Source: an uncultured Lutibacter sp. | GTDB lineage: Bacteria; Bacteroidota; Bacteroidia; Flavobacteriales; Flavobacteriaceae | Assembly (NCBI RefSeq): GCF_947493565.1 | Contig: NZ_CANLRG010000007.1 | Location: forward strand, 124,001 to 188,000 | Length of the DNA: 64,000 bases | Direction of reading: 5' to 3' | In this document: piece by piece, positions 1 to 64,000 of the stretch | How the letters are laid out: the number at the start of each line of letters is the position of its first letter | Numbering within the stretch: the first letter of the stretch is position 1 | Notes under the pieces: model-generated | What the model was told of the DNA's origin: nothing | The model's database searches: none | The model's input: the letters and a program-made list of their open reading frames with translations, nothing else | Made by a program: the position numbers and the translations under genes

Positions 1-1204
1 TGTGTTTACTGCTCCAATTAGGGAGTGCATCTTTATAATGATTAACAATCACATACTTTCCAGTTTTTTCATCTTTTTCATATTTTGGCTTATCATCTTT
101 GGTTGGATTGCTTTTATCTGATTCTCTATTATAGATCAAAGAATAATAAGTGTCGTAAAATACATTGGCATCGCCGTATTGTTCACGGTCATAATAAGCT
201 AATAACTCACGTGCACTAGATGGATTGTTTTCATTAATGGTAGTGTTAGCATTGGCTCTAATAGGTAACATAAGCCAGGATGAGAAACCAATCATAATAA
301 ATAATACAGAAAGTATAATTGTATTAGCGTTTACCAATTGTTTTTTATGAGTGTAGTTAATTCCATAGTAAAATGCTGCAATTAATACAATTCCAGCGAT
401 AATACTTCCTGAATTAAATGGCAGCCCAATTGAATTCACAAAAAATAATTCTAAAGCACTAAAATATTTCAAAGTATAAGGGAATAACATTTTAAAAACA
501 AATACCAATACCATAATTGAAACAATATTTGCAATTATAAACTGCTTGGTATTTAAAGATTTATATTTTTTGAAAATGTATAAAAATACGATGGAAGGTA
601 TTACTAATAATGAAAGTATATGAACTCCAAAAGATAACCCAACAACAAAGCTTATTAATAGCAACCATTTGTTACCTTGAGGTTGGTCTAAGACCGCTTC
701 CCATCTTAATCCTAACCAAAATAATAAAGCCATTAAAAATGAAGACATTGCATAAACTTCACCCTCTACCGCACTAAACCAAAAACTGTCAGAAAATGTA
801 TAGGCTAATGCCCCTACTAAACCACTACCTAATATTGCAATAAAAGAACTTTTAGATATTTCAGTTGAATTGGAAGCTTTTTTTACTAATTTTTGAGCTA
901 AAATTGTAATAGTCCAAAATAAAAACAGGATGGTAAATGCACTGGCTAAAGCAGACATGAAATTAACCATTTTAGCTATTTCTGTAACCTCACTTGTAAA
1001 CATGGCAAAAAATGCTCCTAACATTTGAAATAAAGGAGCTCCTGGAGGATGCCCAACTTCCAGTTTTACAGCAGTTGAAATATACTCTCCACAATCCCAA
1101 TAACTAACGGTTGGCTCTAAAGTTAAAGTATAAGTAAGTAGTGCAATAGAAAAGGTAACCCATCCAAGAATGGTGTTCCATTTAGTAAAATTGAATGAAT
1201 TCAT
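1..1204 (-). CDS. DUF2723 (GT117-type) membrane glycosyltransferase, truncated by window edge
   Basis: This gene reads leftward from an ATG at 1204 and is still open at base 1, so about 401 N-terminal residues are visible and the C-terminus lies outside. The start region reads NSFNFTKWN and is followed by a hydrophobic helix, the motif SYWDCGEY (residues 34-41) and GHPPGAP (51-57); this acidic WDCGE loop next to a Gly-Pro-rich loop is the hallmark of the Bacteroidota DUF2723 family. Several further hydrophobic segments follow, as expected for a polytopic membrane protein resembling protein O-mannosyltransferases. The family is inferred to transfer sugars from a lipid carrier to exported proteins, but the substrate cannot be read from sequence. 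It is divergent from the tRNA gene next to it. The family call is firm; the reaction is inference. Confidence 0.85.
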   Translation of the reverse strand, partial: MNSFNFTKWNTILGWVTFSIALLTYTLTLEPTVSYWDCGEYISTAVKLEVGHPPGAPLFQMLGAFFAMFTSEVTEIAKMVNFMSALASAFTILFLFWTITILAQKLVKKASNSTEISKSSFIAILGSGLVGALAYTFSDSFWFSAVEGEVYAMSSFLMALLFWLGLRWEAVLDQPQGNKWLLLISFVVGLSFGVHILSLLVIPSIVFLYIFKKYKSLNTKQFIIANIVSIMVLVFVFKMLFPYTLKYFSALELFFVNSIGLPFNSGSIIAGIVLIAAFYYGINYTHKKQLVNANTIILSVLFIMIGFSSWLMLPIRANANTTINENNPSSARELLAYYDREQYGDANVFYDTYYSLIYNRESDKSNPTKDDKPKYEKDEKTGKYVIVNHYKDALPNWSSKH

Positions 1205-1333
1205 AAAAAAAAATTTATCGAGGCGAATTTAGTAAAATTAAACTTAAATATTGAAAGTAAGAACGCTATGAACTCAGAAATAACTATTAAAGTATCGTTA
1301 AAAATTTTTTCTTTAAAAAAAACTAAAAATTAT

Positions 1334-1363
1334 TTGTTGAATTAAAACTTTGGTTTAAATTTG
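1334..1363 (+). promoter_or_regulatory. Bacteroidota-type promoter of tRNA-Gln
   Basis: TTG at 1334-1336, then 19 bases, then a perfect -7 element TAAATTTG at 1356-1363. The tRNA begins 12 bases further on. Both elements and the spacing fit the flavobacterial TTG-N17-23-TAnnTTTG consensus. Confidence 0.75.
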
Positions 1364-1374
1364 CACTCGCAAAA

Positions 1375-1445
1375 TGACCCATGGTGTAATGGTAGCACTC
1401 CGGTTTTTGGTATCGTCAGTCAAGGTTCGAGTCCTTGTGGGTCAA
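1375..1445 (+). tRNA. tRNA-Gln(TTG)
   Basis: The acceptor stem TGACCCA (1375-1381) pairs perfectly with TGGGTCA (1438-1444). The D arm is at 1384-1398, and the T arm CAAGG/CCTTG encloses the loop TTCGAGT (1421-1437). The seven-base anticodon loop 1405-1411 has TTG at 1407-1409, which reads glutamine CAA codons. The first pair of the anticodon stem (C1400/T1416) is mismatched and 1403/1413 is a G-T wobble. CCA is not encoded, as is usual in this phylum. Confidence 0.95.
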
Positions 1446-1457
1446 CAAGCAAATAAA

Positions 1458-1499
1458 ATATCCCTTTAAACATTGAGTTTAGAGGGATTTTTGTTTTTT
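1458..1499 (+). terminator. Rho-independent terminator after tRNA-Gln
   Basis: A 12-bp stem (1460-1471 with 1477-1488, one G-T pair), a five-base loop and a following T-rich run. It ends the tRNA transcript before the GH2 gene. Confidence 0.8.
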
Positions 1500-1642
1500 A
1501 AGTGCTTCATTAAAAAATTTAATGCATAATATTCTTTTCAGTTGGTTTATAGTTGATTAAAGTAGCTAAGTATTTCTTATTTTTAGCTAAATAATGTTTT
1601 TTTGAACTACCATTTAGAAACATAGTTTATAGATTATTTTAA

Positions 1643-5056
<3,414 letters not shown>

Positions 5057-5076
5057 ACTTCAAAACAAATTTTTAA

Positions 5077-5106
5077 AACCTTTTAGCTAGCTAAAAGGTT
5101 TTTTTA
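5077..5106 (+). terminator. Terminator after the beta-galactosidase gene
   Basis: Perfect stem AACCTTTTAG (5077-5086) with CTAAAAGGTT (5091-5100), a four-base loop and a run of T. Confidence 0.9.
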
Positions 5107-5223
5107 TGTTAAACCATAAAACTTCTTTTCACAAAATTTTAATAAAAAATAAATTAATAAGGTTTAGTAAATGCTTAAATTTATGACTTATAATCAAATT
5201 AAACTAATCTAAACAATTACCAA

Positions 5224-8200
5224 ATGCTTAAAATGTATAAAAAGGGATGGATTTTTACATTCTTCCTAAGTGTACTAATGTTAGTACCTTCGACTCAATT
5301 TTTTGCTCAACGAAAGAAAAAAAAATCTTCAGAAAGTAAACAATTTGAATTAAAAGAAAACATGTTAAATATACTTAAATTTAGAAGTATAGGTCCAGCG
5401 GCTTATTCTGGACGTATTTCTGATTTAGCAGTAAACCCTGATAATCCTTCAGAATACTATGTTGGTGTAGCATCAGGAGGTTTGTGGAAAACCATAAACC
5501 ATGGAACAACTTTTGAGCCTATATTTGATGATCAATCTGTTTTTTCAATTGGCTGTTTAGCAATGGATCCAAATAATTCAAATGTAGTTTGGGTAGGAAC
5601 AGGGGAAAACAATTCTCAGCGTAACCTAGCCTATGGAGACGGAGTTTATAAAACTACTGATGGAGGAAAAACATTTACTAATATGGGGCTCAAAACAAGC
5701 TCTCAAATAGGTAAAATTATGATTGACCCAAGAAACAGTAATGTAGTATATGTTGCTGCACAAGGGCAAGCATGGGGGCCAGGAGGAGAAAGAGGTTTGT
5801 ATAAAACTACCGATGGTGGGAAGACTTGGAATAGAGTTTTAGAAATTGGAGAATATACTGGAGTATCTGATATGGAAATGGATCCTAGAAATCCAGATAT
5901 TTTATATGCCTCAGCTCATCAACGCGAACGTAGAGTTTATTCAAAAATTAATGGAGGACCTGAATCAGCAATTTATAAATCTGTTGATGCTGGAGCTTCT
6001 TGGACAAAACTTAAAAAAGGGCTGCCAAAGGGTGATGTTGGTAGAATAGGGTTGGCATTATCACCAGCAAATCCAGATATAATTTATGCAGTAATTGAGC
6101 TTCCTGGAAGCAAAAGTGGATTTTATAGATCTACCGATATGGGAGAAAGCTGGGAGAAAAGAAGCGATAAAGGAACAACAAGTCCTCAGTATTATAATGA
6201 AGTTTATGCAGATCCATTAAATCCTAATCTAGTTATTTTAATGGATACAAGAAATGCACTTTCTGAAGATGGAGGCGTTACTTGGAAAAATATTGAAGGA
6301 AGAAATAAACATGTGGATAATCATGCAATTTGGATTGATCCTAAGGATACCAACCATTATTTAGTAGGATGCGATGGTGGTTTATATGAAACGTTTGACA
6401 GAGCAAAAACTTGGCAATTCAAGAATAATTTACCAATAACTCAATATTATCATGTAAGAGTAGATAACGAATTTCCTTTTTATAATGTGTATGGAGGAGC
6501 ACAAGATAATGGTTCTTGGTTTGGACCTTCACAAACACATCGAAGAAACTTAGTAAATTCAGATTGGACGTATACCATTGGAGGAGATGGCTATCTTTCT
6601 ATTCCTGATCCTAATAATCCTGATATCCATTACTGTGAGTCTCAGTATTGTGGATTAAGAAGATACGATAGAACAACTGGAAATAGTATTTCAATTCAAC
6701 CACAACCAACAACTGATGAAGAATATAGATGGAACTGGAATACGCCATATTTTCTTAGTCCATTTAACTCAAAAACACTATATGTAGCAGGAAATTATGT
6801 ATTTAAAAGTACAGACATGGGAGGTACATGGAAAAAAATTAGTGGAGATTTAACCCGTCAAATAGATCAAAATAGTCTGCCAATGATGGGGAAAATTTGG
6901 CCACCTGAAGCAATTGCTAAAAATTTATCAACTTCTAAATTTGGAAATATTTTTGCATTAGCAGAATCACCATTAAAGCAAGGAATGATTTATGCTGGAA
7001 CCGATGATGGCTTGATTTGGATTACTGAAAATGATGGTGAAAATTGGACAAAGTTTGATAAATTCCCAGGAGTTCCAGAAATGACTTTTGTAAATTATGT
7101 ACTGCCATCTCAACATAATGAAAATGTAGCATATGCTTGTTTCGACGGAAGAAAAAACAGCAGCGATTTTAAACCATATTTGTTAAAAAGTACCGATAAA
7201 GGTAAAACATGGACATCAATTGCTGCAAATTTACCTTCGGGTACTGTTTATTGCATTCAAGAAGATTTTTTAAATCCTAATATTTTATTTATTGGAACAG
7301 AATGGGGAGTTTGGACAACGATTGATGGAGGTAAAAAATGGGTGCAAATTAAAAATGGTATCCCAACAATTCAAGTAAAAGACTTAACAATTCAACAACG
7401 TGAAAATGATTTGGTTGTTGCAACTTTTGGACGTGGTTATTATGTGTTAGACAATTATTCTTCATTAAGACATTTAAATGAAGAGATTGAGAGTAAGGAA
7501 GCACATTTATTTGAGATTAAAGACGCACTTTTATATTTTCCATCAAGTAATTTAAATTATCAAGGAGATGTTCATTTTAGAACGCCTAACCCAAATCCTT
7601 CTGCCAAGTTTGAATATTATGTGAAAACAGGGTATGAAACCTTAAAACAAAAAAGAATTAAAGCTCAAAAAGCCGCTGAAAAATCTGGAACTTTTGTGTA
7701 TCCGTCAGAAGAAGAATTAATGGCTGAAGAGCAAGAGGATAAACCAACATTAATTTTTACCATATATGATAGTAAAAATAATATTATGAGGAAATTAACA
7801 TCGCCATTAAAAAGTGGGTATAATAGTATTTTTTGGGATTTAAGTTATTTATCAAATCGTGGCGCAAAAGTGGTTCCAGGAGAGTATAAAGTTGCAGTTG
7901 ATAAAAATGTTAAAGGAGAATTTACTCGTTTAGTTGAACCAAAATCATTTAAAGTAGTTTCATTACCAAATGGGTTAGGAACACCAAATTATGAGAGTAA
8001 TTTTGAATTCCTAAAACAAGTTACAGATTTAAATGTAAAAGTAATGGCAAGTAGAACACAAATTGAGAAAGTGAATACTACGTTGAAAAATATGAAGACT
8101 ATTTTAAGTAATATGCCTGTTGAAGCAAGTGTTTTAGTAGATAAGATTAATGATTTACAGAAAGAAACTGATGCTATTTCAAAAGTTATTATAGGAGGTT

Positions 8201-8445
8201 TTGGGGCAAAAAATTCAGTAGCTAGCAGACTTGGTTTTTCAATGTATGCTACAAGATCTGCCCAAGTAGATGTTACTGGAGCGCAAAAAGAACAATTTGA
8301 AATTGCTAAAACTCAGTTTACGGCTCAAGAAACTGATTTAAAAAAGTTAGTGATGGAAAAATTACCAACGCTTCAAAAAGAGTTTGAGACAAAAGGAGGA
8401 GTGCTTTATAATATTCCTGATAGACGTAGGTATTATGAAGATTAA
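5224..8445 (+). CDS. Secreted BNR/VPS10 (sortilin-type) propeller protein
   Basis: A 1073-residue exported protein, commonly annotated as a VPS10-domain or glycosyl hydrolase-like protein. A signal peptide ends near TQFFAQ and is followed by a Lys-rich stretch. The body starts with the family signature IGPAAYSGRI and carries about nine Asp-box (SxDxGxTW-type) repeats, for example KTTDGGKTW, KSTDMGGTW and KSTDKGKTW, which build one or two beta propellers up to about residue 750. A C-terminal part of about 300 residues contains a stretch resembling the FlgD-like Ig fold found in secreted Bacteroidota proteins, then a helical tail. No hydrolase catalytic site can be identified, so the enzyme label is not supported; binding or peptidase-associated roles are possible. 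The start could be 5224 or the next ATG at 5233. A near-match -7 element, TAAATTTA, lies at 5176-5183. Confidence 0.85.
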   Translation: MLKMYKKGWIFTFFLSVLMLVPSTQFFAQRKKKKSSESKQFELKENMLNILKFRSIGPAAYSGRISDLAVNPDNPSEYYVGVASGGLWKTINHGTTFEPIFDDQSVFSIGCLAMDPNNSNVVWVGTGENNSQRNLAYGDGVYKTTDGGKTFTNMGLKTSSQIGKIMIDPRNSNVVYVAAQGQAWGPGGERGLYKTTDGGKTWNRVLEIGEYTGVSDMEMDPRNPDILYASAHQRERRVYSKINGGPESAIYKSVDAGASWTKLKKGLPKGDVGRIGLALSPANPDIIYAVIELPGSKSGFYRSTDMGESWEKRSDKGTTSPQYYNEVYADPLNPNLVILMDTRNALSEDGGVTWKNIEGRNKHVDNHAIWIDPKDTNHYLVGCDGGLYETFDRAKTWQFKNNLPITQYYHVRVDNEFPFYNVYGGAQDNGSWFGPSQTHRRNLVNSDWTYTIGGDGYLSIPDPNNPDIHYCESQYCGLRRYDRTTGNSISIQPQPTTDEEYRWNWNTPYFLSPFNSKTLYVAGNYVFKSTDMGGTWKKISGDLTRQIDQNSLPMMGKIWPPEAIAKNLSTSKFGNIFALAESPLKQGMIYAGTDDGLIWITENDGENWTKFDKFPGVPEMTFVNYVLPSQHNENVAYACFDGRKNSSDFKPYLLKSTDKGKTWTSIAANLPSGTVYCIQEDFLNPNILFIGTEWGVWTTIDGGKKWVQIKNGIPTIQVKDLTIQQRENDLVVATFGRGYYVLDNYSSLRHLNEEIESKEAHLFEIKDALLYFPSSNLNYQGDVHFRTPNPNPSAKFEYYVKTGYETLKQKRIKAQKAAEKSGTFVYPSEEELMAEEQEDKPTLIFTIYDSKNNIMRKLTSPLKSGYNSIFWDLSYLSNRGAKVVPGEYKVAVDKNVKGEFTRLVEPKSFKVVSLPNGLGTPNYESNFEFLKQVTDLNVKVMASRTQIEKVNTTLKNMKTILSNMPVEASVLVDKINDLQKETDAISKVIIGGFGAKNSVASRLGFSMYATRSAQVDVTGAQKEQFEIAKTQFTAQETDLKKLVMEKLPTLQKEFETKGGVLYNIPDRRRYYED

Positions 8446-8467
8446 TTAAAATTTTATTGATAGTCAT

Positions 8468-8503
8468 AAAAATCTCTTTAGTTTTCTAAAGAGATTTTTT
8501 TAT
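8468..8503 (+). terminator. Terminator after the propeller gene
   Basis: Stem AATCTCTTTAG (8471-8481) with CTAAAGAGATT (8486-8496), a TTTT loop and a T run. Confidence 0.9.
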
Positions 8504-8601
8504 TTAAGATGAAAACCCTTTAATAAATAACTTCAAAGAAGAAAAATGTAGTAAATTTATCCAACTATTTATAAAAATTGAAATACCAAAAAAACTGTAA
8601 C

Positions 8602-9702
8602 ATGGTACCTTTGATCACTATAGAAGAAAAACTAAAAGAACGAATAAAAGAACTTACTTGTTTATATGAGGTTACTTCGATTATAGTAAATTGTGATTAT
8701 GACCAACTACAAAAAAGTTTACAAGCTATAGTTATTTGCCTAAAAGATGCTTTACGTTATAGTGAACAAGCCTGTGTAGAAATTAAAACCGATGATTTTT
8801 TTGTTTCCACAGAAGAGTTTCCAAAAAAAATGGTTCTTATAAGTTCACCAATTCATATGTTTAATAAAGAAGAAGGAGTTTTAAAAGCAGGGTATTTAAA
8901 TACTAATTTTACAGAAAAAGTATTTTTATATGAAGAAAAATTACTTTTAGCTAAAGTTGCTATTGAAATAGGTAATTTATTAGAGCGTAAAAAAATTCAA
9001 GAAAATGAAGCTCTTTTAAAAAGAAAAGTTGAACGAGCTGATAGAATTAGTATATTAGGTGAAATAACAGCTGGAATTGCTCATGAGTTAAATACACCAT
9101 TAGCAAATATTTTAGGTTTTGCTGAACTGTTAAAAAGTAGGTCAAAAAAAAATAGCCAAGCTGAAAAAGATATTGATAAAATTATCAATAGTGCAATTTA
9201 TTCAAGAGAAGTGGTCAAGAAACTTATGTTTTTTGCCTGTGAGATGCCTCAAAAAAAAGAGCTAGTAACCATAAATGAAGTAATAACAGACGCCATAAAT
9301 TTACTAGATCCAACATTCAAAAAGAACAAGATAACCTATTATTTAAACTACAGTCATCCTTCAATTCAATTAAAAGTAGATATCATTCAACTCACTCAAG
9401 TTATTTTTAATCTAATTTTAAATGCCATTTATTTTTCACCCGAAAAAGGGGAAATTATTATCAATGTAACAGACAATTTAAAAGATGTTGAATTAAAGAT
9501 TTCTGATGAAGGACCAGGAATAAAAAATAGTATTTCAGACAAAATATTTGAACCCTTTTTTACTACAAAGCCTGTTGGAGATGGTTCAGGCCTAGGTTTA
9601 AGTGTGGTTCACGGTATTATTAAAAGCCATCAAGGAGCTATTAAACACGAACCTAATTACCCTAAAGGAACTACCTTTGTTATTAATTTTCCTAAATTAT
9701 AG
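8602..9702 (+). CDS. Sensor histidine kinase partner of the sigma-54 regulator
   Basis: A 366-residue kinase when started at the ATG at 8602; a TTG at 8578 in the same frame would add eight residues but is a less likely start in this genome. There is no transmembrane helix. The first 145 residues have a GAF-like look but no clear signature. The phosphorylated His lies in GIAHELNTPL (residue 161). The ATPase core shows the N box NLILNAIYFSP, the G1 box DEGPGI and the G2 box GSGLGLSVV. The arrangement, a soluble kinase directly followed by an NtrC-type regulator, resembles AtoS/ZraS-like pairs. The signal is unknown. The next gene starts only five bases after the stop, so the two are co-transcribed. 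A near-match -7 element, TAAATTTA, lies at 8552-8559. Confidence 0.9.
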   Translation: MVPLITIEEKLKERIKELTCLYEVTSIIVNCDYDQLQKSLQAIVICLKDALRYSEQACVEIKTDDFFVSTEEFPKKMVLISSPIHMFNKEEGVLKAGYLNTNFTEKVFLYEEKLLLAKVAIEIGNLLERKKIQENEALLKRKVERADRISILGEITAGIAHELNTPLANILGFAELLKSRSKKNSQAEKDIDKIINSAIYSREVVKKLMFFACEMPQKKELVTINEVITDAINLLDPTFKKNKITYYLNYSHPSIQLKVDIIQLTQVIFNLILNAIYFSPEKGEIIINVTDNLKDVELKISDEGPGIKNSISDKIFEPFFTTKPVGDGSGLGLSVVHGIIKSHQGAIKHEPNYPKGTTFVINFPKL

Positions 9703-9707
9703 ATGTA

Positions 9708-11033
9708 ATGACTTTAAAGCAAGAAAACATATTAATTGTTGATGATGATATTAATATATTAGAACTTATCCAAAGACATTTACAAGATTTAAATTATCAT
9801 AGTTATAAGGCAATATCTGTAAAAGAAGCCATTCAAATTTTAAAAGATACTTCTATCGACTTACTAATAACAGATCTTAAAATGCCTGAAGTTGATGGTT
9901 TTCAGTTGATTAAGTATGTGTCGGAACATTATCCATCATTGCCAAAATTAGTTGTTACGGGTTACCCATCATTACATGAGGCAGTTGATGTTATGAAATC
10001 TGGAGCTATTGATTATTTAGTAAAACCTTTTACTAAAGAAGAATTAAAAGAAGCGGTTTTAAAGTCATTTTTACAAAAACCAAAAACAAATTTTACATCA
10101 TCTAAAGTTGAAAAATCAACTAATCAAAACTATGGTGAATTAATTGGAAATTCGAAAGAATTAAAAAAAGTGACTGAAATTATTGAAAGAGTAAAAAATA
10201 ATAAAGCAACTGTTTTTATTCATGGAGAGAGTGGTACAGGAAAAGAATTAGTAGCAAGGGCAATTCATTATATGGGGAAATTTGCTCGTGCCCCATTTAT
10301 AACAGTTAATTGTGCAGCCATTCCAGAATCTTTATTGGAGTCCGAATTATTTGGGTATGTAAAAGGAGCTTTTACGGGTGCGGATTCTAATAGAAATGGT
10401 TTTTTTCAAGCTGCTAATACTGGAACTATTTTTTTAGATGAAATTGGAAGCGCCCCATTGGCTGTTCAGGCAAGATTATTAAGAGTGCTACAAGAAAAAG
10501 AAATTACTAAAATTGGTTCGCAAAAAGTTGAAAAATTAGATTTGAGAGTTATTACGGCTACCAATAATAATTTAGAGGAACTCATTCAAAAAAAATTATT
10601 TAGAGAAGATTTATATTACCGTTTAACGGTAGTTCAAATTAAGATTCCACCACTTAGAGATAGAAAATCTGATATTCCTCTTTTAGTTGATAAATTTTTA
10701 TTTAAGTATGGAGTAGAGTATAAAGATAAATTTATAAAAATTTCATCGGAAGCAATGGAAATTTTAATGCGTAATCACTGGCAAGGAAATATTAGGGAAC
10801 TTGAAAACGTAATACAACAAGCTGTAATTTTATGCGATAATAATATTGAGATTAAAGATTTACCTAACTATCTTAAATTTAAAATTAATTTTGAAAATTC
10901 TACATTATTATCCCTTAAAGAATTTGAAAAAAACTACATTCTTAAAGTTTTAGCAGCTACTAACAATAACAAAACTAAAGCTGCAGAGATTCTTCAAATT
11001 GATAGAAAAACACTACGTCAAAAAATTCAATAG
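9708..11033 (+). CDS. NtrC-family sigma-54-dependent response regulator
   Basis: A 441-residue activator with three domains. The receiver domain (1-125) has the acidic pocket DDD near residue 10 and the phosphorylated D56 in TDLKMPEVDG. The AAA+ domain has Walker A GESGTGKE (173-180), the sigma-54 contact loop GAFTGA (220-225) and a Walker B ending in FLDEIG. A short C-terminal Fis-type helix-turn-helix ends in TKAAEILQIDRKTLRQKIQ. The intact GAFTGA loop means it should drive RNA polymerase with sigma-54, not just bind DNA. It should be phosphorylated by the kinase encoded immediately upstream. The most obvious candidate target is the small-gene pair that follows at 11209-11753. Confidence 0.95.
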   Translation: MTLKQENILIVDDDINILELIQRHLQDLNYHSYKAISVKEAIQILKDTSIDLLITDLKMPEVDGFQLIKYVSEHYPSLPKLVVTGYPSLHEAVDVMKSGAIDYLVKPFTKEELKEAVLKSFLQKPKTNFTSSKVEKSTNQNYGELIGNSKELKKVTEIIERVKNNKATVFIHGESGTGKELVARAIHYMGKFARAPFITVNCAAIPESLLESELFGYVKGAFTGADSNRNGFFQAANTGTIFLDEIGSAPLAVQARLLRVLQEKEITKIGSQKVEKLDLRVITATNNNLEELIQKKLFREDLYYRLTVVQIKIPPLRDRKSDIPLLVDKFLFKYGVEYKDKFIKISSEAMEILMRNHWQGNIRELENVIQQAVILCDNNIEIKDLPNYLKFKINFENSTLLSLKEFEKNYILKVLAATNNNKTKAAEILQIDRKTLRQKIQ

Positions 11034-11070
11034 AAAATTTACATTTAACTGAGAGTTTTTGTTTCACATG

Positions 11071-11178
11071 GGGAATATTTCCTCAATTCATTTTATTTAA
11101 AAGATTCCTCAATGTGCTTGTAATCAAGTTGTTGAGAAATTATTTAGTTGCCTTTTATAGATTTGGAATAACTATTGA
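11071..11178 (+). promoter_or_regulatory. Possible sigma-54 promoter region with repeated upstream sites
   Basis: Two identical copies of TTCCTCAAT lie at 11079-11087 and 11105-11113 (26 bases apart). The first is part of an imperfect palindrome, GGGGAATATTTCCTC. A GG-N10-GA pair (GG 11165-11166, GA 11177-11178) sits at the -24/-12 spacing, but the -12 dinucleotide should be GC. An imperfect Bacteroidota -7 element, GATATTTG (11177-11184), overlaps it. The repeats are seen directly; the promoter class is not decided. Confidence 0.35.
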
Positions 11179-11208
11179 TATTTGTATTTAAAATTAAATA
11201 ATATCATT

Positions 11209-11373
11209 ATGTATAAAATAGATAGTAGTTTATGTTCGACTTGCATTCATTTAAAGTCTTGTACATTAACTGAGAGTAAGCGATTTATTTGGTCATGTAG
11301 TGAATTTGAAGTAAATAAAATTAATGAAAAACATGATATAGAGATTAAAAAAACAGAATTTGAATTTAATTAA
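11209..11373 (+). CDS. Small Cys-rich protein of unknown function
   Basis: A 54-residue protein. The ATG at 11209 is preferred over an upstream in-frame TTG at 11182, because the TTG would fall inside the promoter-like sequence. It has four Cys in the pattern C-x2-C-x5-C-x10-C (C9, C12, C18, C29: CSTC, SC, WSC), followed by a charged tail without Cys. This could be a small zinc-binding knuckle or a redox-active site. No signal peptide or membrane segment is present. It is followed 20 bases later by another small gene and both lie directly behind a sigma-54 two-component pair, so they may be its output. I do not recognise the family beyond this. Confidence 0.65.
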   Translation: MYKIDSSLCSTCIHLKSCTLTESKRFIWSCSEFEVNKINEKHDIEIKKTEFEFN

Positions 11374-11393
11374 AAATTAAACTTGTTAAAAAA

Positions 11394-11753
11394 ATGCCAT
11401 TATTTTATAATCACGAATCTGATGAAGAAATAAGTGTAAAGCTGCAAACTAAAGAGTTGGCTAATTGGATTGAGCATTTAGAGTTTGTAACCACTGAAAT
11501 AAATCATTTACTTAAGTTAAAAAAAGAGTTAGTAATAAATAAAATTTTAGAAAAAGAGTTGCTTGATAAAAAAGAAGAAAATGAAGTTTTATTGAGTATT
11601 TTCTATAATTACAGAAGTAAAGTTGAAAATTCTATTGAATGTATGGATATAGCTTGTGATATGTATTATCTAAACCAGCAAGAGATTTTTAGAGAACAGT
11701 ATTTATTTCATATCAGAGAATATAGAGCTTTAAAAGCTGAAATTTTAGCATAA
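11394..11753 (+). CDS. Hypothetical helical protein downstream of the two-component pair
   Basis: A 119-residue soluble protein rich in Glu, Lys and Leu that should be almost all alpha-helical, with a probable coiled coil over residues 20-80. It contains the stretch ECMDIACDMYY with two Cys, and no signal peptide or membrane helix. It begins 20 bases after the small Cys-rich gene and ends before a strong hairpin, so the pair looks like a two-gene operon. The function is unknown. Helical proteins of this size next to stress-type two-component systems are often adaptor or ion-binding proteins, but nothing here proves that. Confidence 0.65.
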   Translation: MPLFYNHESDEEISVKLQTKELANWIEHLEFVTTEINHLLKLKKELVINKILEKELLDKKEENEVLLSIFYNYRSKVENSIECMDIACDMYYLNQQEIFREQYLFHIREYRALKAEILA

Positions 11754-11835
11754 TTTTTTAATGTGTTTGAGTAAAAATTGTTATGAAAAAGCCATGATTC
11801 ACCATAATAATTGGTGTTGATGTTTAATTTGCTAA

Positions 11836-11878
11836 GCGTATTTAAAGCGTGTGTAAAAACTTACACACGCTCATACGC
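11836..11878. terminator. Nested inverted repeat between convergent operons
   Basis: A perfect 10-bp stem GCGTGTGTAA (11847-11856) with TTACACACGC (11861-11870), loop AAAC, enclosed by a second pair GCGTA (11836-11840) and TACGC (11874-11878). It lies between the ends of two convergent genes and probably terminates both, although no clear T run follows on either strand. It is unusually GC-rich for the region. Confidence 0.55.
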
Positions 11879-11888
11879 GATTATTTAT

Positions 11889-14375
11889 TTAAATTTTCAC
11901 GTTTCTTAATCTAAGTGCATTGGTAATTACAGATACAGAGCTAAAACTCATAGCAACTGCAGCAATAATTGGAGAGAGTAAAATACCAAAAATTGGGAAT
12001 AATAATCCTGCGGCAATTGGTACTCCTAAAATGTTGTAAGCAAATGAAAAGAATAAATTTTGTTTTATATTTTTAAGGGTCTTTTTGCTTAGTGTATTAG
12101 CTTTAACAATACCTTCTAAATCTCCTTTAACCAAAGTTATTTCAGCACTTTCTATGGCCACATCTGTACCAGTACCCATAGCAATGCCTATATTAGACTG
12201 TGCTAATGCTGGAGCATCATTAATACCATCACCTGCCATAGCTACAATGTTACCTTTTTCCTGTAGTTTTTTAATATAATCTAATTTATCTTTTGGTAAA
12301 CAATTCGCTTTATAATTACTCAACTTTAATTCATCAGCAACGGCTTTAGCAGTATTTTCATTATCTCCTGTTAACATAATAACCTCAATTCCTTCTTTTA
12401 TTAGATTGTGGATAGCCCTTTTACTGCTATCTTTAATAGCATCTGAGATGCTTACATAACCTAACGCAATATTATTAATAGCTATATAAGAAACTGTTTT
12501 ACCAAGTTTTTGTTCAGAAAGAATTTCTTTTTTTAAAGTTGAAGGAATTTTGGCGTTTATGGTTTCCATCAATTTTAAATTTCCTAAAGCAATTTTAGTT
12601 TGTTGAATGGTTCCTACAACTCCCATTCCTGAAATAGCTTCAAAGTCGGGTACTTTAGTTAATGCTGCATTTTTTTTATGGGCATATTGTACAATGGCCT
12701 TAGCCAAAGGATGTTTACTATATTGATTTAAAGAGGCTATATATCCTAAAACTATTTCGGGCTTTTCATCTAAAATGTAAATTTTTTCAACTGAAGGTCT
12801 TCCCTCTGTAATTGTACCTGTTTTATCTGTAATTAAAACATTTACTTTATTCATAATTTCTAGAGCTTCTGCATTTTTTATTAAAATTCCATTTTGAGCT
12901 CCTTTTCCTATACCAACCATCACAGACATTGGTGTTGCCAAACCTAGAGCACAAGGACAAGCTATAATTAAAACGGCTACCGAATTTACAAAAGCATAAA
13001 CCAATGCCGGATCTGGCCCAAAATTGGCCCAAACAATAAATGTTATAATAGATATAACAACCACAATAGGAACAAAGTATTTAGAAATGGTATCTGCTAA
13101 TTTTTGGATAGGAGCTCTAGATCTACTCGCATCACTTACCATTTTTACAATTTGAGATAAAAGGGTTTCAGAACCTACCTTTTGGGCTTTCATTACAAAA
13201 GATTTTGTAGTATTGATGGTTCCAGAATTTACATTATCATTAACCGATTTATCTACAGGAATAGGTTCTCCTGTAATCATAGATTCATCAATACTACTCG
13301 AACCTTCTACAATAATTCCATCAACGGGAATTTTTTCACCTGGTTTTACACGTAGCAAGTCATTAACTTTAATAGTGTTAATTGCCACTGTTTTATCAAC
13401 CCCATTGATAACTAATGTAGCTTCTGAAGGAGCTAATTTTAATAGCTCTTTAATTGCTCCACTGGTTTTGCTATGTGCTTTAGCTTCTAACAATTGCCCT
13501 AATAAAACTAAAGTAAGAATTACTGCAGTTGCTTCAAAATAGATGTCTACATGACCAGACATCCCTTTAAATTCTGAAGGAAATACTTCTGGAAAAAATA
13601 AACCAATTATACTAAATATAAAAGCCGCTCCTGTTCCAATACCAACTAAGGTAAACATGTTTAAATTCCAAGATACTATGGATTTCCAGCATCTTACAAA
13701 AAACATCCAGCAAGTATAAAACACAATTGGAATGGTTAAAATAAACTGCAGCCAATCCCAAAAATATTGTGAAGTAATTTCTAAAAGTGGATTTTTAGGT
13801 AAATGTGATGACATAGATATGAAGAAAACAGGAATTGCTAATAAAGCTGAAATTTTCATCTTTTTAACTAACTCTTTATAGGTTTTATCTTCTTCGCTTT
13901 TGCTAGGCTCCATTAAAACTAAATCCATTCCACATTTAGGGCATAACCCTGGAGTATTCTGAATTATCTCAGGGTGCATTGGACAGGTATAAGTTGTTTC
14001 TTGACTAAGTTTAGGTTGTTCAATTAAATCCATTCCGCAAACTGGACATCCTACGTTTTTAGTATAGGTTTTAGTTCCTTCACACTGCATTGGACAATAA
14101 AAAACACCATTTCCTTTTTTTTCAGAGGTATTAGAGTGTTTTTTTTTGTCCTTTTTCCCGACGTTTGGTAATTCAATGGTATAATGTAAACCTGCATTTG
14201 TTAAAACTTGTTGTAAGTTTTCTATTGTAATATGCGAAGTCATGTCAATAATAACTTCTTTAGTTTTCAAATTTACAGTAACTTTTTTAACTTCTTTTAG
14301 GGTAGTTAATGCAGTTTCAACATTATTTTTACAACCTGAACAGGTCATTCCTGAAATGTAATAGGTATGTTTCAT
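11889..14375 (-). CDS. copA: Copper-exporting P1B-type ATPase (CopA)
   Basis: An 828-residue cation pump that uses ATP to move Cu+ out of the cytoplasm. From the N-terminus: one HMA domain with GMTCSGC (C12, C15), then two Cys/Met/His heavy-metal-binding modules of the form CPM...CPxCGMDL (about 92-118 and 127-155), then the P-type core. The transport site is the CPC motif (C473-C475) in [11 protein letters not shown], and the phosphorylated D517 is in [14 protein letters not shown] supplies the His-Pro typical of P1B pumps, and [10 protein letters not shown] closes the ATP-binding hinge. CPC together with GMTCxxC points to Cu+/Ag+ and not to zinc. It is the last gene of the minus-strand copper locus, 119 bases after the small metal-binding gene. 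Having two modules in addition to the HMA domain is common in this phylum. Confidence 0.95.
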
Positions 14376-14494
14376 AAACCTTAATTTTAAATTTGATACA
14401 CTTTTTTTAAGTGTTTTGGGCTATGATATTTGTATAAAATACGGTAAAAAAGAGAGTTTTTAAAACTCACTTTTTATATTTCTAAAATTTTATT

Positions 14495-14860
14495 TTAATT
14501 TTTTAGGTGTTTATGTTCACCTTTTTTGTTTTTTTCAAGTTCTTTTAAAGTCAAATTCATTCCACATTTTGGACATTTACTAGGTTGGCTATTTTTAATA
14601 TCTAGATGCATTGGGCACGTATAAATGGGTTTTATTTTTTTAAGATTCATACCACATTCTGAACATTTACCAGGTTTATCACTTTGAATTGCTGAATGCA
14701 TTGGACAGACGTAGGTATTTTTGTTTTTTACTTTAGAATGATTCATATCCATTTTTGTTGAATCATGTTTTACTTTTGTTTGCTTTTTTTGTTGAGAGAA
14801 AGCTGTTAATGTTGAAAAAAGTCCTATCAATAGAACAATGCTTAAAATTTTTGTTTTCAT
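14495..14860 (-). CDS. Secreted double heavy-metal-binding-domain protein
   Basis: A 121-residue exported protein. The signal peptide (LSIVLLIGLFSTLTAFS) is followed by a His/Lys/Met-rich linker and two copies of the heavy-metal-binding module (PF19335 type): VCPMHSAI...CSECGMNL and TCPMHLDI...CPKCGMNL. Each module offers Cys, Met and His ligands in the same pattern as those in CopA and CusB of this locus. It probably binds or buffers copper in the periplasm and may hand it to the Cus system. It lies between the regulator and copA; a 14-bp palindrome lies 62 bases upstream of its start. Confidence 0.85.
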   Translation of the reverse strand: MKTKILSIVLLIGLFSTLTAFSQQKKQTKVKHDSTKMDMNHSKVKNKNTYVCPMHSAIQSDKPGKCSECGMNLKKIKPIYTCPMHLDIKNSQPSKCPKCGMNLTLKELEKNKKGEHKHLKN

Positions 14861-14921
14861 GTTTTTAGTGTTTAATTTACGATACTTATTAAAGTGTAAA
14901 AGTCTAAATATTTCAAAAGTT

Positions 14922-14935
14922 AATTGTGCACAATT
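14922..14935. promoter_or_regulatory. Perfect palindrome AATTGTGCACAATT in the copper locus
   Basis: A 14-bp perfect palindrome between the stop of the AraC-type gene and the start of the small metal-binding gene. It is a candidate operator for the last two genes. A near -7 element on the minus strand (CAAAAGTT at 14914-14921, one base off) lies beside it. Confidence 0.45.
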
Positions 14936-14939
14936 TAGG

Positions 14940-15512
14940 TTAAATTGTATCTAATTTTTTTCGAGAACTTTGTTTTTTGTATTCAGTTGGTGTAAGCCCT
15001 GTAACCTTTTTAAACTGCCGAGAAAGATGTTGAGGACTGCTATAATTTAGATCATAAGAAATTTGACTTAAGGTTAATTCGTTATAAACTAGCAATTCTT
15101 TAACTCTTTCAATTTTTTGCAGAATGATATATTTTTCAATAGTATTTTTCTCTAAATCAGAGAAAATTTTACTTAATTGAGAATAATTTAAACCGATTTT
15201 TGATGCTAAAAAAGCGGAGTAATTTTGATTTAATAATTGATGTTTTTTGTGATGAATATTTTCAATAATTACCGTTTTTATTTGATTTATTATTTTAGCT
15301 TCAAACGTTTCAACAATTTCAAAACCCTCCTTTTTTAGAAGGATTTTTAAAATTGTTAATTCATGTTCTGTAAGTGTATTTTTGAAATGAATTTCACCTA
15401 ATTTTACACATATAAATTTCAGGTTGTTTTTTCTAAGTTCTTCAGTGATAACTTTAATACAGCGATCACAAACCATATTTTTTATTGCAATTGTGAAATT
15501 CTCGAGTCTCAT
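14940..15512 (-). CDS. HMA-like metal domain fused to AraC-type regulator
   Basis: A 190-residue transcription factor. The first 70 residues resemble an HMA metal-binding fold, with NMVCDRCI placing C15 and C18 where GMTCxxC pairs sit in copper chaperones. The C-terminal 105 residues form a double helix-turn-helix of the AraC family, ending in the signature SSPQHLSRQFKKVTGLTPTEY. No sugar-type sensing domain is present, so the metal domain should be the sensor. Its place between cusB and the small metal-binding gene, within a same-strand copper locus, supports control of copper efflux. Such fusions occur in other Bacteroidota next to efflux genes. Whether it activates or represses cannot be told from sequence. 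Confidence 0.85.
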   Translation of the reverse strand: MRLENFTIAIKNMVCDRCIKVITEELRKNNLKFICVKLGEIHFKNTLTEHELTILKILLKKEGFEIVETFEAKIINQIKTVIIENIHHKKHQLLNQNYSAFLASKIGLNYSQLSKIFSDLEKNTIEKYIILQKIERVKELLVYNELTLSQISYDLNYSSPQHLSRQFKKVTGLTPTEYKKQSSRKKLDTI

Positions 15513-15545
15513 GTTTTTGAATTTTGTGATAGAACTACTTGCTGG

Positions 15546-17318
15546 TTATTCAATAGTTGCTTGTACTACACCACATTTTAGCATCATTTCTCCATAATAA
15601 GGGTTTTCTATATTTTCATTCAAACTTAACCAAATAGCACCTTTATCGCTGTTTGCCATTGGACAAAATTGTTTATATACTTTTTGATTTGCACCAAAAC
15701 TTTCAACAGATTTAGTAATGTTATTAGATAGTGAAATAAACGAATTTCTTTGGGCTTTAATATCATTTGTGATTTCTATTTCTTTTGCAGAAGTAGTCAA
15801 CTTATTTAAAAGAGTCATCCATAACTTATGAGATTTATTTTCAGTTAATAACTTCATATCTACAAGTTGTAAATTTTTCAACAAAATTGAAGCTTCTTTT
15901 TGAGCGACATTAGAATTATCATTCACCAATGCATCTTTAACTTGTAAATAAGCTAAGAGCACTTCATGAAGCTGTTGTTGAAATTTTAAAGGAACGTTTA
16001 TTTGTTCAATACTATTTGTTGTTTCTTCTAGATTTGAAGTTTCTTGCATTCCAATATGATTTTCGTGTCCAGTAATTACGTTACCACTTTTTGTATTCAT
16101 CATGCTTTTTTTACCTTGTAATTGTGCTGCAGCATCTATGGTAAAGGTTCCATTAGTAACAATTTCTTCTTGTTCATACAATCCATCTAAAATTTCATAA
16201 CTATTGCCAATCTCATTTCCTAAAGTTACTTCTCTCATTTCAAAAACAGGTTCTAGACCTTCTTTTTTTACATAAACTACAGATCTTTCACCAGTCCACA
16301 AAACAGCTGATTTAGGGATGATTAGTGTTTTTTGTTGGTTGTTTTTTGTATTTGAAGGTGTAATAAAACCTTTAATAAACATTCCAGGTTTAAGAGTTCC
16401 TTTAGGATTGTTTAATTCAGCCCTAACAGTTACCGTTCTAGTTAATGTGTTTAATATTGGGTCAATAAATGAAATTTTAGCTTTAAACTCTTTGTTTGGG
16501 TTTGCATTGGTGGTTATACGAATTTCATCTCCCAATTGGATACTGGAAAGTTGTTTTTCATACGCATCAAAATTTGCCCAAACAGTAGTTAAGTTAGCAA
16601 TAGTAAAAAGCCCTTGACCTTCTTTAATATAAGTACCTTCTTCAACCATTTTTGTACTAACCACGCCAGTAACATTTGCGTAAACAGGAAAATTAGTAAT
16701 AATGGTTTTCGATTTCTCAATTTTATGAATCTGATTTTCTGAAAGTTTCCATAATTTTAGTTTGTTTTTTACAGCATTGTATAAGCTTACATCAGAATTT
16801 TTAATTTCTGAAGCTGTCAATAATTCTTTTTGAGCTGTTACTAATTCTGGAGAATAGATAAGAGCCAATGGTTGTCCTTTTGCTACCATTTCTCCTGTTG
16901 AATTTACAAATAGTTTTTCAATTCTTCCTCCAAAATGAGCTGTTTGTATGGCATTTGTTTTTTCATTTTCTTTAATTTTTCCAACAAGAAAAAGCCCTTC
17001 TTTAGGAGTAGTATTAAAGCCTATAACGGTGGTTTCTATATTAGCCAAAGCCAAAGCATTTGTACTCATTTTAAACTCATTAGCTGTTAGTCCATCAGCT
17101 GAAGTTTCAGCAGGAATTAAATCCATACCACAAATTGGGCAATCTCCAGGTTCAGGTTGCATAATTTGAGGATGCATTGAACAGGTCCATTGTTGATTTT
17201 CTGTTTGAGAAGTTTCGTGATTGTGGTTTTCTTCTACATTTGAAGAATTTCCAAATAACAACCATCCTGAAATTAGACCAGTTGTTAATATTCCTATGTA
17301 AATTATATATTTTTTCAT
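15546..17318 (-). CDS. cusB: CusB-like periplasmic adaptor with extra metal-binding domains
   Basis: A 590-residue membrane fusion protein that links the inner-membrane pump to the outer-membrane channel. The N-terminus has a membrane anchor (YIIYIGILTTGLISGWLLFG), followed by one heavy-metal-binding module (WTCSMHPQI...CPICGMDL, about 47-70) and then the barrel-sandwich, hairpin and beta-barrel domains of CusB (about 90-390). The last 150 residues form a DUF3347 domain with FCPM and a closing MLKCG, another probable copper-binding part. The family core is about 400 residues, so metal-binding modules flank it on both sides. It lies one base from the TolC-like gene, clearly in one operon. Confidence 0.92.
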   Translation of the reverse strand: MKKYIIYIGILTTGLISGWLLFGNSSNVEENHNHETSQTENQQWTCSMHPQIMQPEPGDCPICGMDLIPAETSADGLTANEFKMSTNALALANIETTVIGFNTTPKEGLFLVGKIKENEKTNAIQTAHFGGRIEKLFVNSTGEMVAKGQPLALIYSPELVTAQKELLTASEIKNSDVSLYNAVKNKLKLWKLSENQIHKIEKSKTIITNFPVYANVTGVVSTKMVEEGTYIKEGQGLFTIANLTTVWANFDAYEKQLSSIQLGDEIRITTNANPNKEFKAKISFIDPILNTLTRTVTVRAELNNPKGTLKPGMFIKGFITPSNTKNNQQKTLIIPKSAVLWTGERSVVYVKKEGLEPVFEMREVTLGNEIGNSYEILDGLYEQEEIVTNGTFTIDAAAQLQGKKSMMNTKSGNVITGHENHIGMQETSNLEETTNSIEQINVPLKFQQQLHEVLLAYLQVKDALVNDNSNVAQKEASILLKNLQLVDMKLLTENKSHKLWMTLLNKLTTSAKEIEITNDIKAQRNSFISLSNNITKSVESFGANQKVYKQFCPMANSDKGAIWLSLNENIENPYYGEMMLKCGVVQATIE

Positions 17319-17319
17319 C

Positions 17320-18540
17320 TTAGTTATCTTTTGTTAAAAATTCTAGAGTTGATTTTTGAATTTCATACTCTTTTTCTGAAATCACTTTTTTTAGTTGAAA
17401 TTTTAATTGTAATTGCTGAATTTCAAGTAATTGTTCAAAATCAATTTTTGAAGTTTCATAAGCAGCTAACAATACTTTTTTTGCACTTTCTGCCTCATCA
17501 ATATTTTTGATTTGTGTTGCAATTGAAACCTTTGAATTAGAAAGTTTACTTTTTGCATTTTCAAAAATGGTTTGTAATTGATTGTATGTATTAACTTTAG
17601 TTATTTCAATTGCTTTTTGCTCTAATTGTAATTGCTTTTGTTTAGAGCTGTATTTTTTAGAAAACAAAGGAAATGAAACGGTAACCATTGGCATAACAAT
17701 ATCTTTTCCGTTATCAGCAAGGTTTTCAATAGCTCTATTTTCAATAAAACCATAGTCTAAGCCAATTCCTATAGTTGGTAAACTTTCTTTTTGAGTTGCT
17801 AATTCAGTTTTTTTAGTAGCACTTTTTAAATTATCCAATGCTAACATTTTTGGATTGCTAGAAATGTATTCTTTGTTAAAAGTTTGTAAATCAATAATTG
17901 TTATATGATCAGCAATTGATATAACTTCGTTTTGATTTCTATTTAATAAAAGGTTGAAAGTAATTTTTTTAGCTTTCAAATTTTCTTGAATGGTATTTAA
18001 TTGGTTTGTAAGCTCATTTTTTTCGATTCTAATTTTAAGAACTTCTACCATTGTAGATCGATTATTTTCTAATGCATTAAGTGCTAAATTTTCAAAAGTG
18101 TTCAGAATTTCAATATTTTGTAGTAAAATATCTTCTTTAGCTTTTAATTCAAACAACTCAAAATATGCAGTTTTAATTGCCAAAAAGAGCTTTCTTTTTG
18201 CAAAATCATAAGTGTTCAACTGGGCTTTAGCCTTAAATTGAGCACTTTCTTTTTTTGCATTTAAAGTACCAAACCAAGGCAACATTTGTGAAGCTGAGAT
18301 TTTAGCTTTTTGAGCCCCAACTCTTGTTTCTACTTCTTGAGCAAAATACCCTACCGATATATTAGTATTTGGAATGCTACCCACTTCATTTATTTTTTCT
18401 AAAGCACTTTGATATTGATATTGAATGGCTTTTAATTCAGGGCTGTTTTCTGCAGCAATAGTTAAATAATTATCTAAAGTTTGCGAATGAGCTGTGAAGC
18501 TAATTAACAGCAAAATTATATGTATTAATTTAGTTTTCAT
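17320..18540 (-). CDS. TolC-family outer-membrane efflux channel (CusC-like)
   Basis: A 406-residue outer membrane factor with a signal peptide (LIHIILLLISFTAHS) and two long helical halves typical of TolC-like channels. The CusC group has the same overall length. Together with CusB and CusA it forms a three-part pump that expels Cu+/Ag+ across the outer membrane. No lipoprotein Cys is present at the cleavage site, unlike E. coli CusC. The gene overlaps the end of cusA by 11 bases and stops one base before cusB, so all three are translated from one message. Confidence 0.9.
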   Translation of the reverse strand: MKTKLIHIILLLISFTAHSQTLDNYLTIAAENSPELKAIQYQYQSALEKINEVGSIPNTNISVGYFAQEVETRVGAQKAKISASQMLPWFGTLNAKKESAQFKAKAQLNTYDFAKRKLFLAIKTAYFELFELKAKEDILLQNIEILNTFENLALNALENNRSTMVEVLKIRIEKNELTNQLNTIQENLKAKKITFNLLLNRNQNEVISIADHITIIDLQTFNKEYISSNPKMLALDNLKSATKKTELATQKESLPTIGIGLDYGFIENRAIENLADNGKDIVMPMVTVSFPLFSKKYSSKQKQLQLEQKAIEITKVNTYNQLQTIFENAKSKLSNSKVSIATQIKNIDEAESAKKVLLAAYETSKIDFEQLLEIQQLQLKFQLKKVISEKEYEIQKSTLEFLTKDN

Positions 18541-21500
18541 TTTTCACTTTTTTTAATGAAACTTCTTGTTTAAGGCTGTATAATACTGGTACAACAAATA
18601 AGGTGATTAAAGCAATTAACATGCCTCCAAAACTTGGAATTGCCATTGGAATCATAATATCAGAACCTCTACCTGTTGAAGTTAAAACTGGTAGTAAAGC
18701 AAGCATTGTGGTGGCTGTTGTCATTAAACAAGGGCGAATTCTTTTTTCTCCTGCTTCAATTACAGAAGTTCTTATTTCTTGTGTTGTTGTTGGTTTATTT
18801 TTTTTAAAAGTTTGTGTTAAATAGGTCGCCATTACTACACCATCATCGGTAGCAATTCCAAATAACGCAATAAAACCAACCCAAACAGCAACACTTAAAT
18901 TAATAGGATGCATTTGAAATAATTCACGAAGATTTACTCCAAAAACATCAAAGTTTAAAAACCATGACTCTCCATACAGCCATATCATCATAAAACCTCC
19001 AGCAAAAGCAACAGCTATTCCTGTAAAAACCATGAATGAAGTTGTTACTGAACGAAATTGAAAATATAGAATTAAAAAAATGATGATTAAGGCTAAAGGA
19101 ACTACTATCGATAATGTTTTTTCAGCTCTTAATTGGTTTTCATATGTTCCAGTAAATTGGTAATTAATGCCTTTAGGGACCACCAATTCTCCACGATCAA
19201 TTTGACCTTGTATTGCTTTTTGAGCTCTTTCTACCACTGTTACTTCGGCTTCATCTTTTAGTTTGTCAAATAGCACGTAGCCAACCAAAAAGGTGTCTTC
19301 ACTTTTTATCACTTGAGGGCCTTGTTCATATGTAATTGAGACCACTTCTGATAATGGTATTGGACTACCATTAGGTGTAGGAACATATATTTTCTCTAAA
19401 TCTTTAGGACTTGTTCTTTGCTCTCTTGGATAGCGAACACGAACTCCGTATCTCTCTCTTCCTTCAACAGTTTGTGTTAATAATTTTCCTCCGACGGAAA
19501 TTTCTAAGATACTCTGAATATTTTCGATATTTAATCCATATCTAGCCAATTTATCTCTGTCTATTTCTATAAGTAAATAAGGTTTTCCAACAATTCTATC
19601 GGCAAAAACCGCTTCTTTTTTTACACCAGGTATTTGTTTTAATACAGTTTCTAATTTTAAACCAAATTCTTCTATTTGTTTTAAATTTTGACCTTTAATT
19701 TTAATTCCCATTGGAGCACGCATACCTGTTTGTAACATAACCAAACGAGTTTCAATAGGTTGTAATTTTGGAGCTGAGGTTACACCTGGAAGCTTTGTTA
19801 CTTTGACAATTTCATCCCAAATATCATCAGCATTTTTAATTTTTTTACGCCAGTTTCTGTAATACTCTCCTTTAGAATCTTTAATTAAATTTCTGGTTTC
19901 TATTTTGGTTCCTGAAGCAATAAACTGCCCTGAAATTGTTTCAAATAATCCATTGTTATTTACTTTAAATTTTAATCGTTTACCCTCTTTATCTAATTTG
20001 TATTCTGGTTTGTAAATAATAACATTTTCATACATAGAAAGTGGAGCCGGATCTAAAGCGCTTTCAACTCTACCTGCTTTCCCAACAACGGTTTTAATTT
20101 CAGGAATAGTTGCTACAGCCATATCTAATTGTTGTAAAACACGCTTGTTTTCGGCAATACCAGAATGTGGCATAGAAGTTGGCATTAATAAAAAAGAGCC
20201 TTCATTTAAAGCAGGCATAAATTCTTTACCTGTATTTTTCCATACACTTACACCTAAAATAATTATTAGTGTTGGAATACTTAAAAATAGTATTTTGTTA
20301 TTTAATGCCCATTTTAAAATAGTTACATAAAACCTTCTAAAAAGAATAAAACCTCCGAGTAATCCAAAACAAATAATAGCTACAAAAATTAAATTTATAC
20401 TAACTGAATAATCCACTCCTAAAGGTCTCCAATAAACGCTTAATAAGGTTATAATTGCAAGTGCTGAAATAATGATATTAACCAAATTTGATTTTTTTTC
20501 AGAAAGAATTTCTTTGATTTTTAAAAGGCCAGAAATACCAAATGCTATTAATAATAAAGCAATATAATAACCACTAAATATACCAACAATACCTGTAATA
20601 ATTAATCCAATATTCCCTACATATCGTCCTTTTTTTATGGGTGATTTCCATCCAAATAACCAAGCAGCAAATGGGGGAATTAAAAATAAAGCAACAATTA
20701 AGGAAGCGGTTAACGCCATGGTTTTTGTAAATGCTAAAGGTCTAAATAATTTACCTTCAGCTCCTATCATAGTAAAAACAGGAATAAAACTAATAATGGT
20801 AGTCATTACTGCAGTAATAATTGCTCCAGAAACTTCAGTAGTTGCATTATAAACTAATCTATTAATAGGAGTTTTATGACCATCTTCATCCATATGCCTA
20901 ATAATGTTTTCAGATAAAATAACACCTACATCTACCATAGTTCCAATAGCAATGGCTATTCCTGATAGTGCAACAATATTAGCATCTACATTAAATAATT
21001 TCATTGAAATAAAAACCATTAAAACGGCAATTGGTAAAAGACTTGAAATTAAAATGGAGGCTCTTAAGTTGAATACCATAACAATTATTACTAAAATTGT
21101 AATTAAAATTTCTAGAGTTAAAGCTTCATCTAAGGTGTTTAATGTTTCTTGAATCAATTCAGTTCTATCATAAAACGGAACTATAGTAAGTTGCGATGTT
21201 CTTCCATCTTTTAATACTTTTGAAGGTAGTCCGGCGCCAATATCAGTAATTTGTTTTTTGACATTGGTAATAACCTCCATTGGGTTTGCACCATAACGAG
21301 CTACTACAACGCCACCAACTACTTCAGCACCTTCTTTGTCTAATATTCCTCTTCTTTCTGCTGGGCCTAATGAAACTTTGGCAACATCCTTAATTAGAAT
21401 TGAGGTAAAATTTGAAGAAGTTACTACAGCATTTTCAATATCTTCAACCGATTTAATATATCCCAATCCACGAACTAAATATTCTGCTTGATTAATTTCA

Positions 21501-22219
21501 ATGGTTTTGGCACCAATGTCTTTATTGGTATTTCTTGCAGCATTTACAACTTGTTGTAATGAGATATTATATTCTTTTAAAATATCAGGATTAACATCTA
21601 TCTGGTATTCTTGTACGTAACCACCAATTGAAGCAACCTCAGAAACTCCAGAAGCCGAAGATAATGCGTATTTAACGTAGTAATCTTGAATGCTTCTTAA
21701 TTCATGTAAATCCCAGCCTCCTGTTACATTTCCGTGTTCATCTCTACCTTCTAAAGTATACCAATATATTTGACCAAGCCCTGTGGCATCAGGACCTAAT
21801 GCTGGTTGAACATCGTTGGGTAATAATCCATTTGGAAGCGAGTTTAATTTTTCTAAAATTCGACTACGACTCCAGTAAAATTCAACATCTTCTTCAAAAA
21901 TGATATAAATACTTGAAAGTCCAAACATTGAAGAACTTCTGATAGTTTTTACCCCTGGAATTCCTAATAAGGAGGTTGTTAATGGATAGGTAATTTGGTC
22001 TTCAATGTCTTGAGGAGATCTCCCATCCCATTTAGTAAAAATAATTTGTTGATTTTCTCCAATATCTGGAATAGCATCAACAGCAACTGGGTTTCTAGGA
22101 AAGTTTCCTGTTTCCCAATCAAATGGAGCCGTAGAAATACCCCATCCAATAAATACAACTAATATGAGTACGGCTACAAGTTTATTTTCTATTAAAAATT
22201 TAATGCTTTTATTTAGCAT
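18530..22219 (-). CDS. cusA: CusA/CzcA-family RND heavy-metal efflux pump
   Basis: A 1229-residue inner-membrane proton/metal antiporter of the heavy-metal RND branch. The chosen start is the ATG at 22219 (MLNKSIKFLIENKL), directly before the first membrane helix; an in-frame ATG at 22276 would add 19 residues that look like leader sequence. Two repeats of one plus five membrane helices surround large periplasmic loops. The motif GIAIAIGTMVDVGVILSENI in TM4 carries the acidic residue of the proton relay. The protein is longer than E. coli CusA (about 1047) because of an additional hydrophobic and linker segment around residues 520-620. It is likely Cu+/Ag+ specific, given CusB, CopA and the HYC_CC_PP gene next to it; the CzcA (Zn/Co/Cd) alternative cannot be fully excluded. 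Confidence 0.92.
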   Translation of the reverse strand: MLNKSIKFLIENKLVAVLILVVFIGWGISTAPFDWETGNFPRNPVAVDAIPDIGENQQIIFTKWDGRSPQDIEDQITYPLTTSLLGIPGVKTIRSSSMFGLSSIYIIFEEDVEFYWSRSRILEKLNSLPNGLLPNDVQPALGPDATGLGQIYWYTLEGRDEHGNVTGGWDLHELRSIQDYYVKYALSSASGVSEVASIGGYVQEYQIDVNPDILKEYNISLQQVVNAARNTNKDIGAKTIEINQAEYLVRGLGYIKSVEDIENAVVTSSNFTSILIKDVAKVSLGPAERRGILDKEGAEVVGGVVVARYGANPMEVITNVKKQITDIGAGLPSKVLKDGRTSQLTIVPFYDRTELIQETLNTLDEALTLEILITILVIIVMVFNLRASILISSLLPIAVLMVFISMKLFNVDANIVALSGIAIAIGTMVDVGVILSENIIRHMDEDGHKTPINRLVYNATTEVSGAIITAVMTTIISFIPVFTMIGAEGKLFRPLAFTKTMALTASLIVALFLIPPFAAWLFGWKSPIKKGRYVGNIGLIITGIVGIFSGYYIALLLIAFGISGLLKIKEILSEKKSNLVNIIISALAIITLLSVYWRPLGVDYSVSINLIFVAIICFGLLGGFILFRRFYVTILKWALNNKILFLSIPTLIIILGVSVWKNTGKEFMPALNEGSFLLMPTSMPHSGIAENKRVLQQLDMAVATIPEIKTVVGKAGRVESALDPAPLSMYENVIIYKPEYKLDKEGKRLKFKVNNNGLFETISGQFIASGTKIETRNLIKDSKGEYYRNWRKKIKNADDIWDEIVKVTKLPGVTSAPKLQPIETRLVMLQTGMRAPMGIKIKGQNLKQIEEFGLKLETVLKQIPGVKKEAVFADRIVGKPYLLIEIDRDKLARYGLNIENIQSILEISVGGKLLTQTVEGRERYGVRVRYPREQRTSPKDLEKIYVPTPNGSPIPLSEVVSITYEQGPQVIKSEDTFLVGYVLFDKLKDEAEVTVVERAQKAIQGQIDRGELVVPKGINYQFTGTYENQLRAEKTLSIVVPLALIIIFLILYFQFRSVTTSFMVFTGIAVAFAGGFMMIWLYGESWFLNFDVFGVNLRELFQMHPINLSVAVWVGFIALFGIATDDGVVMATYLTQTFKKNKPTTTQEIRTSVIEAGEKRIRPCLMTTATTMLALLPVLTSTGRGSDIMIPMAIPSFGGMLIALITLFVVPVLYSLKQEVSLKKVKNEN

Positions 22220-22332
22220 AAGTAAGTATTTTAAATTGTTTAGAATTTTATTGTTTTTTTGCATAAAATGCACCACATTACAATCTCAGATTAATAAAAA
22301 TTAATTGAGATAATATTTCTAAAAATTTAAAA

Positions 22333-22746
22333 TCAAATTAAATAAACTTCGTCTAAGACTTGTATGTCCCAGACCAGTAAGGGTGGAGAGTAATCTTTAA
22401 ATGGAACAATGTTTTTATCTAATCCTTCAAATAAATTAACATAGGTATAAATGAAAGATGCAACAAAAAAATGTTGTTCATAATTTAATTTAATGACATC
22501 TATTTTTAATTCGCTTTGTCCTTCAAATTGGATAATAACATCACTACAACAATTGTCTTTTTTAATAGTACAATCTTCAATTGGAGATGTTTGCATTTCC
22601 ATACCGCAAGACTCCGCTTTAGAAAAAAGAGCGCTGTCCACTAGTAAATCACCACAAAAGTGTTCACTAATAGTAAATGACATTGTAGAAAAAAGTACTA
22701 CAAATGCCATTAAAACAGCGGTTATTTTTTTAAAAACTTGTTTCAT
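22333..22746 (-). CDS. HYC_CC_PP family small exported protein
   Basis: A 137-residue protein with a hydrophobic N-terminal export segment (ITAVLMAFVVLFSTMSFTI). It then carries EHFCGD, CGMEM, DNCCSD and a late YSPPLL, matching the ordered His-aromatic-Cys / Cys-Cys / Pro-Pro pattern of a small flavobacterial family found beside cation efflux genes. Here the usual Tyr of HYC is Phe. The Cys, His and Met residues suggest soft-metal binding outside the cytoplasm, but no function has been shown from sequence. It is the first gene of the copper locus, with a perfect -7 element just ten bases before its ATG, and 113 bases separate it from cusA. Confidence 0.8.
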   Translation of the reverse strand: MKQVFKKITAVLMAFVVLFSTMSFTISEHFCGDLLVDSALFSKAESCGMEMQTSPIEDCTIKKDNCCSDVIIQFEGQSELKIDVIKLNYEQHFFVASFIYTYVNLFEGLDKNIVPFKDYSPPLLVWDIQVLDEVYLI

Positions 22747-22755
22747 AAACTTTTA

Positions 22756-22763
22756 CAAAGATA
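22756..22763 (-). promoter_or_regulatory. -7 element of the copper locus
   Basis: CAAAGATA on the plus strand is TATCTTTG on the minus strand, a perfect TAnnTTTG. It lies ten bases before the ATG of the first copper-locus gene, so the message would have almost no leader. No TTG is found at the -33 position, which fits a promoter that needs an activator. Confidence 0.6.
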
Positions 22764-23180
22764 CGATATTTTAGAATTATTTGTTTAAAACTTTGTTAAA
22801 TACACTAAAAAGACTTCTATTTTTTTGTAAATGAATAAACAATGTTAAGTCAGTTTTTATGAATAAATACTATATTTGAAGTTGTTTAAATTAACAGTGT
22901 ATTATTGCGAGGCATAATTCCAAGATATTAAATACACAAAAAATATTGCCTATTTACTCTGATTATTTATTAGAGAATGTTTTTTTAGTTCATCCATTAG
23001 CAGTATTAAGTAATTGCGAAAAGATTAGATTGACTTATATCAAATAGCAAGGAGATATTTTATTAGATTGGAGATTGTTATCAACTTATAGTAGAGGTCA
23101 ATTTATGTTGTAAACAACGCAAAATATGGTTGTCCAAATATAAATGGCTCTTTTTAAATGTTAAATAAAAAATAGTTTAA
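22764..23180. other. 417-base gap with orphan promoter element and a broken reading frame
   Basis: No intact gene is visible. A perfect plus-strand -7 element TATATTTG lies at 22871-22878. Downstream, one plus-strand frame stays open for about 40 codons (about 22920-23047, including the segment YSDYLLENVFLVHPLAVLSN), ends at a TAG, and continues for about 20 codons to another stop. It has no start codon. It may be a gene remnant, a small RNA or a long leader for the carbonic anhydrase gene. In AT-rich DNA an open frame of this length can also be chance. Confidence 0.3.
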
Positions 23181-23690
23181 ATGATTATAAAAGAATTGAA
23201 TGGAAACAAACCTCAGTTTGGGGATGATTGTTTTTTTGCAGAAAATGCGGTTGTAATTGGAGAAGTTTCTATGGGAAATCAATGTAGTATATGGTATAAT
23301 GCAGTTATTAGAGGAGATGTTCACTACATTAAAATGGGAAATAAAGTAAATGTTCAAGACGGAGCTGTAATTCATGCTACGTATCAAAAGTATCCAACTA
23401 ATATTGGAAATAGTGTATCAATAGGTCATAATGCCTTAGTGCATGGATGCACCATACATGACAATGTATTAATTGGTATGGGAGCAATTGTTATGGATGA
23501 TTGTGTTGTTGAAAGTAATTCTATTATTGCAGCTGGTGCGGTGGTTACCAAAGGAACTCATATAAAATCTGGGAGTGTATATGCAGGAGTTCCTGCAAAA
23601 AAGGTTAAAGATATTAGTGAAGAATTAGTTTCAGGTGAAATCGATAGAATTGCAAATAACTATGTGAAGTATGCTAGTTGGTATAAGTAA
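23181..23690 (+). CDS. Gamma-class carbonic anhydrase family protein
   Basis: A 169-residue left-handed beta-helix protein made of hexapeptide repeats, the normal size for the PaaY/YrdA branch of gamma carbonic anhydrases. The three metal-binding His are seen in AVIHATY, IGHNALV and VHGCTIHD; the order matches the Zn/Fe site formed between subunits of a trimer. It would reversibly hydrate CO2, though many members of this branch have low or untested activity. It is convergent with murI, with only five bases between the stops, and has no partner genes on its strand. The ATG at 23181 fits the usual start of the family. Confidence 0.9.
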   Translation: MIIKELNGNKPQFGDDCFFAENAVVIGEVSMGNQCSIWYNAVIRGDVHYIKMGNKVNVQDGAVIHATYQKYPTNIGNSVSIGHNALVHGCTIHDNVLIGMGAIVMDDCVVESNSIIAAGAVVTKGTHIKSGSVYAGVPAKKVKDISEELVSGEIDRIANNYVKYASWYK

Positions 23691-23695
23691 ATTAA

Positions 23696-24490
23696 CTAAA
23701 AGTCTAATTTTTCAACCTTAAAATTAATAGAAACATCTTTAATAATTTGTTCTAAAATTTTTGGTTCTGAATTTGTATATAGTTGATGAACTAAATTAGT
23801 TGTTGAATTTGCTAGCAGCTTATTTTTTTCTAAAACACTTTTGGTTTGTTTTGCAACCGCTTCTCCAGAATCAATTATAATTACATTTTCTCCTATAATT
23901 TTGGTTATTTGTGAAATTAAATATGGGTAATGTGTACAGCCTAATACTAAATGGTCTATATTAAATTGAAGCATAGGCTTTAAATACTTGGTAAGTAAAG
24001 TGTTTAATTCAGCCGAGTTTGTTTTGCCATTTTCTATTAGTGTTACTAAACCTTCACCATCTTGTTCAATAATAGTTATATTTTTAGTATATTCTTTGGC
24101 GGTTTTTGCAAATAGTTTACTACTAAGAGTTCCTTTAGTAGCTAAAATACCGATGGCTCCAGTTTTACTAAATAATGCGGCAGGTTTTATAGCAGGTTCA
24201 ATACCTATAAATGGAATAGGGTAGTTTTCTCTTAAATAATCAATTGCATTTGTGGTAGCTGTATTGCAGGCAACAATAATTAATTTACATCCTTTTGAAA
24301 TTAAAAATTCGGTGTTTTTAATAGCTAAGGTTAAAATTTCCTGAGAAGATTTTTCACCATAAGGTGCATTTTTACTATCTGCTAAGTAAATTGTTTTTTC
24401 ATTAGGTAATAACTTAATAACTTCTTTCCAAATTGAAGTTCCGCCAATTCCAGAATCAAATAAGCCAATAGGTTGATTATTTTTTGTCAT
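23696..24490 (-). CDS. murI: Glutamate racemase
   Basis: A 264-residue enzyme that turns L-glutamate into D-glutamate for peptidoglycan. The start at 24490 (MTKNNQPIGLFDSGIGG) puts the substrate loop FDSGIGG at its usual place; an ATG at 24502 would add four residues. The two catalytic Cys are in ACNTAT and LGCTHYPYL, and the two substrate Ser/Asp motifs DSGIGG and DSGEAV are present. It follows the second ompH gene in an order conserved in flavobacteria. A terminator stands between them, so its expression is partly separate or depends on read-through. Confidence 0.95.
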   Translation of the reverse strand: MTKNNQPIGLFDSGIGGTSIWKEVIKLLPNEKTIYLADSKNAPYGEKSSQEILTLAIKNTEFLISKGCKLIIVACNTATTNAIDYLRENYPIPFIGIEPAIKPAALFSKTGAIGILATKGTLSSKLFAKTAKEYTKNITIIEQDGEGLVTLIENGKTNSAELNTLLTKYLKPMLQFNIDHLVLGCTHYPYLISQITKIIGENVIIIDSGEAVAKQTKSVLEKNKLLANSTTNLVHQLYTNSEPKILEQIIKDVSINFKVEKLDF

Positions 24491-24517
24491 TATAGTTATC
24501 ATCTCTTAGATTAAAAG

Positions 24518-24544
24518 TAAAAAAAATCCCGCTATTGCGGGATT
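24518..24544 (-). terminator. Terminator after the ompH pair
   Basis: Stem AATCCCGC (24525-24532) with GCGGGATT (24537-24544), loop TATT, followed on the minus strand by a long T run. Confidence 0.9.
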
Positions 24545-24569
24545 AAATTTTATAAGAAATTAGGTTTTT

Positions 24570-25070
24570 TTAGTTAATTCCTAATTTAGCTTTTACAGCA
24601 GGAAGTAAATCTGTTCCATTAGCTACAATTAAAGTTGAAGCTTCTAAAACGTATGTAAAACCTTGTTCAGATGCAACATCTTCAATAGCTTTTTTAGCTT
24701 TTTCTAAAATAGGTTTTAGCTTTTCGTTTCTTTTTTTAGTGATATCTTCTCTTGCAACTTGAGATGCTTGATACAAGTTTTGTTGGTCTTGTTGTACTTC
24801 AATTCCTCTTTGTTGGTTAACCTCATCTGTTTGAGATTTAGCTTCAGCTTCGTATTTTTTTAATTTAGCTTCCAATTTGGCTTCTTCAGCTTTCAGTTCT
24901 GTTTCGTAAGTTTTGCTTAACTTTTCTAATTCCGTATTTAATACTTTAGTTTCAGGCATTAAGCTAATTAACAAATCTGTACTAATATGACCTACTTTTG
25001 TTTGTGCTTGTAAAGAATTAAATCCCAAAGTTATTATTGCAACTAATAATAAGGTTCTAAATTGTTTCAT
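24570..25070 (-). CDS. OmpH/Skp-family periplasmic chaperone (second copy)
   Basis: A 166-residue protein started at the ATG at 25070 (MKQFRTLLLVAII), which gives a normal signal peptide ending at SLQA; the longer frame to 25136 would put a Lys-rich stretch in front of it. The mature part begins TKVGHISTDLLIS, the usual Skp opening, and is followed by a long charged coiled coil that forms the tentacles gripping unfolded outer-membrane proteins. It is a tandem relative of the gene upstream and lies 19 bases after it, downstream of bamA, which needs such chaperones. The pair is common in flavobacteria. Confidence 0.92.
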   Translation of the reverse strand: MKQFRTLLLVAIITLGFNSLQAQTKVGHISTDLLISLMPETKVLNTELEKLSKTYETELKAEEAKLEAKLKKYEAEAKSQTDEVNQQRGIEVQQDQQNLYQASQVAREDITKKRNEKLKPILEKAKKAIEDVASEQGFTYVLEASTLIVANGTDLLPAVKAKLGIN

Positions 25071-25089
25071 TTTTTTCTTGTTGTTTAAA

Positions 25090-25881
25090 TTAATTATTCT
25101 TGTTTTTTTCTTCTTTGGCTTTTTTTGCCTCTTCAATTTCCTTTATTCGTTTTTTTCTTTTTTCTTCTATAGCTTTTTTAAGGTCTTCTCTTTTTTTAAG
25201 TTGAGCGGCTTTTTTAGCTTCAATTTTCTTTTGCAGGGCGGCTTTTTTTGCAGCTCTTTCATCTACTTTTTGTTCGGCTGCATCAGTTTTTTTATCATTT
25301 ATATCGTTAATGCTCTCAACTTCGTTATTTTTATTTTTTCTTTCATTTGCTTCTTCAACTTTTTTAGTTCGTGTAATACTACTAATTACTAAATCACTAA
25401 TGTCAAATGAAGAATTGGTGTACAGCATTATTAAATCGCTAGACTTATCTAAAACAAAATCGTATTTACGTTTTTTTGCAATATCTTGAATAGAGTTGTA
25501 AACTAAATCTTGTATTGGTTTTACTAATTGCTTTCTTAAAAAATATAAATCACCATCCGATCCAAAGTGTGCAATTTGTAATTGTTTTAATTCTAATTCT
25601 TTAATTTCAATGTCTTCTTCTTTATCAATTATTAATTCTTCTGTTAATAACGCTTTTTCATTAATTAATTCAGCTTTTAAATTGTCAATTTCTTTTTGTT
25701 GTTTTTCAATTTCAGTTTGCCATTTAGCTGCTTTTGCATTTATTTTTGCTTGAGCATCATTATATTCAGGAATATTTTCTAAAATATATTCCATATCAAT
25801 ATAACCTATTTTTTGAGCCTTTTGAGCAGTAATTGTAATGGTTGAAATTAAAAACGCAAATAAAAGAACTTTTTTTGTCAT
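25090..25881 (-). CDS. OmpH/Skp-family chaperone with long charged tail (first copy)
   Basis: A 263-residue Skp relative. A signal peptide (VLLFAFLISTITITA) precedes QKIGYIDMEYILENIPEY, the family opening. The core coiled coil extends to about residue 170, as in ordinary Skp. After it comes a tail of about 90 residues that is almost entirely Lys, Glu, Ala and Arg (for example EEKRKKRIKEIEEAKKAKE), long enough for an additional extended helix. The tail is absent from the second copy. The gene starts after bamA with its own perfect -7 element. It is probably a periplasmic chaperone for outer-membrane proteins; the role of the tail is unknown. Confidence 0.9.
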   Translation of the reverse strand: MTKKVLLFAFLISTITITAQKAQKIGYIDMEYILENIPEYNDAQAKINAKAAKWQTEIEKQQKEIDNLKAELINEKALLTEELIIDKEEDIEIKELELKQLQIAHFGSDGDLYFLRKQLVKPIQDLVYNSIQDIAKKRKYDFVLDKSSDLIMLYTNSSFDISDLVISSITRTKKVEEANERKNKNNEVESINDINDKKTDAAEQKVDERAAKKAALQKKIEAKKAAQLKKREDLKKAIEEKRKKRIKEIEEAKKAKEEKNKNN

Positions 25882-25927
25882 AACTAATATGTATTTAGAA
25901 AAAACCGTGCCAATTTAAAAATCATTA

Positions 25928-25935
25928 CAAATATA
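25928..25935 (-). promoter_or_regulatory. -7 element of the ompH pair
   Basis: CAAATATA, i.e. TATATTTG on the minus strand, lies between the bamA stop and the first ompH start. It suggests that the chaperones can be made independently of bamA. Confidence 0.55.
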
Positions 25936-25946
25936 ACTGATTTAGT

Positions 25947-28511
25947 TTAAAATTGTTGTCCTATTATAAAGTGTGTTTGCCAACCAGATTTTTCTGTACC
26001 TCCAGGTAGAGGATCAAATCCATGAGCAAAATCAATTCCTAATAATCCAAATGCCGGCATAAAGATTCTTAAACCTAATCCGGCAGATCTTTTTAACTGA
26101 AAAGGATTGAAATTTTTAAAACCATCGTAGGAGTTACCAGCTTCTAAAAATCCTAAGGCGTAAATTGATGCAGAAGGTTTTAGGGTTATTGGGTAGCGAA
26201 GTTCTAATTGAAATTTATTATAAACAGTACCACCATCAATAGATGAAAGTCTTCCATTTTCGTAACCTCTTAATGCAATAGTTTCTCTACCATCTAATTG
26301 ATAAGAAGCCATTCCATCACCACCTACAAAGTATCTTTCAAAAGGAGAATCTCCTAACTCTTTATTGTAGTTTCCTAAAATTCCAAATTCAGTATTAGTC
26401 ATTACCACCAAGTCTTTAGTTAGTGCAGTATACCATTTCCCTTTAAAACTAACTTTGTAATACTCTAACCATTTATACTTTTCACTTAACTCCATAGAGC
26501 TATAATCTTTATCATTAACCAATGAATATGGAAAAGTTAATTTTGCACCAATACTAAAGTCTGATCCGTAAGTTGGAAAAACAGGGTTTGCACCTGCAGA
26601 ACTTCTTGCAAAAGTTAAGTTATATGCTAAATTATTTAAATTACCATTACTTAAAGTTAAATTTCCGATAGCCATTCCATATTCTTTTAAATCGTATAAT
26701 TGATAGCTTATACTTTGTGATAAAGTAAAATAGTTATCAGGCCATTTTAAACGTTGACCTAAACCAATTGAAGCACCTATAATATTTAAGCGTTGATCTT
26801 TATCAACTTTATTAGTTAGGTAATTGTATCTAAATTGTTTTGAATTGTATATTGAAAATGATAGTGATTTAGGTTTTTTACCACCTAACCAAGGTTCTGT
26901 AAATGAGAAACTTGAAGTGGTGTAATACCTACTTTTTTGTAAGCGTAGTGATAAAGATTGTCCATCTCCAGTAGGAAGCGGTTTGTACGCTTTTTTGTTA
27001 AATAAATTTCTTACTGAAAAGTTGTTAAAGGATAAACCTAGAGTTCCAATAAAAGATCCTCCACCATAACCTCCTTGTAATTCTATTTGACTTCCTCCCT
27101 TTTCAGCAACAGTATAATCTATATCTACTGTTTTATCTTGATAGTTTGGATTGATATCTGGTGTTATAGATTCTGCATCAAAAAAGCCTAATTGACCAAT
27201 TTCTCTTATGGTTCTAATAATATCGCTTTTACTGTAAAGGTAACCAGGTTTGGTTCTTATTTCTCTATAAACTACATGGTCATTGGTTCGATCATTTCCA
27301 TTCACAGTTACTTTTTTAATTTTTGTAGGCTCATCTTCATAAATTCTAATTTCAACATCAATAGAATCATTATTAACTCTAGTTTCAACAGGTAAAACAC
27401 GAGAGAATAAATAACCGTTATTTTGATACAGTGTTGAAATATCTTCTGAATTAGGGGTGCCATCACCTGTAACTCTTTCTTTTAATACTTTTCCATTATA
27501 GGTGTCACCTTTCTCAATTCGTAGTATTTTTTGTAATACATCATCAGTATATTTGCTGTTTCCTAAAAATTGAATATTTCCAAAAAGGTATTTTTTTCCT
27601 TCTTCAACTTTAATGTTTAAGTTTAGGGTATTATCATCATTCCAAGTCATAGAATGATCTAAAACTCTAGCGTCTCTAAATCCTTTTTCGCTATACGTTG
27701 TAACAATATTTTCAAGGTCTTCTTTAAAGTTTGCATCAATATATTTAGATCCTTTCCAGAACCTTCCAATCATTTTTTTCTTAGTATTTTTTAAAGCCTT
27801 TCTAAGCTTTTTTTGACTAAAGGCATCGTTACCTTCAAAGGTGATATTCTTAATTTTTATTTTTTCGCCTTTGTCAATATTAACTAACATATTAACAGTG
27901 TTAACTTGCGAACTATCGGGTCTGGTGTTTAAAGTAACTTTGGTTTTAAGGAATCCTTTTTCTTGATATTTCTTTTTAAAGTAATTTTTTGTAGTTACTA
28001 TTAAATTGTCTGTAACCATTGCTCCTTTTTTAAGTTCGGCATCAGATTGTAAATCTTTGGCTTTATTTTTTTTAACACCTGTAATAGTTACATTATTTAA
28101 TTGTGGTAATTCTTCTATTTCAAATTCAAGGTAGGCAACATTTCCATCAATTTTTGAAATGTAAACTTCAACATTACTAAATTGTTTGGTTTCGTATAGT
28201 TTTTTTATGGCGCTGGTTAGTTTGTCACCAGGTAATTTTATTTCTTGACCAACTTTTAAACCTGTAAACACTTTTACGGTTTGTTCTTCAAATTTTTTGA
28301 GTCCTTTAACAGAAATTCCACCAAGCTCGTAGCTGTTTTCTTTTATAAAAGTTGGTGTTTTAGGAGTTGTTGGTTGAATGCTATCCTTAACTATGGTGTC
28401 AACTTTTGCTTGAATCTCTTTTAATTCATTTTCTTTTATTTCTTGTGCGTTAACTAAATTAACTGTAAAAAAAACTGATAAAAGTAAAAGGGCTATGTTT
28501 GATTTATTCAT
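25947..28511 (-). CDS. bamA: Outer-membrane protein assembly factor BamA
   Basis: An 854-residue Omp85 protein, the core of the machine that folds beta-barrel proteins into the outer membrane. The start at 28511 (MNKSNIALLL) overlaps the uppS stop by eight bases and puts the signal peptide, ending at LVNA, at the N-terminus; an in-frame ATG at 28532 adds seven residues. Five POTRA repeats span about residues 65-470. A C-terminal 16-strand barrel follows, with the conserved loop motif LRGYENGR (VRGF/Y type) and a final strand ending in FIIGQQF. The position after uppS and before the Skp-like genes is the usual flavobacterial envelope order. Confidence 0.95.
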   Translation of the reverse strand: MNKSNIALLLLSVFFTVNLVNAQEIKENELKEIQAKVDTIVKDSIQPTTPKTPTFIKENSYELGGISVKGLKKFEEQTVKVFTGLKVGQEIKLPGDKLTSAIKKLYETKQFSNVEVYISKIDGNVAYLEFEIEELPQLNNVTITGVKKNKAKDLQSDAELKKGAMVTDNLIVTTKNYFKKKYQEKGFLKTKVTLNTRPDSSQVNTVNMLVNIDKGEKIKIKNITFEGNDAFSQKKLRKALKNTKKKMIGRFWKGSKYIDANFKEDLENIVTTYSEKGFRDARVLDHSMTWNDDNTLNLNIKVEEGKKYLFGNIQFLGNSKYTDDVLQKILRIEKGDTYNGKVLKERVTGDGTPNSEDISTLYQNNGYLFSRVLPVETRVNNDSIDVEIRIYEDEPTKIKKVTVNGNDRTNDHVVYREIRTKPGYLYSKSDIIRTIREIGQLGFFDAESITPDINPNYQDKTVDIDYTVAEKGGSQIELQGGYGGGSFIGTLGLSFNNFSVRNLFNKKAYKPLPTGDGQSLSLRLQKSRYYTTSSFSFTEPWLGGKKPKSLSFSIYNSKQFRYNYLTNKVDKDQRLNIIGASIGLGQRLKWPDNYFTLSQSISYQLYDLKEYGMAIGNLTLSNGNLNNLAYNLTFARSSAGANPVFPTYGSDFSIGAKLTFPYSLVNDKDYSSMELSEKYKWLEYYKVSFKGKWYTALTKDLVVMTNTEFGILGNYNKELGDSPFERYFVGGDGMASYQLDGRETIALRGYENGRLSSIDGGTVYNKFQLELRYPITLKPSASIYALGFLEAGNSYDGFKNFNPFQLKRSAGLGLRIFMPAFGLLGIDFAHGFDPLPGGTEKSGWQTHFIIGQQF

Positions 28512-29259
28512 TGATTTTTTCAATTTGTTCACTTATTTTTCCGAATCTTCGTTCTCGGTTTTGATAATCTATTATTGCTTCAAATAAATTTTCTTTTCTA
28601 AAATCTGGCCAAAGGGTATCTGAAAAATACATTTCGGCATAGGCTAATTGCCATAATAAAAAATTACTGATTCTTTTTTCTCCGCTTGTGCGAATCATAA
28701 AATCAACATCAGGCAAAGAAAACGTATATAAATGATTATTTATAATATTTTCATTAATTTCTTCAATCTTAATTTGATTATTAACAACTTTTTTTGATAT
28801 ATTTCTGATAACATTAACAATTTCGTCTCTTGAACCATAGCTTAAAGCAAGCGTTAAAGTTAAAGCGGTGTTGTTTTTAGTTTTTTCAATTACCTCAGTA
28901 AGCTCAATTTTAACCTTTTCAGGTAAAAGATTAATATTACCGATAGCGTTTAATTTGATATTGTTTTTTTGAAGTGTTTTTAATTCCTTTTTTAAAGATG
29001 AGACTAGTAAAGACATTAATGTTTTTACTTCTAAAGCGGGTCTATTCCAATTTTCTGTTGAAAATGCGTATAAGGTTAAATAATTTACTCCAATTTCGCC
29101 ACAGCCTTCAATCACTTCTCTAACAGCGGTAACTCCATTTTTATGTCCAAACACCCTTGGTTTCCCTTTCAATTTTGCCCAACGACCATTTCCATCCATA
29201 ATAATGGCAATGTGATTTGGAACTTTGTTTTCAGCAATATATGATTTTATATCTTTCAT
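28504..29259 (-). CDS. uppS: Isoprenyl transferase (undecaprenyl diphosphate synthase)
   Basis: A 251-residue cis-prenyltransferase that builds the C55 lipid carrier used for peptidoglycan and other polymers. The start at 29259 (MKDIKSYIAENKVPNH) gives the normal length; a longer frame reaching 29331 runs into the preceding gene. The signature AIIMDGNGRWA carries the Mg-binding D22. YAFSTENWNRP and the late motifs DFMIRTSGEKRISNFLLWQ and YAEMYFSDTLWPDF, also found in the family, complete the active site. The start codon overlaps the stop of the preceding gene by one base (TAATG), so the two are translationally coupled. Confidence 0.96.
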   Translation of the reverse strand: MKDIKSYIAENKVPNHIAIIMDGNGRWAKLKGKPRVFGHKNGVTAVREVIEGCGEIGVNYLTLYAFSTENWNRPALEVKTLMSLLVSSLKKELKTLQKNNIKLNAIGNINLLPEKVKIELTEVIEKTKNNTALTLTLALSYGSRDEIVNVIRNISKKVVNNQIKIEEINENIINNHLYTFSLPDVDFMIRTSGEKRISNFLLWQLAYAEMYFSDTLWPDFRKENLFEAIIDYQNRERRFGKISEQIEKINE

Positions 29260-29939
29260 TAATAAGGGGTTGCATAACAAGGAGGTCTTCCAAAAGTATA
29301 TACAATAGATATGCCACTTAGCATATACCAATCGTTACTTTTTGGGTTTCCAAAGGTTAGTGTATTTATTTTAGGATTATTATAATCTAGGTCATCAACA
29401 AATGTATATCTTGCTCTTAGTTCAAACGCCACTGCAAAATCATGAAATAATTTAGTTTTATAGCCTATACCAAAAGGAATAGCAAAAGAAGTGTTAGAAG
29501 TATATTCGTAATTTTTTGGAGCGGGTTCTTTTGAAACAATATTGTAATTAAAAGCAGCAAGTTCAACTAATAAATATGGTGTTTTACTTTTTCTGAAATC
29601 ATCGATATTATATTCAAAAAAATTAAACTCTAAACCAACAGCTAATTCTTTTATACTATTGTTAAACCCTATACCTCTGTAGTATCTTTGTTGGTTGGTA
29701 GAATTGGTATCATCGGCAGAAATATGAGCGTAAGTAAATGTACCTCTTAAAGCCATTCTTGGATTTATATTTTTTTTGTAAATAAGTCCTCCCATAAAAT
29801 CATTCGGATTTATATAATATTCAGATCCGATATCTCCAATGTAATTGCTACCACCTACAAAAACACCAATTTCATGAATTTGAGCTATTGAACTTGTTGT
29901 TATTGAGATGAATGCAAAAAATACAATTAGTTTTTTCAT
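29259..29939 (-). CDS. DUF6089 family outer-membrane beta-barrel protein
   Basis: A 226-residue exported protein. The start at 29939 (MKKLIVFFAFISITTSSIAQ) gives a clear signal peptide. The mature part begins HEIGVFVGGSNYIGDIG, followed by alternating polar and hydrophobic strands expected of a small beta-barrel, and ends in ISIVYTFGRPPCYATPY with a terminal aromatic residue. This family sits upstream of uppS-bamA in many flavobacteria. Its function is not known; the conserved position suggests a role in envelope assembly. A perfect -7 element lies 16 bases before the start. Confidence 0.85.
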   Translation of the reverse strand: MKKLIVFFAFISITTSSIAQIHEIGVFVGGSNYIGDIGSEYYINPNDFMGGLIYKKNINPRMALRGTFTYAHISADDTNSTNQQRYYRGIGFNNSIKELAVGLEFNFFEYNIDDFRKSKTPYLLVELAAFNYNIVSKEPAPKNYEYTSNTSFAIPFGIGYKTKLFHDFAVAFELRARYTFVDDLDYNNPKINTLTFGNPKSNDWYMLSGISIVYTFGRPPCYATPY

Positions 29940-29954
29940 AAATAAAATAGCGTG

Positions 29955-29962
29955 CAAATATA
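29955..29962 (-). promoter_or_regulatory. -7 element upstream of DUF6089-uppS-bamA
   Basis: CAAATATA, i.e. TATATTTG on the minus strand, in the 111-base gap after nadK. No clear TTG is seen at the expected -33 distance. Confidence 0.55.
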
Positions 29963-30050
29963 ATTAATTATAGTTGCTTTTAGAAGTTTAACAATGTCTT
30001 TTTTGATAAACTCTTAAATACTCAAAATATTGTTGTTGAAACAACTAACA

Positions 30051-30932
30051 CTAATTGCGAGTATCTTGTCCCCAAAGTAATTTTTCTCTAAGAGTTTTGA
30101 TAAAAGTTTGTTGATTAATTTGAATCATTTTAAGTTTAAAATTTGATTTTTCAACAAAAACTTCTGTATTGCTATTGATGGTAGTAATTCGAGAATCTAG
30201 TGATAAGAAAAATTTATTTTCTCTACCGCTTACTATAAACTTAACAGCTGTTTCATCAGGAATAACTAAAGGTCTGGCGTTTAAATTATGTGGAGCTATA
30301 GGGGTTAATACAAAGTTTTTTGCTTGGGGTGTAATTATTGGTCCTCCACAACTTAATGAATATCCAGTAGAACCTGTTGGAGTTGCTATAATTAATCCAT
30401 CTGCCCAATACGATGTTAAGTATTCATTGTCTAAATAGGTTTCAATAGTAATCATTGAAGCGGTATTTTTTCTGCTTACAGAAACTTCATTTAAAGCAAA
30501 ATTTAGAGAAGCTAAACTGTCTATTTTTGGAGAAGTTTTTACAGATAATAATGAACGTTCTTTAACAATATATTTTTTTGAAACCAGTAATTCTACTGCA
30601 TTTGAAATTTCTTCTTTTTGTACTGTTGCCAAAAAACCTAGCCTACCAGTATTAATTCCTACAATGGGTATGTTGGAGTCTCTAATAAAAGTTACGGCTC
30701 TTAAAATAGTACCATCTCCACCCATGGTAAACATAAAATCAAATGAACTATTTAAGTCTTTGTGAGATTTAAAAGTGGTTACATTTTTAATAGTAACATG
30801 TTTTTTAAGTCCGTTATAATAATTTTGTTCAATAACAAACTCTATAGAATGTTGTTGTAACGCTTGAAGTAAATGTTCAATGTAAATTATGTCTTCAGAT
30901 TTAAAATATTGTCCGTAAATAGCAACTTTCAT
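30051..30932 (-). CDS. nadK: NAD kinase
   Basis: A 293-residue cytoplasmic enzyme that phosphorylates NAD to NADP. The catalytic GGDGT is in FTMGGDGTILRA, followed by GINTGRLGFLA, NEVSVSRK and the nucleotide loop ATPTGSTGYSLSCGGPII. The length is standard. It starts two bases after the CBS-protein stop, so the pair is co-transcribed, as in many flavobacteria. Confidence 0.96.
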   Translation of the reverse strand: MKVAIYGQYFKSEDIIYIEHLLQALQQHSIEFVIEQNYYNGLKKHVTIKNVTTFKSHKDLNSSFDFMFTMGGDGTILRAVTFIRDSNIPIVGINTGRLGFLATVQKEEISNAVELLVSKKYIVKERSLLSVKTSPKIDSLASLNFALNEVSVSRKNTASMITIETYLDNEYLTSYWADGLIIATPTGSTGYSLSCGGPIITPQAKNFVLTPIAPHNLNARPLVIPDETAVKFIVSGRENKFFLSLDSRITTINSNTEVFVEKSNFKLKMIQINQQTFIKTLREKLLWGQDTRN

Positions 30933-30934
30933 TC

Positions 30935-31594
30935 TTAAATATTTAAGTATTTTTGAAGATATTCCGATCGTTCTTTTAAATCTTCAATGTAAAAATCTTC
31001 TTTATGTTTGGAAAGAACCTTGTAGTTGTATCTTCTAAAAGATTGAATAATTTCATTCACATCTTGTGAGTTAAATTTCAAAGTAATTTTAACAATAGCA
31101 GCATTGGCTTCAGAAATAAAAAGACCTAAAACTTTGCCGTTATTTGATTCAACAATTTGACACACTTCACTAAAGGAATAATTGCGTTGTTCCTTTTCTA
31201 ATAATAAAATAGTGCCTTCATTTTTTAAAAAAGGAGTACTGTTGTATAGGTGTAAAACATCTATTAAATCATAATAGCCAACATATTCTTTTTTTTCATT
31301 TATTACTGGAATCAAATTAGTTTCATTGGCAGCAAATATTTTTATAAGTTCGAGTAAATTATGATTTATTTCGGCAAAAAACAGTTTAAATAGATATTGA
31401 AAATCCCCTATTTCTTTTTCGTCATTTATAATTCCTTGCATATCTGTTTCAGAGATCAAACCAATAAGTTGTTTGTTATCTACAATTGGAAAATGGCAAA
31501 TAGTAGTTTCATAAAATAGCGATTTTACATCTTTAACTTTTGTTTGAGGTGTAAAAGCTTTAAATTCTTTTAAAATGTAAGGGGTTGTTTCCAT
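30935..31594 (-). CDS. CBS-domain protein
   Basis: A 219-residue soluble protein. The first 120 residues form two CBS repeats (…FPIVDNKQLIGLIS and LIPVINEKKEYVGYYDL), a pair that usually binds adenosine nucleotides. The C-terminal 80 residues resemble an ACT-like fold (NGKVLGLFISEANAAIVKITLKF). It may sense energy state for its neighbour nadK, but that is inferred from gene order only. It has its own -7 element back-to-back with that of pdxJ. Confidence 0.85.
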   Translation of the reverse strand: METTPYILKEFKAFTPQTKVKDVKSLFYETTICHFPIVDNKQLIGLISETDMQGIINDEKEIGDFQYLFKLFFAEINHNLLELIKIFAANETNLIPVINEKKEYVGYYDLIDVLHLYNSTPFLKNEGTILLLEKEQRNYSFSEVCQIVESNNGKVLGLFISEANAAIVKITLKFNSQDVNEIIQSFRRYNYKVLSKHKEDFYIEDLKERSEYLQKYLNI

Positions 31595-31622
31595 TACTTT
31601 AACTTTTATAATACAAATTAAT

Positions 31623-31630
31623 CAAAAATA
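31623..31630 (-). promoter_or_regulatory. -7 element of the CBS-nadK operon
   Basis: CAAAAATA, i.e. TATTTTTG on the minus strand, perfect TAnnTTTG, 29 bases before the ATG. Confidence 0.5.
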
Positions 31631-31655
31631 AAACCAAAATCATATTCTTAGTTCG

Positions 31656-31663
31656 TAAATTTG
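31656..31663 (+). promoter_or_regulatory. -7 element of pdxJ
   Basis: TAAATTTG, 32 bases before the ATG of pdxJ, divergent from the CBS-gene element only 26 bases away. Confidence 0.6.
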
Positions 31664-31694
31664 CAAACTCAATTAAAATTTAAAGGTTTTTAGT

Positions 31695-32411
31695 ATGACA
31701 AAGTTAAGCGTTAACGTTAATAAAATAGCAACATTACGAAATTCAAGAGGAGGAGATTATCCTAATGTAGTTAAGGTTTCTTCTGATATTGAGAGTTTTG
31801 GAGCCGAAGGAATTACTATTCATCCTAGACCAGATGAACGTCATATTCGTTATCAAGATGCCTACGATTTAAAAAAAATTGTAACAACTGAATTTAATAT
31901 TGAAGGAAATCCAATTCCAAAGTTTATGGACATGGTATTGGCTATAAAACCAACCCAAGTAACGTTGGTGCCAGATGCAATAGATGCAGTTACTTCAAAT
32001 GCTGGCTGGGACACTATTAAACATCAATCATTTTTAAAAGAAGTTATTTCAGAGTTTAAATCAAAAGGCATTAGAACTTCTATTTTTATAGATACCAATG
32101 CAAAATTAATTGAAGCTGCTGCAACAACTGGAGCTGATAGAATTGAGTTGTATACTGAAGATTTTGCTACAGAATACGCTAAAGGAAACACTCAAATAAT
32201 TAAACCATACACCGAAAGTGCTATTTTAGCTCATAAATTGGGATTAGGTGTAAATGCAGGGCACGATTTAAGTTTGGATAATATTCAATTTTTTGCTCAA
32301 AACATTCCAAATTTATTAGAAGTTTCAATTGGACACGCATTAATAGCTGAATCGTTATATCTTGGTTTGGAAAATGTAATTAATATGTACAAACATAAGT
32401 TAAAAGGATAA
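31695..32411 (+). CDS. pdxJ: Pyridoxine 5'-phosphate synthase
   Basis: A 238-residue TIM-barrel enzyme that joins 1-deoxyxylulose 5-phosphate and 3-amino-1-hydroxyacetone phosphate in de novo vitamin B6 synthesis. Family motifs are visible: SVNVNKIATLRNSRGG at the N-terminus, ITIHPRPDERHI, QVTLVPD, GVNAGHDLSLDN and EVSIGHAL. Length is standard. The next gene begins eight bases after the stop. Confidence 0.97.
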   Translation: MTKLSVNVNKIATLRNSRGGDYPNVVKVSSDIESFGAEGITIHPRPDERHIRYQDAYDLKKIVTTEFNIEGNPIPKFMDMVLAIKPTQVTLVPDAIDAVTSNAGWDTIKHQSFLKEVISEFKSKGIRTSIFIDTNAKLIEAAATTGADRIELYTEDFATEYAKGNTQIIKPYTESAILAHKLGLGVNAGHDLSLDNIQFFAQNIPNLLEVSIGHALIAESLYLGLENVINMYKHKLKG

Positions 32412-32418
32412 TTTTAAC

Positions 32419-33183
32419 ATGAAAATTTTACATGCTACAGTTTTAGGAAAAGGAGAACCATTGCTTATATTACATGGGTATTTTGGTATGAGCGATAACT
32501 GGAAAACTTTAGGTACAAAATTTTCTAACAATTTTGAAGTTCATTTAATTGATCAACGAAATCATGGTAGAAGTTTTCATTCTAGTGATTTTGATTATGA
32601 ATTATTAGTTGAAGATTTATACCATTATATAGCGTATAACAAATTAGAAAAGGTTCATTTGTTAGGGCATTCTATGGGAGGTAAAGTAGCAATGCTTTTT
32701 GCTGTAACATACCCTGAATATGTACATAAATTGATTGTTGCAGACATTGCACCAAAGTATTATGAGCCCCATCATCAGCATATTTTAGCTGCGTTAAATG
32801 CTGTTAATTTTTCAATACATACTTCAAGAAAACAAGTTGAAGACGTTTTAAAAATTTATGTTCAAGAACAAGGGGTGCTACAATTTTTATTAAAAAATGT
32901 TTATTGGAAATCTAAAGGACAGTTAGCCTACAGATTTAATTTACAAAGTTTAACAGAAAACAATAGTGAGGTAGGTGAGGCACTACCTTCTTTTACACAT
33001 TTTGAAGGTAAAACTTTATTTTTAAAAGGAGAAAACTCTAAATATATTACTAAAAACGATATTTCTTTAATAACGGCTCATTTTGAAAATGCTAAAATTG
33101 TAACTGTCAAAAAAGCAGGGCATTGGCTTCATGCTGAAAATCCAACACAATTTTATAATGAGGTTGTCAGTTTTTTAAGTTAA
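32419..33183 (+). CDS. Alpha/beta-fold hydrolase (YbfF-like)
   Basis: A 254-residue soluble hydrolase. It has the oxyanion segment LILHGYFGMSDNW, the nucleophile elbow GHSMGG and a late GHWLHAE that supplies the catalytic His. DQRNHGRSFH is typical of the YbfF esterase group. The natural substrate is unknown. Only eight bases separate it from pdxJ, so they share a message. Confidence 0.9.
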   Translation: MKILHATVLGKGEPLLILHGYFGMSDNWKTLGTKFSNNFEVHLIDQRNHGRSFHSSDFDYELLVEDLYHYIAYNKLEKVHLLGHSMGGKVAMLFAVTYPEYVHKLIVADIAPKYYEPHHQHILAALNAVNFSIHTSRKQVEDVLKIYVQEQGVLQFLLKNVYWKSKGQLAYRFNLQSLTENNSEVGEALPSFTHFEGKTLFLKGENSKYITKNDISLITAHFENAKIVTVKKAGHWLHAENPTQFYNEVVSFLS

Positions 33184-33238
33184 TTGGTAAGTTGGCATAA
33201 TTATAGTTAAATTTATATCTCATTATAAATTATAAACT

Positions 33239-33592
33239 ATGAAATTAATATTAAAAATATTGTTAACAGCACTTGCAGTAGTTGTACTTGCAAAAATTTT
33301 ACCAGGGGTTCAAATAACCAATTTCACCAATGCAATTATTGTTGCTGTAGTTTTAGGAATTTTAAGAGTCACGGTAAAACCCTTATTAATATTTTTCACA
33401 TTACCAGCCACCATAGTTACTTTAGGATTGTTTTTATTGGTGATAAATGCAGTAATTATATTATTAGCCGATAAAATTGTGGATGGTTTTGCTGTTTCAG
33501 GTTTTTGGGTGGCACTGTTATTTAGTTTGTTACTGTCGATATTTCAATCTATTTTGTATTCATTAATAAAAGAAAACAAAGAAAATAGTTGA
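33239..33592 (+). CDS. Holin-superfamily IV (4-TM) membrane protein
   Basis: A 117-residue integral membrane protein with four hydrophobic helices in nearly its whole length and the central LRVTVKPLLIFFTLPATIVTLG motif region of the family often called 'phage holin family'. No phage genes are nearby and it is widely found as a single chromosomal gene, so a lytic role is unlikely. Function unknown. Confidence 0.85.
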   Translation: MKLILKILLTALAVVVLAKILPGVQITNFTNAIIVAVVLGILRVTVKPLLIFFTLPATIVTLGLFLLVINAVIILLADKIVDGFAVSGFWVALLFSLLLSIFQSILYSLIKENKENS

Positions 33593-33611
33593 ATTTGAAC
33601 TAATTAAATAT

Positions 33612-33641
33612 TTGAAAAGTGCATAAATAGTAGTACTTTTG
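33612..33641 (+). promoter_or_regulatory. Promoter of tig
   Basis: TTG (33612-33614), 19-base spacer and perfect TACTTTTG (33634-33641), 38 bases before the tig ATG. Same spacing as the tRNA-Gln promoter. Confidence 0.75.
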
Positions 33642-33679
33642 CACCCAATTTTTAATGATTTTAAGTAAAATAGCATAAA

Positions 33680-35002
33680 ATGAATATTACAAAAGAGAGT
33701 ATTGATGCGTTAAATGCAGTGGTAAAGGTTGAAGTTTCAGCAGCAGATTACCAAGATAAAGTAGCACAAATTTTGCAAGATTACCGTAAAAAAGCTGATA
33801 TCCCAGGTTTTAGAAAAGGTCATGTACCAATGGGAATGATAAAAAAACAGTATGGGAAATCTATAATGATTGATGAGGTTAATAAACTAATACAAGAATC
33901 ATTAAATAAATTTTTAACTGAAGAAAAATTGGACATTTTAGGAAATCCATTGCCAAAAATTCAAGATGATTTTTCTTGGGATGCTGATGATTATTCTTTT
34001 GAATTTGAGTTAGGTTTAGCTCCAGAATTTGAGGTAAATTTAGATGCAAAAAAGAAAATTACTCAATACAATATTGTAGCTGATAAAGATTTATTAGATA
34101 AAGAAGTTGAAAATATTCAAAAACGTTTTGGTAAACTAGTTTCAAAAGAAGCAGTAGAAGAAGGTGATAATATTACTGGAACCTTTGTTAATGAAGAAAA
34201 AGAGATTAACAAGAAATCTACCATTGAATTAGCTTCTATAAAAGGAAAAGTAAATCAAAAGAAATTTATAGGTGCTAAAGTAGGAGATGTAATTGAGTTG
34301 AAAACTAAAGGCTTATTTGATGACGATCATAAATTAATGGGAGCTTTAGGACTTACTCACGATGAAATTCATGAGTTAGAAATTCCTTTAACATTTACAG
34401 TTGAAGAAATAAATGTAACAGAACTTGCAGAAGTTAATCAAGAATTGTTTGATAAAGTTTTTGGACCAGACGTAGTAAAATCTGAAGAAGAGCTAAGAGA
34501 AAAAATTAAAGAAGACGCTGAAAAACAATTTCAAACACAAGCAGATCAACAATTGTTGAATGCAGTTACAGAATATTTAGTAGAAAACACAAACTTTGAT
34601 TTACCTGCTGAATTTTTGAAAAAATGGTTAGCTGTTGCTGGTGAAAAACCAATGACTCCTGAGCAAGCCGCAGAAGAATTTGAAAAATCTGAGAAAGGGT
34701 TGCGTTACCAATTAATTGAAGGTAAAGTTTTAAAAGATAACGAATTGCAAATTAATTTTGAAGAGTTAAAAGACTTTACAAAAGGTTTTGTGAAAGCTCA
34801 AATGGCGCAATACGGACAATTAAATCCTGAAGAAAAAGATTTAGATGATATTGTTCAAAGAGTTTTAAGTAACCAAGATGAAGCTAAACGTTTACAAGAA
34901 CAATTAGTAAGTCAAAAATTATTAAACTTCTATAAAGAAAACATTACTTTTAAAGTAAAAGAAGTTACCTATGAAGAATTTGTAAAAGAAGTTTACAAAT
35001 AG
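33680..35002 (+). CDS. tig: Trigger factor chaperone
   Basis: A 440-residue ribosome-bound chaperone that shields new proteins. The N-terminal ribosome-docking domain contains the signature GFRKGHVPMGMI (PGFRKGxxP). The middle region (about 155-245) corresponds to the FKBP-type domain but is degenerate, with little of the usual prolyl isomerase pocket, as is typical for Bacteroidota. A long helical C-terminal domain follows. It has its own promoter and a bidirectional terminator, so it is a single-gene unit. Confidence 0.95.
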   Translation: MNITKESIDALNAVVKVEVSAADYQDKVAQILQDYRKKADIPGFRKGHVPMGMIKKQYGKSIMIDEVNKLIQESLNKFLTEEKLDILGNPLPKIQDDFSWDADDYSFEFELGLAPEFEVNLDAKKKITQYNIVADKDLLDKEVENIQKRFGKLVSKEAVEEGDNITGTFVNEEKEINKKSTIELASIKGKVNQKKFIGAKVGDVIELKTKGLFDDDHKLMGALGLTHDEIHELEIPLTFTVEEINVTELAEVNQELFDKVFGPDVVKSEEELREKIKEDAEKQFQTQADQQLLNAVTEYLVENTNFDLPAEFLKKWLAVAGEKPMTPEQAAEEFEKSEKGLRYQLIEGKVLKDNELQINFEELKDFTKGFVKAQMAQYGQLNPEEKDLDDIVQRVLSNQDEAKRLQEQLVSQKLLNFYKENITFKVKEVTYEEFVKEVYK

Positions 35003-35024
35003 TAAATAGAGAACATAAGAAATT

Positions 35025-35060
35025 AAAAAAGCCTTAACTGAAAAAGTTAAGGCTTTTTTT
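35025..35060. terminator. Bidirectional terminator between tig and the convergent small gene
   Basis: Stem GCCTTAACT (35031-35039) with AGTTAAGGC (35045-35053), flanked by A6 and T7 runs, so it has a T run on both strands. Confidence 0.9.
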
Positions 35061-35074
35061 GTTAACAGATGTTT

Positions 35075-35407
35075 TTAAAAGTTTCTAACTATTTTTAAAG
35101 GCATCGAGTAAAATCTCATTTTTAATGTATTTATCGCCGATACTTTTTGATAATTTAATTTATTCATTACATACATAGAAACAAGTTCATTATTAGATTG
35201 TACATTTGTGATAATAATTTCACTGTTTTTGGTTAATACAAATTCAATTTTTGCATTAATTTCTTCTTCAACGTTGAAAGGTGCATTTTCTAATAATTTT
35301 ACTATTTGTTCTCTTAGTTGTTTTGTTTCAATTCTGTCAGTTGATGATGCAAAAAGAGTTGAACTTCCTAATGCAACAATTACAATAAATAAAGCTAATT
35401 TTTTCAT
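35075..35407 (-). CDS. Small secreted protein of unknown function
   Basis: A 110-residue protein with a signal peptide (ALFIVIVALGSSTLFA). The mature part is about 90 residues with one helix and several strands, no Cys, and a segment NAKIEFVLTKNSEIIITNVQSNNELV that recalls the small TonB-C-like folds of flavobacterial secreted proteins. I do not recognise a defined family. It has a perfect -7 element 25 bases before its ATG and shares a terminator with tig. Confidence 0.75.
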   Translation of the reverse strand: MKKLALFIVIVALGSSTLFASSTDRIETKQLREQIVKLLENAPFNVEEEINAKIEFVLTKNSEIIITNVQSNNELVSMYVMNKLNYQKVSAINTLKMRFYSMPLKIVRNF

Positions 35408-35431
35408 GATTTTTTGTTTTTAGTTATGCAG

Positions 35432-35439
35432 CAAATTTA
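35432..35439 (-). promoter_or_regulatory. -7 element of the small secreted gene
   Basis: CAAATTTA, i.e. TAAATTTG on the minus strand. The 240 bases upstream to the next gene are AT-rich and show nothing else. Confidence 0.55.
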
Positions 35440-35677
35440 TAAGATGTAATAAAAAACTAATAACTTAGAAAGTTATTATAAGGTATCATTTCTATTAATT
35501 TTAGCTTTTTATTTTAGCTTTTAACATTATAAAAACATTGAGAAATATTATTAAAACTAGTCGTATTTATATAATGAATTAAAGAAAATGCATCCTATCA
35601 ATAGCAATTTGTGAATAGCATTTTATTTTTAATAAAAAAATGAAAATAAAGATTAAATTGGAATGTTAACAGATGGT

Positions 35678-37513
35678 TTATAAATCGTTTTTTGAGAATT
35701 CTAGTTTGGGTAAAACCGCCATTTTTTTCTTTTGGATTAGTTGCATTTTACATAAAATTTTATCTAGCATTTTTACAGCTTTTTCTATATACAATCCTTT
35801 ATTTAGCATTACACATTCTACACGTTGAGACATGGCTGCATCAGTGATTTCGGCTCTTGTAGGAATTCCTTTTTTAGCCAAGTTTTCTAAAACTTGGGTT
35901 GCCCAGATATCAGGTAAATGCGCGGCTTCACAAATGCGTAAAATTTCTTCTTGAATAACCGCAAAATTTTTCCATCCAGTTTCAATGGCTAAATCTCCAC
36001 GAGCAATCATAACACCTATTGGATAATTCTCCATGGCTTTTAATAAGATGCTTGGTAAGTTTTTAAAAGCCTTTTTGGTTTCAATTTTTACAATAATACC
36101 TAATGAAGCTTCTAATTTTTTAAATTCATGAAGTAAATCTTCAATATCACTTTTAGAATTTACAAAAGAAAAATTAACGGCGTCTGCATTTTTTGCTATA
36201 AACTTTAAATCTTCTTTGTCTTTTTCTGTAAGCCCACTAATTTTTAAATTACTGTTAGGTAAGTTTATTCCTTTATCTGCTTTTAGCTTACCACCTGTTT
36301 TTTTTGCATTGGTAATTTCAATCAATAAAAAATTAGCAGTTACTTCTTTTATAATACCTTCAATTTTTCCATCATCAAAATAAATTAATTCTCCTTTTTT
36401 AACATTGGAAAATATTTGAGGTAGTGTACAAGAAATATGAGCATATTCTATTAAATTACCTTTTTCGTCATACTTTGTGGGTTCACCTAAAATGGGTTTT
36501 TTATTTAACTTCAAGTAATCTCCTTCAAATAAGAAAATTACTTCTTCTAAAGGTAAAATCTCATGAACGGTATGTATTTCTGAAGTTGATTTTTTTTCTA
36601 AAAAAACAGTGAGTTGTGTTCCTGTAGTAACAAAAGCAGAATCTGTGCATGATGCAAGCCTTCCTAAACCATGTTTACTCTCAATAGTAATTTTACATTT
36701 TTTATCTCTTGAATCTTTAAATGTTATATAAGAGCCTTTCCTTGTTTTTTTTAACCACTTTTTATTTACTGGAATAATTGCATCTACTTCCATATTTTCT
36801 GGAGGTAACATGCCAAATGGAGCCAACCACACTTTTGCTGGAACAATTACTTGCCCCAAAGAATTTCGTTTGGGTTTTATGTGAATGACCTTATGACCAG
36901 GTTTCATTTTACTAGTTCTTAATTTTGGGCCTCCTAAATCCATCATAATTTTACAATTTGGATTGGCTTCTTTGGTGTTTTTTATAATTTGATTCCAAAT
37001 GATTTCGTTATCATGAACGCAATTTAATCGTGCGCAATCCATTCCAAGTTCGGTAAGGCTTTTTGCAAAATTTTTATCTTCAGCTGCAATAGTGGGTTGT
37101 GTAACCATAATGCGCGTTCTTCGGTTTCTGTTAATTTCACCAAAAAGGGCATTGGCATGTTTTTTTAATAGCTGCTTACTTTCGCTTTTAGAAATATAAG
37201 AATGTTGAAAATTAGTATCTGGTGTTTTTAATAAATGGTTGATAATTGTTTTGTATATAAGTATATTGTGCAGAACACTACTTTCTGAGCTAGAAGTATT
37301 AGGTAAACCTAATTTGTTTAATTTGTCTTGAAAAACATCATTATCAAAACTTCTAAGTGCTAAATAATGAATTAAGTTTTTTGCACTTTCAGTATAATTT
37401 GGATGTACACTTGCAATTTGAGTTTTGTAGGTGTTTTCATATTCCAAAATTTTCTCTAAAATCAAGTCAATTTGGAGTTGTATTTCTTTAAGTTTTTCGG
37501 TTTCAAAAAGCAT
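35678..37513 (-). CDS. Divergent pyruvate kinase-like protein
   Basis: A 611-residue protein of the pyruvate kinase superfamily with an unusual layout. About 125 helical N-terminal residues precede the barrel, a long B-domain-like insertion spans about 200-400, and the usual C-terminal allosteric domain is missing. Most catalytic residues are kept: RLNCVHD (R and N of the phosphoenolpyruvate/K+ region), D192, the Lys and Glu of IVKIETKK, the Asp of ARGDL and the Thr of TQVL. The segment MMDLGGPKLR has Leu193 and Lys197 where K+-dependent enzymes have Thr and Glu. It may therefore be active without K+ and without effector control, or act on a related phospho-substrate. It is a single gene, 76 bases after the helicase gene. 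Confidence 0.8.
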   Translation of the reverse strand: MLFETEKLKEIQLQIDLILEKILEYENTYKTQIASVHPNYTESAKNLIHYLALRSFDNDVFQDKLNKLGLPNTSSSESSVLHNILIYKTIINHLLKTPDTNFQHSYISKSESKQLLKKHANALFGEINRNRRTRIMVTQPTIAAEDKNFAKSLTELGMDCARLNCVHDNEIIWNQIIKNTKEANPNCKIMMDLGGPKLRTSKMKPGHKVIHIKPKRNSLGQVIVPAKVWLAPFGMLPPENMEVDAIIPVNKKWLKKTRKGSYITFKDSRDKKCKITIESKHGLGRLASCTDSAFVTTGTQLTVFLEKKSTSEIHTVHEILPLEEVIFLFEGDYLKLNKKPILGEPTKYDEKGNLIEYAHISCTLPQIFSNVKKGELIYFDDGKIEGIIKEVTANFLLIEITNAKKTGGKLKADKGINLPNSNLKISGLTEKDKEDLKFIAKNADAVNFSFVNSKSDIEDLLHEFKKLEASLGIIVKIETKKAFKNLPSILLKAMENYPIGVMIARGDLAIETGWKNFAVIQEEILRICEAAHLPDIWATQVLENLAKKGIPTRAEITDAAMSQRVECVMLNKGLYIEKAVKMLDKILCKMQLIQKKKMAVLPKLEFSKNDL

Positions 37514-37589
37514 AGCTAAAAATTAGGCTTAAATTTACAATTATTAAGCATAATTATTGCTAGTTGATATAGTAAAAATGTGTTAATTA

Positions 37590-38921
37590 TTACTTTCTTT
37601 TTTGACCTCTTGTTTTAGGTTTTTTATATTTTTTTGCAATTTCTCTACGGTAAGACCCTCCTAAATTAACTTTTTTGTTTTTTTCTTTCTTTTCATGAAA
37701 AGCTGGACCGCTAGGCTCAGTAATAGTGGTGTTTTTCCCAATAATTTCGGGTGTTATTTTAGGCATTTCTTCATCAATTAATTTAGAAGAAATTTCAATG
37801 TTATTAGGCAAGTCAGAAACATTAATTTCTTTATTCATTAATATTTCGATTTCAGCTAAATATTCAGCTTCTTCTTCAGTAAAAAAAGAAATAGCATTTC
37901 CTTCTTGTTCCGCACGACCAGTTCTACCAATTCTGTGAATATAATTTTCGGGCTCTTGAGGAATGTCAAAATTAATTACATGGCTTACATTTGTTAAATC
38001 TAAGCCACGAGCAATTATATCTGTGGCTATTAGCACATTGAAAAAGCCCATTTCAAAATTTTTAACAGATCTAAGTCGGTAATTTTGTGTTTTATTAGAA
38101 TGAATGACATCTGCAATTCTAGGTGTAGCATTTTCTAACTCTTCAAATAAGATATTGGCTTGTTTTTTATTTTTTACAAATACCAATACTTTTTTAAAAG
38201 TATCTTTATCTTGAAGTAAATGAATTAAAAAATTTACTTTAGTATAAAAGTTTGGAACGGGATAGGCTAATTGATAAATAGTATCTAATGGGCTTCCACT
38301 TGCTGCGATTTCAATTTTAGTAGGCGATTTAAAAAAGTCATGAAGCAATTCATTTACTTCTTTAGTTAAAGTTGCAGAGAATAAAATATTTTGACGTTTT
38401 TTAGGTAATAAATCTAACAATGTAATTAATTGGGCTCTAAAACCTAAATTCATCATTTCATCAACTTCATCAATCACTAATTTTTGAATTTGCTTCAATT
38501 TTAAAATACCATCCAAAGCTAAATCTAATAAACGACCAGGTGTAGCAACAATAATATCTTGACCTTGATATACTAATTGTTTTTGTTTATTTAAGTTTGT
38601 ACCTCCATAAACGCCTGCAAACCTCACATTTATATAAGGTGTTAAACTTTCAATATCTTTTACTACTTGAACAACCAATTCTCGAGTGGGTACTACAATT
38701 AAAACTCTAGGATGTTTTTGTTCAGAATATTTAAGTTGTCTTAAAATAGGAAGTAAGTATGCAAAGGTTTTTCCAGTACCTGTTTGAGCAATACCAACAA
38801 CATCTTTACTACTCATTATTACCGAAAATGCTTTTTTTTGAATTGGAGTAGGTGTTGTAAACCCCATTTCGTTTAAGGCATTTAATAAAAATTGATTTAA
38901 ATTTAAGTCAGTAAAGCTCAT
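37590..38921 (-). CDS. DEAD-box family RNA helicase (RhlE-like, DEVD variant)
   Basis: A 443-residue helicase with the Q motif TTPTPIQ, Walker A AQTGTGKT, PTRELV, TPGRLLD, SATL, ARGLD and HRIGRTGR. Motif II reads DEVD where the family has DEAD. The Lys/Arg-rich tail (KKYKKPKTRGQKRK) probably binds RNA. It should unwind short RNA duplexes in ribosome assembly or mRNA decay. A perfect -7 element lies 15 bases before the ATG. Confidence 0.93.
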   Translation of the reverse strand: MSFTDLNLNQFLLNALNEMGFTTPTPIQKKAFSVIMSSKDVVGIAQTGTGKTFAYLLPILRQLKYSEQKHPRVLIVVPTRELVVQVVKDIESLTPYINVRFAGVYGGTNLNKQKQLVYQGQDIIVATPGRLLDLALDGILKLKQIQKLVIDEVDEMMNLGFRAQLITLLDLLPKKRQNILFSATLTKEVNELLHDFFKSPTKIEIAASGSPLDTIYQLAYPVPNFYTKVNFLIHLLQDKDTFKKVLVFVKNKKQANILFEELENATPRIADVIHSNKTQNYRLRSVKNFEMGFFNVLIATDIIARGLDLTNVSHVINFDIPQEPENYIHRIGRTGRAEQEGNAISFFTEEEAEYLAEIEILMNKEINVSDLPNNIEISSKLIDEEMPKITPEIIGKNTTITEPSGPAFHEKKEKNKKVNLGGSYRREIAKKYKKPKTRGQKRK

Positions 38922-38935
38922 TGTTTTATTTTTTG

Positions 38936-38943
38936 CAAATATA
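38936..38943 (-). promoter_or_regulatory. -7 element of the helicase gene
   Basis: CAAATATA, i.e. TATATTTG on the minus strand; the transcript leader would be about ten bases. Confidence 0.55.
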
Positions 38944-38972
38944 AGTTTAATAAAACAGAATTTGGTTTTTAA

Positions 38973-39599
38973 TTAGTTTTCAAAAATAATCAATCGGTTG
39001 TTTATGGTTACTTTAGAAAAACCAATATGTTTTTGAATCCATTTAAACGTATTTTCTTGATAAAAAATCACGTGGGTATTGTCGTTTTTATAATACCAGT
39101 TTTTAAAGTTTATTGATTCGGAAAAAATATCGGTCATACAATACAATTTTCCTTTAGGTTTTAAAAGAGCTTTTAAAAGCTTGAATTCTTTTAAAGGATG
39201 ATGAAAATGTTCAATAACTTCACAGCAAACAATAAAATTATAGGTGTTTTTTAGTGCATTTAAATTGTTGTCAAAAAAAGGGTCATAAGTTGTAATATTA
39301 AATTTTTTTTCTTGCAACAATTTAGTAATTACAGGTCCAGTTCCACAACCAAAATCTAATCCATTAGCTTTGTTATTAAAATTAGAAGTGACCCCTTCAA
39401 TAATTGGTTGAACAAATTTTTGATACCCTATATCATTCACATCATTATTATGTTCTTGATATCTAATTTTTTCATTTTCTAATGAAATGTAAAATAGGGG
39501 ATGCATACAAATTGAACCGCAAACACTACATTTATAGTATTCTTTATTGGCTGATTTACTATAAAGTATAGAGTTGTTATTGCAAAGTGTACATTCCAT
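38973..39599 (-). CDS. Class I SAM-dependent methyltransferase with N-terminal zinc-ribbon
   Basis: A 208-residue enzyme. The first 35 residues hold four Cys as C-x2-C...C-x2-C (CTLC, CSVC), a likely zinc ribbon. The SAM-binding motif is LDFGCGTGPV, followed by CCEVIEHFHHP, the acidic and His loop of the Methyltransf_23 group. Substrate unknown. It lies four bases after the M1 peptidase stop, so both share a message. Confidence 0.88.
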   Translation of the reverse strand: MECTLCNNNSILYSKSANKEYYKCSVCGSICMHPLFYISLENEKIRYQEHNNDVNDIGYQKFVQPIIEGVTSNFNNKANGLDFGCGTGPVITKLLQEKKFNITTYDPFFDNNLNALKNTYNFIVCCEVIEHFHHPLKEFKLLKALLKPKGKLYCMTDIFSESINFKNWYYKNDNTHVIFYQENTFKWIQKHIGFSKVTINNRLIIFEN

Positions 39600-39603
39600 T
39601 TAA

Positions 39604-41202
39604 TTATTGGATGCCTAATTCAAATAATAAGTTGGTATTTGGGTCTAATTTAATTTCTTTTAGCTCAGTTGGTTTAGTTTTAACAATAAAGGGTTCAATT
39701 TTATTGGTTACTTGAATGGTTTTAACTTCTGAAGTGCCATCACTATAAATTAATTCTAAATCTAGGGGAAATTCAAAAGGAGTTTCTTGTTGTTGTTCAA
39801 TAATAATTCTTAATTTATTTTTACTATGTATCCAGTTGGTTGTTAAAATTGGATGACCAGTTTTTTCGAGCCATTGTGCAAAAAACACCTCTAAATTTTT
39901 CCCTGAAATATGTTTCATCACATCTCTAAAATCATTGGTAGTTGCATTTCGGTATTTGTAAAAATCGTAATACGTTTTAATTCCTTTCCAAAAATTTTCT
40001 TCACCAACTTCTTTTTTAAGCATATGTAGTACCCAAGCTCCTTTTTGATAAGAGTTGATGTTAAGCAAGCTCATATAATTAGTGGTGTTTGTATTTATTA
40101 CAGGTGAAGGATTTTTTTTGTTATATGCAAAAATGTTGAATCGCTGTTTTTTTAATTTTTCTTCAAAAGCATTTTTTCCTTTCGTTTTTAAAATATATAA
40201 ATTGGTAAAATAGGTGGCAAAACCTTCACTAAGCCATACGTGAGCCCAATCAATTTCGGTTGCAGAATTTCCAAACCATTGGTGTGCAATTTCATGAGCT
40301 ATAAGTTCATCGTTTTTTTGTTGACCTGTAACAGATTTTTCATAGTAAAAAATATTTCCAGCATTTTCCATACCACCATAACGTGTTTTTGATTGAACAT
40401 TTGCTAATTTTTCAAAAGGATATTCGTCTATTATTTCAATAAAGAAAGTTAAAATGTCTTTGGCTATAAAAAAGTCGGAGAAGCCTTTTTCTTTAGTTTG
40501 TGGATATACCCATGTTGAAACTGGAATATTGTATGTTTCTCCTGTATTTTGAATTGCAAATTCAGCAATTCCAATAACCATAACTTTTGTTGGTAGTGGT
40601 GCAGCAGTTTTATAGTGATATGATTTTAGATGCTCGTCAATGGTTACTTCATCAATTTTTGTACCATTGGCAATAACTTGATAATGGTTTGGAGTTGTAA
40701 TGGTGTATTCTATTGTTGCTTTATCTGAAGGATGGTCAACACAAGGAAACCAATGGTGAGCTCTGTTAGGCCAATTATCTCCAAAAAAAGTTCTGTTTCC
40801 ATATAAATTTTCAGAAATAATTAACCCATCTTTTGGAATACCACTATATTTAATTTTGTAGGTGTACACTAAATTTGGGAAAATATGTTTAGGCTGTATG
40901 GTTAATTTGTTTTTTTCTTGTGTAAAATTAACAGCAACATTGTTTTGATAAATTGAATCTACTTTCATTCCTAAACCAGTAGAGTCTTGTGCAACCAAAT
41001 CCAAATCAAATGAGCTTAAAGATTTTTTAAATTTGATAGAAATATCCATTGAAGCATCAATTTTATTGGTAGTGTCATTAACTTCAATAGCCAAATTATA
41101 ATGCTTAATATCTAAGGTTTGTAAGCGTTGTTTGTAGCTTTGTGAGAAACCAGCTTTAGTAATAAAAACGAATAAAATTGTAATTTTTAAAAATAATCTC
41201 AT
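39604..41202 (-). CDS. M1-family metallopeptidase (aminopeptidase)
   Basis: A 532-residue exported zinc peptidase. A signal peptide (ITILFVFITKAGFS) precedes the N-terminal beta domain. The zinc site is HEIAH (H303, E304, H307) with the third ligand E326 in WLSEGFATYF, and the substrate-binding GGMEN is in RYGGMENAG. It should remove N-terminal residues from peptides in the periplasm. It is shorter than the roughly 850-residue PepN class because it lacks the large C-terminal helical domain. Confidence 0.93.
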   Translation of the reverse strand: MRLFLKITILFVFITKAGFSQSYKQRLQTLDIKHYNLAIEVNDTTNKIDASMDISIKFKKSLSSFDLDLVAQDSTGLGMKVDSIYQNNVAVNFTQEKNKLTIQPKHIFPNLVYTYKIKYSGIPKDGLIISENLYGNRTFFGDNWPNRAHHWFPCVDHPSDKATIEYTITTPNHYQVIANGTKIDEVTIDEHLKSYHYKTAAPLPTKVMVIGIAEFAIQNTGETYNIPVSTWVYPQTKEKGFSDFFIAKDILTFFIEIIDEYPFEKLANVQSKTRYGGMENAGNIFYYEKSVTGQQKNDELIAHEIAHQWFGNSATEIDWAHVWLSEGFATYFTNLYILKTKGKNAFEEKLKKQRFNIFAYNKKNPSPVINTNTTNYMSLLNINSYQKGAWVLHMLKKEVGEENFWKGIKTYYDFYKYRNATTNDFRDVMKHISGKNLEVFFAQWLEKTGHPILTTNWIHSKNKLRIIIEQQQETPFEFPLDLELIYSDGTSEVKTIQVTNKIEPFIVKTKPTELKEIKLDPNTNLLFELGIQ

Positions 41203-41222
41203 TGTAAAAAAAAATTGAAATT

Positions 41223-41254
41223 CAAAGATACTTAAAACAATTGTTTATAAACAA
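41223..41254 (-). promoter_or_regulatory. Promoter of the M1 peptidase/methyltransferase operon
   Basis: Minus-strand TTG (complement of 41252-41254), 21-base spacer and perfect TATCTTTG (complement of 41223-41230), 20 bases before the ATG. It abuts and overlaps the terminator of the preceding gene. Confidence 0.7.
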
Positions 41255-41287
41255 AAAAGCCTAAAGAAGAAACTCCTTTAGGCTTTT
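41253..41287 (-). terminator. Terminator of the small secreted gene at 41306-41812
   Basis: Stem GCCTAAAG (41259-41266) with CTTTAGGC (41275-41282), with A/T flanks that give a T run on the minus strand. Confidence 0.85.
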
Positions 41288-41305
41288 ACAACTAAAACTA
41301 AAATA

Positions 41306-41812
41306 TTAACCTTTGTTATAAAGGGTCACAATTTCTGTAATATCTTGTAATTCTTTTGTTTTAATTTTATCAGCTAATAAAGTATTGTCACTTAAAAAAT
41401 CACCAATAACTTTCTTAAATTTTCCACTTGAAGATGGAACTTTAATTATTTCATCAAAAACTTTCTCAACATAATAATTTGTACTTCCATTATAATTTCT
41501 AGCATATAAATTTAATTTTTCTCCAACAATTAGTTGTTTTGCTAAAATCATTTCTCCAGAATTGTATATTCTGCAAAAAGCCTCTTCTCCTCTTGAGTAG
41601 CATTTAATGGTTTCAATCGCTGGTTTTTGTTCATTTCCTTCACTATCAATGTAGGTAATATGAAGTAAACTTTTGGCATCACTAACTTTTTTAATTTTCA
41701 CATTAGTAATGGTGTCATAACGTTGTGTAACGATGGTTCCGTTTTCAAATTCTTGTCCGTACATATTTACTGAAAAGATAAACAGCAAGACTATAATTAA
41801 TCTAGATTTCAT
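41306..41812 (-). CDS. Exported protein of unknown function
   Basis: A 168-residue protein when started at the ATG at 41812 (MKSRLIIVLLFIFSVNMYG), which gives a clean signal peptide; a start at 41839 adds nine residues. The mature part is mixed alpha/beta with the stretches TIVTQRYDTITNVKIKKV and KCYSRGEEAFCRIYN, the latter carrying two Cys. No family is recognised. It is a single-gene unit with its own -7 element and terminator, between the M1 peptidase and clpP. Confidence 0.75.
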   Translation of the reverse strand: MKSRLIIVLLFIFSVNMYGQEFENGTIVTQRYDTITNVKIKKVSDAKSLLHITYIDSEGNEQKPAIETIKCYSRGEEAFCRIYNSGEMILAKQLIVGEKLNLYARNYNGSTNYYVEKVFDEIIKVPSSSGKFKKVIGDFLSDNTLLADKIKTKELQDITEIVTLYNKG

Positions 41813-41841
41813 TTGTGTGTTGTTTGTTTGAAATTTCATAT

Positions 41842-41849
41842 CAAATATA
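41842..41849 (-). promoter_or_regulatory. -7 element of the exported-protein gene
   Basis: CAAATATA, i.e. TATATTTG on the minus strand, 30 bases before the ATG. Confidence 0.55.
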
Positions 41850-41940
41850 CAAAATAATATTATGCACGCATAATAAATGAGTAAAATATTATTGTTATAA
41901 ATGTTACTTTAATTTTGAGAAAAATGAATCAAAGAATAAA

Positions 41941-41975
41941 TTGAGTTTAAAATAAATAAATACTTCTTATCTTTG
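41941..41975 (+). promoter_or_regulatory. Promoter of clpP-clpX
   Basis: TTG (41941-41943), a 24-base spacer (one above the usual range) and perfect TATCTTTG (41968-41975), 27 bases before the clpP ATG. Confidence 0.6.
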
Positions 41976-42002
41976 ACCACTTAATACTTTAAATCTTGAA
42001 AA

Positions 42003-42662
42003 ATGGATTACGGAAAAGAATTTAAAAAATTTGCAATTAAAGATCAAGGAATTAGTAGTACTTATTACGATAAAATTGTAAGTAGCGTTACTCCTTATAT
42101 TATTGAAGAACGCCAATTAAATGTAGCACAAATGGATGTGTTTTCTCGTTTAATGATGGATAGAATTATATTTTTAGGAACCGCAATAGATGATTATGTA
42201 GCAAACATTATACAAGCACAATTATTGTTTTTAGAGAGTGTAGATAATTCAAAAGATATTTCAATTTATATCAACTCTCCAGGAGGAAGTGTATATGCTG
42301 GTTTAGGAATGTATGATACCATGCAATTTATCAAACCCGATGTGGCTACTATTTGTACAGGAATGGCTGCTTCTATGGGAGCTGTTTTAATGTGTGCAGG
42401 TGAAAAAGGAAAACGTTCTGCTTTGCCTCATTCTCGTATTATGATTCATCAACCTTTAGGCGGAGCACAAGGACAAGCAAGTGATATTGAAATTACGGCT
42501 CGTGAAATTTTAAAATTGAAAGATGAATTGTATGAAATAATTGCAAAACACTCTGGTCAAAAAATTGAAAAAGTTCATAACGACTCTGATCGTGATTACT
42601 GGATGAAAGCTGAAGAAGCGAAAGCATATGGTATGATTGATGAAGTATTAATAAGAAAATAA
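42003..42662 (+). CDS. clpP: ATP-dependent Clp protease proteolytic subunit
   Basis: A 219-residue serine peptidase that forms the double-ring chamber degrading proteins unfolded by ClpX. The nucleophile is S124 in GMAASMG and the His is H149 in RIMIHQP. Length is standard. clpX follows after 30 bases, so the two are co-expressed. Confidence 0.97.
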
Positions 42663-42692
42663 TTTTAAGAGTAGTTTAAATTAACTAAAAGC

Positions 42693-43934
42693 ATGGCAAA
42701 AGAAGAAGTTTTAGAATGTTCGTTTTGTGGTAGAAAAAAACCAGAAACAGATTTGCTCATTGCTGGTTTAGATGCACATATTTGTGATAAGTGTATTGAG
42801 CAGGCACATGGTATTGTATTGGAAGAAATTGCTGAAAACAGCTCATCCACTCTTTCCTCAGAATTGATAGTTAAAAAACCTAAAGAAATTAAAGCTTTTT
42901 TAGATCAATATATGATTGGTCAAGATCAAGCTAAACGTGTAATGTCTGTAGCGGTTTACAATCATTATAAAAGATTGTTGCAACCAGTATCGAAAGATGA
43001 AGAAGAAATTGAGATTGAAAAAAGCAATATTATTATTGTAGGTGAAACCGGAACAGGAAAAACTTTAATAGCTAGAACCATTGCTAAAATGTTAAACGTT
43101 CCATTTTGTATTGTAGATGCAACAGTTTTAACAGAAGCTGGCTATGTAGGAGAAGATGTTGAAACTATTTTAACACGTTTACTACAAGCAGCCGATTACG
43201 ATGTAAATAAAGCGGAAAGAGGAATTGTTTTTATTGATGAAATTGATAAAATTGCACGTAAAGGAGATAACCCATCAATTACTCGCGATGTTTCAGGTGA
43301 AGGAGTTCAACAAGCCCTGTTAAAATTATTAGAAGGCTCAGTAGTAAATGTACCGCCAAAAGGAGGTAGAAAACATCCCGATCAAAAATTTATTGAAGTA
43401 AATACCAAAAATATCTTATTTGTTGCCGGAGGAGCTTTCTCAGGAATAGATAAAATAATAGGAAAGAGATTGAACAGACAAGCAGTTGGTTACAGTGCTT
43501 CTATTAAAGAAGATAAAGTTGATGAAAATAACTTACTTCAATACATTATTCCGAGTGATTTAAAATCTTTTGGGTTAATTCCTGAAATCATAGGCCGTTT
43601 ACCAGTTTTAACACATATGAATCCGTTAGATGCTTATACATTAAGAGCAATTTTAACCGAACCTAAAAATTCAATTATTAAACAATACCAAAAGCTATTT
43701 AAAATGGATGGTATTGATTTTTCAATCAATGAAAGTGCATTAAGTTATATTGTTGATAAAGCAGTTGAATATAAATTAGGAGCACGTGGTTTGCGTTCAC
43801 TTTGTGAAGCTGTGCTTACAGATGCGATGTTTGAATTGCCAGGAACAGATGAGAAACTATTGAAAATAACTAAAAAGTACGCAGAAGATAAAATTAATAA
43901 ATCCACTTTAAAAAAATTAAAAGCGGTATCTTAA
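42693..43934 (+). CDS. clpX: ClpX unfoldase subunit of the Clp protease
   Basis: A 413-residue AAA+ unfoldase. The N-terminal zinc domain has CSFC...CDKC, the Walker A is GETGTGKT, the pore loop sits in GYVGEDVE, and Walker B is IVFIDEIDK. The IGF-type loop for ClpP docking would lie near [18 protein letters not shown]. It feeds tagged or damaged proteins to ClpP encoded directly upstream. A terminator follows. Confidence 0.97.
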
Positions 43935-43961
43935 ATTTTAGTTTCATTAAAAAAATTAACT

Positions 43962-43990
43962 AACCCTATATTTTTATAGGGTTATTTTTT
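43962..43990 (+). terminator. Terminator after clpX
   Basis: Stem AACCCTATA (43962-43970) with TATAGGGTT (43975-43983), followed by a T run. Confidence 0.88.
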
Positions 43991-43993
43991 ACC

Positions 43994-44001
43994 TAATTTT
44001 G
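43994..44001 (+). promoter_or_regulatory. -7 element of dnaG
   Basis: Perfect TAATTTTG directly after the clpX terminator and 35 bases before the dnaG start. Confidence 0.55.
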
Positions 44002-44035
44002 TAAATTAGAACACTTATAAAAGTATAAAAGACCA

Positions 44036-46015
44036 TTGATTTCAAGAAGTAGTATAGACAGAGTTTTTGAAACTGCTCGAGTAGAGGAGGTTATTGGAGA
44101 ATTTGTTCAGTTAAAAAAGGCAGGAAGCAACTTTAAAGGGTTGAGTCCTTTTTCTGAAGAACGAACTCCTTCTTTTATGGTATCTCCAGTAAAACAAATT
44201 TGGAAAGATTTTAGTACTGGTAAAGGAGGTAATGTAGTTACCTTTTTAATGGAACACGAACATTATTCGTACCCTGAAGCTATTCGGTATTTAGCTAAAA
44301 AATACAATATTGAAATTGAAGAAACCGAGCAAACTGAAGAACAAAAACAACAAGCGGATGAAAGAGAAAGTATGTTTTTGGTTTCAGAATTTGCACGTGA
44401 TTATTTTCAAGATATTTTGTTAAATAACGAGCAGGGGAAAGCAATAGGTTTAAGCTATTTTAAAGAAAGAGGTTTTACAAAAGAAACTATCAAGAAATTC
44501 CAATTAGGTTATGCTTTAAATGAATGGGAAGCATTTACCACTGAAGCATTAAACAAAGGATATAATTTAAAATATTTAGAAGCTACAGGGTTAACCATTG
44601 TTAAGCAAGATTTACTTTCTTCTACAGGAACTAAACAATTTGATCGTTTTAAAGGACGTGTGCTTTTTCCTATTCATAGTATGAGTGGAAGAGTTTTGGG
44701 CTTTGGGGGGCGAATACTAACCAATGATAAAAAAGCCGCCAAGTACCTTAATTCTCCTGAAAGTGAAATATACCATAAAAGCAATATTTTATACGGTATT
44801 AATTTTGCCAAACAAACCATAGCCAAAGAAGATAATTGTTATTTGGTAGAAGGATATACCGATGTAATTTCATTTCATCAATCTGGAATTGAAAACGTAG
44901 TTTCTTCTTCTGGAACAGCACTTACAGAAAATCAAATTAGATTAATTAACAGGCTTACTAAAAATATTACTATATTATTTGATGGCGATGCAGCAGGTAT
45001 CAGAGCTTCAATTAGAGGGATTGATTTAATTTTGGAACAAGGGATGAATGTTAAAGTATTAACATTTCCCGATGGGGAAGACCCTGATAGTTTTGCCAAA
45101 AAAGTTTCCAAAGAAGAGTTAAAAAACTATTTAACAACAAACGCTAAAGATTTCATCAACTTTAAGGTTTCTTTATTGATGGAAGACGCACAACAAGATC
45201 CAGTTAAAAAGGCAGGATTAATACGTGACATTGTAATTAGTATCTCTAAAATTCCAGATAGAATTCAACGAGAGGTTTACATACAAGAATGTTCCAGAAT
45301 TATGGATATTTCAGAAACGGTATTGTTTAGTGAACTAGCACAGCTCGATAAAAAAGAAAGACGTGAAGCCTCAGGAAAGCCAATTTATAGAGAAACTTCA
45401 AAACCTATTTTACAAAAAACTCCTGAATTTGAAAAAGTTAATGAACTTACAAAATATGAACGTGAGATTATTAGAATATTGTTATTATATGGTAACAATA
45501 AAGTAGATTTTGTTGATTTTGTTGCTGTAGAACCTACAAGTGAACATGAGGAATATCAATTAAAAAAAGAACATTTTCAAAATGTAGTTTCTAAAGAAAT
45601 TTACTTGAATTTACACGATGATGAAGTTGAGTTTACAGATGAAGTTTTTAAACAAGTGTATTTTGAAGTTATTGATCAATTAAATCAAAATGAAGCTATT
45701 TCTGTTGATTCTTTAGTAAATCATTCGAATAATGAAATTTCAAACTTAGTTACCAATATTTTAATGGATGATGAAAAACATATTTTAAGTAATTGGGAAC
45801 GAAAAGATATATTTATAAAAAGTAAAGAAAGTGATTTATCTAAAATGGTTTTGGATGCTATTTATAATTTAAGACGTGTACTAATTGAACAAAAAATTAG
45901 TGCTCTTATTTCTAATCTAAAGGATGAAGAAGAAAGAGAACAAGTTCTTGAATCTGTGGTAAATTATACCAATCTAAAACAACGTTTATTTGAACGATTA
46001 AACAGAGTGGTTTAA
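44036..46015 (+). CDS. dnaG: DNA primase lacking zinc ligands
   Basis: A 659-residue primase that makes RNA primers for replication. It starts at a TTG (ISRSSIDRVFETARVEEVIG), because no ATG lies upstream and the N-terminal homology begins here. The region that is normally a CHC2 zinc finger keeps its frame (GLSPFSEERTPSF...WKDFSTGKGGN), but all four Cys/His ligands are replaced by Ser, Asp or Thr. The TOPRIM catalytic core is intact: VEGYTDVISFHQ with the Glu, and DGDAAG with the Asp residues. The DnaB-binding C-terminal helical domain follows. The stop overlaps the convergent SPOR gene by four bases. Confidence 0.94.
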   Translation: MISRSSIDRVFETARVEEVIGEFVQLKKAGSNFKGLSPFSEERTPSFMVSPVKQIWKDFSTGKGGNVVTFLMEHEHYSYPEAIRYLAKKYNIEIEETEQTEEQKQQADERESMFLVSEFARDYFQDILLNNEQGKAIGLSYFKERGFTKETIKKFQLGYALNEWEAFTTEALNKGYNLKYLEATGLTIVKQDLLSSTGTKQFDRFKGRVLFPIHSMSGRVLGFGGRILTNDKKAAKYLNSPESEIYHKSNILYGINFAKQTIAKEDNCYLVEGYTDVISFHQSGIENVVSSSGTALTENQIRLINRLTKNITILFDGDAAGIRASIRGIDLILEQGMNVKVLTFPDGEDPDSFAKKVSKEELKNYLTTNAKDFINFKVSLLMEDAQQDPVKKAGLIRDIVISISKIPDRIQREVYIQECSRIMDISETVLFSELAQLDKKERREASGKPIYRETSKPILQKTPEFEKVNELTKYEREIIRILLLYGNNKVDFVDFVAVEPTSEHEEYQLKKEHFQNVVSKEIYLNLHDDEVEFTDEVFKQVYFEVIDQLNQNEAISVDSLVNHSNNEISNLVTNILMDDEKHILSNWERKDIFIKSKESDLSKMVLDAIYNLRRVLIEQKISALISNLKDEEEREQVLESVVNYTNLKQRLFERLNRVV

Positions 46016-46383
46016 ACCTTATCTTCTAAAACAATAGCCCCAGAAAAATTTTCTTTAATAATATTTAATATTCTATCAGCTTCTAAACGTGTGTTAAAAC
46101 TTCCAACTTGTGTTTTCCATTCAGGAGCTTTGTATAAAATATTGGTAGAATACTCAGGATAAATAGCCTCAAAATTTCTTTTAATTTTATACGCTTCAGC
46201 TTCTATACCATTATATAATTGAATTTTATATACAATAGAACTCTTATTTTCTTTATTAAATGCTTTTTTTTGCTCAATTAACTGGGTAATCTTTTCATTT
46301 TCACTTTGAGAATACATGTTAATAACACTCAAAAAAAGAGCTAAAACGCAAGTAAATAATAGTCTTTTAGATAAAATATTCAT
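46012..46383 (-). CDS. SPOR-domain exported protein
   Basis: A 123-residue protein with a signal peptide (LLFTCVLALFLSVINMYS) and one SPOR domain over the last 75 residues (YKIQLYNG...WKTQVGSFNTRLEADRIL). SPOR domains bind peptidoglycan glycans stripped of peptides at division sites. There is no membrane anchor, so it should be free in the periplasm. It is convergent with dnaG. Confidence 0.88.
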   Translation of the reverse strand: MNILSKRLLFTCVLALFLSVINMYSQSENEKITQLIEQKKAFNKENKSSIVYKIQLYNGIEAEAYKIKRNFEAIYPEYSTNILYKAPEWKTQVGSFNTRLEADRILNIIKENFSGAIVLEDKV

Positions 46384-46401
46384 AAAATTTTAATTTTTTG
46401 T

Positions 46402-46409
46402 CAAATTTA
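46402..46409 (-). promoter_or_regulatory. -7 element of the SPOR gene
   Basis: CAAATTTA, i.e. TAAATTTG on the minus strand, 18 bases before the ATG; a TTG lies 14 bases further upstream, a little too close. Confidence 0.5.
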
Positions 46410-46508
46410 TAGTTTTCTATAAACAAAATAATAAAAGTTTTATTATTTAGAATCAATATAAATTACATTTAACACAATTTTTACATTTTTAGTTTTATTT
46501 ATAAATAG

Positions 46509-46516
46509 TACTTTTG
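46509..46516 (+). promoter_or_regulatory. -7 element of the act operon
   Basis: Perfect TACTTTTG, 85 bases before the actA ATG, with no TTG at -33. Confidence 0.6.
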
Positions 46517-46532
46517 TCAAATCCTTTAAAAA

Positions 46533-46546
46533 ATGACTTAAGTCAT
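46533..46546. promoter_or_regulatory. Palindrome ATGACTTAAGTCAT in the actA leader
   Basis: A 14-bp perfect palindrome starting 16 bases after the -7 element, so it covers about +12 to +25 of the predicted transcript. It is a candidate operator; TGAC-N4-GTCA resembles sites of the Crp/Fnr superfamily. Confidence 0.45.
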
Positions 46547-46601
46547 ATATTTTTTAAAGAAAATATTGTACCAAACAAGAAAGAAAAGATTTTTTTTAAG
46601 T

Positions 46602-48170
46602 ATGAAAAGTGTGAAACAACACAGTCCATTATCAAGATTAGTCACTAATAGTCTTGCTTTCCTTTTATTTTTTTCACTTAGTTTATCAGCGCAAGAAGGC
46701 GATGTTGCAAATGGAGAAAAACTCTTCAAAGCAAATTGTGCTGCGTGTCATAAGCTAGATAAAAAATTAGTTGGCCCTGCTTTAAAAGGGATAACTGATA
46801 AAAGAGAACAAGATTGGTTAATTTCTTGGATTAAAGATAGTCCAGGGATGATTAAATCAGGAGATAAACTTGCAATTCAAGTTTTCGAAGAGAACAATAA
46901 ATTGCCAATGACAGCAAATCCACATTTATCTGATCAAGATATTGTTGATATTTTAGCTTACACTAAAGGAGAGGAGGCAGCTCCTAAAGCAGCACCTGTA
47001 GCTCAAGAAGTTGACCCAGGAGTTGAGCGTGGTAAGCAAATTTTTAAAGCAAATTGTGCAGCTTGTCATAAGTTAGAAGGAAAATTAATTGGTCCTGAAT
47101 TATTAAAAATTACTGATAAGCGTGAAGCAGATTGGTTAAAAGCTTGGATTAAAGATAATAATGCCTTAGTTGCATCAGGTGATAAATTAGCAAAGGAAGT
47201 ACAAGATAGTAACCCTGCGGCTATGACTGCATTCCCTCAATTATCAGATCAAGATATTGATGATTTATTAAAATATTTAGCTGTAGGTGATGTTAAAGCA
47301 GTAACTACAGTAACAGCTGATGCTGGGAGTGAAGAGTTGTTTAATAAACCTGGTTTAGGTGTTTTGCCAACATTAGGGTTAACTATTTTAGCTTTCTTAC
47401 TATTATCTATTATTGTTGCAGCAACTACAAATAAAAAAGTGGCTGAAGATGAAGAAGCTACAGAAAGCATGTTAAAAACTATGATTTTTAACCCTTTCTT
47501 ACGTTTCTTAACGTTAATATTTGTTTTATTAGGTGGAGCTTGGATGTTGTTTGGATGGCTAATGCAAATAGATGTTAACGAAGGGTATCAACCAATTCAA
47601 CCAATTGCATTTTCACATGCGGTTCATGCAGGTGATAATAAAATTGATTGTCAATATTGTCACTCATCAGCGAAACATAGTAAAACTTCTGGAATTCCAA
47701 CAGCCAATGTTTGTATGAACTGTCATAAGTCAATTTCAGAATATAATGGTGAGTTGTTTGGAGGCCATTCAAAAGAAGATTTAGACAATGAAATCCAAAA
47801 AATTTATGATGCAGTAGGTTGGGATAAAGACAATATGAAATACATTGAGGGTTATGAACAAAAACCAATAGAATGGATTCGTATTCATAATTTAGCAGAT
47901 TTTGCTTATTACAACCACTCTCAACACGTAAATGTAGCAGGAGTTGATTGTCAAAAGTGTCACGGACCAGTTGAAGAAATGCATGAGATGAAACAGTTTT
48001 CTCCATTAACAATGGGGTGGTGTATAGATTGTCATAGACAAACTGAGGTTGATTTAACCGAAAATGGATATTACAAAAACATCCACGATCAATTAGCTAA
48101 GAAATACGGTGTAGAAAAAGTGACAGCCGCTCAAATGGGAGGTTTAGAATGTGGAAAATGTCACTATTAA
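46602..48170 (+). CDS. actA: Alternative complex III subunit ActA with two extra cytochrome c domains
   Basis: A 522-residue multiheme cytochrome started at the ATG at 46602 (MKSVKQHS); an upstream in-frame TTG at 46566 is less likely. A signal segment ends at LSLSAQ. Two monoheme cytochrome c domains follow, each with CAACH, and they are clear copies of each other. One or two membrane helices around residues 245-330 lead to the pentaheme ActA part with CQYCH, CMNCH, CQKCH, CIDCH and CGKCH. That makes seven heme sites. ActA of the well-studied complexes has five, with a separate monoheme subunit. It should carry electrons from the quinol site towards the oxidase. Confidence 0.93.
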   Translation: MKSVKQHSPLSRLVTNSLAFLLFFSLSLSAQEGDVANGEKLFKANCAACHKLDKKLVGPALKGITDKREQDWLISWIKDSPGMIKSGDKLAIQVFEENNKLPMTANPHLSDQDIVDILAYTKGEEAAPKAAPVAQEVDPGVERGKQIFKANCAACHKLEGKLIGPELLKITDKREADWLKAWIKDNNALVASGDKLAKEVQDSNPAAMTAFPQLSDQDIDDLLKYLAVGDVKAVTTVTADAGSEELFNKPGLGVLPTLGLTILAFLLLSIIVAATTNKKVAEDEEATESMLKTMIFNPFLRFLTLIFVLLGGAWMLFGWLMQIDVNEGYQPIQPIAFSHAVHAGDNKIDCQYCHSSAKHSKTSGIPTANVCMNCHKSISEYNGELFGGHSKEDLDNEIQKIYDAVGWDKDNMKYIEGYEQKPIEWIRIHNLADFAYYNHSQHVNVAGVDCQKCHGPVEEMHEMKQFSPLTMGWCIDCHRQTEVDLTENGYYKNIHDQLAKKYGVEKVTAAQMGGLECGKCHY

Positions 48171-48202
48171 TATTAATTACGAAGTAAATAACCAAATATA
48201 AA

Positions 48203-51200
48203 ATGGCATCAAACAAAAAATACTGGAAAAGTGTTGAGGAGCTAAATACAAAAAGCTCTATTGTTGATACGTTAAAACAAAACGAGTTTGTTGAAGAAAT
48301 TCCTACTGATGAATTTTTAGGTGATAAAAAGAATTTGGAAGCCTCATCAACAACACGTAGAGACTTTTTAAAATACGTTGGATTTACAACTGCAGCAGCT
48401 TCTTTAGCTGCTTGTGAAGGTCCAGTAGTAAAATCAATTCCTTATGTAATTAAACCTGATGATATTATTCCAGGAGTTGCTGAATATTATGCAACAACAA
48501 TGGCAGATGGTTTTGATTTTGCAAATGTATTAGTAAAAGTTAGAGAAGGACGTCCAATAAAAATTGAACCTAATAAAGAAGCAAATGGAACTACCAATGC
48601 ACGTGTGCAAGCTTCCGTTTTATCATTATATGATAGCCTTAGATTGAAAGGTCCAAAGGCAAATGGAACTGAAATTTCTTGGGCTGATGCAGATCAACAA
48701 ATTGTTTCAAAATTAAATGAAGTAAAAGAAGCTGGTTTACCAATTGCTGTTTTAACAGGAACTTGTGCAAGTCCTTCAACAAAAAAACTTGTCAATAAAT
48801 TAAACGAAACTTTTGGTAATGTAAATCACGTGGTTTATGATGCTGTTTCAGAATCTGCTGCATTAGATGCCTTTGAAGCAATGTACGGTTCAAGAGCATT
48901 ACCTGATTATAATTTTGAAAAAGCAGAAGTTATAGTTTCAATTGGAGCGGACTTTTTAGGTGATTGGCAAGGTGGAGGTTTTGATGCGAGTTATGCTAAA
49001 AGCAGAGTGCCTAAAAATGGAAAAATGTCTCGCCATATTCAGTTTGAATCAAATATGACCTTAACAGGTGCAAATGCTGATAAACGTTTAATGATTAAAC
49101 CATCTCAGCAAAATTTAGCACTTATCAAATTATACAATGCGGTAGTAAGAGGTATTTCAACAAGAGAAGCTTCTCCTTTAAATGATGCAATTTTGAAAGC
49201 TGCAGCTCAAATTAAGGCAGCAGGTTCTAAAGCAGTTGTGGTAACAGGTATTCAAGATAAAAATGCTCAATTATTAACTTTGGCTATTAATAATGCAATT
49301 AATAGTGAAGTAATTGATGTAGTTGCTATAAAAAACGTTAGAAAAGGTAATGATGCTGAAGTTACTCAACTAATTTCAGATATGAATGCTGGCAAAATAG
49401 GAGCATTAATTATTAACAATGCAAATCCTGTTTATACGTTACCAAATTCTTCTGAATTTATTGAAGGCTTGAAAAAAGTTAAATTATCTGTGGCATTTTC
49501 AATGCAAGATAACGAAACAGCAAAAACTGTTCAATATGCATTAGCTACGCCACATTACTTAGAGTCTTGGGGTGATGTTACTATTAAAAAAGGACATTAT
49601 AGCTTAATGCAACCAACTATTAAACCATTATTTAATACGCGACAATTTCAAGATTCGTTATTAGTTTGGACAGGTAGTACTTCTTCATATTATGAATTCT
49701 TAAAAGAATCTTGGAAAACAGATATATTAGAAGGTAAATCTTGGAATCAAGCATTGCACGATGGTGTTTTTGTTACTGAAACTGTAGAAGAAGTAACAAT
49801 AAATGAAGTTGATATTAATGCAGCAGGAACTGAATTAGGAAAAGTTAAAGGAACTGATTTTGAGCTTTCATTATATACAAAAACCGGTTTAGGAGATGGT
49901 CAAATGGCTAATAACCCTTGGTTACAAGAATTACCAGATCCAATTACAAGAACTTCTTGGGATAATTACTTAACAATGTCTAAAGCAGATGCTGAATCAT
50001 TAGGAGTAATAAATCATAATGTAGCCAATGGAGCATTGAATGGAAGTTTAGTTGAAATTACTGTCAATGGAGTTTCTGAAGTGTTACCAGTTTTAATTCA
50101 ACCTGGTCAAGCAAAAGGTTCTATAGGTCTAGCGCTTGGTTATGGACGTAAAGAAGGACTTAAAGAAGAAATGCAAACGGGTAAAAATGCTTACCAGTTT
50201 TATAAAGGATTTAATACATATCAATCTGATGTTACTCTAAAGTTAGCTGAAGGCGAACACGAATTTGCTTGTGTTCAATTGCACAATACTTTAATGGGTA
50301 GAGGAGATATAATTAAAGAAGCTACTTTAGAAGATTATAATCATATTGATGCTAAAGAATGGAATAAAGTACCAGTAGTTTCGTTAGATCATAATGAAGT
50401 AGAAGCAACAACAGTAGATTTATGGGATTCATTTGATAGATCAATTGGACATCATTTTAATTTATCAATTGATTTAAACGCTTGTACTGGATGTGGAGCT
50501 TGTGTAATAGCTTGTCACGCAGAAAACAATGTACCAGTTGTTGGAAAAGATGAGATTAGAAAATCTAGAGATATGCACTGGTTGCGTATTGATAGATATT
50601 ATTCTCATGAAGAAGATTTTGCTGGTGATAATGAAAAGAAAGAAGCAGGGAAAGGGGTTATTGGATATAAAGATACTATGGCAGAATTAGAAGATCCTTC
50701 TGAAAATCCTTCAGTAGCTTTTCAACCAGTAATGTGTCAACATTGTAACCACGCACCTTGTGAAACAGTTTGTCCTGTAGCAGCGACTTCTCATGGTCGT
50801 CAGGGGCAAAATCAAATGGCTTATAACCGTTGTGTTGGTACTCGTTATTGTGCAAATAACTGTCCTTATAAAGTACGTAGATTCAACTGGTTCAACTATC
50901 CAAATAATAGTGAATTTGATTACAATATGAACGATGATTTAGGTAAAATGGTGTTAAATCCAGATGTTACTGTTCGTTCTCGTGGTGTAATGGAAAAATG
51001 TTCAATGTGTATTCAAATGACTCAAGCTACCATTTTAAAAGCAAAAAAAGAAGGTAGACCAGTAAACACCAATGAGTTTGAAACAGCTTGTTCAAATGCT
51101 TGTAGTACTGGAGCTATGGTATTTGGTGATGTGAACAATGAAGAAGATTCTGTTACAAGTTTAACAAAAGATAAAAGAGCGTATCATTTACTGGAGCATA

Positions 51201-51259
51201 TAGGTACAAAACCGAATGTTGTTTACCACGTGAAAGTTAGAAATACGGAAGAAGCATAA
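48203..51259 (+). CDS. actB: Alternative complex III subunit ActB (molybdopterin-like/iron-sulfur)
   Basis: A 1018-residue periplasmic subunit that fuses a molybdopterin oxidoreductase-like part with an NrfC-like ferredoxin part. A Tat signal (TTRRDFLKYVG) followed by SLAAC lies near residue 50, an unusually long lead. The C-terminal part holds the iron-sulfur Cys sets CTGCGACVIAC, CQHCNHAPCETVCP, CVGTRYCANNCP and CSMC. Homologues with known structure have three [4Fe-4S] clusters and one [3Fe-4S] and lack the molybdenum cofactor. It accepts electrons from quinol oxidised at ActC and passes them to ActA. Confidence 0.95.
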   Translation: MASNKKYWKSVEELNTKSSIVDTLKQNEFVEEIPTDEFLGDKKNLEASSTTRRDFLKYVGFTTAAASLAACEGPVVKSIPYVIKPDDIIPGVAEYYATTMADGFDFANVLVKVREGRPIKIEPNKEANGTTNARVQASVLSLYDSLRLKGPKANGTEISWADADQQIVSKLNEVKEAGLPIAVLTGTCASPSTKKLVNKLNETFGNVNHVVYDAVSESAALDAFEAMYGSRALPDYNFEKAEVIVSIGADFLGDWQGGGFDASYAKSRVPKNGKMSRHIQFESNMTLTGANADKRLMIKPSQQNLALIKLYNAVVRGISTREASPLNDAILKAAAQIKAAGSKAVVVTGIQDKNAQLLTLAINNAINSEVIDVVAIKNVRKGNDAEVTQLISDMNAGKIGALIINNANPVYTLPNSSEFIEGLKKVKLSVAFSMQDNETAKTVQYALATPHYLESWGDVTIKKGHYSLMQPTIKPLFNTRQFQDSLLVWTGSTSSYYEFLKESWKTDILEGKSWNQALHDGVFVTETVEEVTINEVDINAAGTELGKVKGTDFELSLYTKTGLGDGQMANNPWLQELPDPITRTSWDNYLTMSKADAESLGVINHNVANGALNGSLVEITVNGVSEVLPVLIQPGQAKGSIGLALGYGRKEGLKEEMQTGKNAYQFYKGFNTYQSDVTLKLAEGEHEFACVQLHNTLMGRGDIIKEATLEDYNHIDAKEWNKVPVVSLDHNEVEATTVDLWDSFDRSIGHHFNLSIDLNACTGCGACVIACHAENNVPVVGKDEIRKSRDMHWLRIDRYYSHEEDFAGDNEKKEAGKGVIGYKDTMAELEDPSENPSVAFQPVMCQHCNHAPCETVCPVAATSHGRQGQNQMAYNRCVGTRYCANNCPYKVRRFNWFNYPNNSEFDYNMNDDLGKMVLNPDVTVRSRGVMEKCSMCIQMTQATILKAKKEGRPVNTNEFETACSNACSTGAMVFGDVNNEEDSVTSLTKDKRAYHLLEHIGTKPNVVYHVKVRNTEEA

Positions 51260-51292
51260 AAATAATAATAATAGATAATAATTAAATAGATT

Positions 51293-52684
51293 ATGTCGTC
51301 TCATTACGAAGCACCTATTAGAAAACCTTTAATTGTAGGAGATAAAAGCTACCATGATATTACTGTTGAAGTAGCAGCTCCAGTTGAAGGAAAAGCAAAT
51401 AAATTATGGTGGACAGTTTTTACAATTGCACTTTTAGCCTTTCTTTGGGGATTGGGTTCAATTATTTACACCATTGGAACAGGAATTGGAGTTTGGGGAT
51501 TAAATAAAACCGTAGGTTGGGCTTGGGATATTACCAACTTTGTATGGTGGGTAGGTATTGGTCACGCAGGAACCTTAATTTCGGCGGTACTTTTACTTTT
51601 CCGTCAGAAATGGAGAATGGGTATTAACCGTTCAGCTGAAGCTATGACAATTTTCTCAGTAGTTCAAGCAGGTTTATTCCCAGTAATTCATATGGGACGT
51701 GTATGGAACGCTCATTTTGTGTTACCAATTCCAAATCAATTTGGGACACTTTGGACCAACTTCAACTCTCCATTATTATGGGACGTATTTGCTATTTCAA
51801 CATATTTATCGGTGTCATTAGTTTTCTGGTGGACTGGTTTGTTACCTGATTTTGCAATGTTAAGAGATAGAGCAATTAAACCTTTTCAAAAGAAAATTTA
51901 TAGTTTATTAAGTTTTGGTTGGACTGGTAGAGCAAAAGACTGGCAGCGTTTTGAAGAAGTTTCTTTAGTACTTGCTGGTTTAGCAACACCTTTAGTATTA
52001 TCAGTACATACCATCGTATCATTTGACTTTGCTACATCGGTTATTCCTGGATGGCATACCACAATTTTCCCTCCTTATTTTGTTGCTGGAGCTGTATTTT
52101 CTGGATTTGCAATGGTGAATACGTTACTTATTATAATGAGAAAAGTTTCAAATTTAGAAGCGTATATTACCAAACAGCATATAGAATTAATGAACATAGT
52201 AATTATGATTACTGGTTCAATTGTTGGATGTGCGTATATTACAGAATTATTTATTGCTTGGTATTCTGGTGTAGAATATGAACAATATGCTTTCTTAAAC
52301 AGAGCAACTGGTCCTTATTGGTGGGCTTATTTATTGATGATGAGTTGTAATGTATTTTCACCACAATTTATGTGGTCAAAAAAATTAAGAACAAGTATCA
52401 CATTCTCATTTATAATTTCAATAGTTGTAAATATTGGAATGTGGTTTGAAAGATTTGTGATTATTGTAACTTCATTACATAGAGACTATTTACCATCTTC
52501 ATGGACTATGTTCTCACCAACATTTGTTGATATAGGAATTTACGTTGGAACTATAGGATTTTTCTTTGTATTATTCTTATTATATGCAAGAACATTCCCA
52601 GTTATAGCTCAAGCAGAAGTTAAATCTATTTTAAAGTCATCAGGAGAAAAATTTAAAAAATTAAGAGACGGAAATCATGAGTAA
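51293..52684 (+). CDS. actC: Alternative complex III quinol-binding subunit ActC (NrfD-like)
   Basis: A 463-residue membrane protein with about ten helices, homologous to NrfD/PsrC. It contains the quinol-site region and the His/Glu-rich helix turns typical of the family (VWWVGIGHAGTLISA, VLSVHTIVSFDFA). It should oxidise menaquinol and may contribute to proton movement. The last bases overlap actD by eight bases. Confidence 0.95.
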   Translation: MSSHYEAPIRKPLIVGDKSYHDITVEVAAPVEGKANKLWWTVFTIALLAFLWGLGSIIYTIGTGIGVWGLNKTVGWAWDITNFVWWVGIGHAGTLISAVLLLFRQKWRMGINRSAEAMTIFSVVQAGLFPVIHMGRVWNAHFVLPIPNQFGTLWTNFNSPLLWDVFAISTYLSVSLVFWWTGLLPDFAMLRDRAIKPFQKKIYSLLSFGWTGRAKDWQRFEEVSLVLAGLATPLVLSVHTIVSFDFATSVIPGWHTTIFPPYFVAGAVFSGFAMVNTLLIIMRKVSNLEAYITKQHIELMNIVIMITGSIVGCAYITELFIAWYSGVEYEQYAFLNRATGPYWWAYLLMMSCNVFSPQFMWSKKLRTSITFSFIISIVVNIGMWFERFVIIVTSLHRDYLPSSWTMFSPTFVDIGIYVGTIGFFFVLFLLYARTFPVIAQAEVKSILKSSGEKFKKLRDGNHE

Positions 52685-53198
52685 TAAAGTAGTACAAGCA
52701 ATGTATAATGATGATGACATCCTTATGGATGCTGTAAAAGAAGTACGTGCAGCAAATCATCATATTGAAGAAGTTTATACACCATTTCCAGTTCATGGTC
52801 TAGATAAAGCTATGGGATTAAAGGGAACACGAATTGCAATTACCGCTTTTATGTATGGGTGCGTAGGATTTTCATTTGCAGTTTGGATGATGAATTATAT
52901 GATGATTGAACAGTGGCCTCAAGATATTGGTGGAAAACCAAGTTTTACATTTTTCCAAAATATGCCAGCATTTGTTCCAATTATGTTTGAAATGAGTGTG
53001 TTTTTTGCAGCACATTTAATGGTAATTACTTTTTATATGAGAAGTAAATTATGGCCATTTAAACAAGCAGAAAATCCAGATCCTAGAACAACAGATGATA
53101 TGTTTGTAATGGAAGTGGCAGTTGAAGGTGACGAAGCTGAATTAATTTCGTTTTTAGAAAAAACAGGAACTGTTGAAATTAAAGTAACTGAAAAGTAA
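52677..53198 (+). CDS. actD: Alternative complex III subunit ActD (DUF3341)
   Basis: A 173-residue membrane protein of DUF3341. It opens with a small cytoplasmic domain (HIEEVYTPFPVHGLDKAMGL) and has two helices (about 58-78 and 100-122). It has no cofactor motif and stabilises the membrane part of the complex. It overlaps actC by eight bases and is followed by actE after eight bases. Confidence 0.95.
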   Translation: MSNKVVQAMYNDDDILMDAVKEVRAANHHIEEVYTPFPVHGLDKAMGLKGTRIAITAFMYGCVGFSFAVWMMNYMMIEQWPQDIGGKPSFTFFQNMPAFVPIMFEMSVFFAAHLMVITFYMRSKLWPFKQAENPDPRTTDDMFVMEVAVEGDEAELISFLEKTGTVEIKVTEK

Positions 53199-53206
53199 TA
53201 ATTAAA

Positions 53207-53761
53207 ATGAAAAACATTTTAAAAATAGCAATAGCATTGGTTTTTATTTTTACTTTATCATCTTGTTGGGGCGATAAAACAAAACCAAATTACCAATATA
53301 TGCCAGATATGTATAAGTCAGTTGGTTATGAAACTTATACAACAAATCCAAATTTTTCAAATGGTATGACAACTCAACTACCTGTAGAAGGAACTATTTC
53401 AAGAGGAAATGTACCTTATGAGTATGAAAATACCAATGAAGGTTATGAAGCAGCAAAATTAGAGCTTAAAAATCCATTAGAAGTTAATGAAGTTAACCTA
53501 GCTAATGGAAAAAAAATGTATGATATATATTGTATTTCTTGTCATGGAAAAACTGGAGCAGGTGATGGTGTATTAGTACAGCGTGATAAGTTTTTAGGAA
53601 TTCCTAATTATAAAGATAGAGAAATTACAGAAGGAAGTATTTATCATGTAATTATGCATGGTAGAAACCTAATGGGGTCTCATGCATCACAGTTAACAGC
53701 GAAAGAGCGTTGGCAAGTAACCTTGTATGTTCAACAATTGAGAACTGAATTATTAAAATAA
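53207..53761 (+). CDS. actE: Alternative complex III cytochrome c subunit ActE (lipoprotein)
   Basis: A 184-residue monoheme cytochrome c. The signal ends in the lipobox SSC, so it is lipid-anchored. The heme motif is CISCH. A Met in the C-terminal part (MHGRNLMGSHAS) probably completes the heme ligation. It is retained although ActA here also has two monoheme domains, so the complex has eight CxxCH sites in total. Confidence 0.94.
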   Translation: MKNILKIAIALVFIFTLSSCWGDKTKPNYQYMPDMYKSVGYETYTTNPNFSNGMTTQLPVEGTISRGNVPYEYENTNEGYEAAKLELKNPLEVNEVNLANGKKMYDIYCISCHGKTGAGDGVLVQRDKFLGIPNYKDREITEGSIYHVIMHGRNLMGSHASQLTAKERWQVTLYVQQLRTELLK

Positions 53762-53789
53762 CACTTTTACTAAGATAGAAATTAAAGAT

Positions 53790-55115
53790 ATGTATACCTT
53801 TTCAAGTAAATTAAAAACATTTTCATTTGCATTAATGATTGTAGGTCTTTTAGGTGTTGCTTACGGTTTTTTCTCTACACCAAGCTCAGTAGAAGATGTT
53901 AAAGTAATGTTACAAGAAACCCATGATGCACATGGTGAAGTAGCGGTAACTCATGAAAATAATGCTCATGCAAGCGAAAATGCTGTCCACGAAACAACAC
54001 ATTCTGATGATGCACATGCGGAACATGTATTTCATTTATTAAAAAATAAGCCTTGGTCAGCATTATATGTAGCACTGTTTTTCTTTTTTATGATTTCATT
54101 AGCAACGTTGGCATTTTACGCTATTCAACATGCTTCTCAAGCAGGATGGCCTGTTGTTTTGTTTAGAGTTATGGAAGCAATTACAGCTTATTTGCCAATA
54201 GGAGCTATTTTACTTTTTGTATTTTTTGTGCTTTCATCATTACATATGAACCATTTGTTTACTTGGATGGATCCTGAAGTTGTAGCACATGATGAACTTA
54301 TTCAAAATAAATCAGGGTATTTAAATGTGCCATTTTTCTTAATACGAGCAGCAATTTATATGGCTGGTTGGATATGGTATCGTCAGTATTCAAGAAAATT
54401 GACATTGGCTCAAGACAACGCTTCAGATTTAAGTAATTATACGAAATTATTTAAAAGTTCAGCAGCATTTTTAGTATTCTTTTTAGTAACAGAATCTATG
54501 ATGTCTTGGGACTGGATTATGTCATTAGACCCACATTGGTTTAGTACCTTATTTGGATGGTACGTTTTTGCAAGTATGATAGTTTCAGCAATTACAACGA
54601 TTGCTTTGATTTCTATATATTTAAAAGGAAAAGGCTATTTAGAGTTTGTGAATGATAGTCACTTACATGATTTAGCAAAGTTTATGTTCGGATTTAGTAT
54701 TTTTTGGACCTATTTATGGTTTTCACAATTTATGCTAATTTGGTATGCCAACATTCCAGAAGAAGTTACTTATTTTGTATCGAGATTTAATGAATATAAA
54801 ATACCTTTCTTAGGAATGTTAGTTTTAAACTTTGTGTTCCCTTTATTAGTTTTAATGAACAGTGATTATAAACGAGTTAATTGGTTTATAGTTTGTACAG
54901 GGATTGTTATTTTAATAGGTCATTATGTTGATATTTATGTGATGATTATGCCTGCAACAGTTGGAGATCAATGGAGTTTTGGAGTTTCAGAATTAAGCTC
55001 AATATTATTAATATTAGGAATATTTATTTATGTTGTATTTACAGCATTATCAAAAGTTCCTTTATTAGCAAAAGGAAATCCTTTTATTAAAGAAAGCGAA
55101 GACTTTCATTATTAA
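53790..55115 (+). CDS. actF: Alternative complex III membrane subunit ActF
   Basis: A 441-residue integral membrane protein related to ActC, with about ten helices and a His-rich loop (HDAHGEVAVTHENNAH) between the first two. It closes the actABCDEF set. A terminator follows 25 bases after the stop, so the act operon ends here. Confidence 0.94.
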   Translation: MYTFSSKLKTFSFALMIVGLLGVAYGFFSTPSSVEDVKVMLQETHDAHGEVAVTHENNAHASENAVHETTHSDDAHAEHVFHLLKNKPWSALYVALFFFFMISLATLAFYAIQHASQAGWPVVLFRVMEAITAYLPIGAILLFVFFVLSSLHMNHLFTWMDPEVVAHDELIQNKSGYLNVPFFLIRAAIYMAGWIWYRQYSRKLTLAQDNASDLSNYTKLFKSSAAFLVFFLVTESMMSWDWIMSLDPHWFSTLFGWYVFASMIVSAITTIALISIYLKGKGYLEFVNDSHLHDLAKFMFGFSIFWTYLWFSQFMLIWYANIPEEVTYFVSRFNEYKIPFLGMLVLNFVFPLLVLMNSDYKRVNWFIVCTGIVILIGHYVDIYVMIMPATVGDQWSFGVSELSSILLILGIFIYVVFTALSKVPLLAKGNPFIKESEDFHY

Positions 55116-55140
55116 AAATTAAATAATTATATTGAAAAGA

Positions 55141-55172
55141 ATCCTGAATTCGTAGTTATTCAGGATTTTTTT
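55141..55172 (+). terminator. Terminator of the act operon
   Basis: Stem ATCCTGAAT (55141-55149) with ATTCAGGAT (55158-55166), then T runs. Confidence 0.9.
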
Positions 55173-55180
55173 TATATTTG
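55173..55180 (+). promoter_or_regulatory. -7 element of coxB-coxA
   Basis: Perfect TATATTTG that begins directly after the act terminator and lies 28 bases before the coxB ATG. Confidence 0.65.
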
Positions 55181-55207
55181 CGACCACTATAACACTAACT
55201 AAAAAAT

Positions 55208-56215
55208 ATGACAGCATTACTTTATGTATTACTTGCCATTGTTGTTGCCGTAGCAATATGGCAAATAGCAAGTATTCTAAATTTAAAAAGTGCAATAGCC
55301 ACTGAGAAGGACAATAACACTCAAGGAATTCTATTTGCAGCATTTGGTATTTTCTTTTATGGGTTAATGATATTTTCTTTTGTAAAATATTCATCAATCC
55401 TTTTACCTGACTCTGCTTCACTTGAGGGAGAAAAGTATGATACTTTGTATTTTATAACCATGTTATTAATACTAGTTGTACAAGCAATCACTCAATTTTT
55501 ACTATTCTTTTTTGCTTTTAAATACAGAGGTATTAAAGGTAGAAAAGCACTTTTTTATGCAGATAGTCATAAATTAGAAACTATATGGACAGTAGTACCA
55601 GCTGTTGTACTTGCAGGATTAGTTTTATATGGTTTAACAGTATGGAATGATGTAATGGACTCTTCAGATGCTGAAAACCCATTAATTATTGAAGTGTATG
55701 CTAAACAATTTCAATGGGAAGCCCGATATGCTGGTGCCGATAATGAACTTGGTTTAGCAAATGTTAGAAACATTAAAGGAATCAATACAATGGGGGTAGA
55801 TATGACTGATAAAAATGCTTTGGATGATATTCCTGTGCGTGAATTACGTTTGCCTAAAGGAAGAAAAGTAATATTTAAATTCCGTTCGCAAGATGTTTTA
55901 CATTCAGCTTATATGCCTCACTTTAGAGCTCAAATGAATTGTGTTCCTGGTATGGTAACTGAATTCGCTTTTACACCTTCATTAACAACTGAAGAAATGA
56001 GAGCAAATGAAAAAACTATTACTAAAGTTGAAGGCATTAATAAAATTAGAGCTGAAAAAGGAGAGGACGCTTATGAATTTGACTATTTACTACTTTGTAA
56101 TAAAATTTGTGGCGCTTCACATTATAACATGCAAATGAAAATAATAGTTGAGGAAGAAGAAGACTTCAACTCATGGTTGAAAGATCAAAAAACAATGGCA
56201 CAAGTTGTACAATAA
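55208..56215 (+). CDS. coxB: Cytochrome c oxidase subunit II
   Basis: A 335-residue subunit with the CuA centre that receives electrons from cytochrome c. The N-terminal half has four hydrophobic helices, two more than the two of the standard subunit. CuA ligands are the His of DVLHSAYMPHF and the motif CNKICGASHYNM (Cys, Cys, His, Met). The usual Glu of CSEIC is Lys here, common in Bacteroidota. It is directly followed by coxA. Confidence 0.94.
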   Translation: MTALLYVLLAIVVAVAIWQIASILNLKSAIATEKDNNTQGILFAAFGIFFYGLMIFSFVKYSSILLPDSASLEGEKYDTLYFITMLLILVVQAITQFLLFFFAFKYRGIKGRKALFYADSHKLETIWTVVPAVVLAGLVLYGLTVWNDVMDSSDAENPLIIEVYAKQFQWEARYAGADNELGLANVRNIKGINTMGVDMTDKNALDDIPVRELRLPKGRKVIFKFRSQDVLHSAYMPHFRAQMNCVPGMVTEFAFTPSLTTEEMRANEKTITKVEGINKIRAEKGEDAYEFDYLLLCNKICGASHYNMQMKIIVEEEEDFNSWLKDQKTMAQVVQ

Positions 56216-56251
56216 AAATTAACTACTACACTACTAATAAAAAAATAGATT

Positions 56252-58003
56252 ATGTCAGATCATCATCATAAAGAAACATTTATTACAAAATACGTTTTTA
56301 GTACTGACCATAAAATGATTTCAAAACAGTATTTAGTTACTGGTATTTTTATGGGAGTTATAGGGGTATTTATGTCAATGTTATTTCGATTACAAATTGC
56401 TTGGCCAGATAAATCATTTAGTATTATTGAAGCATTTTTAGGTCATCATCAAGATGGTGGAGTTATGTCTCCAGATATCTACTTAGCATTGGTTACTATA
56501 CACGGTACTATCATGGTATTTTTTGTGTTAACCGCTGGTTTAAGTGGTACTTTTAGTAATTTATTAATTCCTTTACAAATTGGAGCAAGAGATATGGCAT
56601 CAGGTTTTTTAAACATGGTTTCTTATTGGTTATTCTTTTTGTCAAGTGTAATTATGGTTTGTTCATTATTTATTGAAGCAGGGCCTGCATCAGCAGGTTG
56701 GACCATTTATCCTCCATTAAGTGCTTTGCCACAAGCTATTCCAGGTTCTGGTTTAGGAATGACACTTTGGTTAATATCAATGGCTATTTTTATAGCTTCT
56801 TCATTATTAGGTTCGTTAAACTATATAGTAACGGTACTTAATTTAAGAACTGTAGGAATGAAAATGACTCGTTTACCATTAACTATTTGGGCATTTTTTA
56901 TTACTGCTATCATTGGAGTGGTATCATTCCCAGTATTATTATCAGCAGCACTTTTATTAATTTTTGATAGAAGTTTTGGAACGTCATTTTATTTATCCGA
57001 TATTTTTATTCAAGGAGAAGTGCTACATTATCAAGGAGGTTCTCCAGTTTTATTTGAACACTTATTTTGGTTTTTAGGCCATCCAGAAGTTTATATTGTT
57101 ATATTACCAGCAATGGGTATAGTATCTGAAATTATCGCGTGTAATTCTAGAAAGCCAATATTTGGTTATAGAGCAATGATAGGTTCTATTATTGCAATTG
57201 CCTTTTTATCTACAATTGTATGGGGGCACCATATGTTTGTTTCTGGAATGAACCCATTTTTAGGTTCTGTTTTTACATTTACAACATTATTAATTGCAAT
57301 TCCTTCGGCAGTAAAAGCATTCAACTGGATTACAACAATGTGGAAAGGAAACATTCAAATGAATACAGCGATGTTGTTTTCAATCGGATTTGTTTCAACA
57401 TTTATATCAGGTGGTTTAACAGGGTTAGTTTTAGGAGATAGTGCCTTAGATATTAATGTACATGATACGTATTTTGTAGTTGCACATTTCCACTTGGTAA
57501 TGGGTGTTTCTGCAATTTATGGTATGTTTGCAGGCGTATATCATTGGTTCCCTAAAATGTATGGCAGAATGATGAATAAAACATTAGGATATTGGCATTT
57601 TTGGATAACTGTTGTAGCAGCTTACGGAGTTTTCTTCCCAATGCATTTTGTTGGTTTAGCTGGTTTACCACGTAGATATTATTCAAATACAGCGTTTCCT
57701 TTATTTGATGACGTAGCTGATGTTAATATTGTAATTACATTGTTCGCTATTTTAGGTGGTGCTGCTCAATTAATTTTCTTAGCTAACTTTTTTATTAGTA
57801 TATATAAAGGAAAAAAAGCAACTCAAAACCCTTGGAAATCAAATACTCTTGAATGGACTACCCCTATAGAACATGTACATGGAAACTGGCCTGGAGAAAT
57901 ACCAGCTGTTCACCGTTGGGCTTATGACTATAGTAAACCAGGACATGAAGACGATTTTGTTTCTCAAATCACACCTTTAAATGAAGGAGAAGAAGAATCA
58001 TAA
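56252..58003 (+). CDS. coxA: Cytochrome c oxidase subunit I
   Basis: A 583-residue heme-copper oxygen reductase core with twelve helices. The CuB/heme site has HPEVY (with the cross-linked Tyr), WGHHMFVSGMNP and the heme ligands in VAHFHLVMG. It reduces oxygen to water and pumps protons. No subunit III, IV or heme-synthesis genes follow, so these must lie elsewhere. A terminator ends the unit. Confidence 0.96.
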   Translation: MSDHHHKETFITKYVFSTDHKMISKQYLVTGIFMGVIGVFMSMLFRLQIAWPDKSFSIIEAFLGHHQDGGVMSPDIYLALVTIHGTIMVFFVLTAGLSGTFSNLLIPLQIGARDMASGFLNMVSYWLFFLSSVIMVCSLFIEAGPASAGWTIYPPLSALPQAIPGSGLGMTLWLISMAIFIASSLLGSLNYIVTVLNLRTVGMKMTRLPLTIWAFFITAIIGVVSFPVLLSAALLLIFDRSFGTSFYLSDIFIQGEVLHYQGGSPVLFEHLFWFLGHPEVYIVILPAMGIVSEIIACNSRKPIFGYRAMIGSIIAIAFLSTIVWGHHMFVSGMNPFLGSVFTFTTLLIAIPSAVKAFNWITTMWKGNIQMNTAMLFSIGFVSTFISGGLTGLVLGDSALDINVHDTYFVVAHFHLVMGVSAIYGMFAGVYHWFPKMYGRMMNKTLGYWHFWITVVAAYGVFFPMHFVGLAGLPRRYYSNTAFPLFDDVADVNIVITLFAILGGAAQLIFLANFFISIYKGKKATQNPWKSNTLEWTTPIEHVHGNWPGEIPAVHRWAYDYSKPGHEDDFVSQITPLNEGEEES

Positions 58004-58029
58004 TTATTAAAAATATATTTTTAATTTAA

Positions 58030-58059
58030 AACCTTTCTATTTTTTAGAAAGGTTTTTTT
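58030..58059 (+). terminator. Terminator of coxBA
   Basis: Stem AACCTTTCTA (58030-58039) with TAGAAAGGTT (58045-58054) and a T run. Confidence 0.9.
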
Positions 58060-58067
58060 ATTTCTTC

Positions 58068-58075
58068 TATCTTTG
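58068..58075 (+). promoter_or_regulatory. -7 element of ruvB
   Basis: Perfect TATCTTTG only five bases before the ruvB ATG, so the transcript should be leaderless or nearly so. Confidence 0.6.
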
Positions 58076-58080
58076 TTTTT

Positions 58081-59103
58081 ATGAATGAAAATTTGAATCC
58101 TGATAAAACTAATTTTTCACCTGAAGAATTGGACGTTGAAAAAAAATTACGTCCATTAACTTTTAGTGACTTTACAGGACAAGAGCAAGTTTTAGAGAAT
58201 CTTAAAATTTTTGTTGAAGCGGCGAATTTAAGAGACGAAGCCTTAGATCATACGTTATTTCATGGTCCCCCAGGTTTAGGAAAAACTACATTGGCACATA
58301 TATTATCCAATGAATTAAATGTAGGTCTTAAAATAACTTCAGGTCCTGTTTTGGATAAACCAGGTGATTTAGCTGGGCTATTGACCAATTTAAGTGAACG
58401 AGATGTATTGTTTATTGATGAAATTCATCGATTAAGTCCAATTGTAGAAGAATATTTATATTCTGCAATGGAAGATTATCGTATCGATATTATGATTGAA
58501 TCTGGACCAAACGCTCGTACTGTTCAAATAGATTTAGAACCATTTACTTTAATTGGAGCCACTACACGTTCAGGTTTATTAACAGCACCAATGAGAGCTC
58601 GATTTGGAATTAGTAGTAGATTGCAATACTATAATACAGAACTACTTACTACTATTGTTCAACGAAGCGCCACCATTTTAAAAGTGCCTACTTCAATGGA
58701 AGCAGCAATTGAGATCGCAGGTAGAAGTAGAGGAACACCTCGTATAGCAAATGCTTTATTGCGTAGAGTTAGAGATTTTGCTCAAATTAAAGGAGATGGA
58801 ACAATTACCATTGAAATTGCAAAATATGCCTTAAATGCCTTAAACGTAGATGCTCATGGTCTAGATGAAATGGACAATAAGATTTTGACTACAATTATCG
58901 ATAAGTTTAAAGGAGGCCCTGTAGGGATAAGTACATTATCAACAGCAGTTGGAGAAAATTCTGAAACCATTGAAGAAGTTTATGAACCTTTTTTAATTCA
59001 AGAAGGTTTTATAATGCGTACACCAAGAGGAAGAGAAGTTACTCATTTAGCTTACAAACACTTAGGTAAAGTTAAAGGAGAAAGTCAGGGAGAACTATTC
59101 TAA
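58081..59103 (+). CDS. ruvB: Holliday junction branch migration helicase RuvB
   Basis: A 340-residue AAA+ motor that drives branch migration with RuvA. Walker A is GPPGLGKTT and Walker B is [11 protein letters not shown], with sensor 1 [10 protein letters not shown]. The C-terminal winged helix ends in [16 protein letters not shown]. Length is standard and the start is the only plausible ATG. ruvA and ruvC are not in the window. Confidence 0.97.
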
Positions 59104-59109
59104 ACAATA

Positions 59110-59125
59110 TGTGATTAAAATCACA
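59110..59125 (+). promoter_or_regulatory. Crp/Fnr-type site upstream of the SulP pair
   Basis: TGTGATTAAAATCACA is a perfect 7-2-7 inverted repeat and matches TGTGA-N6-TCACA. Its centre (59117.5) is 28.5 bases before the first T of the -7 element, near -40 of the predicted transcript, the place for a class II activator. There is no TTG at -33. Confidence 0.65.
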
Positions 59126-59145
59126 AAACTAAATTTTTATCGCTG

Positions 59146-59153
59146 TACTTTTG
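59146..59153 (+). promoter_or_regulatory. -7 element of the SulP pair
   Basis: Perfect TACTTTTG, 26 bases before the ATG of the first transporter. Confidence 0.65.
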
Positions 59154-59179
59154 TAGTGATAATTAGCATAAACTTAGCT

Positions 59180-60907
59180 ATGAGTTTAAAAAAACTATTC
59201 CCTTTTTTAATATGGTTGCCTTTAATAAAAGACACTTGGAAAGATGATATAATTGCAGGTATTACAGGAACCATTATTGTGATACCTCAAGCAGTAGCAT
59301 TTGCTATGATTGCTGGTTTACCTCCAATATATGGTTTTTATACCGCAATGATAACCCCTTTAATAGCTGCATTATTTGGCTCATCATATCATTTAATTTC
59401 TGGACCAACAACCACAAGTTCTATAGTTGTATTTGCAGTAATAAGTAAATTTGCAAACCCTGAATCTGAGATGGAAGCTTTTATTTCATTAGCAATACTG
59501 TTATCATTTATGGCAGGAGTTATAAAACTAGTAATGGGCTTTGCTAAAATGGGTAAACTAGTAAATTTTGTTTCACATTCTGTTGTAATAGGCTTTGCTG
59601 CTGGAGCAGGAATTTTAATCGCTTTTAAACAATTAAAATATGTTTTTGGTATAGAAGTTCCATTAGGAAGTTCGTTCTACGAAATTATAGATTATATCAT
59701 TTTACACATACAAGAAACTAATTTATATGTTTTAGGGGTTGCATTAGGTACTCTTTTAATTGCATTTGTAATAAAAAGAATCAAATACATTTCAAGATTA
59801 TACATGTTAATAGCGATGGTGTTGGGAAGCGTTTTGGCAATTCTTTTAGGAGGTTCTTTACATGGGATTGAAACCGTAGGAAATGTACCTTCTAATTTAC
59901 CACCATTTAAAGTACCAGATTTTAATTTTGAAGATATGCGTTTGTTAACTACAGGTGCAATTACTTTAGCTTTACTAGGTTTGGTTGAAGCCGTTTCAAT
60001 TGCGAGAGCAGTAGCCTTACATTCTCATCAAAAATTAGATAATAATCAAGAGTTTATAGGCCAAGGATTGTCAAATATTATTTCTAGTTTTTTCTCTTCT
60101 TATGCAAGTTCAGGCTCATTTACAAGATCAGGTGTAAATTACCAAGCAGGAGCTAAAACACCATTTTCAGCCATTATATCTGCAATAGGTTTAATGTTAG
60201 TGGTTTTATTTTTTGCCAAATTTGCATCGCACTTACCTAAACCAGCTATGGGTGGTATTATTTTATTGGTAGGCTATAATTTAATAGATTTTGAACATAT
60301 TAAGAAAATAACAAAAAGCAGTAAACGAGAATTTATTGTTTTGATGGTTACTCTTTTGGGAACTTTATTTTTGGAATTAGAGATTGCCCTATTTTTAGGA
60401 ATAATAATTTCACTGTTTTTTTATCTAGAAAGAACTTCAAAACCAAACATAGCTGTATTTGGAAAAAATAGTGCAGATAAATTTATTAATTTAATTAGAG
60501 ATGACTCAGCTGAAGAATGTCCACAATTAAAAATGATTAGAATTGACGGTTCTTTATATTTTGGAGCTGTAGATGGTATCTCAAATTATTTTGCTGAGTT
60601 GTATGACAAGAACGACTATAAACATTTACTTATTATCGCAAATGGTATTAATTTTATAGACGTAGCTGGGGCTGAATGGATTACCCATGAGGTTTTAAAG
60701 TGGCAAAAGAGAGGAGGAGGAATTTATTTTGTTGGTTTAAAAATTATAAGTCAAGATGTTCTTAAAAAAGGAGGGTTTATTCAAACTATTGGATCTCAAA
60801 ATTTCTTTAAAGATAAAAACACAGCTATTTCAACAATTTTTAAAAAGTTAAACAAAGAACAATGCTTAAGTTGTAAGGTTAAATTATTTAATGAATGTAA
60901 AGTATGA
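59180..60907 (+). CDS. SulP-family anion transporter with STAS domain (first copy)
   Basis: A 575-residue membrane transporter started at the ATG at 59180 (MSLKKLFPFLIWLP); a GTG at 59111 would start inside the regulatory repeat and upstream of the promoter. The first helices carry AGITGTIIVIPQAVAFAMIAGLPPIYGFY, the SulP signature region. A C-terminal STAS domain (about 445-555, with INFIDVAGAEW) follows, and the protein ends in a short Cys-rich tail (CLSCKVKLFNECK). Family members move sulfate, bicarbonate or related anions. The substrate is not fixed by sequence, but the linked sulfur enzyme suggests sulfite, sulfate or thiosulfate. Confidence 0.92.
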   Translation: MSLKKLFPFLIWLPLIKDTWKDDIIAGITGTIIVIPQAVAFAMIAGLPPIYGFYTAMITPLIAALFGSSYHLISGPTTTSSIVVFAVISKFANPESEMEAFISLAILLSFMAGVIKLVMGFAKMGKLVNFVSHSVVIGFAAGAGILIAFKQLKYVFGIEVPLGSSFYEIIDYIILHIQETNLYVLGVALGTLLIAFVIKRIKYISRLYMLIAMVLGSVLAILLGGSLHGIETVGNVPSNLPPFKVPDFNFEDMRLLTTGAITLALLGLVEAVSIARAVALHSHQKLDNNQEFIGQGLSNIISSFFSSYASSGSFTRSGVNYQAGAKTPFSAIISAIGLMLVVLFFAKFASHLPKPAMGGIILLVGYNLIDFEHIKKITKSSKREFIVLMVTLLGTLFLELEIALFLGIIISLFFYLERTSKPNIAVFGKNSADKFINLIRDDSAEECPQLKMIRIDGSLYFGAVDGISNYFAELYDKNDYKHLLIIANGINFIDVAGAEWITHEVLKWQKRGGGIYFVGLKIISQDVLKKGGFIQTIGSQNFFKDKNTAISTIFKKLNKEQCLSCKVKLFNECKV

Positions 60908-60917
60908 ACAACAAGTA

Positions 60918-62651
60918 ATGATTAAACATTTTATTCCAAGTTTACAATGGTTACCAAACTATAAGAAAGAATGGTTAAAAGGTGACATTAATGCAGGATT
61001 AACCATTGGAATTATGTTAATACCTCAAGGAATTGCTTATGCAATGATTGCAGGTTTGCCTCCTATTTACGGTTTATACACAGCAATGATACCACAAATT
61101 GTTTATGCTTTTTTAGGAACTTCTAGACAATTAGCTGTAGGGCCAGTAGCAATGGATTCTTTAATTGTAGCTTCTGGGGTGGCAACATTAGCACAAATTG
61201 GAACAGAAAATTTTATTGAGTTTGCTATTTTATTAGCTTTCTTAATGGGCTTAATGCAAATTATTTTTGGTGTATTTAAATTGGGATTTTTGGTAAATTT
61301 TTTATCAAGACCTGTTATAAGCGGATTTACATCTGCTGCGGCATTAATTATAGGACTAAATCAGTTAAAACACTTACTAGGTGTTAATATTCAAAGAAAT
61401 AATAAAATTCAAAATTTAATTGTAGATGCTTACACTAATATTAGTGATATTGAATGGAAAACTTTTTTAATTGGGGCTATTTCAATAATTATTTTAGTGT
61501 ATTTTAAAAAGTATTCTAAAAAAATTCCAGCGGCATTAATTGTAGTAGTATTAGGCATACTTTTAGTTAAAATATTTAATTTAGAACAGTCTGGAGTTAA
61601 AATTGTGGGCGAAATTCCTAAGGGTTTACCAAGTTTTAAAATGTTAAATTTTAATTTTAAAGTAATTATGGAATTATACCCAATAGCACTAACGTTAGCA
61701 TTTATTGCGTTTTTGGAAGCGATATCTGTAGCAAAAGCAATTGAATTAAAACATACTAATTATAAAGTAGAACCCAATAAAGAATTAATAGCTATTGGAT
61801 TTGGAAATTTAGTGGGTTCTTTTTTTCAAACATACCCCGCCACTGGTGGTTTATCTAGAACGGCTGTAAACAATCAAATTGGAGCCAAAACTCCTTTAGC
61901 TAGTTTAATAGCAGCATTTGTGGTTGGTCTTACATTAATGTACTTTACTCCATTATTTTATTATTTGCCCAAAGCAATTTTAGCAGCAATAATTATAGTA
62001 GCTGTTTTTGGGTTGTTAGATTTTACAGTGCCAAAACAGTTACTTAGTTATTCAAAAAGAGAATTAATAATATTGAATATAACATTGATAATTACTGCAA
62101 CAATTGGAATAAAGGAAGGAATATTAACTGGGATAGTTTTATCAATTTCTATGTTAATATATAGAAGTACCAAACCTCATATTGCAATTTTAGGAAAAGT
62201 ACCTAATACTCATTTTTATAGAAATTTATCAAGATTTGAAGGTTTATTGGAAACCAAAGATGAAATTCTTATTTTAAGGTTTGATGCTCAATTATACTTT
62301 GCTAATGTACAATACTTTAAAGATAAGTTAGATGAATACGCTGCTCAAAAAGGAAATAAATTAAAGTTAATTATTGTTGATGGTGAAAGTATTAATAGTG
62401 TTGATAGCTCAGCAATATACACGTTAAAAGATGTAATAGCCAAATATGAAAAGTTAGGAATTGAATTGTCTTTTTCAGGCTTAAAGGGACCAGTAAGAGA
62501 TGTATTAAGTAAAGCGGGTGTTATAAGAAAAATAGGATTAGAAAGTTGCTTTATGAGCATTCAAGAAGCAGTTGATGCATTTGAAGAAAGAAAAAAGAAT
62601 AAAGAAATTGAAGTGAAATATTTTGAATATATAAAACAAACAAATCGTTAA
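60918..62651 (+). CDS. SulP-family anion transporter with STAS domain (second copy)
   Basis: A 577-residue tandem relative of the preceding gene. The start at 60918 (MIKHFIPSLQWLP) aligns with the first copy's start; an ATG at 60891 would overlap the preceding gene by 17 bases. It keeps the SulP signature IPQGIAYAMIAGLPPIYGLY and a C-terminal STAS domain with SINSVDSSAIYTLKDV. It lacks the Cys tail of the first copy. The two copies differ throughout, so the duplication is old and the two may differ in substrate or form a heterodimer. Confidence 0.92.
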   Translation: MIKHFIPSLQWLPNYKKEWLKGDINAGLTIGIMLIPQGIAYAMIAGLPPIYGLYTAMIPQIVYAFLGTSRQLAVGPVAMDSLIVASGVATLAQIGTENFIEFAILLAFLMGLMQIIFGVFKLGFLVNFLSRPVISGFTSAAALIIGLNQLKHLLGVNIQRNNKIQNLIVDAYTNISDIEWKTFLIGAISIIILVYFKKYSKKIPAALIVVVLGILLVKIFNLEQSGVKIVGEIPKGLPSFKMLNFNFKVIMELYPIALTLAFIAFLEAISVAKAIELKHTNYKVEPNKELIAIGFGNLVGSFFQTYPATGGLSRTAVNNQIGAKTPLASLIAAFVVGLTLMYFTPLFYYLPKAILAAIIIVAVFGLLDFTVPKQLLSYSKRELIILNITLIITATIGIKEGILTGIVLSISMLIYRSTKPHIAILGKVPNTHFYRNLSRFEGLLETKDEILILRFDAQLYFANVQYFKDKLDEYAAQKGNKLKLIIVDGESINSVDSSAIYTLKDVIAKYEKLGIELSFSGLKGPVRDVLSKAGVIRKIGLESCFMSIQEAVDAFEERKKNKEIEVKYFEYIKQTNR

Positions 62652-62670
62652 AAAAATCAAAATATTTTTA

Positions 62671-62692
62671 TTATGTAACCTTAATTACATAA
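62671..62692 (+). promoter_or_regulatory. Crp/Fnr-type site upstream of the persulfide dioxygenase gene
   Basis: Arms TTATGTAA (62671-62678) and TTACATAA (62685-62692) around a six-base centre; the core is TGTAA-N6-TTACA. The centre (62681.5) is again exactly 28.5 bases before the first T of a perfect -7 element. Confidence 0.65.
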
Positions 62693-62708
62693 AAATACGT
62701 TGTTTCTT

Positions 62709-62726
62709 GTAGTTTTGGAAAACTAC
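62709..62726 (+). promoter_or_regulatory. -7 element inside a perfect inverted repeat
   Basis: TAGTTTTG (62710-62717) is a perfect TAnnTTTG. It lies inside GTAGTTTT-GG-AAAACTAC (62709-62726), an 8-2-8 inverted repeat that spans the promoter and the predicted start of transcription. Confidence 0.55.
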
Positions 62727-62760
62727 GTACTAAGTTTAATAAAATAAAAATCAGATAATT

Positions 62761-64000
62761 ATGAAAGTAGAACAATTATTTACCGGCTGTTTGGCAGAAA
62801 TGGCTTACTATATTGAGTCAAATGGAGAAGCTGCCATAATTGATCCTTTAAGAGAGACTGAACCCTATATTGAGATGGCTAAGGCTGATGGAGCTAGAAT
62901 TAAATATGTTTTTTTAACACACTTTCATGCTGATTTTGTGTCTGGTCAAGTTGATTTAGCTAAAAAAACTGGAGCAACTATTGTATTTGGTCCAAATGCA
63001 AATCCTCATTACGAAATTCATCAAGGAAAAGATGGAGAGCAATTTAAAATTGGTAATGTTACTTTAAAACTATTACATACTCCAGGTCATACTATGGAAT
63101 CTTCATCCTATTTATTAATTGATAAAGATGGAAATACACCTTACGTATTTACAGGAGATTGTTTATTTATTGGAGATGTTGGTAGACCTGATTTAGCAGT
63201 AAAATCAGACTTAACTCAAGAAGATTTAGCAGGTCATTTGTTTGATTCATTAAGAAATAAAATAATGACATTACCTGATGATATTGTTGTTTATCCTAAC
63301 CATGGTGCTGGTTCTGCTTGTGGAAAAAATATGAGCTCTGAAACTTTTGATACTTTAGGAAATCAAAAGAAAACCAATTATGCCTTAAGAGCAGATATGA
63401 CAAAAGAAGAATTTATTAAAGAAGTAACAACGGGCTTAAAACCTGCTCCCCAATACTTTGGCAATAATGTTAGAATGAATAAAGGGGTAAATACTAGTAT
63501 TGATGAAATTTTGCATAGAGGAACAACTCCAATTGATGCTGCTACTTTTAAAGAAATGAGTGAACAAGAAGATATATTAGTCATTGATACTCGTTCAAAA
63601 GATGAATATACTGAAGAAGGTACAGTTCCTGGAGCTTGGTACATAGGTGTAGATGGAGGTTTTGCTCCTTGGGTTGGAGCATTGATTACGGATATCAATC
63701 AAAAAATTATTTTTATTGCAGAAGGAGGAAGAGAACACGAAGTAGTAACACGTTTTTCTCGTGTTGGATATGACAATACTTTAGGGTATTTAAGAGGAGG
63801 TATACATGCGTGGTTAGCAGCTGGTTATAAAGTGGATAAAATTGGTTCTATTTCAGCTGTTCAGTTTGCAAATAAGCTAAAAGAAGGAAGTATTGAAGTT
63901 GCTCTTGATGTTAGAAAAGAATCAGAATATCAATCTGAACATGTAGTAGGGGTTGATAATTTTCCTTTAGACTTTATTCATTCAAATTTTGCAGAAATTA
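62761..64000 (+). CDS. CstB-like persulfide dioxygenase-rhodanese fusion, truncated by window edge
   Basis: Visible for 413 residues and still open at the end of the window. The N-terminal part (1-250) is an ETHE1-type metallo-beta-lactamase fold with iron ligands H54, H56 and D58 in THFHADF, then HTPGHT, TGDCLFIGDVGRPDL and YPNHGAG. A first rhodanese domain (about 265-365) follows, but where the catalytic Cys loop should be it reads FIAEGGREHE with no Cys, so it is a pseudo-domain. A second rhodanese domain begins at about residue 375 (VALDVRKESEYQSEH) and runs off the edge. This order matches CstB of Staphylococcus, which oxidises persulfides to sulfite and thiosulfate. It probably removes excess sulfide. 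Confidence 0.92.
   Translation, partial: MKVEQLFTGCLAEMAYYIESNGEAAIIDPLRETEPYIEMAKADGARIKYVFLTHFHADFVSGQVDLAKKTGATIVFGPNANPHYEIHQGKDGEQFKIGNVTLKLLHTPGHTMESSSYLLIDKDGNTPYVFTGDCLFIGDVGRPDLAVKSDLTQEDLAGHLFDSLRNKIMTLPDDIVVYPNHGAGSACGKNMSSETFDTLGNQKKTNYALRADMTKEEFIKEVTTGLKPAPQYFGNNVRMNKGVNTSIDEILHRGTTPIDAATFKEMSEQEDILVIDTRSKDEYTEEGTVPGAWYIGVDGGFAPWVGALITDINQKIIFIAEGGREHEVVTRFSRVGYDNTLGYLRGGIHAWLAAGYKVDKIGSISAVQFANKLKEGSIEVALDVRKESEYQSEHVVGVDNFPLDFIHSNFAEI

Follow-up and report, generated by a model that had tools for sequence, protein, structure and literature searches.

The window, which is the whole stretch of 64,000 nucleotides analysed from an uncultured Lutibacter sp., carries two SulP transporter genes and the start of a CstB-like gene in its right-hand part. 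Two Crp/Fnr-type palindromes had been proposed to stand before the transporter pair and the CstB-like gene, and genes of these kinds, backed by Pfam matches, were found directly downstream (Table 1). The CstB-like protein held MBL and rhodanese domains in one chain, which is the CstB-type architecture. A second rhodanese-like stretch was located at about residues 363-463, where the NCBIfam matches were below their cut-offs. Matches to the CstB-like protein at 1e-60 or better were present in 99 of 100 Flavobacteriaceae genomes. Beyond the window, the CstB-like gene is followed by genes for a rhodanese lipoprotein, a Tll0287-like protein, an HMA protein and then a sulfide:quinone oxidoreductase (SQR). 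The SQR gene has a palindrome of its own, with a poor -7 element (TAATTTCC). The protein is of the mitochondrial kind, which we take to be type II; its closest solved structures were mitochondrial SQRs (6mp5, 6mo6 and 6oi5, at 1.1e-109) and its score of 257.5 against the type III seleno-SQR model was below the cut-off of 525.

Table 1. Features of the locus and candidate regulator genes. Positions are those of the window unless a prefix is given.
Feature	Position	Strand	Remarks
Crp/Fnr-type palindrome TGTGATTAAAATCACA (TGTGA-N6-TCACA)	59110-59125	+	Ahead of SulP pair; centre at -40.5 from inferred start
-7 promoter element TACTTTTG	59146-59153	+	Inferred +1 at 59158
SulP1, SulP family anion transporter with STAS domain, 575 aa	59180-60907	+	Pfam Sulfate_transp 7.9e-98, STAS 2.1e-10
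SulP2, second SulP transporter with STAS domain, 576 aa	60921-62651	+	Pfam Sulfate_transp 9.7e-118; NCBIfam sulP above cut-off
Crp/Fnr-type palindrome TGTAACCTTAATTACA (TGTAA-N6-TTACA)	62674-62689	+	Ahead of CstB-like operon; centre at -40.5 from inferred start
-7 promoter element TAGTTTTG	62710-62717	+	Inferred +1 at 62722
CstB-like persulfide dioxygenase-rhodanese gene, 471 aa	62761-63999, continues past window (L004:3762-5177)	+	Pfam and structure matches
Crp1, Crp/Fnr-family regulator	C11:58468-59103		Candidate regulator of the sites
Crp3, Crp1 paralogue	C5:174257-174910		Candidate regulator of the sites

The promoter geometry of the original prediction was present in full. Both palindromes are perfect, the distance from each centre to the T of TA in a perfect TAnnTTTG is 28.5 bases, and a TTG around -33 is absent at both window promoters. 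The right half-site of each palindrome ends around -33. The flavobacterial TAnnTTTG is placed at -12 to -5 in PMC9723704, and these published coordinates were used to derive start positions and palindrome centres from the -7 box. With the coordinates inferred in this way, the centre lies at -40.5 in the window and at -41.5 in most relatives, where the spacing is 29.5. The sites are therefore near -41.5 and overlap the upstream core element, as class II sites do. A reading as terminator hairpins was rejected, since no long T run directly follows either stem.

The bare pattern TGTRA-N6-TYACA was found twice in the window, and at least twice in 15 of 100 shuffles. Genome-wide it gave 28 sites versus 36 for the reversed-pattern control, and the bare scan was dropped as a regulon finder. 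The scan gains value only once either the -7 box or the inner Y and R is required as well. The palindrome followed by TAnnTTTG at the window spacing occurred three times in the 3.10-Mb genome and not at all in the control, in line with the claim that equal spacing is unlikely by chance. Two of these matches were the window sites, and the third was antisense within a korA-like gene. In the 20/21 pattern, a third match in the same genome (C5:141940) faced no gene. The stricter form TGTRAY-N4-RTYACA, in which the inner bases are set, had 15 sites in the genome; 13 of these were intergenic, compared with 2 of the 13 other 16-mer sites.

Orthologous promoters of relatives kept the repeats. Upstream of CstB-like orthologues, a site with at most one mismatch was detected in 69 of 82 regions and absent in 13. 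Upstream of SQR, YeeE1 and SQR2 it was present in 22/22, 12/15 and 4/4 regions, respectively, while the comparison genes HMA, CytC195 and RuvB showed 1/31, 3/25 and 2/18. SulP1 regions carried it in 16 of 41 cases and lacked it in 25. An exact TAnnTTTG followed at 28.5 bases in 14 of the 16 SulP1 sites and at 28.5 or 29.5 in 17 of 22 SulP2 sites; 51 of the 69 CstB-like sites were followed by an exact TAnnTTTG, 46 of them at one of these two distances. A TTG near -33 was found at one of 46 sites. Sixty regions with Crp1 and CstB, taken from 60 other genera, yielded 70 site-promoter matches at 29.5 and six at 28.5, with two matches at all the remaining 58 distances between 8.5 and 67.5 (76/78 at the two preferred spacings). 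The reversed motif and three scrambled motifs gave none at 28.5 or 29.5 in these regions. Site and promoter together were present in 50 of the 60 loci and missing in 10. Across 100 Flavobacteriaceae genomes, 92 strict matches of site and promoter were counted against one for the control; only 46 of the 92 had the regulator or CstB no more than 10 kb away. The predicted conservation of spacing thus held across relatives, although at 28.5 or 29.5 and not always at 28.5. Lack of the repeats in orthologous promoters, unconserved spacing and a random placement of the pattern in the genome had been named as counter-evidence; none of them was observed.

The putative regulon exceeds the two window promoters. 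In the same genome it also includes SQR, YeeE and a second operon of SQR, DsrC and DsrE, and in relatives the site-bearing genes comprised TauE, YeeE, rhodanese and DUF983. DUF302 and aldehyde dehydrogenase genes were also among the targets. DUF983 genes made up 9 of the 30 target loci examined; we know of no sulfur role for DUF983.

A regulator gene had been expected just past the right edge of the window. No crp/fnr gene was present in the adjoining 15 kb, and none of the 10 cNMP-binding matches in the genome was on the contig of the window. Two paralogues elsewhere in the genome, Crp1 and Crp3, are candidate regulators. Crp1 is directly before YeeE transporter genes, two short ones of 185 and 137 aa, with a palindrome in the intervening gap. 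The expected neighbourhood with the CstB-like gene is absent here but found in many relatives, the regulator being at most 10 kb from a CstB-like match in 64 of 100 genomes. Among the 100 family genomes, the site pattern was present in 60 of the 84 with the Crp1 clade and in 0 of the 16 without it (p 4.7e-8); restricted to genomes of at least 2.5 Mb, the counts were 60/80 and 0/9 (p 1.6e-5). The other 24 of the 84 clade-bearing genomes had no strict match. Only 1 of 14 Crp1 upstream regions carried a site, so autoregulation is unsupported as a general feature.

Crp1 belongs to the Crp/Fnr superfamily: its cNMP-binding domain (PF00027, 41.1 bits) is followed by a Crp-type HTH (PF13545, 39.7 bits), and each score exceeded the cut-off. 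It was not identified as CRP (42.7 against a cut-off of 266 bits, and Ser at the Glu72 position in an alignment to a CRP sequence) or as NtcA (39.7 bits against the NtcA equivalog cut-off of 244.95). FNR has a cysteine cluster near the N-terminus and an E-x-x-S-R helix; FNR identity was rejected as well, the first cysteine of Crp1 being residue 78 and its helix R-V-V-V-S-R. The recognition helix of the clade is R-V-V-(V/I)-S-R, with R183, V184, V185, S187 and R188 each found in 60/60 members. R-V-V was present in all 60 whichever half-site occurred, TGTGA or TGTAA, so there is nothing to correlate with half-site type. Cysteines are conserved at C78 (60/60), C84 (60/60) and C85 (59/60), and by alignment they occupy the region of the cAMP pocket of CRP. 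Their location makes the clade a likely, still putative, thiol (sulfane-sulfur) sensor. Crp1 itself has C78 and C91, and Crp3 has C78 and C85. Both cysteines of the CC pair are therefore missing in Crp1 and one in Crp3, and the sensor model is accordingly weaker where this species is concerned.

Taken from sequence comparison, the palindromes are very probably operators for a Crp/Fnr activator of the Crp1/Crp3 clade that would control a regulon for sulfide and sulfane-sulfur oxidation. This reading is built on the observed sites, their geometry and conservation, and the co-occurrence and neighbourhood of the regulator clade; orthologous conservation and the tie to one Crp/Fnr clade support the original idea of class II activation of sulfur-oxidation genes through one type of site. 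DNA binding, activation and not repression, the enzyme reactions and the signal are predicted. A Crp1-clade dimer would read TGTRAY-N4-RTYACA through its R-V-V-(V/I)-S-R helix and bind with its centre at -40.5 or -41.5. The right half-site would replace the -33 element, so that RNA polymerase would be recruited by class II activation. SQR would convert sulfide to persulfide, and the CstB-like enzyme and rhodanese would oxidise or transfer the persulfide sulfur. SulP and YeeE may move sulfur anions. The signal is likely sulfane sulfur, sensed by the cysteines of a degenerate cAMP-binding cassette, and neighbouring YeeE proteins perhaps assist. A more specific version is tentative, with a chance a little short of even: a persulfide sensor of Bacteroidota on a Crp/Fnr scaffold, in which the cAMP cassette would have become a trap for sulfane sulfur with three cysteines (T-C-x-M-S/T-x-x-C-C) that, once persulfidated, would turn the dimer into a class II activator and a master switch for sulfide oxidation in most Flavobacteriaceae, the co-encoded short YeeE pair supplying the sulfur signal from outside.

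The clade may instead control these promoters in response to another signal, its cysteines sensing oxygen, another oxidant, nitric oxide or a metal, or the protein binding a small metabolite. The conserved cysteines suit any thiol chemistry, and some targets (DUF983, DUF302 and aldehyde dehydrogenase) have no evident link to sulfide. This possibility is a serious one, to which we nonetheless give less than an even chance, as sulfur oxidation and transport was the commonest recognisable function, in 14 of 30 target loci and adjoining 5 of the 13 intergenic sites of the own genome. It is unlikely that another Crp/Fnr protein, of a general Fnr- or CRP-like kind, works the sites and places the sulfur genes within a broad anaerobic or carbon response. 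In favour of this reading, the genome has ten cNMP-binding matches and one Fnr-like gene, recognised by eye, beside a heavy-metal ATPase-like gene. Sites in this genome also lie ahead of a cytochrome c assembly gene, a gene for a 2-oxoacid oxidoreductase and one for a molybdopterin oxidoreductase that looks NapA-like by eye. In one clade-less genome (G068), the CstB-like gene is still preceded by a palindrome with two mismatches, followed by TAnnTTTG at 29.5. However, strict matches were confined to genomes with the Crp1 clade, which is often close to CstB-like genes, and among the 11 cNMP/Crp-type proteins found in the genome only Crp1 and Crp3 have the R-V-V helix, the other nine lacking it. 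In another clade-less genome (G030), the CstB is 76% identical and the site is absent even at two mismatches. Repressor operators usually tolerate varied positions. The fixed positions here, at -40.5 or -41.5 with a tolerance of one base and a missing -33 element, are the pattern of a class II activator and make it improbable that the sites are repressor operators released by sulfide. In favour of repression, two regulators of such genes, SqrR and CstR, are described as repressors in PMC9995734; FisR and OxyR are given as activators in the same source. Chance or terminator hairpins with coincidental spacing can practically be dismissed, because bare palindromes no commoner than the control and a possible 5-bp RNA stem are set against conservation, co-occurrence, the lack of T runs and, above all, the fixed spacing across the 60 regions.

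The proposed Crp1 system shares features with several known ones. With E. coli CRP it has the fold family, TGTGA-type half-sites and the class II position in common. Glu72 of CRP, presumably a cAMP contact, is replaced by Met in 60/60 clade members. CRP with Glu181 changed to Val accepts TGTAA, which is not counted as evidence here. Glu181 is listed as a base-contact residue in PMC12531629 and is Val in 60/60 clade members; a literature search on the DNA specificity of Glu181 variants gave only this table of base-contact residues. For cyanobacterial NtcA, the helix in the PDB match is STRVTVTRLL against SRVVVSRLL in Crp1, with Arg-Val in common. The NtcA box GTA-N8-TAC, centred near -41.5 (PMC3898017), is contained in TGTAAC-N4-GTTACA, where the 29.5 spacing corresponds to -41.5; this is a likeness of sites, not of membership. 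3dv8 and 1o5l scored higher than NtcA as PDB matches of Crp1, and no publication on NtcA helix contacts was found in the literature search. NtcA is cyanobacterial and serves nitrogen genes, whereas the Crp1 clade is of another phylum, with conserved cysteines and sulfur genes.

The CstB-like protein was aligned over residues 5-455 to PDB 3r2u, which we take to be S. aureus CstB, and shares its MBL and rhodanese architecture along the whole length, although 3r2u was outscored by 3tp9. Regulation of the CstB-like gene looks Crp/Fnr-type and not of the CstR kind. SqrR and BigR (ArsR type), CstR (CsoR-like) and FisR (a sigma-54 activator) are of protein families unrelated to the Crp1 clade. They control such genes, namely SQR, the PDO-rhodanese fusion and rhodanese, and SqrR senses persulfide by two cysteines, according to PMC9995734. 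In Hyphomicrobium, SoxT1B hands a sulfur signal to SoxR (PMC11582611), an ArsR-type repressor (PMC12423496). A YeeE-like protein encoded beside a sulfur regulator is common to both systems, but in this genome the adjacent regulator is of the Crp/Fnr family and stands beside two short YeeE-type genes.

Searches of open-licence PMC papers yielded no published Crp/Fnr protein controlling sulfide oxidation or persulfide dioxygenase in Bacteroidota, nor any regulator of CstB-like genes there, and the regulators of such genes named in PMC9995734 (SqrR, BigR, CstR and FisR) are of other families than Crp/Fnr. The recurrent site, its spacing and the cysteine-bearing regulator suggest a sulfur-control system of which no description was found in that literature. 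The result supplies a testable site, spacing and gene, and shows that sequence can reveal a regulon in bacteria of a phylum whose promoter is unusual. If true, a class II activator of the Crp/Fnr family with a conserved cysteine trio would be an added scaffold for sulfane-sulfur sensing in bacteria.

The source genome (G000, an uncultured Lutibacter sp.) comprised 3.10 Mb in 37 contigs, with the window on the plus strand at C7:124001-188000. The operator pair of the original prediction was real: sites 1 and 2, their TAnnTTTG boxes (the -7 promoter element) and the 28.5 bases from palindrome centre to the T of TA were all exact in a sequence check. Two SulP transporters were encoded downstream of site 1. 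Downstream of site 2 was a CstB-like protein of 471 aa (MBL plus rhodanese), whose PDB matches 3tp9 and 3r2u spanned nearly the entire chain, followed by genes for a rhodanese lipoprotein, a Tll0287-like protein and an HMA protein. The gene before site 1, ruvB, precedes the sulfur cluster in Lutibacter-like loci and not in many other relatives. The bare 16-mer, TGTRA-N6-TYACA, was not rare. It matched twice in the window, with at least two matches also in 15 of 100 shuffles, and 28 times in the genome versus 36 for the reversed control pattern. Scanning with TAnnTTTG at the predicted spacing gave three genome matches and none for the control, namely sites 1 and 2 and one antisense match within a korA-like gene. 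An inner-base form chosen from the relatives' sites, TGTRAY-N4-RTYACA, split the 16-mers of the genome into two classes, with 13/15 intergenic versus 2/13 for the remaining ones. Combined with TAnnTTTG at 28.5 or 29.5 bases, it matched sites 1 and 2 and one position on contig 5.

Sulfur genes were located behind five of the 13 intergenic TGTRAY-N4-RTYACA sites. A third palindrome, TGTGACTTTAATCACA, was found 64 bases ahead of SQR with a poor -7 element; the nearest solved structures of this SQR were mitochondrial SQRs. On contig 11, a palindrome 28.5 bases from TACTTTTA separated crp1 from a pair of short YeeE-type genes. On contig 5, another lay 36 bases ahead of a type III SQR gene. The remaining eight putative sites precede, among others, genes for a molybdopterin oxidoreductase (NapA-like by eye), a thioredoxin-like protein, cytochrome c assembly or a beta-eliminating lyase, a FadL-like or DUF7935 protein and a 2-oxoacid oxidoreductase. 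Locations are collected in the table.

Locations of sites, regulator genes and associated loci (C, contigs of the source genome; L, loci)
Feature	Location	Remark
Site 1	window 59110-59125	begins 6 bases past ruvB stop codon (junction 59103-59110)
Site 2	window 62674-62689	before CstB-like gene
Site-plus-promoter match	C5:141940	no gene faced
Crp1	C11:58468-59103	
Crp3	C5:174257-174910	
crp1, YeeE-type genes (185, 137 aa), crp2, in a row	L111:8469-10796 (C11)	crp2: third crp-type gene, R-E helix; moaA-, moeA-, moaC-, mobA-like genes behind it (by eye)
Second sulfur cluster	L112:3977-6033 (C5)	palindrome, then type III SQR, DsrC-like, DsrE-like genes
crp3, porin gene, three rhodanese-domain genes	L112:8258-13172	one gene beyond the SQR cluster
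Y..R palindrome	L118:4286-4301 (C4:79785)	between beta-eliminating lyase gene and ResB/cytochrome c assembly fusion gene
Second CstB-like gene	L045, L049, L073, L075, L082	immediately behind first; 55-57% identical to source's
DUF983 targets	L137, L138, L140, L145, L157, L158, L160, L163, L164	
Second Crp/Fnr type	L055:9480, L060:12740, L069:12567	shortly before SQR
Second Crp/Fnr type	L045:15738, L049:15654, L058:12220, L063:14918, L073:10307, L082:10704	other loci

Orthologous promoters were compared in 80 named loci that carry a CstB relative, the best 80 of 547; ten of the first 12 relatives listed were labelled Lutibacter, with identities of 86-92%. After de-duplication and allowing at most one mismatch, a site was present in 69/82 CstB-like upstream regions (shuffle mean 5.5), as well as in 22/22 for SQR, 4/4 for SQR2, 12/15 for YeeE1, 22/55 for SulP2, 16/41 for SulP1 and 21/68 for Rhd136 (shuffle mean 4.8). 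Control regions held few sites (HMA 1/31, CytC195 3/25, RuvB 2/18), and the crp genes' own upstream regions gave 1/14 for Crp1 and 0/3 for Crp3. Since shuffles ignore shared ancestry, these internal controls and the spacing carry more weight. In the CstB palindromes, positions 3, 5, 12, 14 and 15 were invariant (69/69) and the middle four variable.

The promoter spacing was likewise conserved. An exact TAnnTTTG occurred at 28.5 or 29.5 bases in 46/69 CstB sites, with five at all remaining distances, and in 14/16 SulP1 and 17/22 SulP2 sites. Exact boxes were seldom found at SQR (3/22) and YeeE1 (1/12) sites, where boxes with at most one mismatch peaked at the same distances. A deeper test covered 60 of 64 Crp1+CstB regions, using sites that differed from TGTRAY-N4-RTYACA at no more than one position, in both orientations (n=221). 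Exact boxes numbered 70 at 29.5, six at 28.5 and two over 58 other distances; a box at either of these two distances was present in 50/60 loci. Neither the reversed motif (34 sites) nor any of three scrambled ones (8, 18 and 16 sites) had a box at 28.5 or 29.5; elsewhere the reversed motif had nine and the scrambled ones 0, 0 and 2, respectively. With TAnnTTTG at -12 to -5, as reported for Flavobacterium psychrophilum in an excerpt of PMC9723704, the palindrome centre would fall at -40.5 in the source and -41.5 in most relatives. The right half-site extends to -33, and TTG at -33 was present in 1/46 sites. With start sites inferred from sequence, this position would be a class II arrangement.

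A regulator gene had been predicted just beyond the right edge of the window. No crp/fnr gene was present within 15 kb to the right, and none of ten cNMP-binding matches in the genome was on the window's contig. A fitting regulator does exist elsewhere, in two copies with a common helix, TSRVVVSRLLKQLE: Crp1 adjoins the YeeE pair on contig 11, and Crp3 is one gene away from SQR2 on contig 5. The R-V-V motif of this helix was absent from the other nine of 11 cNMP- or Crp-type proteins read (the ten matches plus Crp2). An R-V-V relative of Crp1 or Crp3 shared the locus with CstB in 15/80 relatives' loci, many of which end at contig ends, and lay directly upstream of CstB in three of them; a sixteenth locus, L089, had R-E instead. 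Some loci with CstB relatives also encoded a second type of Crp/Fnr protein, with the helix S-S-R-E-V-I-S-R and the motif E-S/T-C. Among 100 Flavobacteriaceae genomes of 99 genera, the clade was found in 84 at >180 bits, a threshold set after the scores were seen, and within 10 kb of a CstB-like match in 64, counting matches of 33-37% identity. Uncorrected for genome kinship, a strict site-plus-promoter match occurred in 60/84 genomes with the clade versus 0/16 without, and in 60/80 versus 0/9 for genomes of at least 2.5 Mb. CstB presence does not explain this contrast, because 99/100 genomes had a CstB-like match. Among 29 CstB upstream regions inspected, of 30 loci (27 with clade, two without), 24/27 from clade genomes had a site with one mismatch or none. 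Of the two others, G030 had no palindrome within two mismatches, and in G068 a palindrome with two mismatches was followed by TAnnTTTG at 29.5; it may be a relic or the work of another regulator. In a tree of every second one of 60 clade members, Crp1 and Crp3 grouped together (100/94), adjoining a group of 22 further sampled members (98/96 for this group), a placement suggestive of duplication within the Lutibacter lineage.

In CRP, a glutamate binds cAMP; this position was Met in 60/60 clade members. Three cysteines were located in the cAMP cassette (C78 60/60, C84 60/60, C85 59/60). Crp1 of the source genome kept C78 and has C91; Crp3 kept C78 and C85. The target genes would be explained most simply if the clade were a thiol-based sensor of sulfane sulfur. 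By analogy, the YeeE pair adjoining crp1 may be likened to SoxT1B, a YeeE-like protein known to feed the sulfur regulator SoxR (PMC11582611, excerpt). The recognition helix held Arg183, Val184, Val185, Ser187 and Arg188 in 60/60. Compared with the CRP base contacts Arg180, Glu181 and Arg185 in the part of PMC12531629 consulted, Val184 replaces the glutamate. NtcA, the third-best PDB alignment of Crp1, also has Arg-Val there, and TGTAAC-N4-GTTACA fits its canonical site, GTA-N8-TAC near -41.5 (PMC3898017, excerpt). This resemblance is a likeness, not membership.

Targets in 30 loci of the family survey were taken as the longest ATG frame starting at most 450 bases from the match; ten were scanned against Pfam, and for the others the assignment came from blastp or from visual reading of the first 70 residues. 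Sulfur-type targets were CstB-like (4), TauE/SafE (5), YeeE (2), rhodanese (2) and a SoxA/TsdA-type cytochrome (1). DUF302, thioredoxin-like, ArsR and aldehyde dehydrogenase occurred once each, two had no family and one locus had no frame. DUF983 membrane-protein genes stood behind the pattern in nine loci (one by Pfam, eight by eye), possibly an unrecognised regulon member or a sister regulator's target. Judged from sequence, the operator pair is most likely part of a conserved class II regulon of the Crp/Fnr type that serves the oxidation of sulfide and sulfane sulfur.
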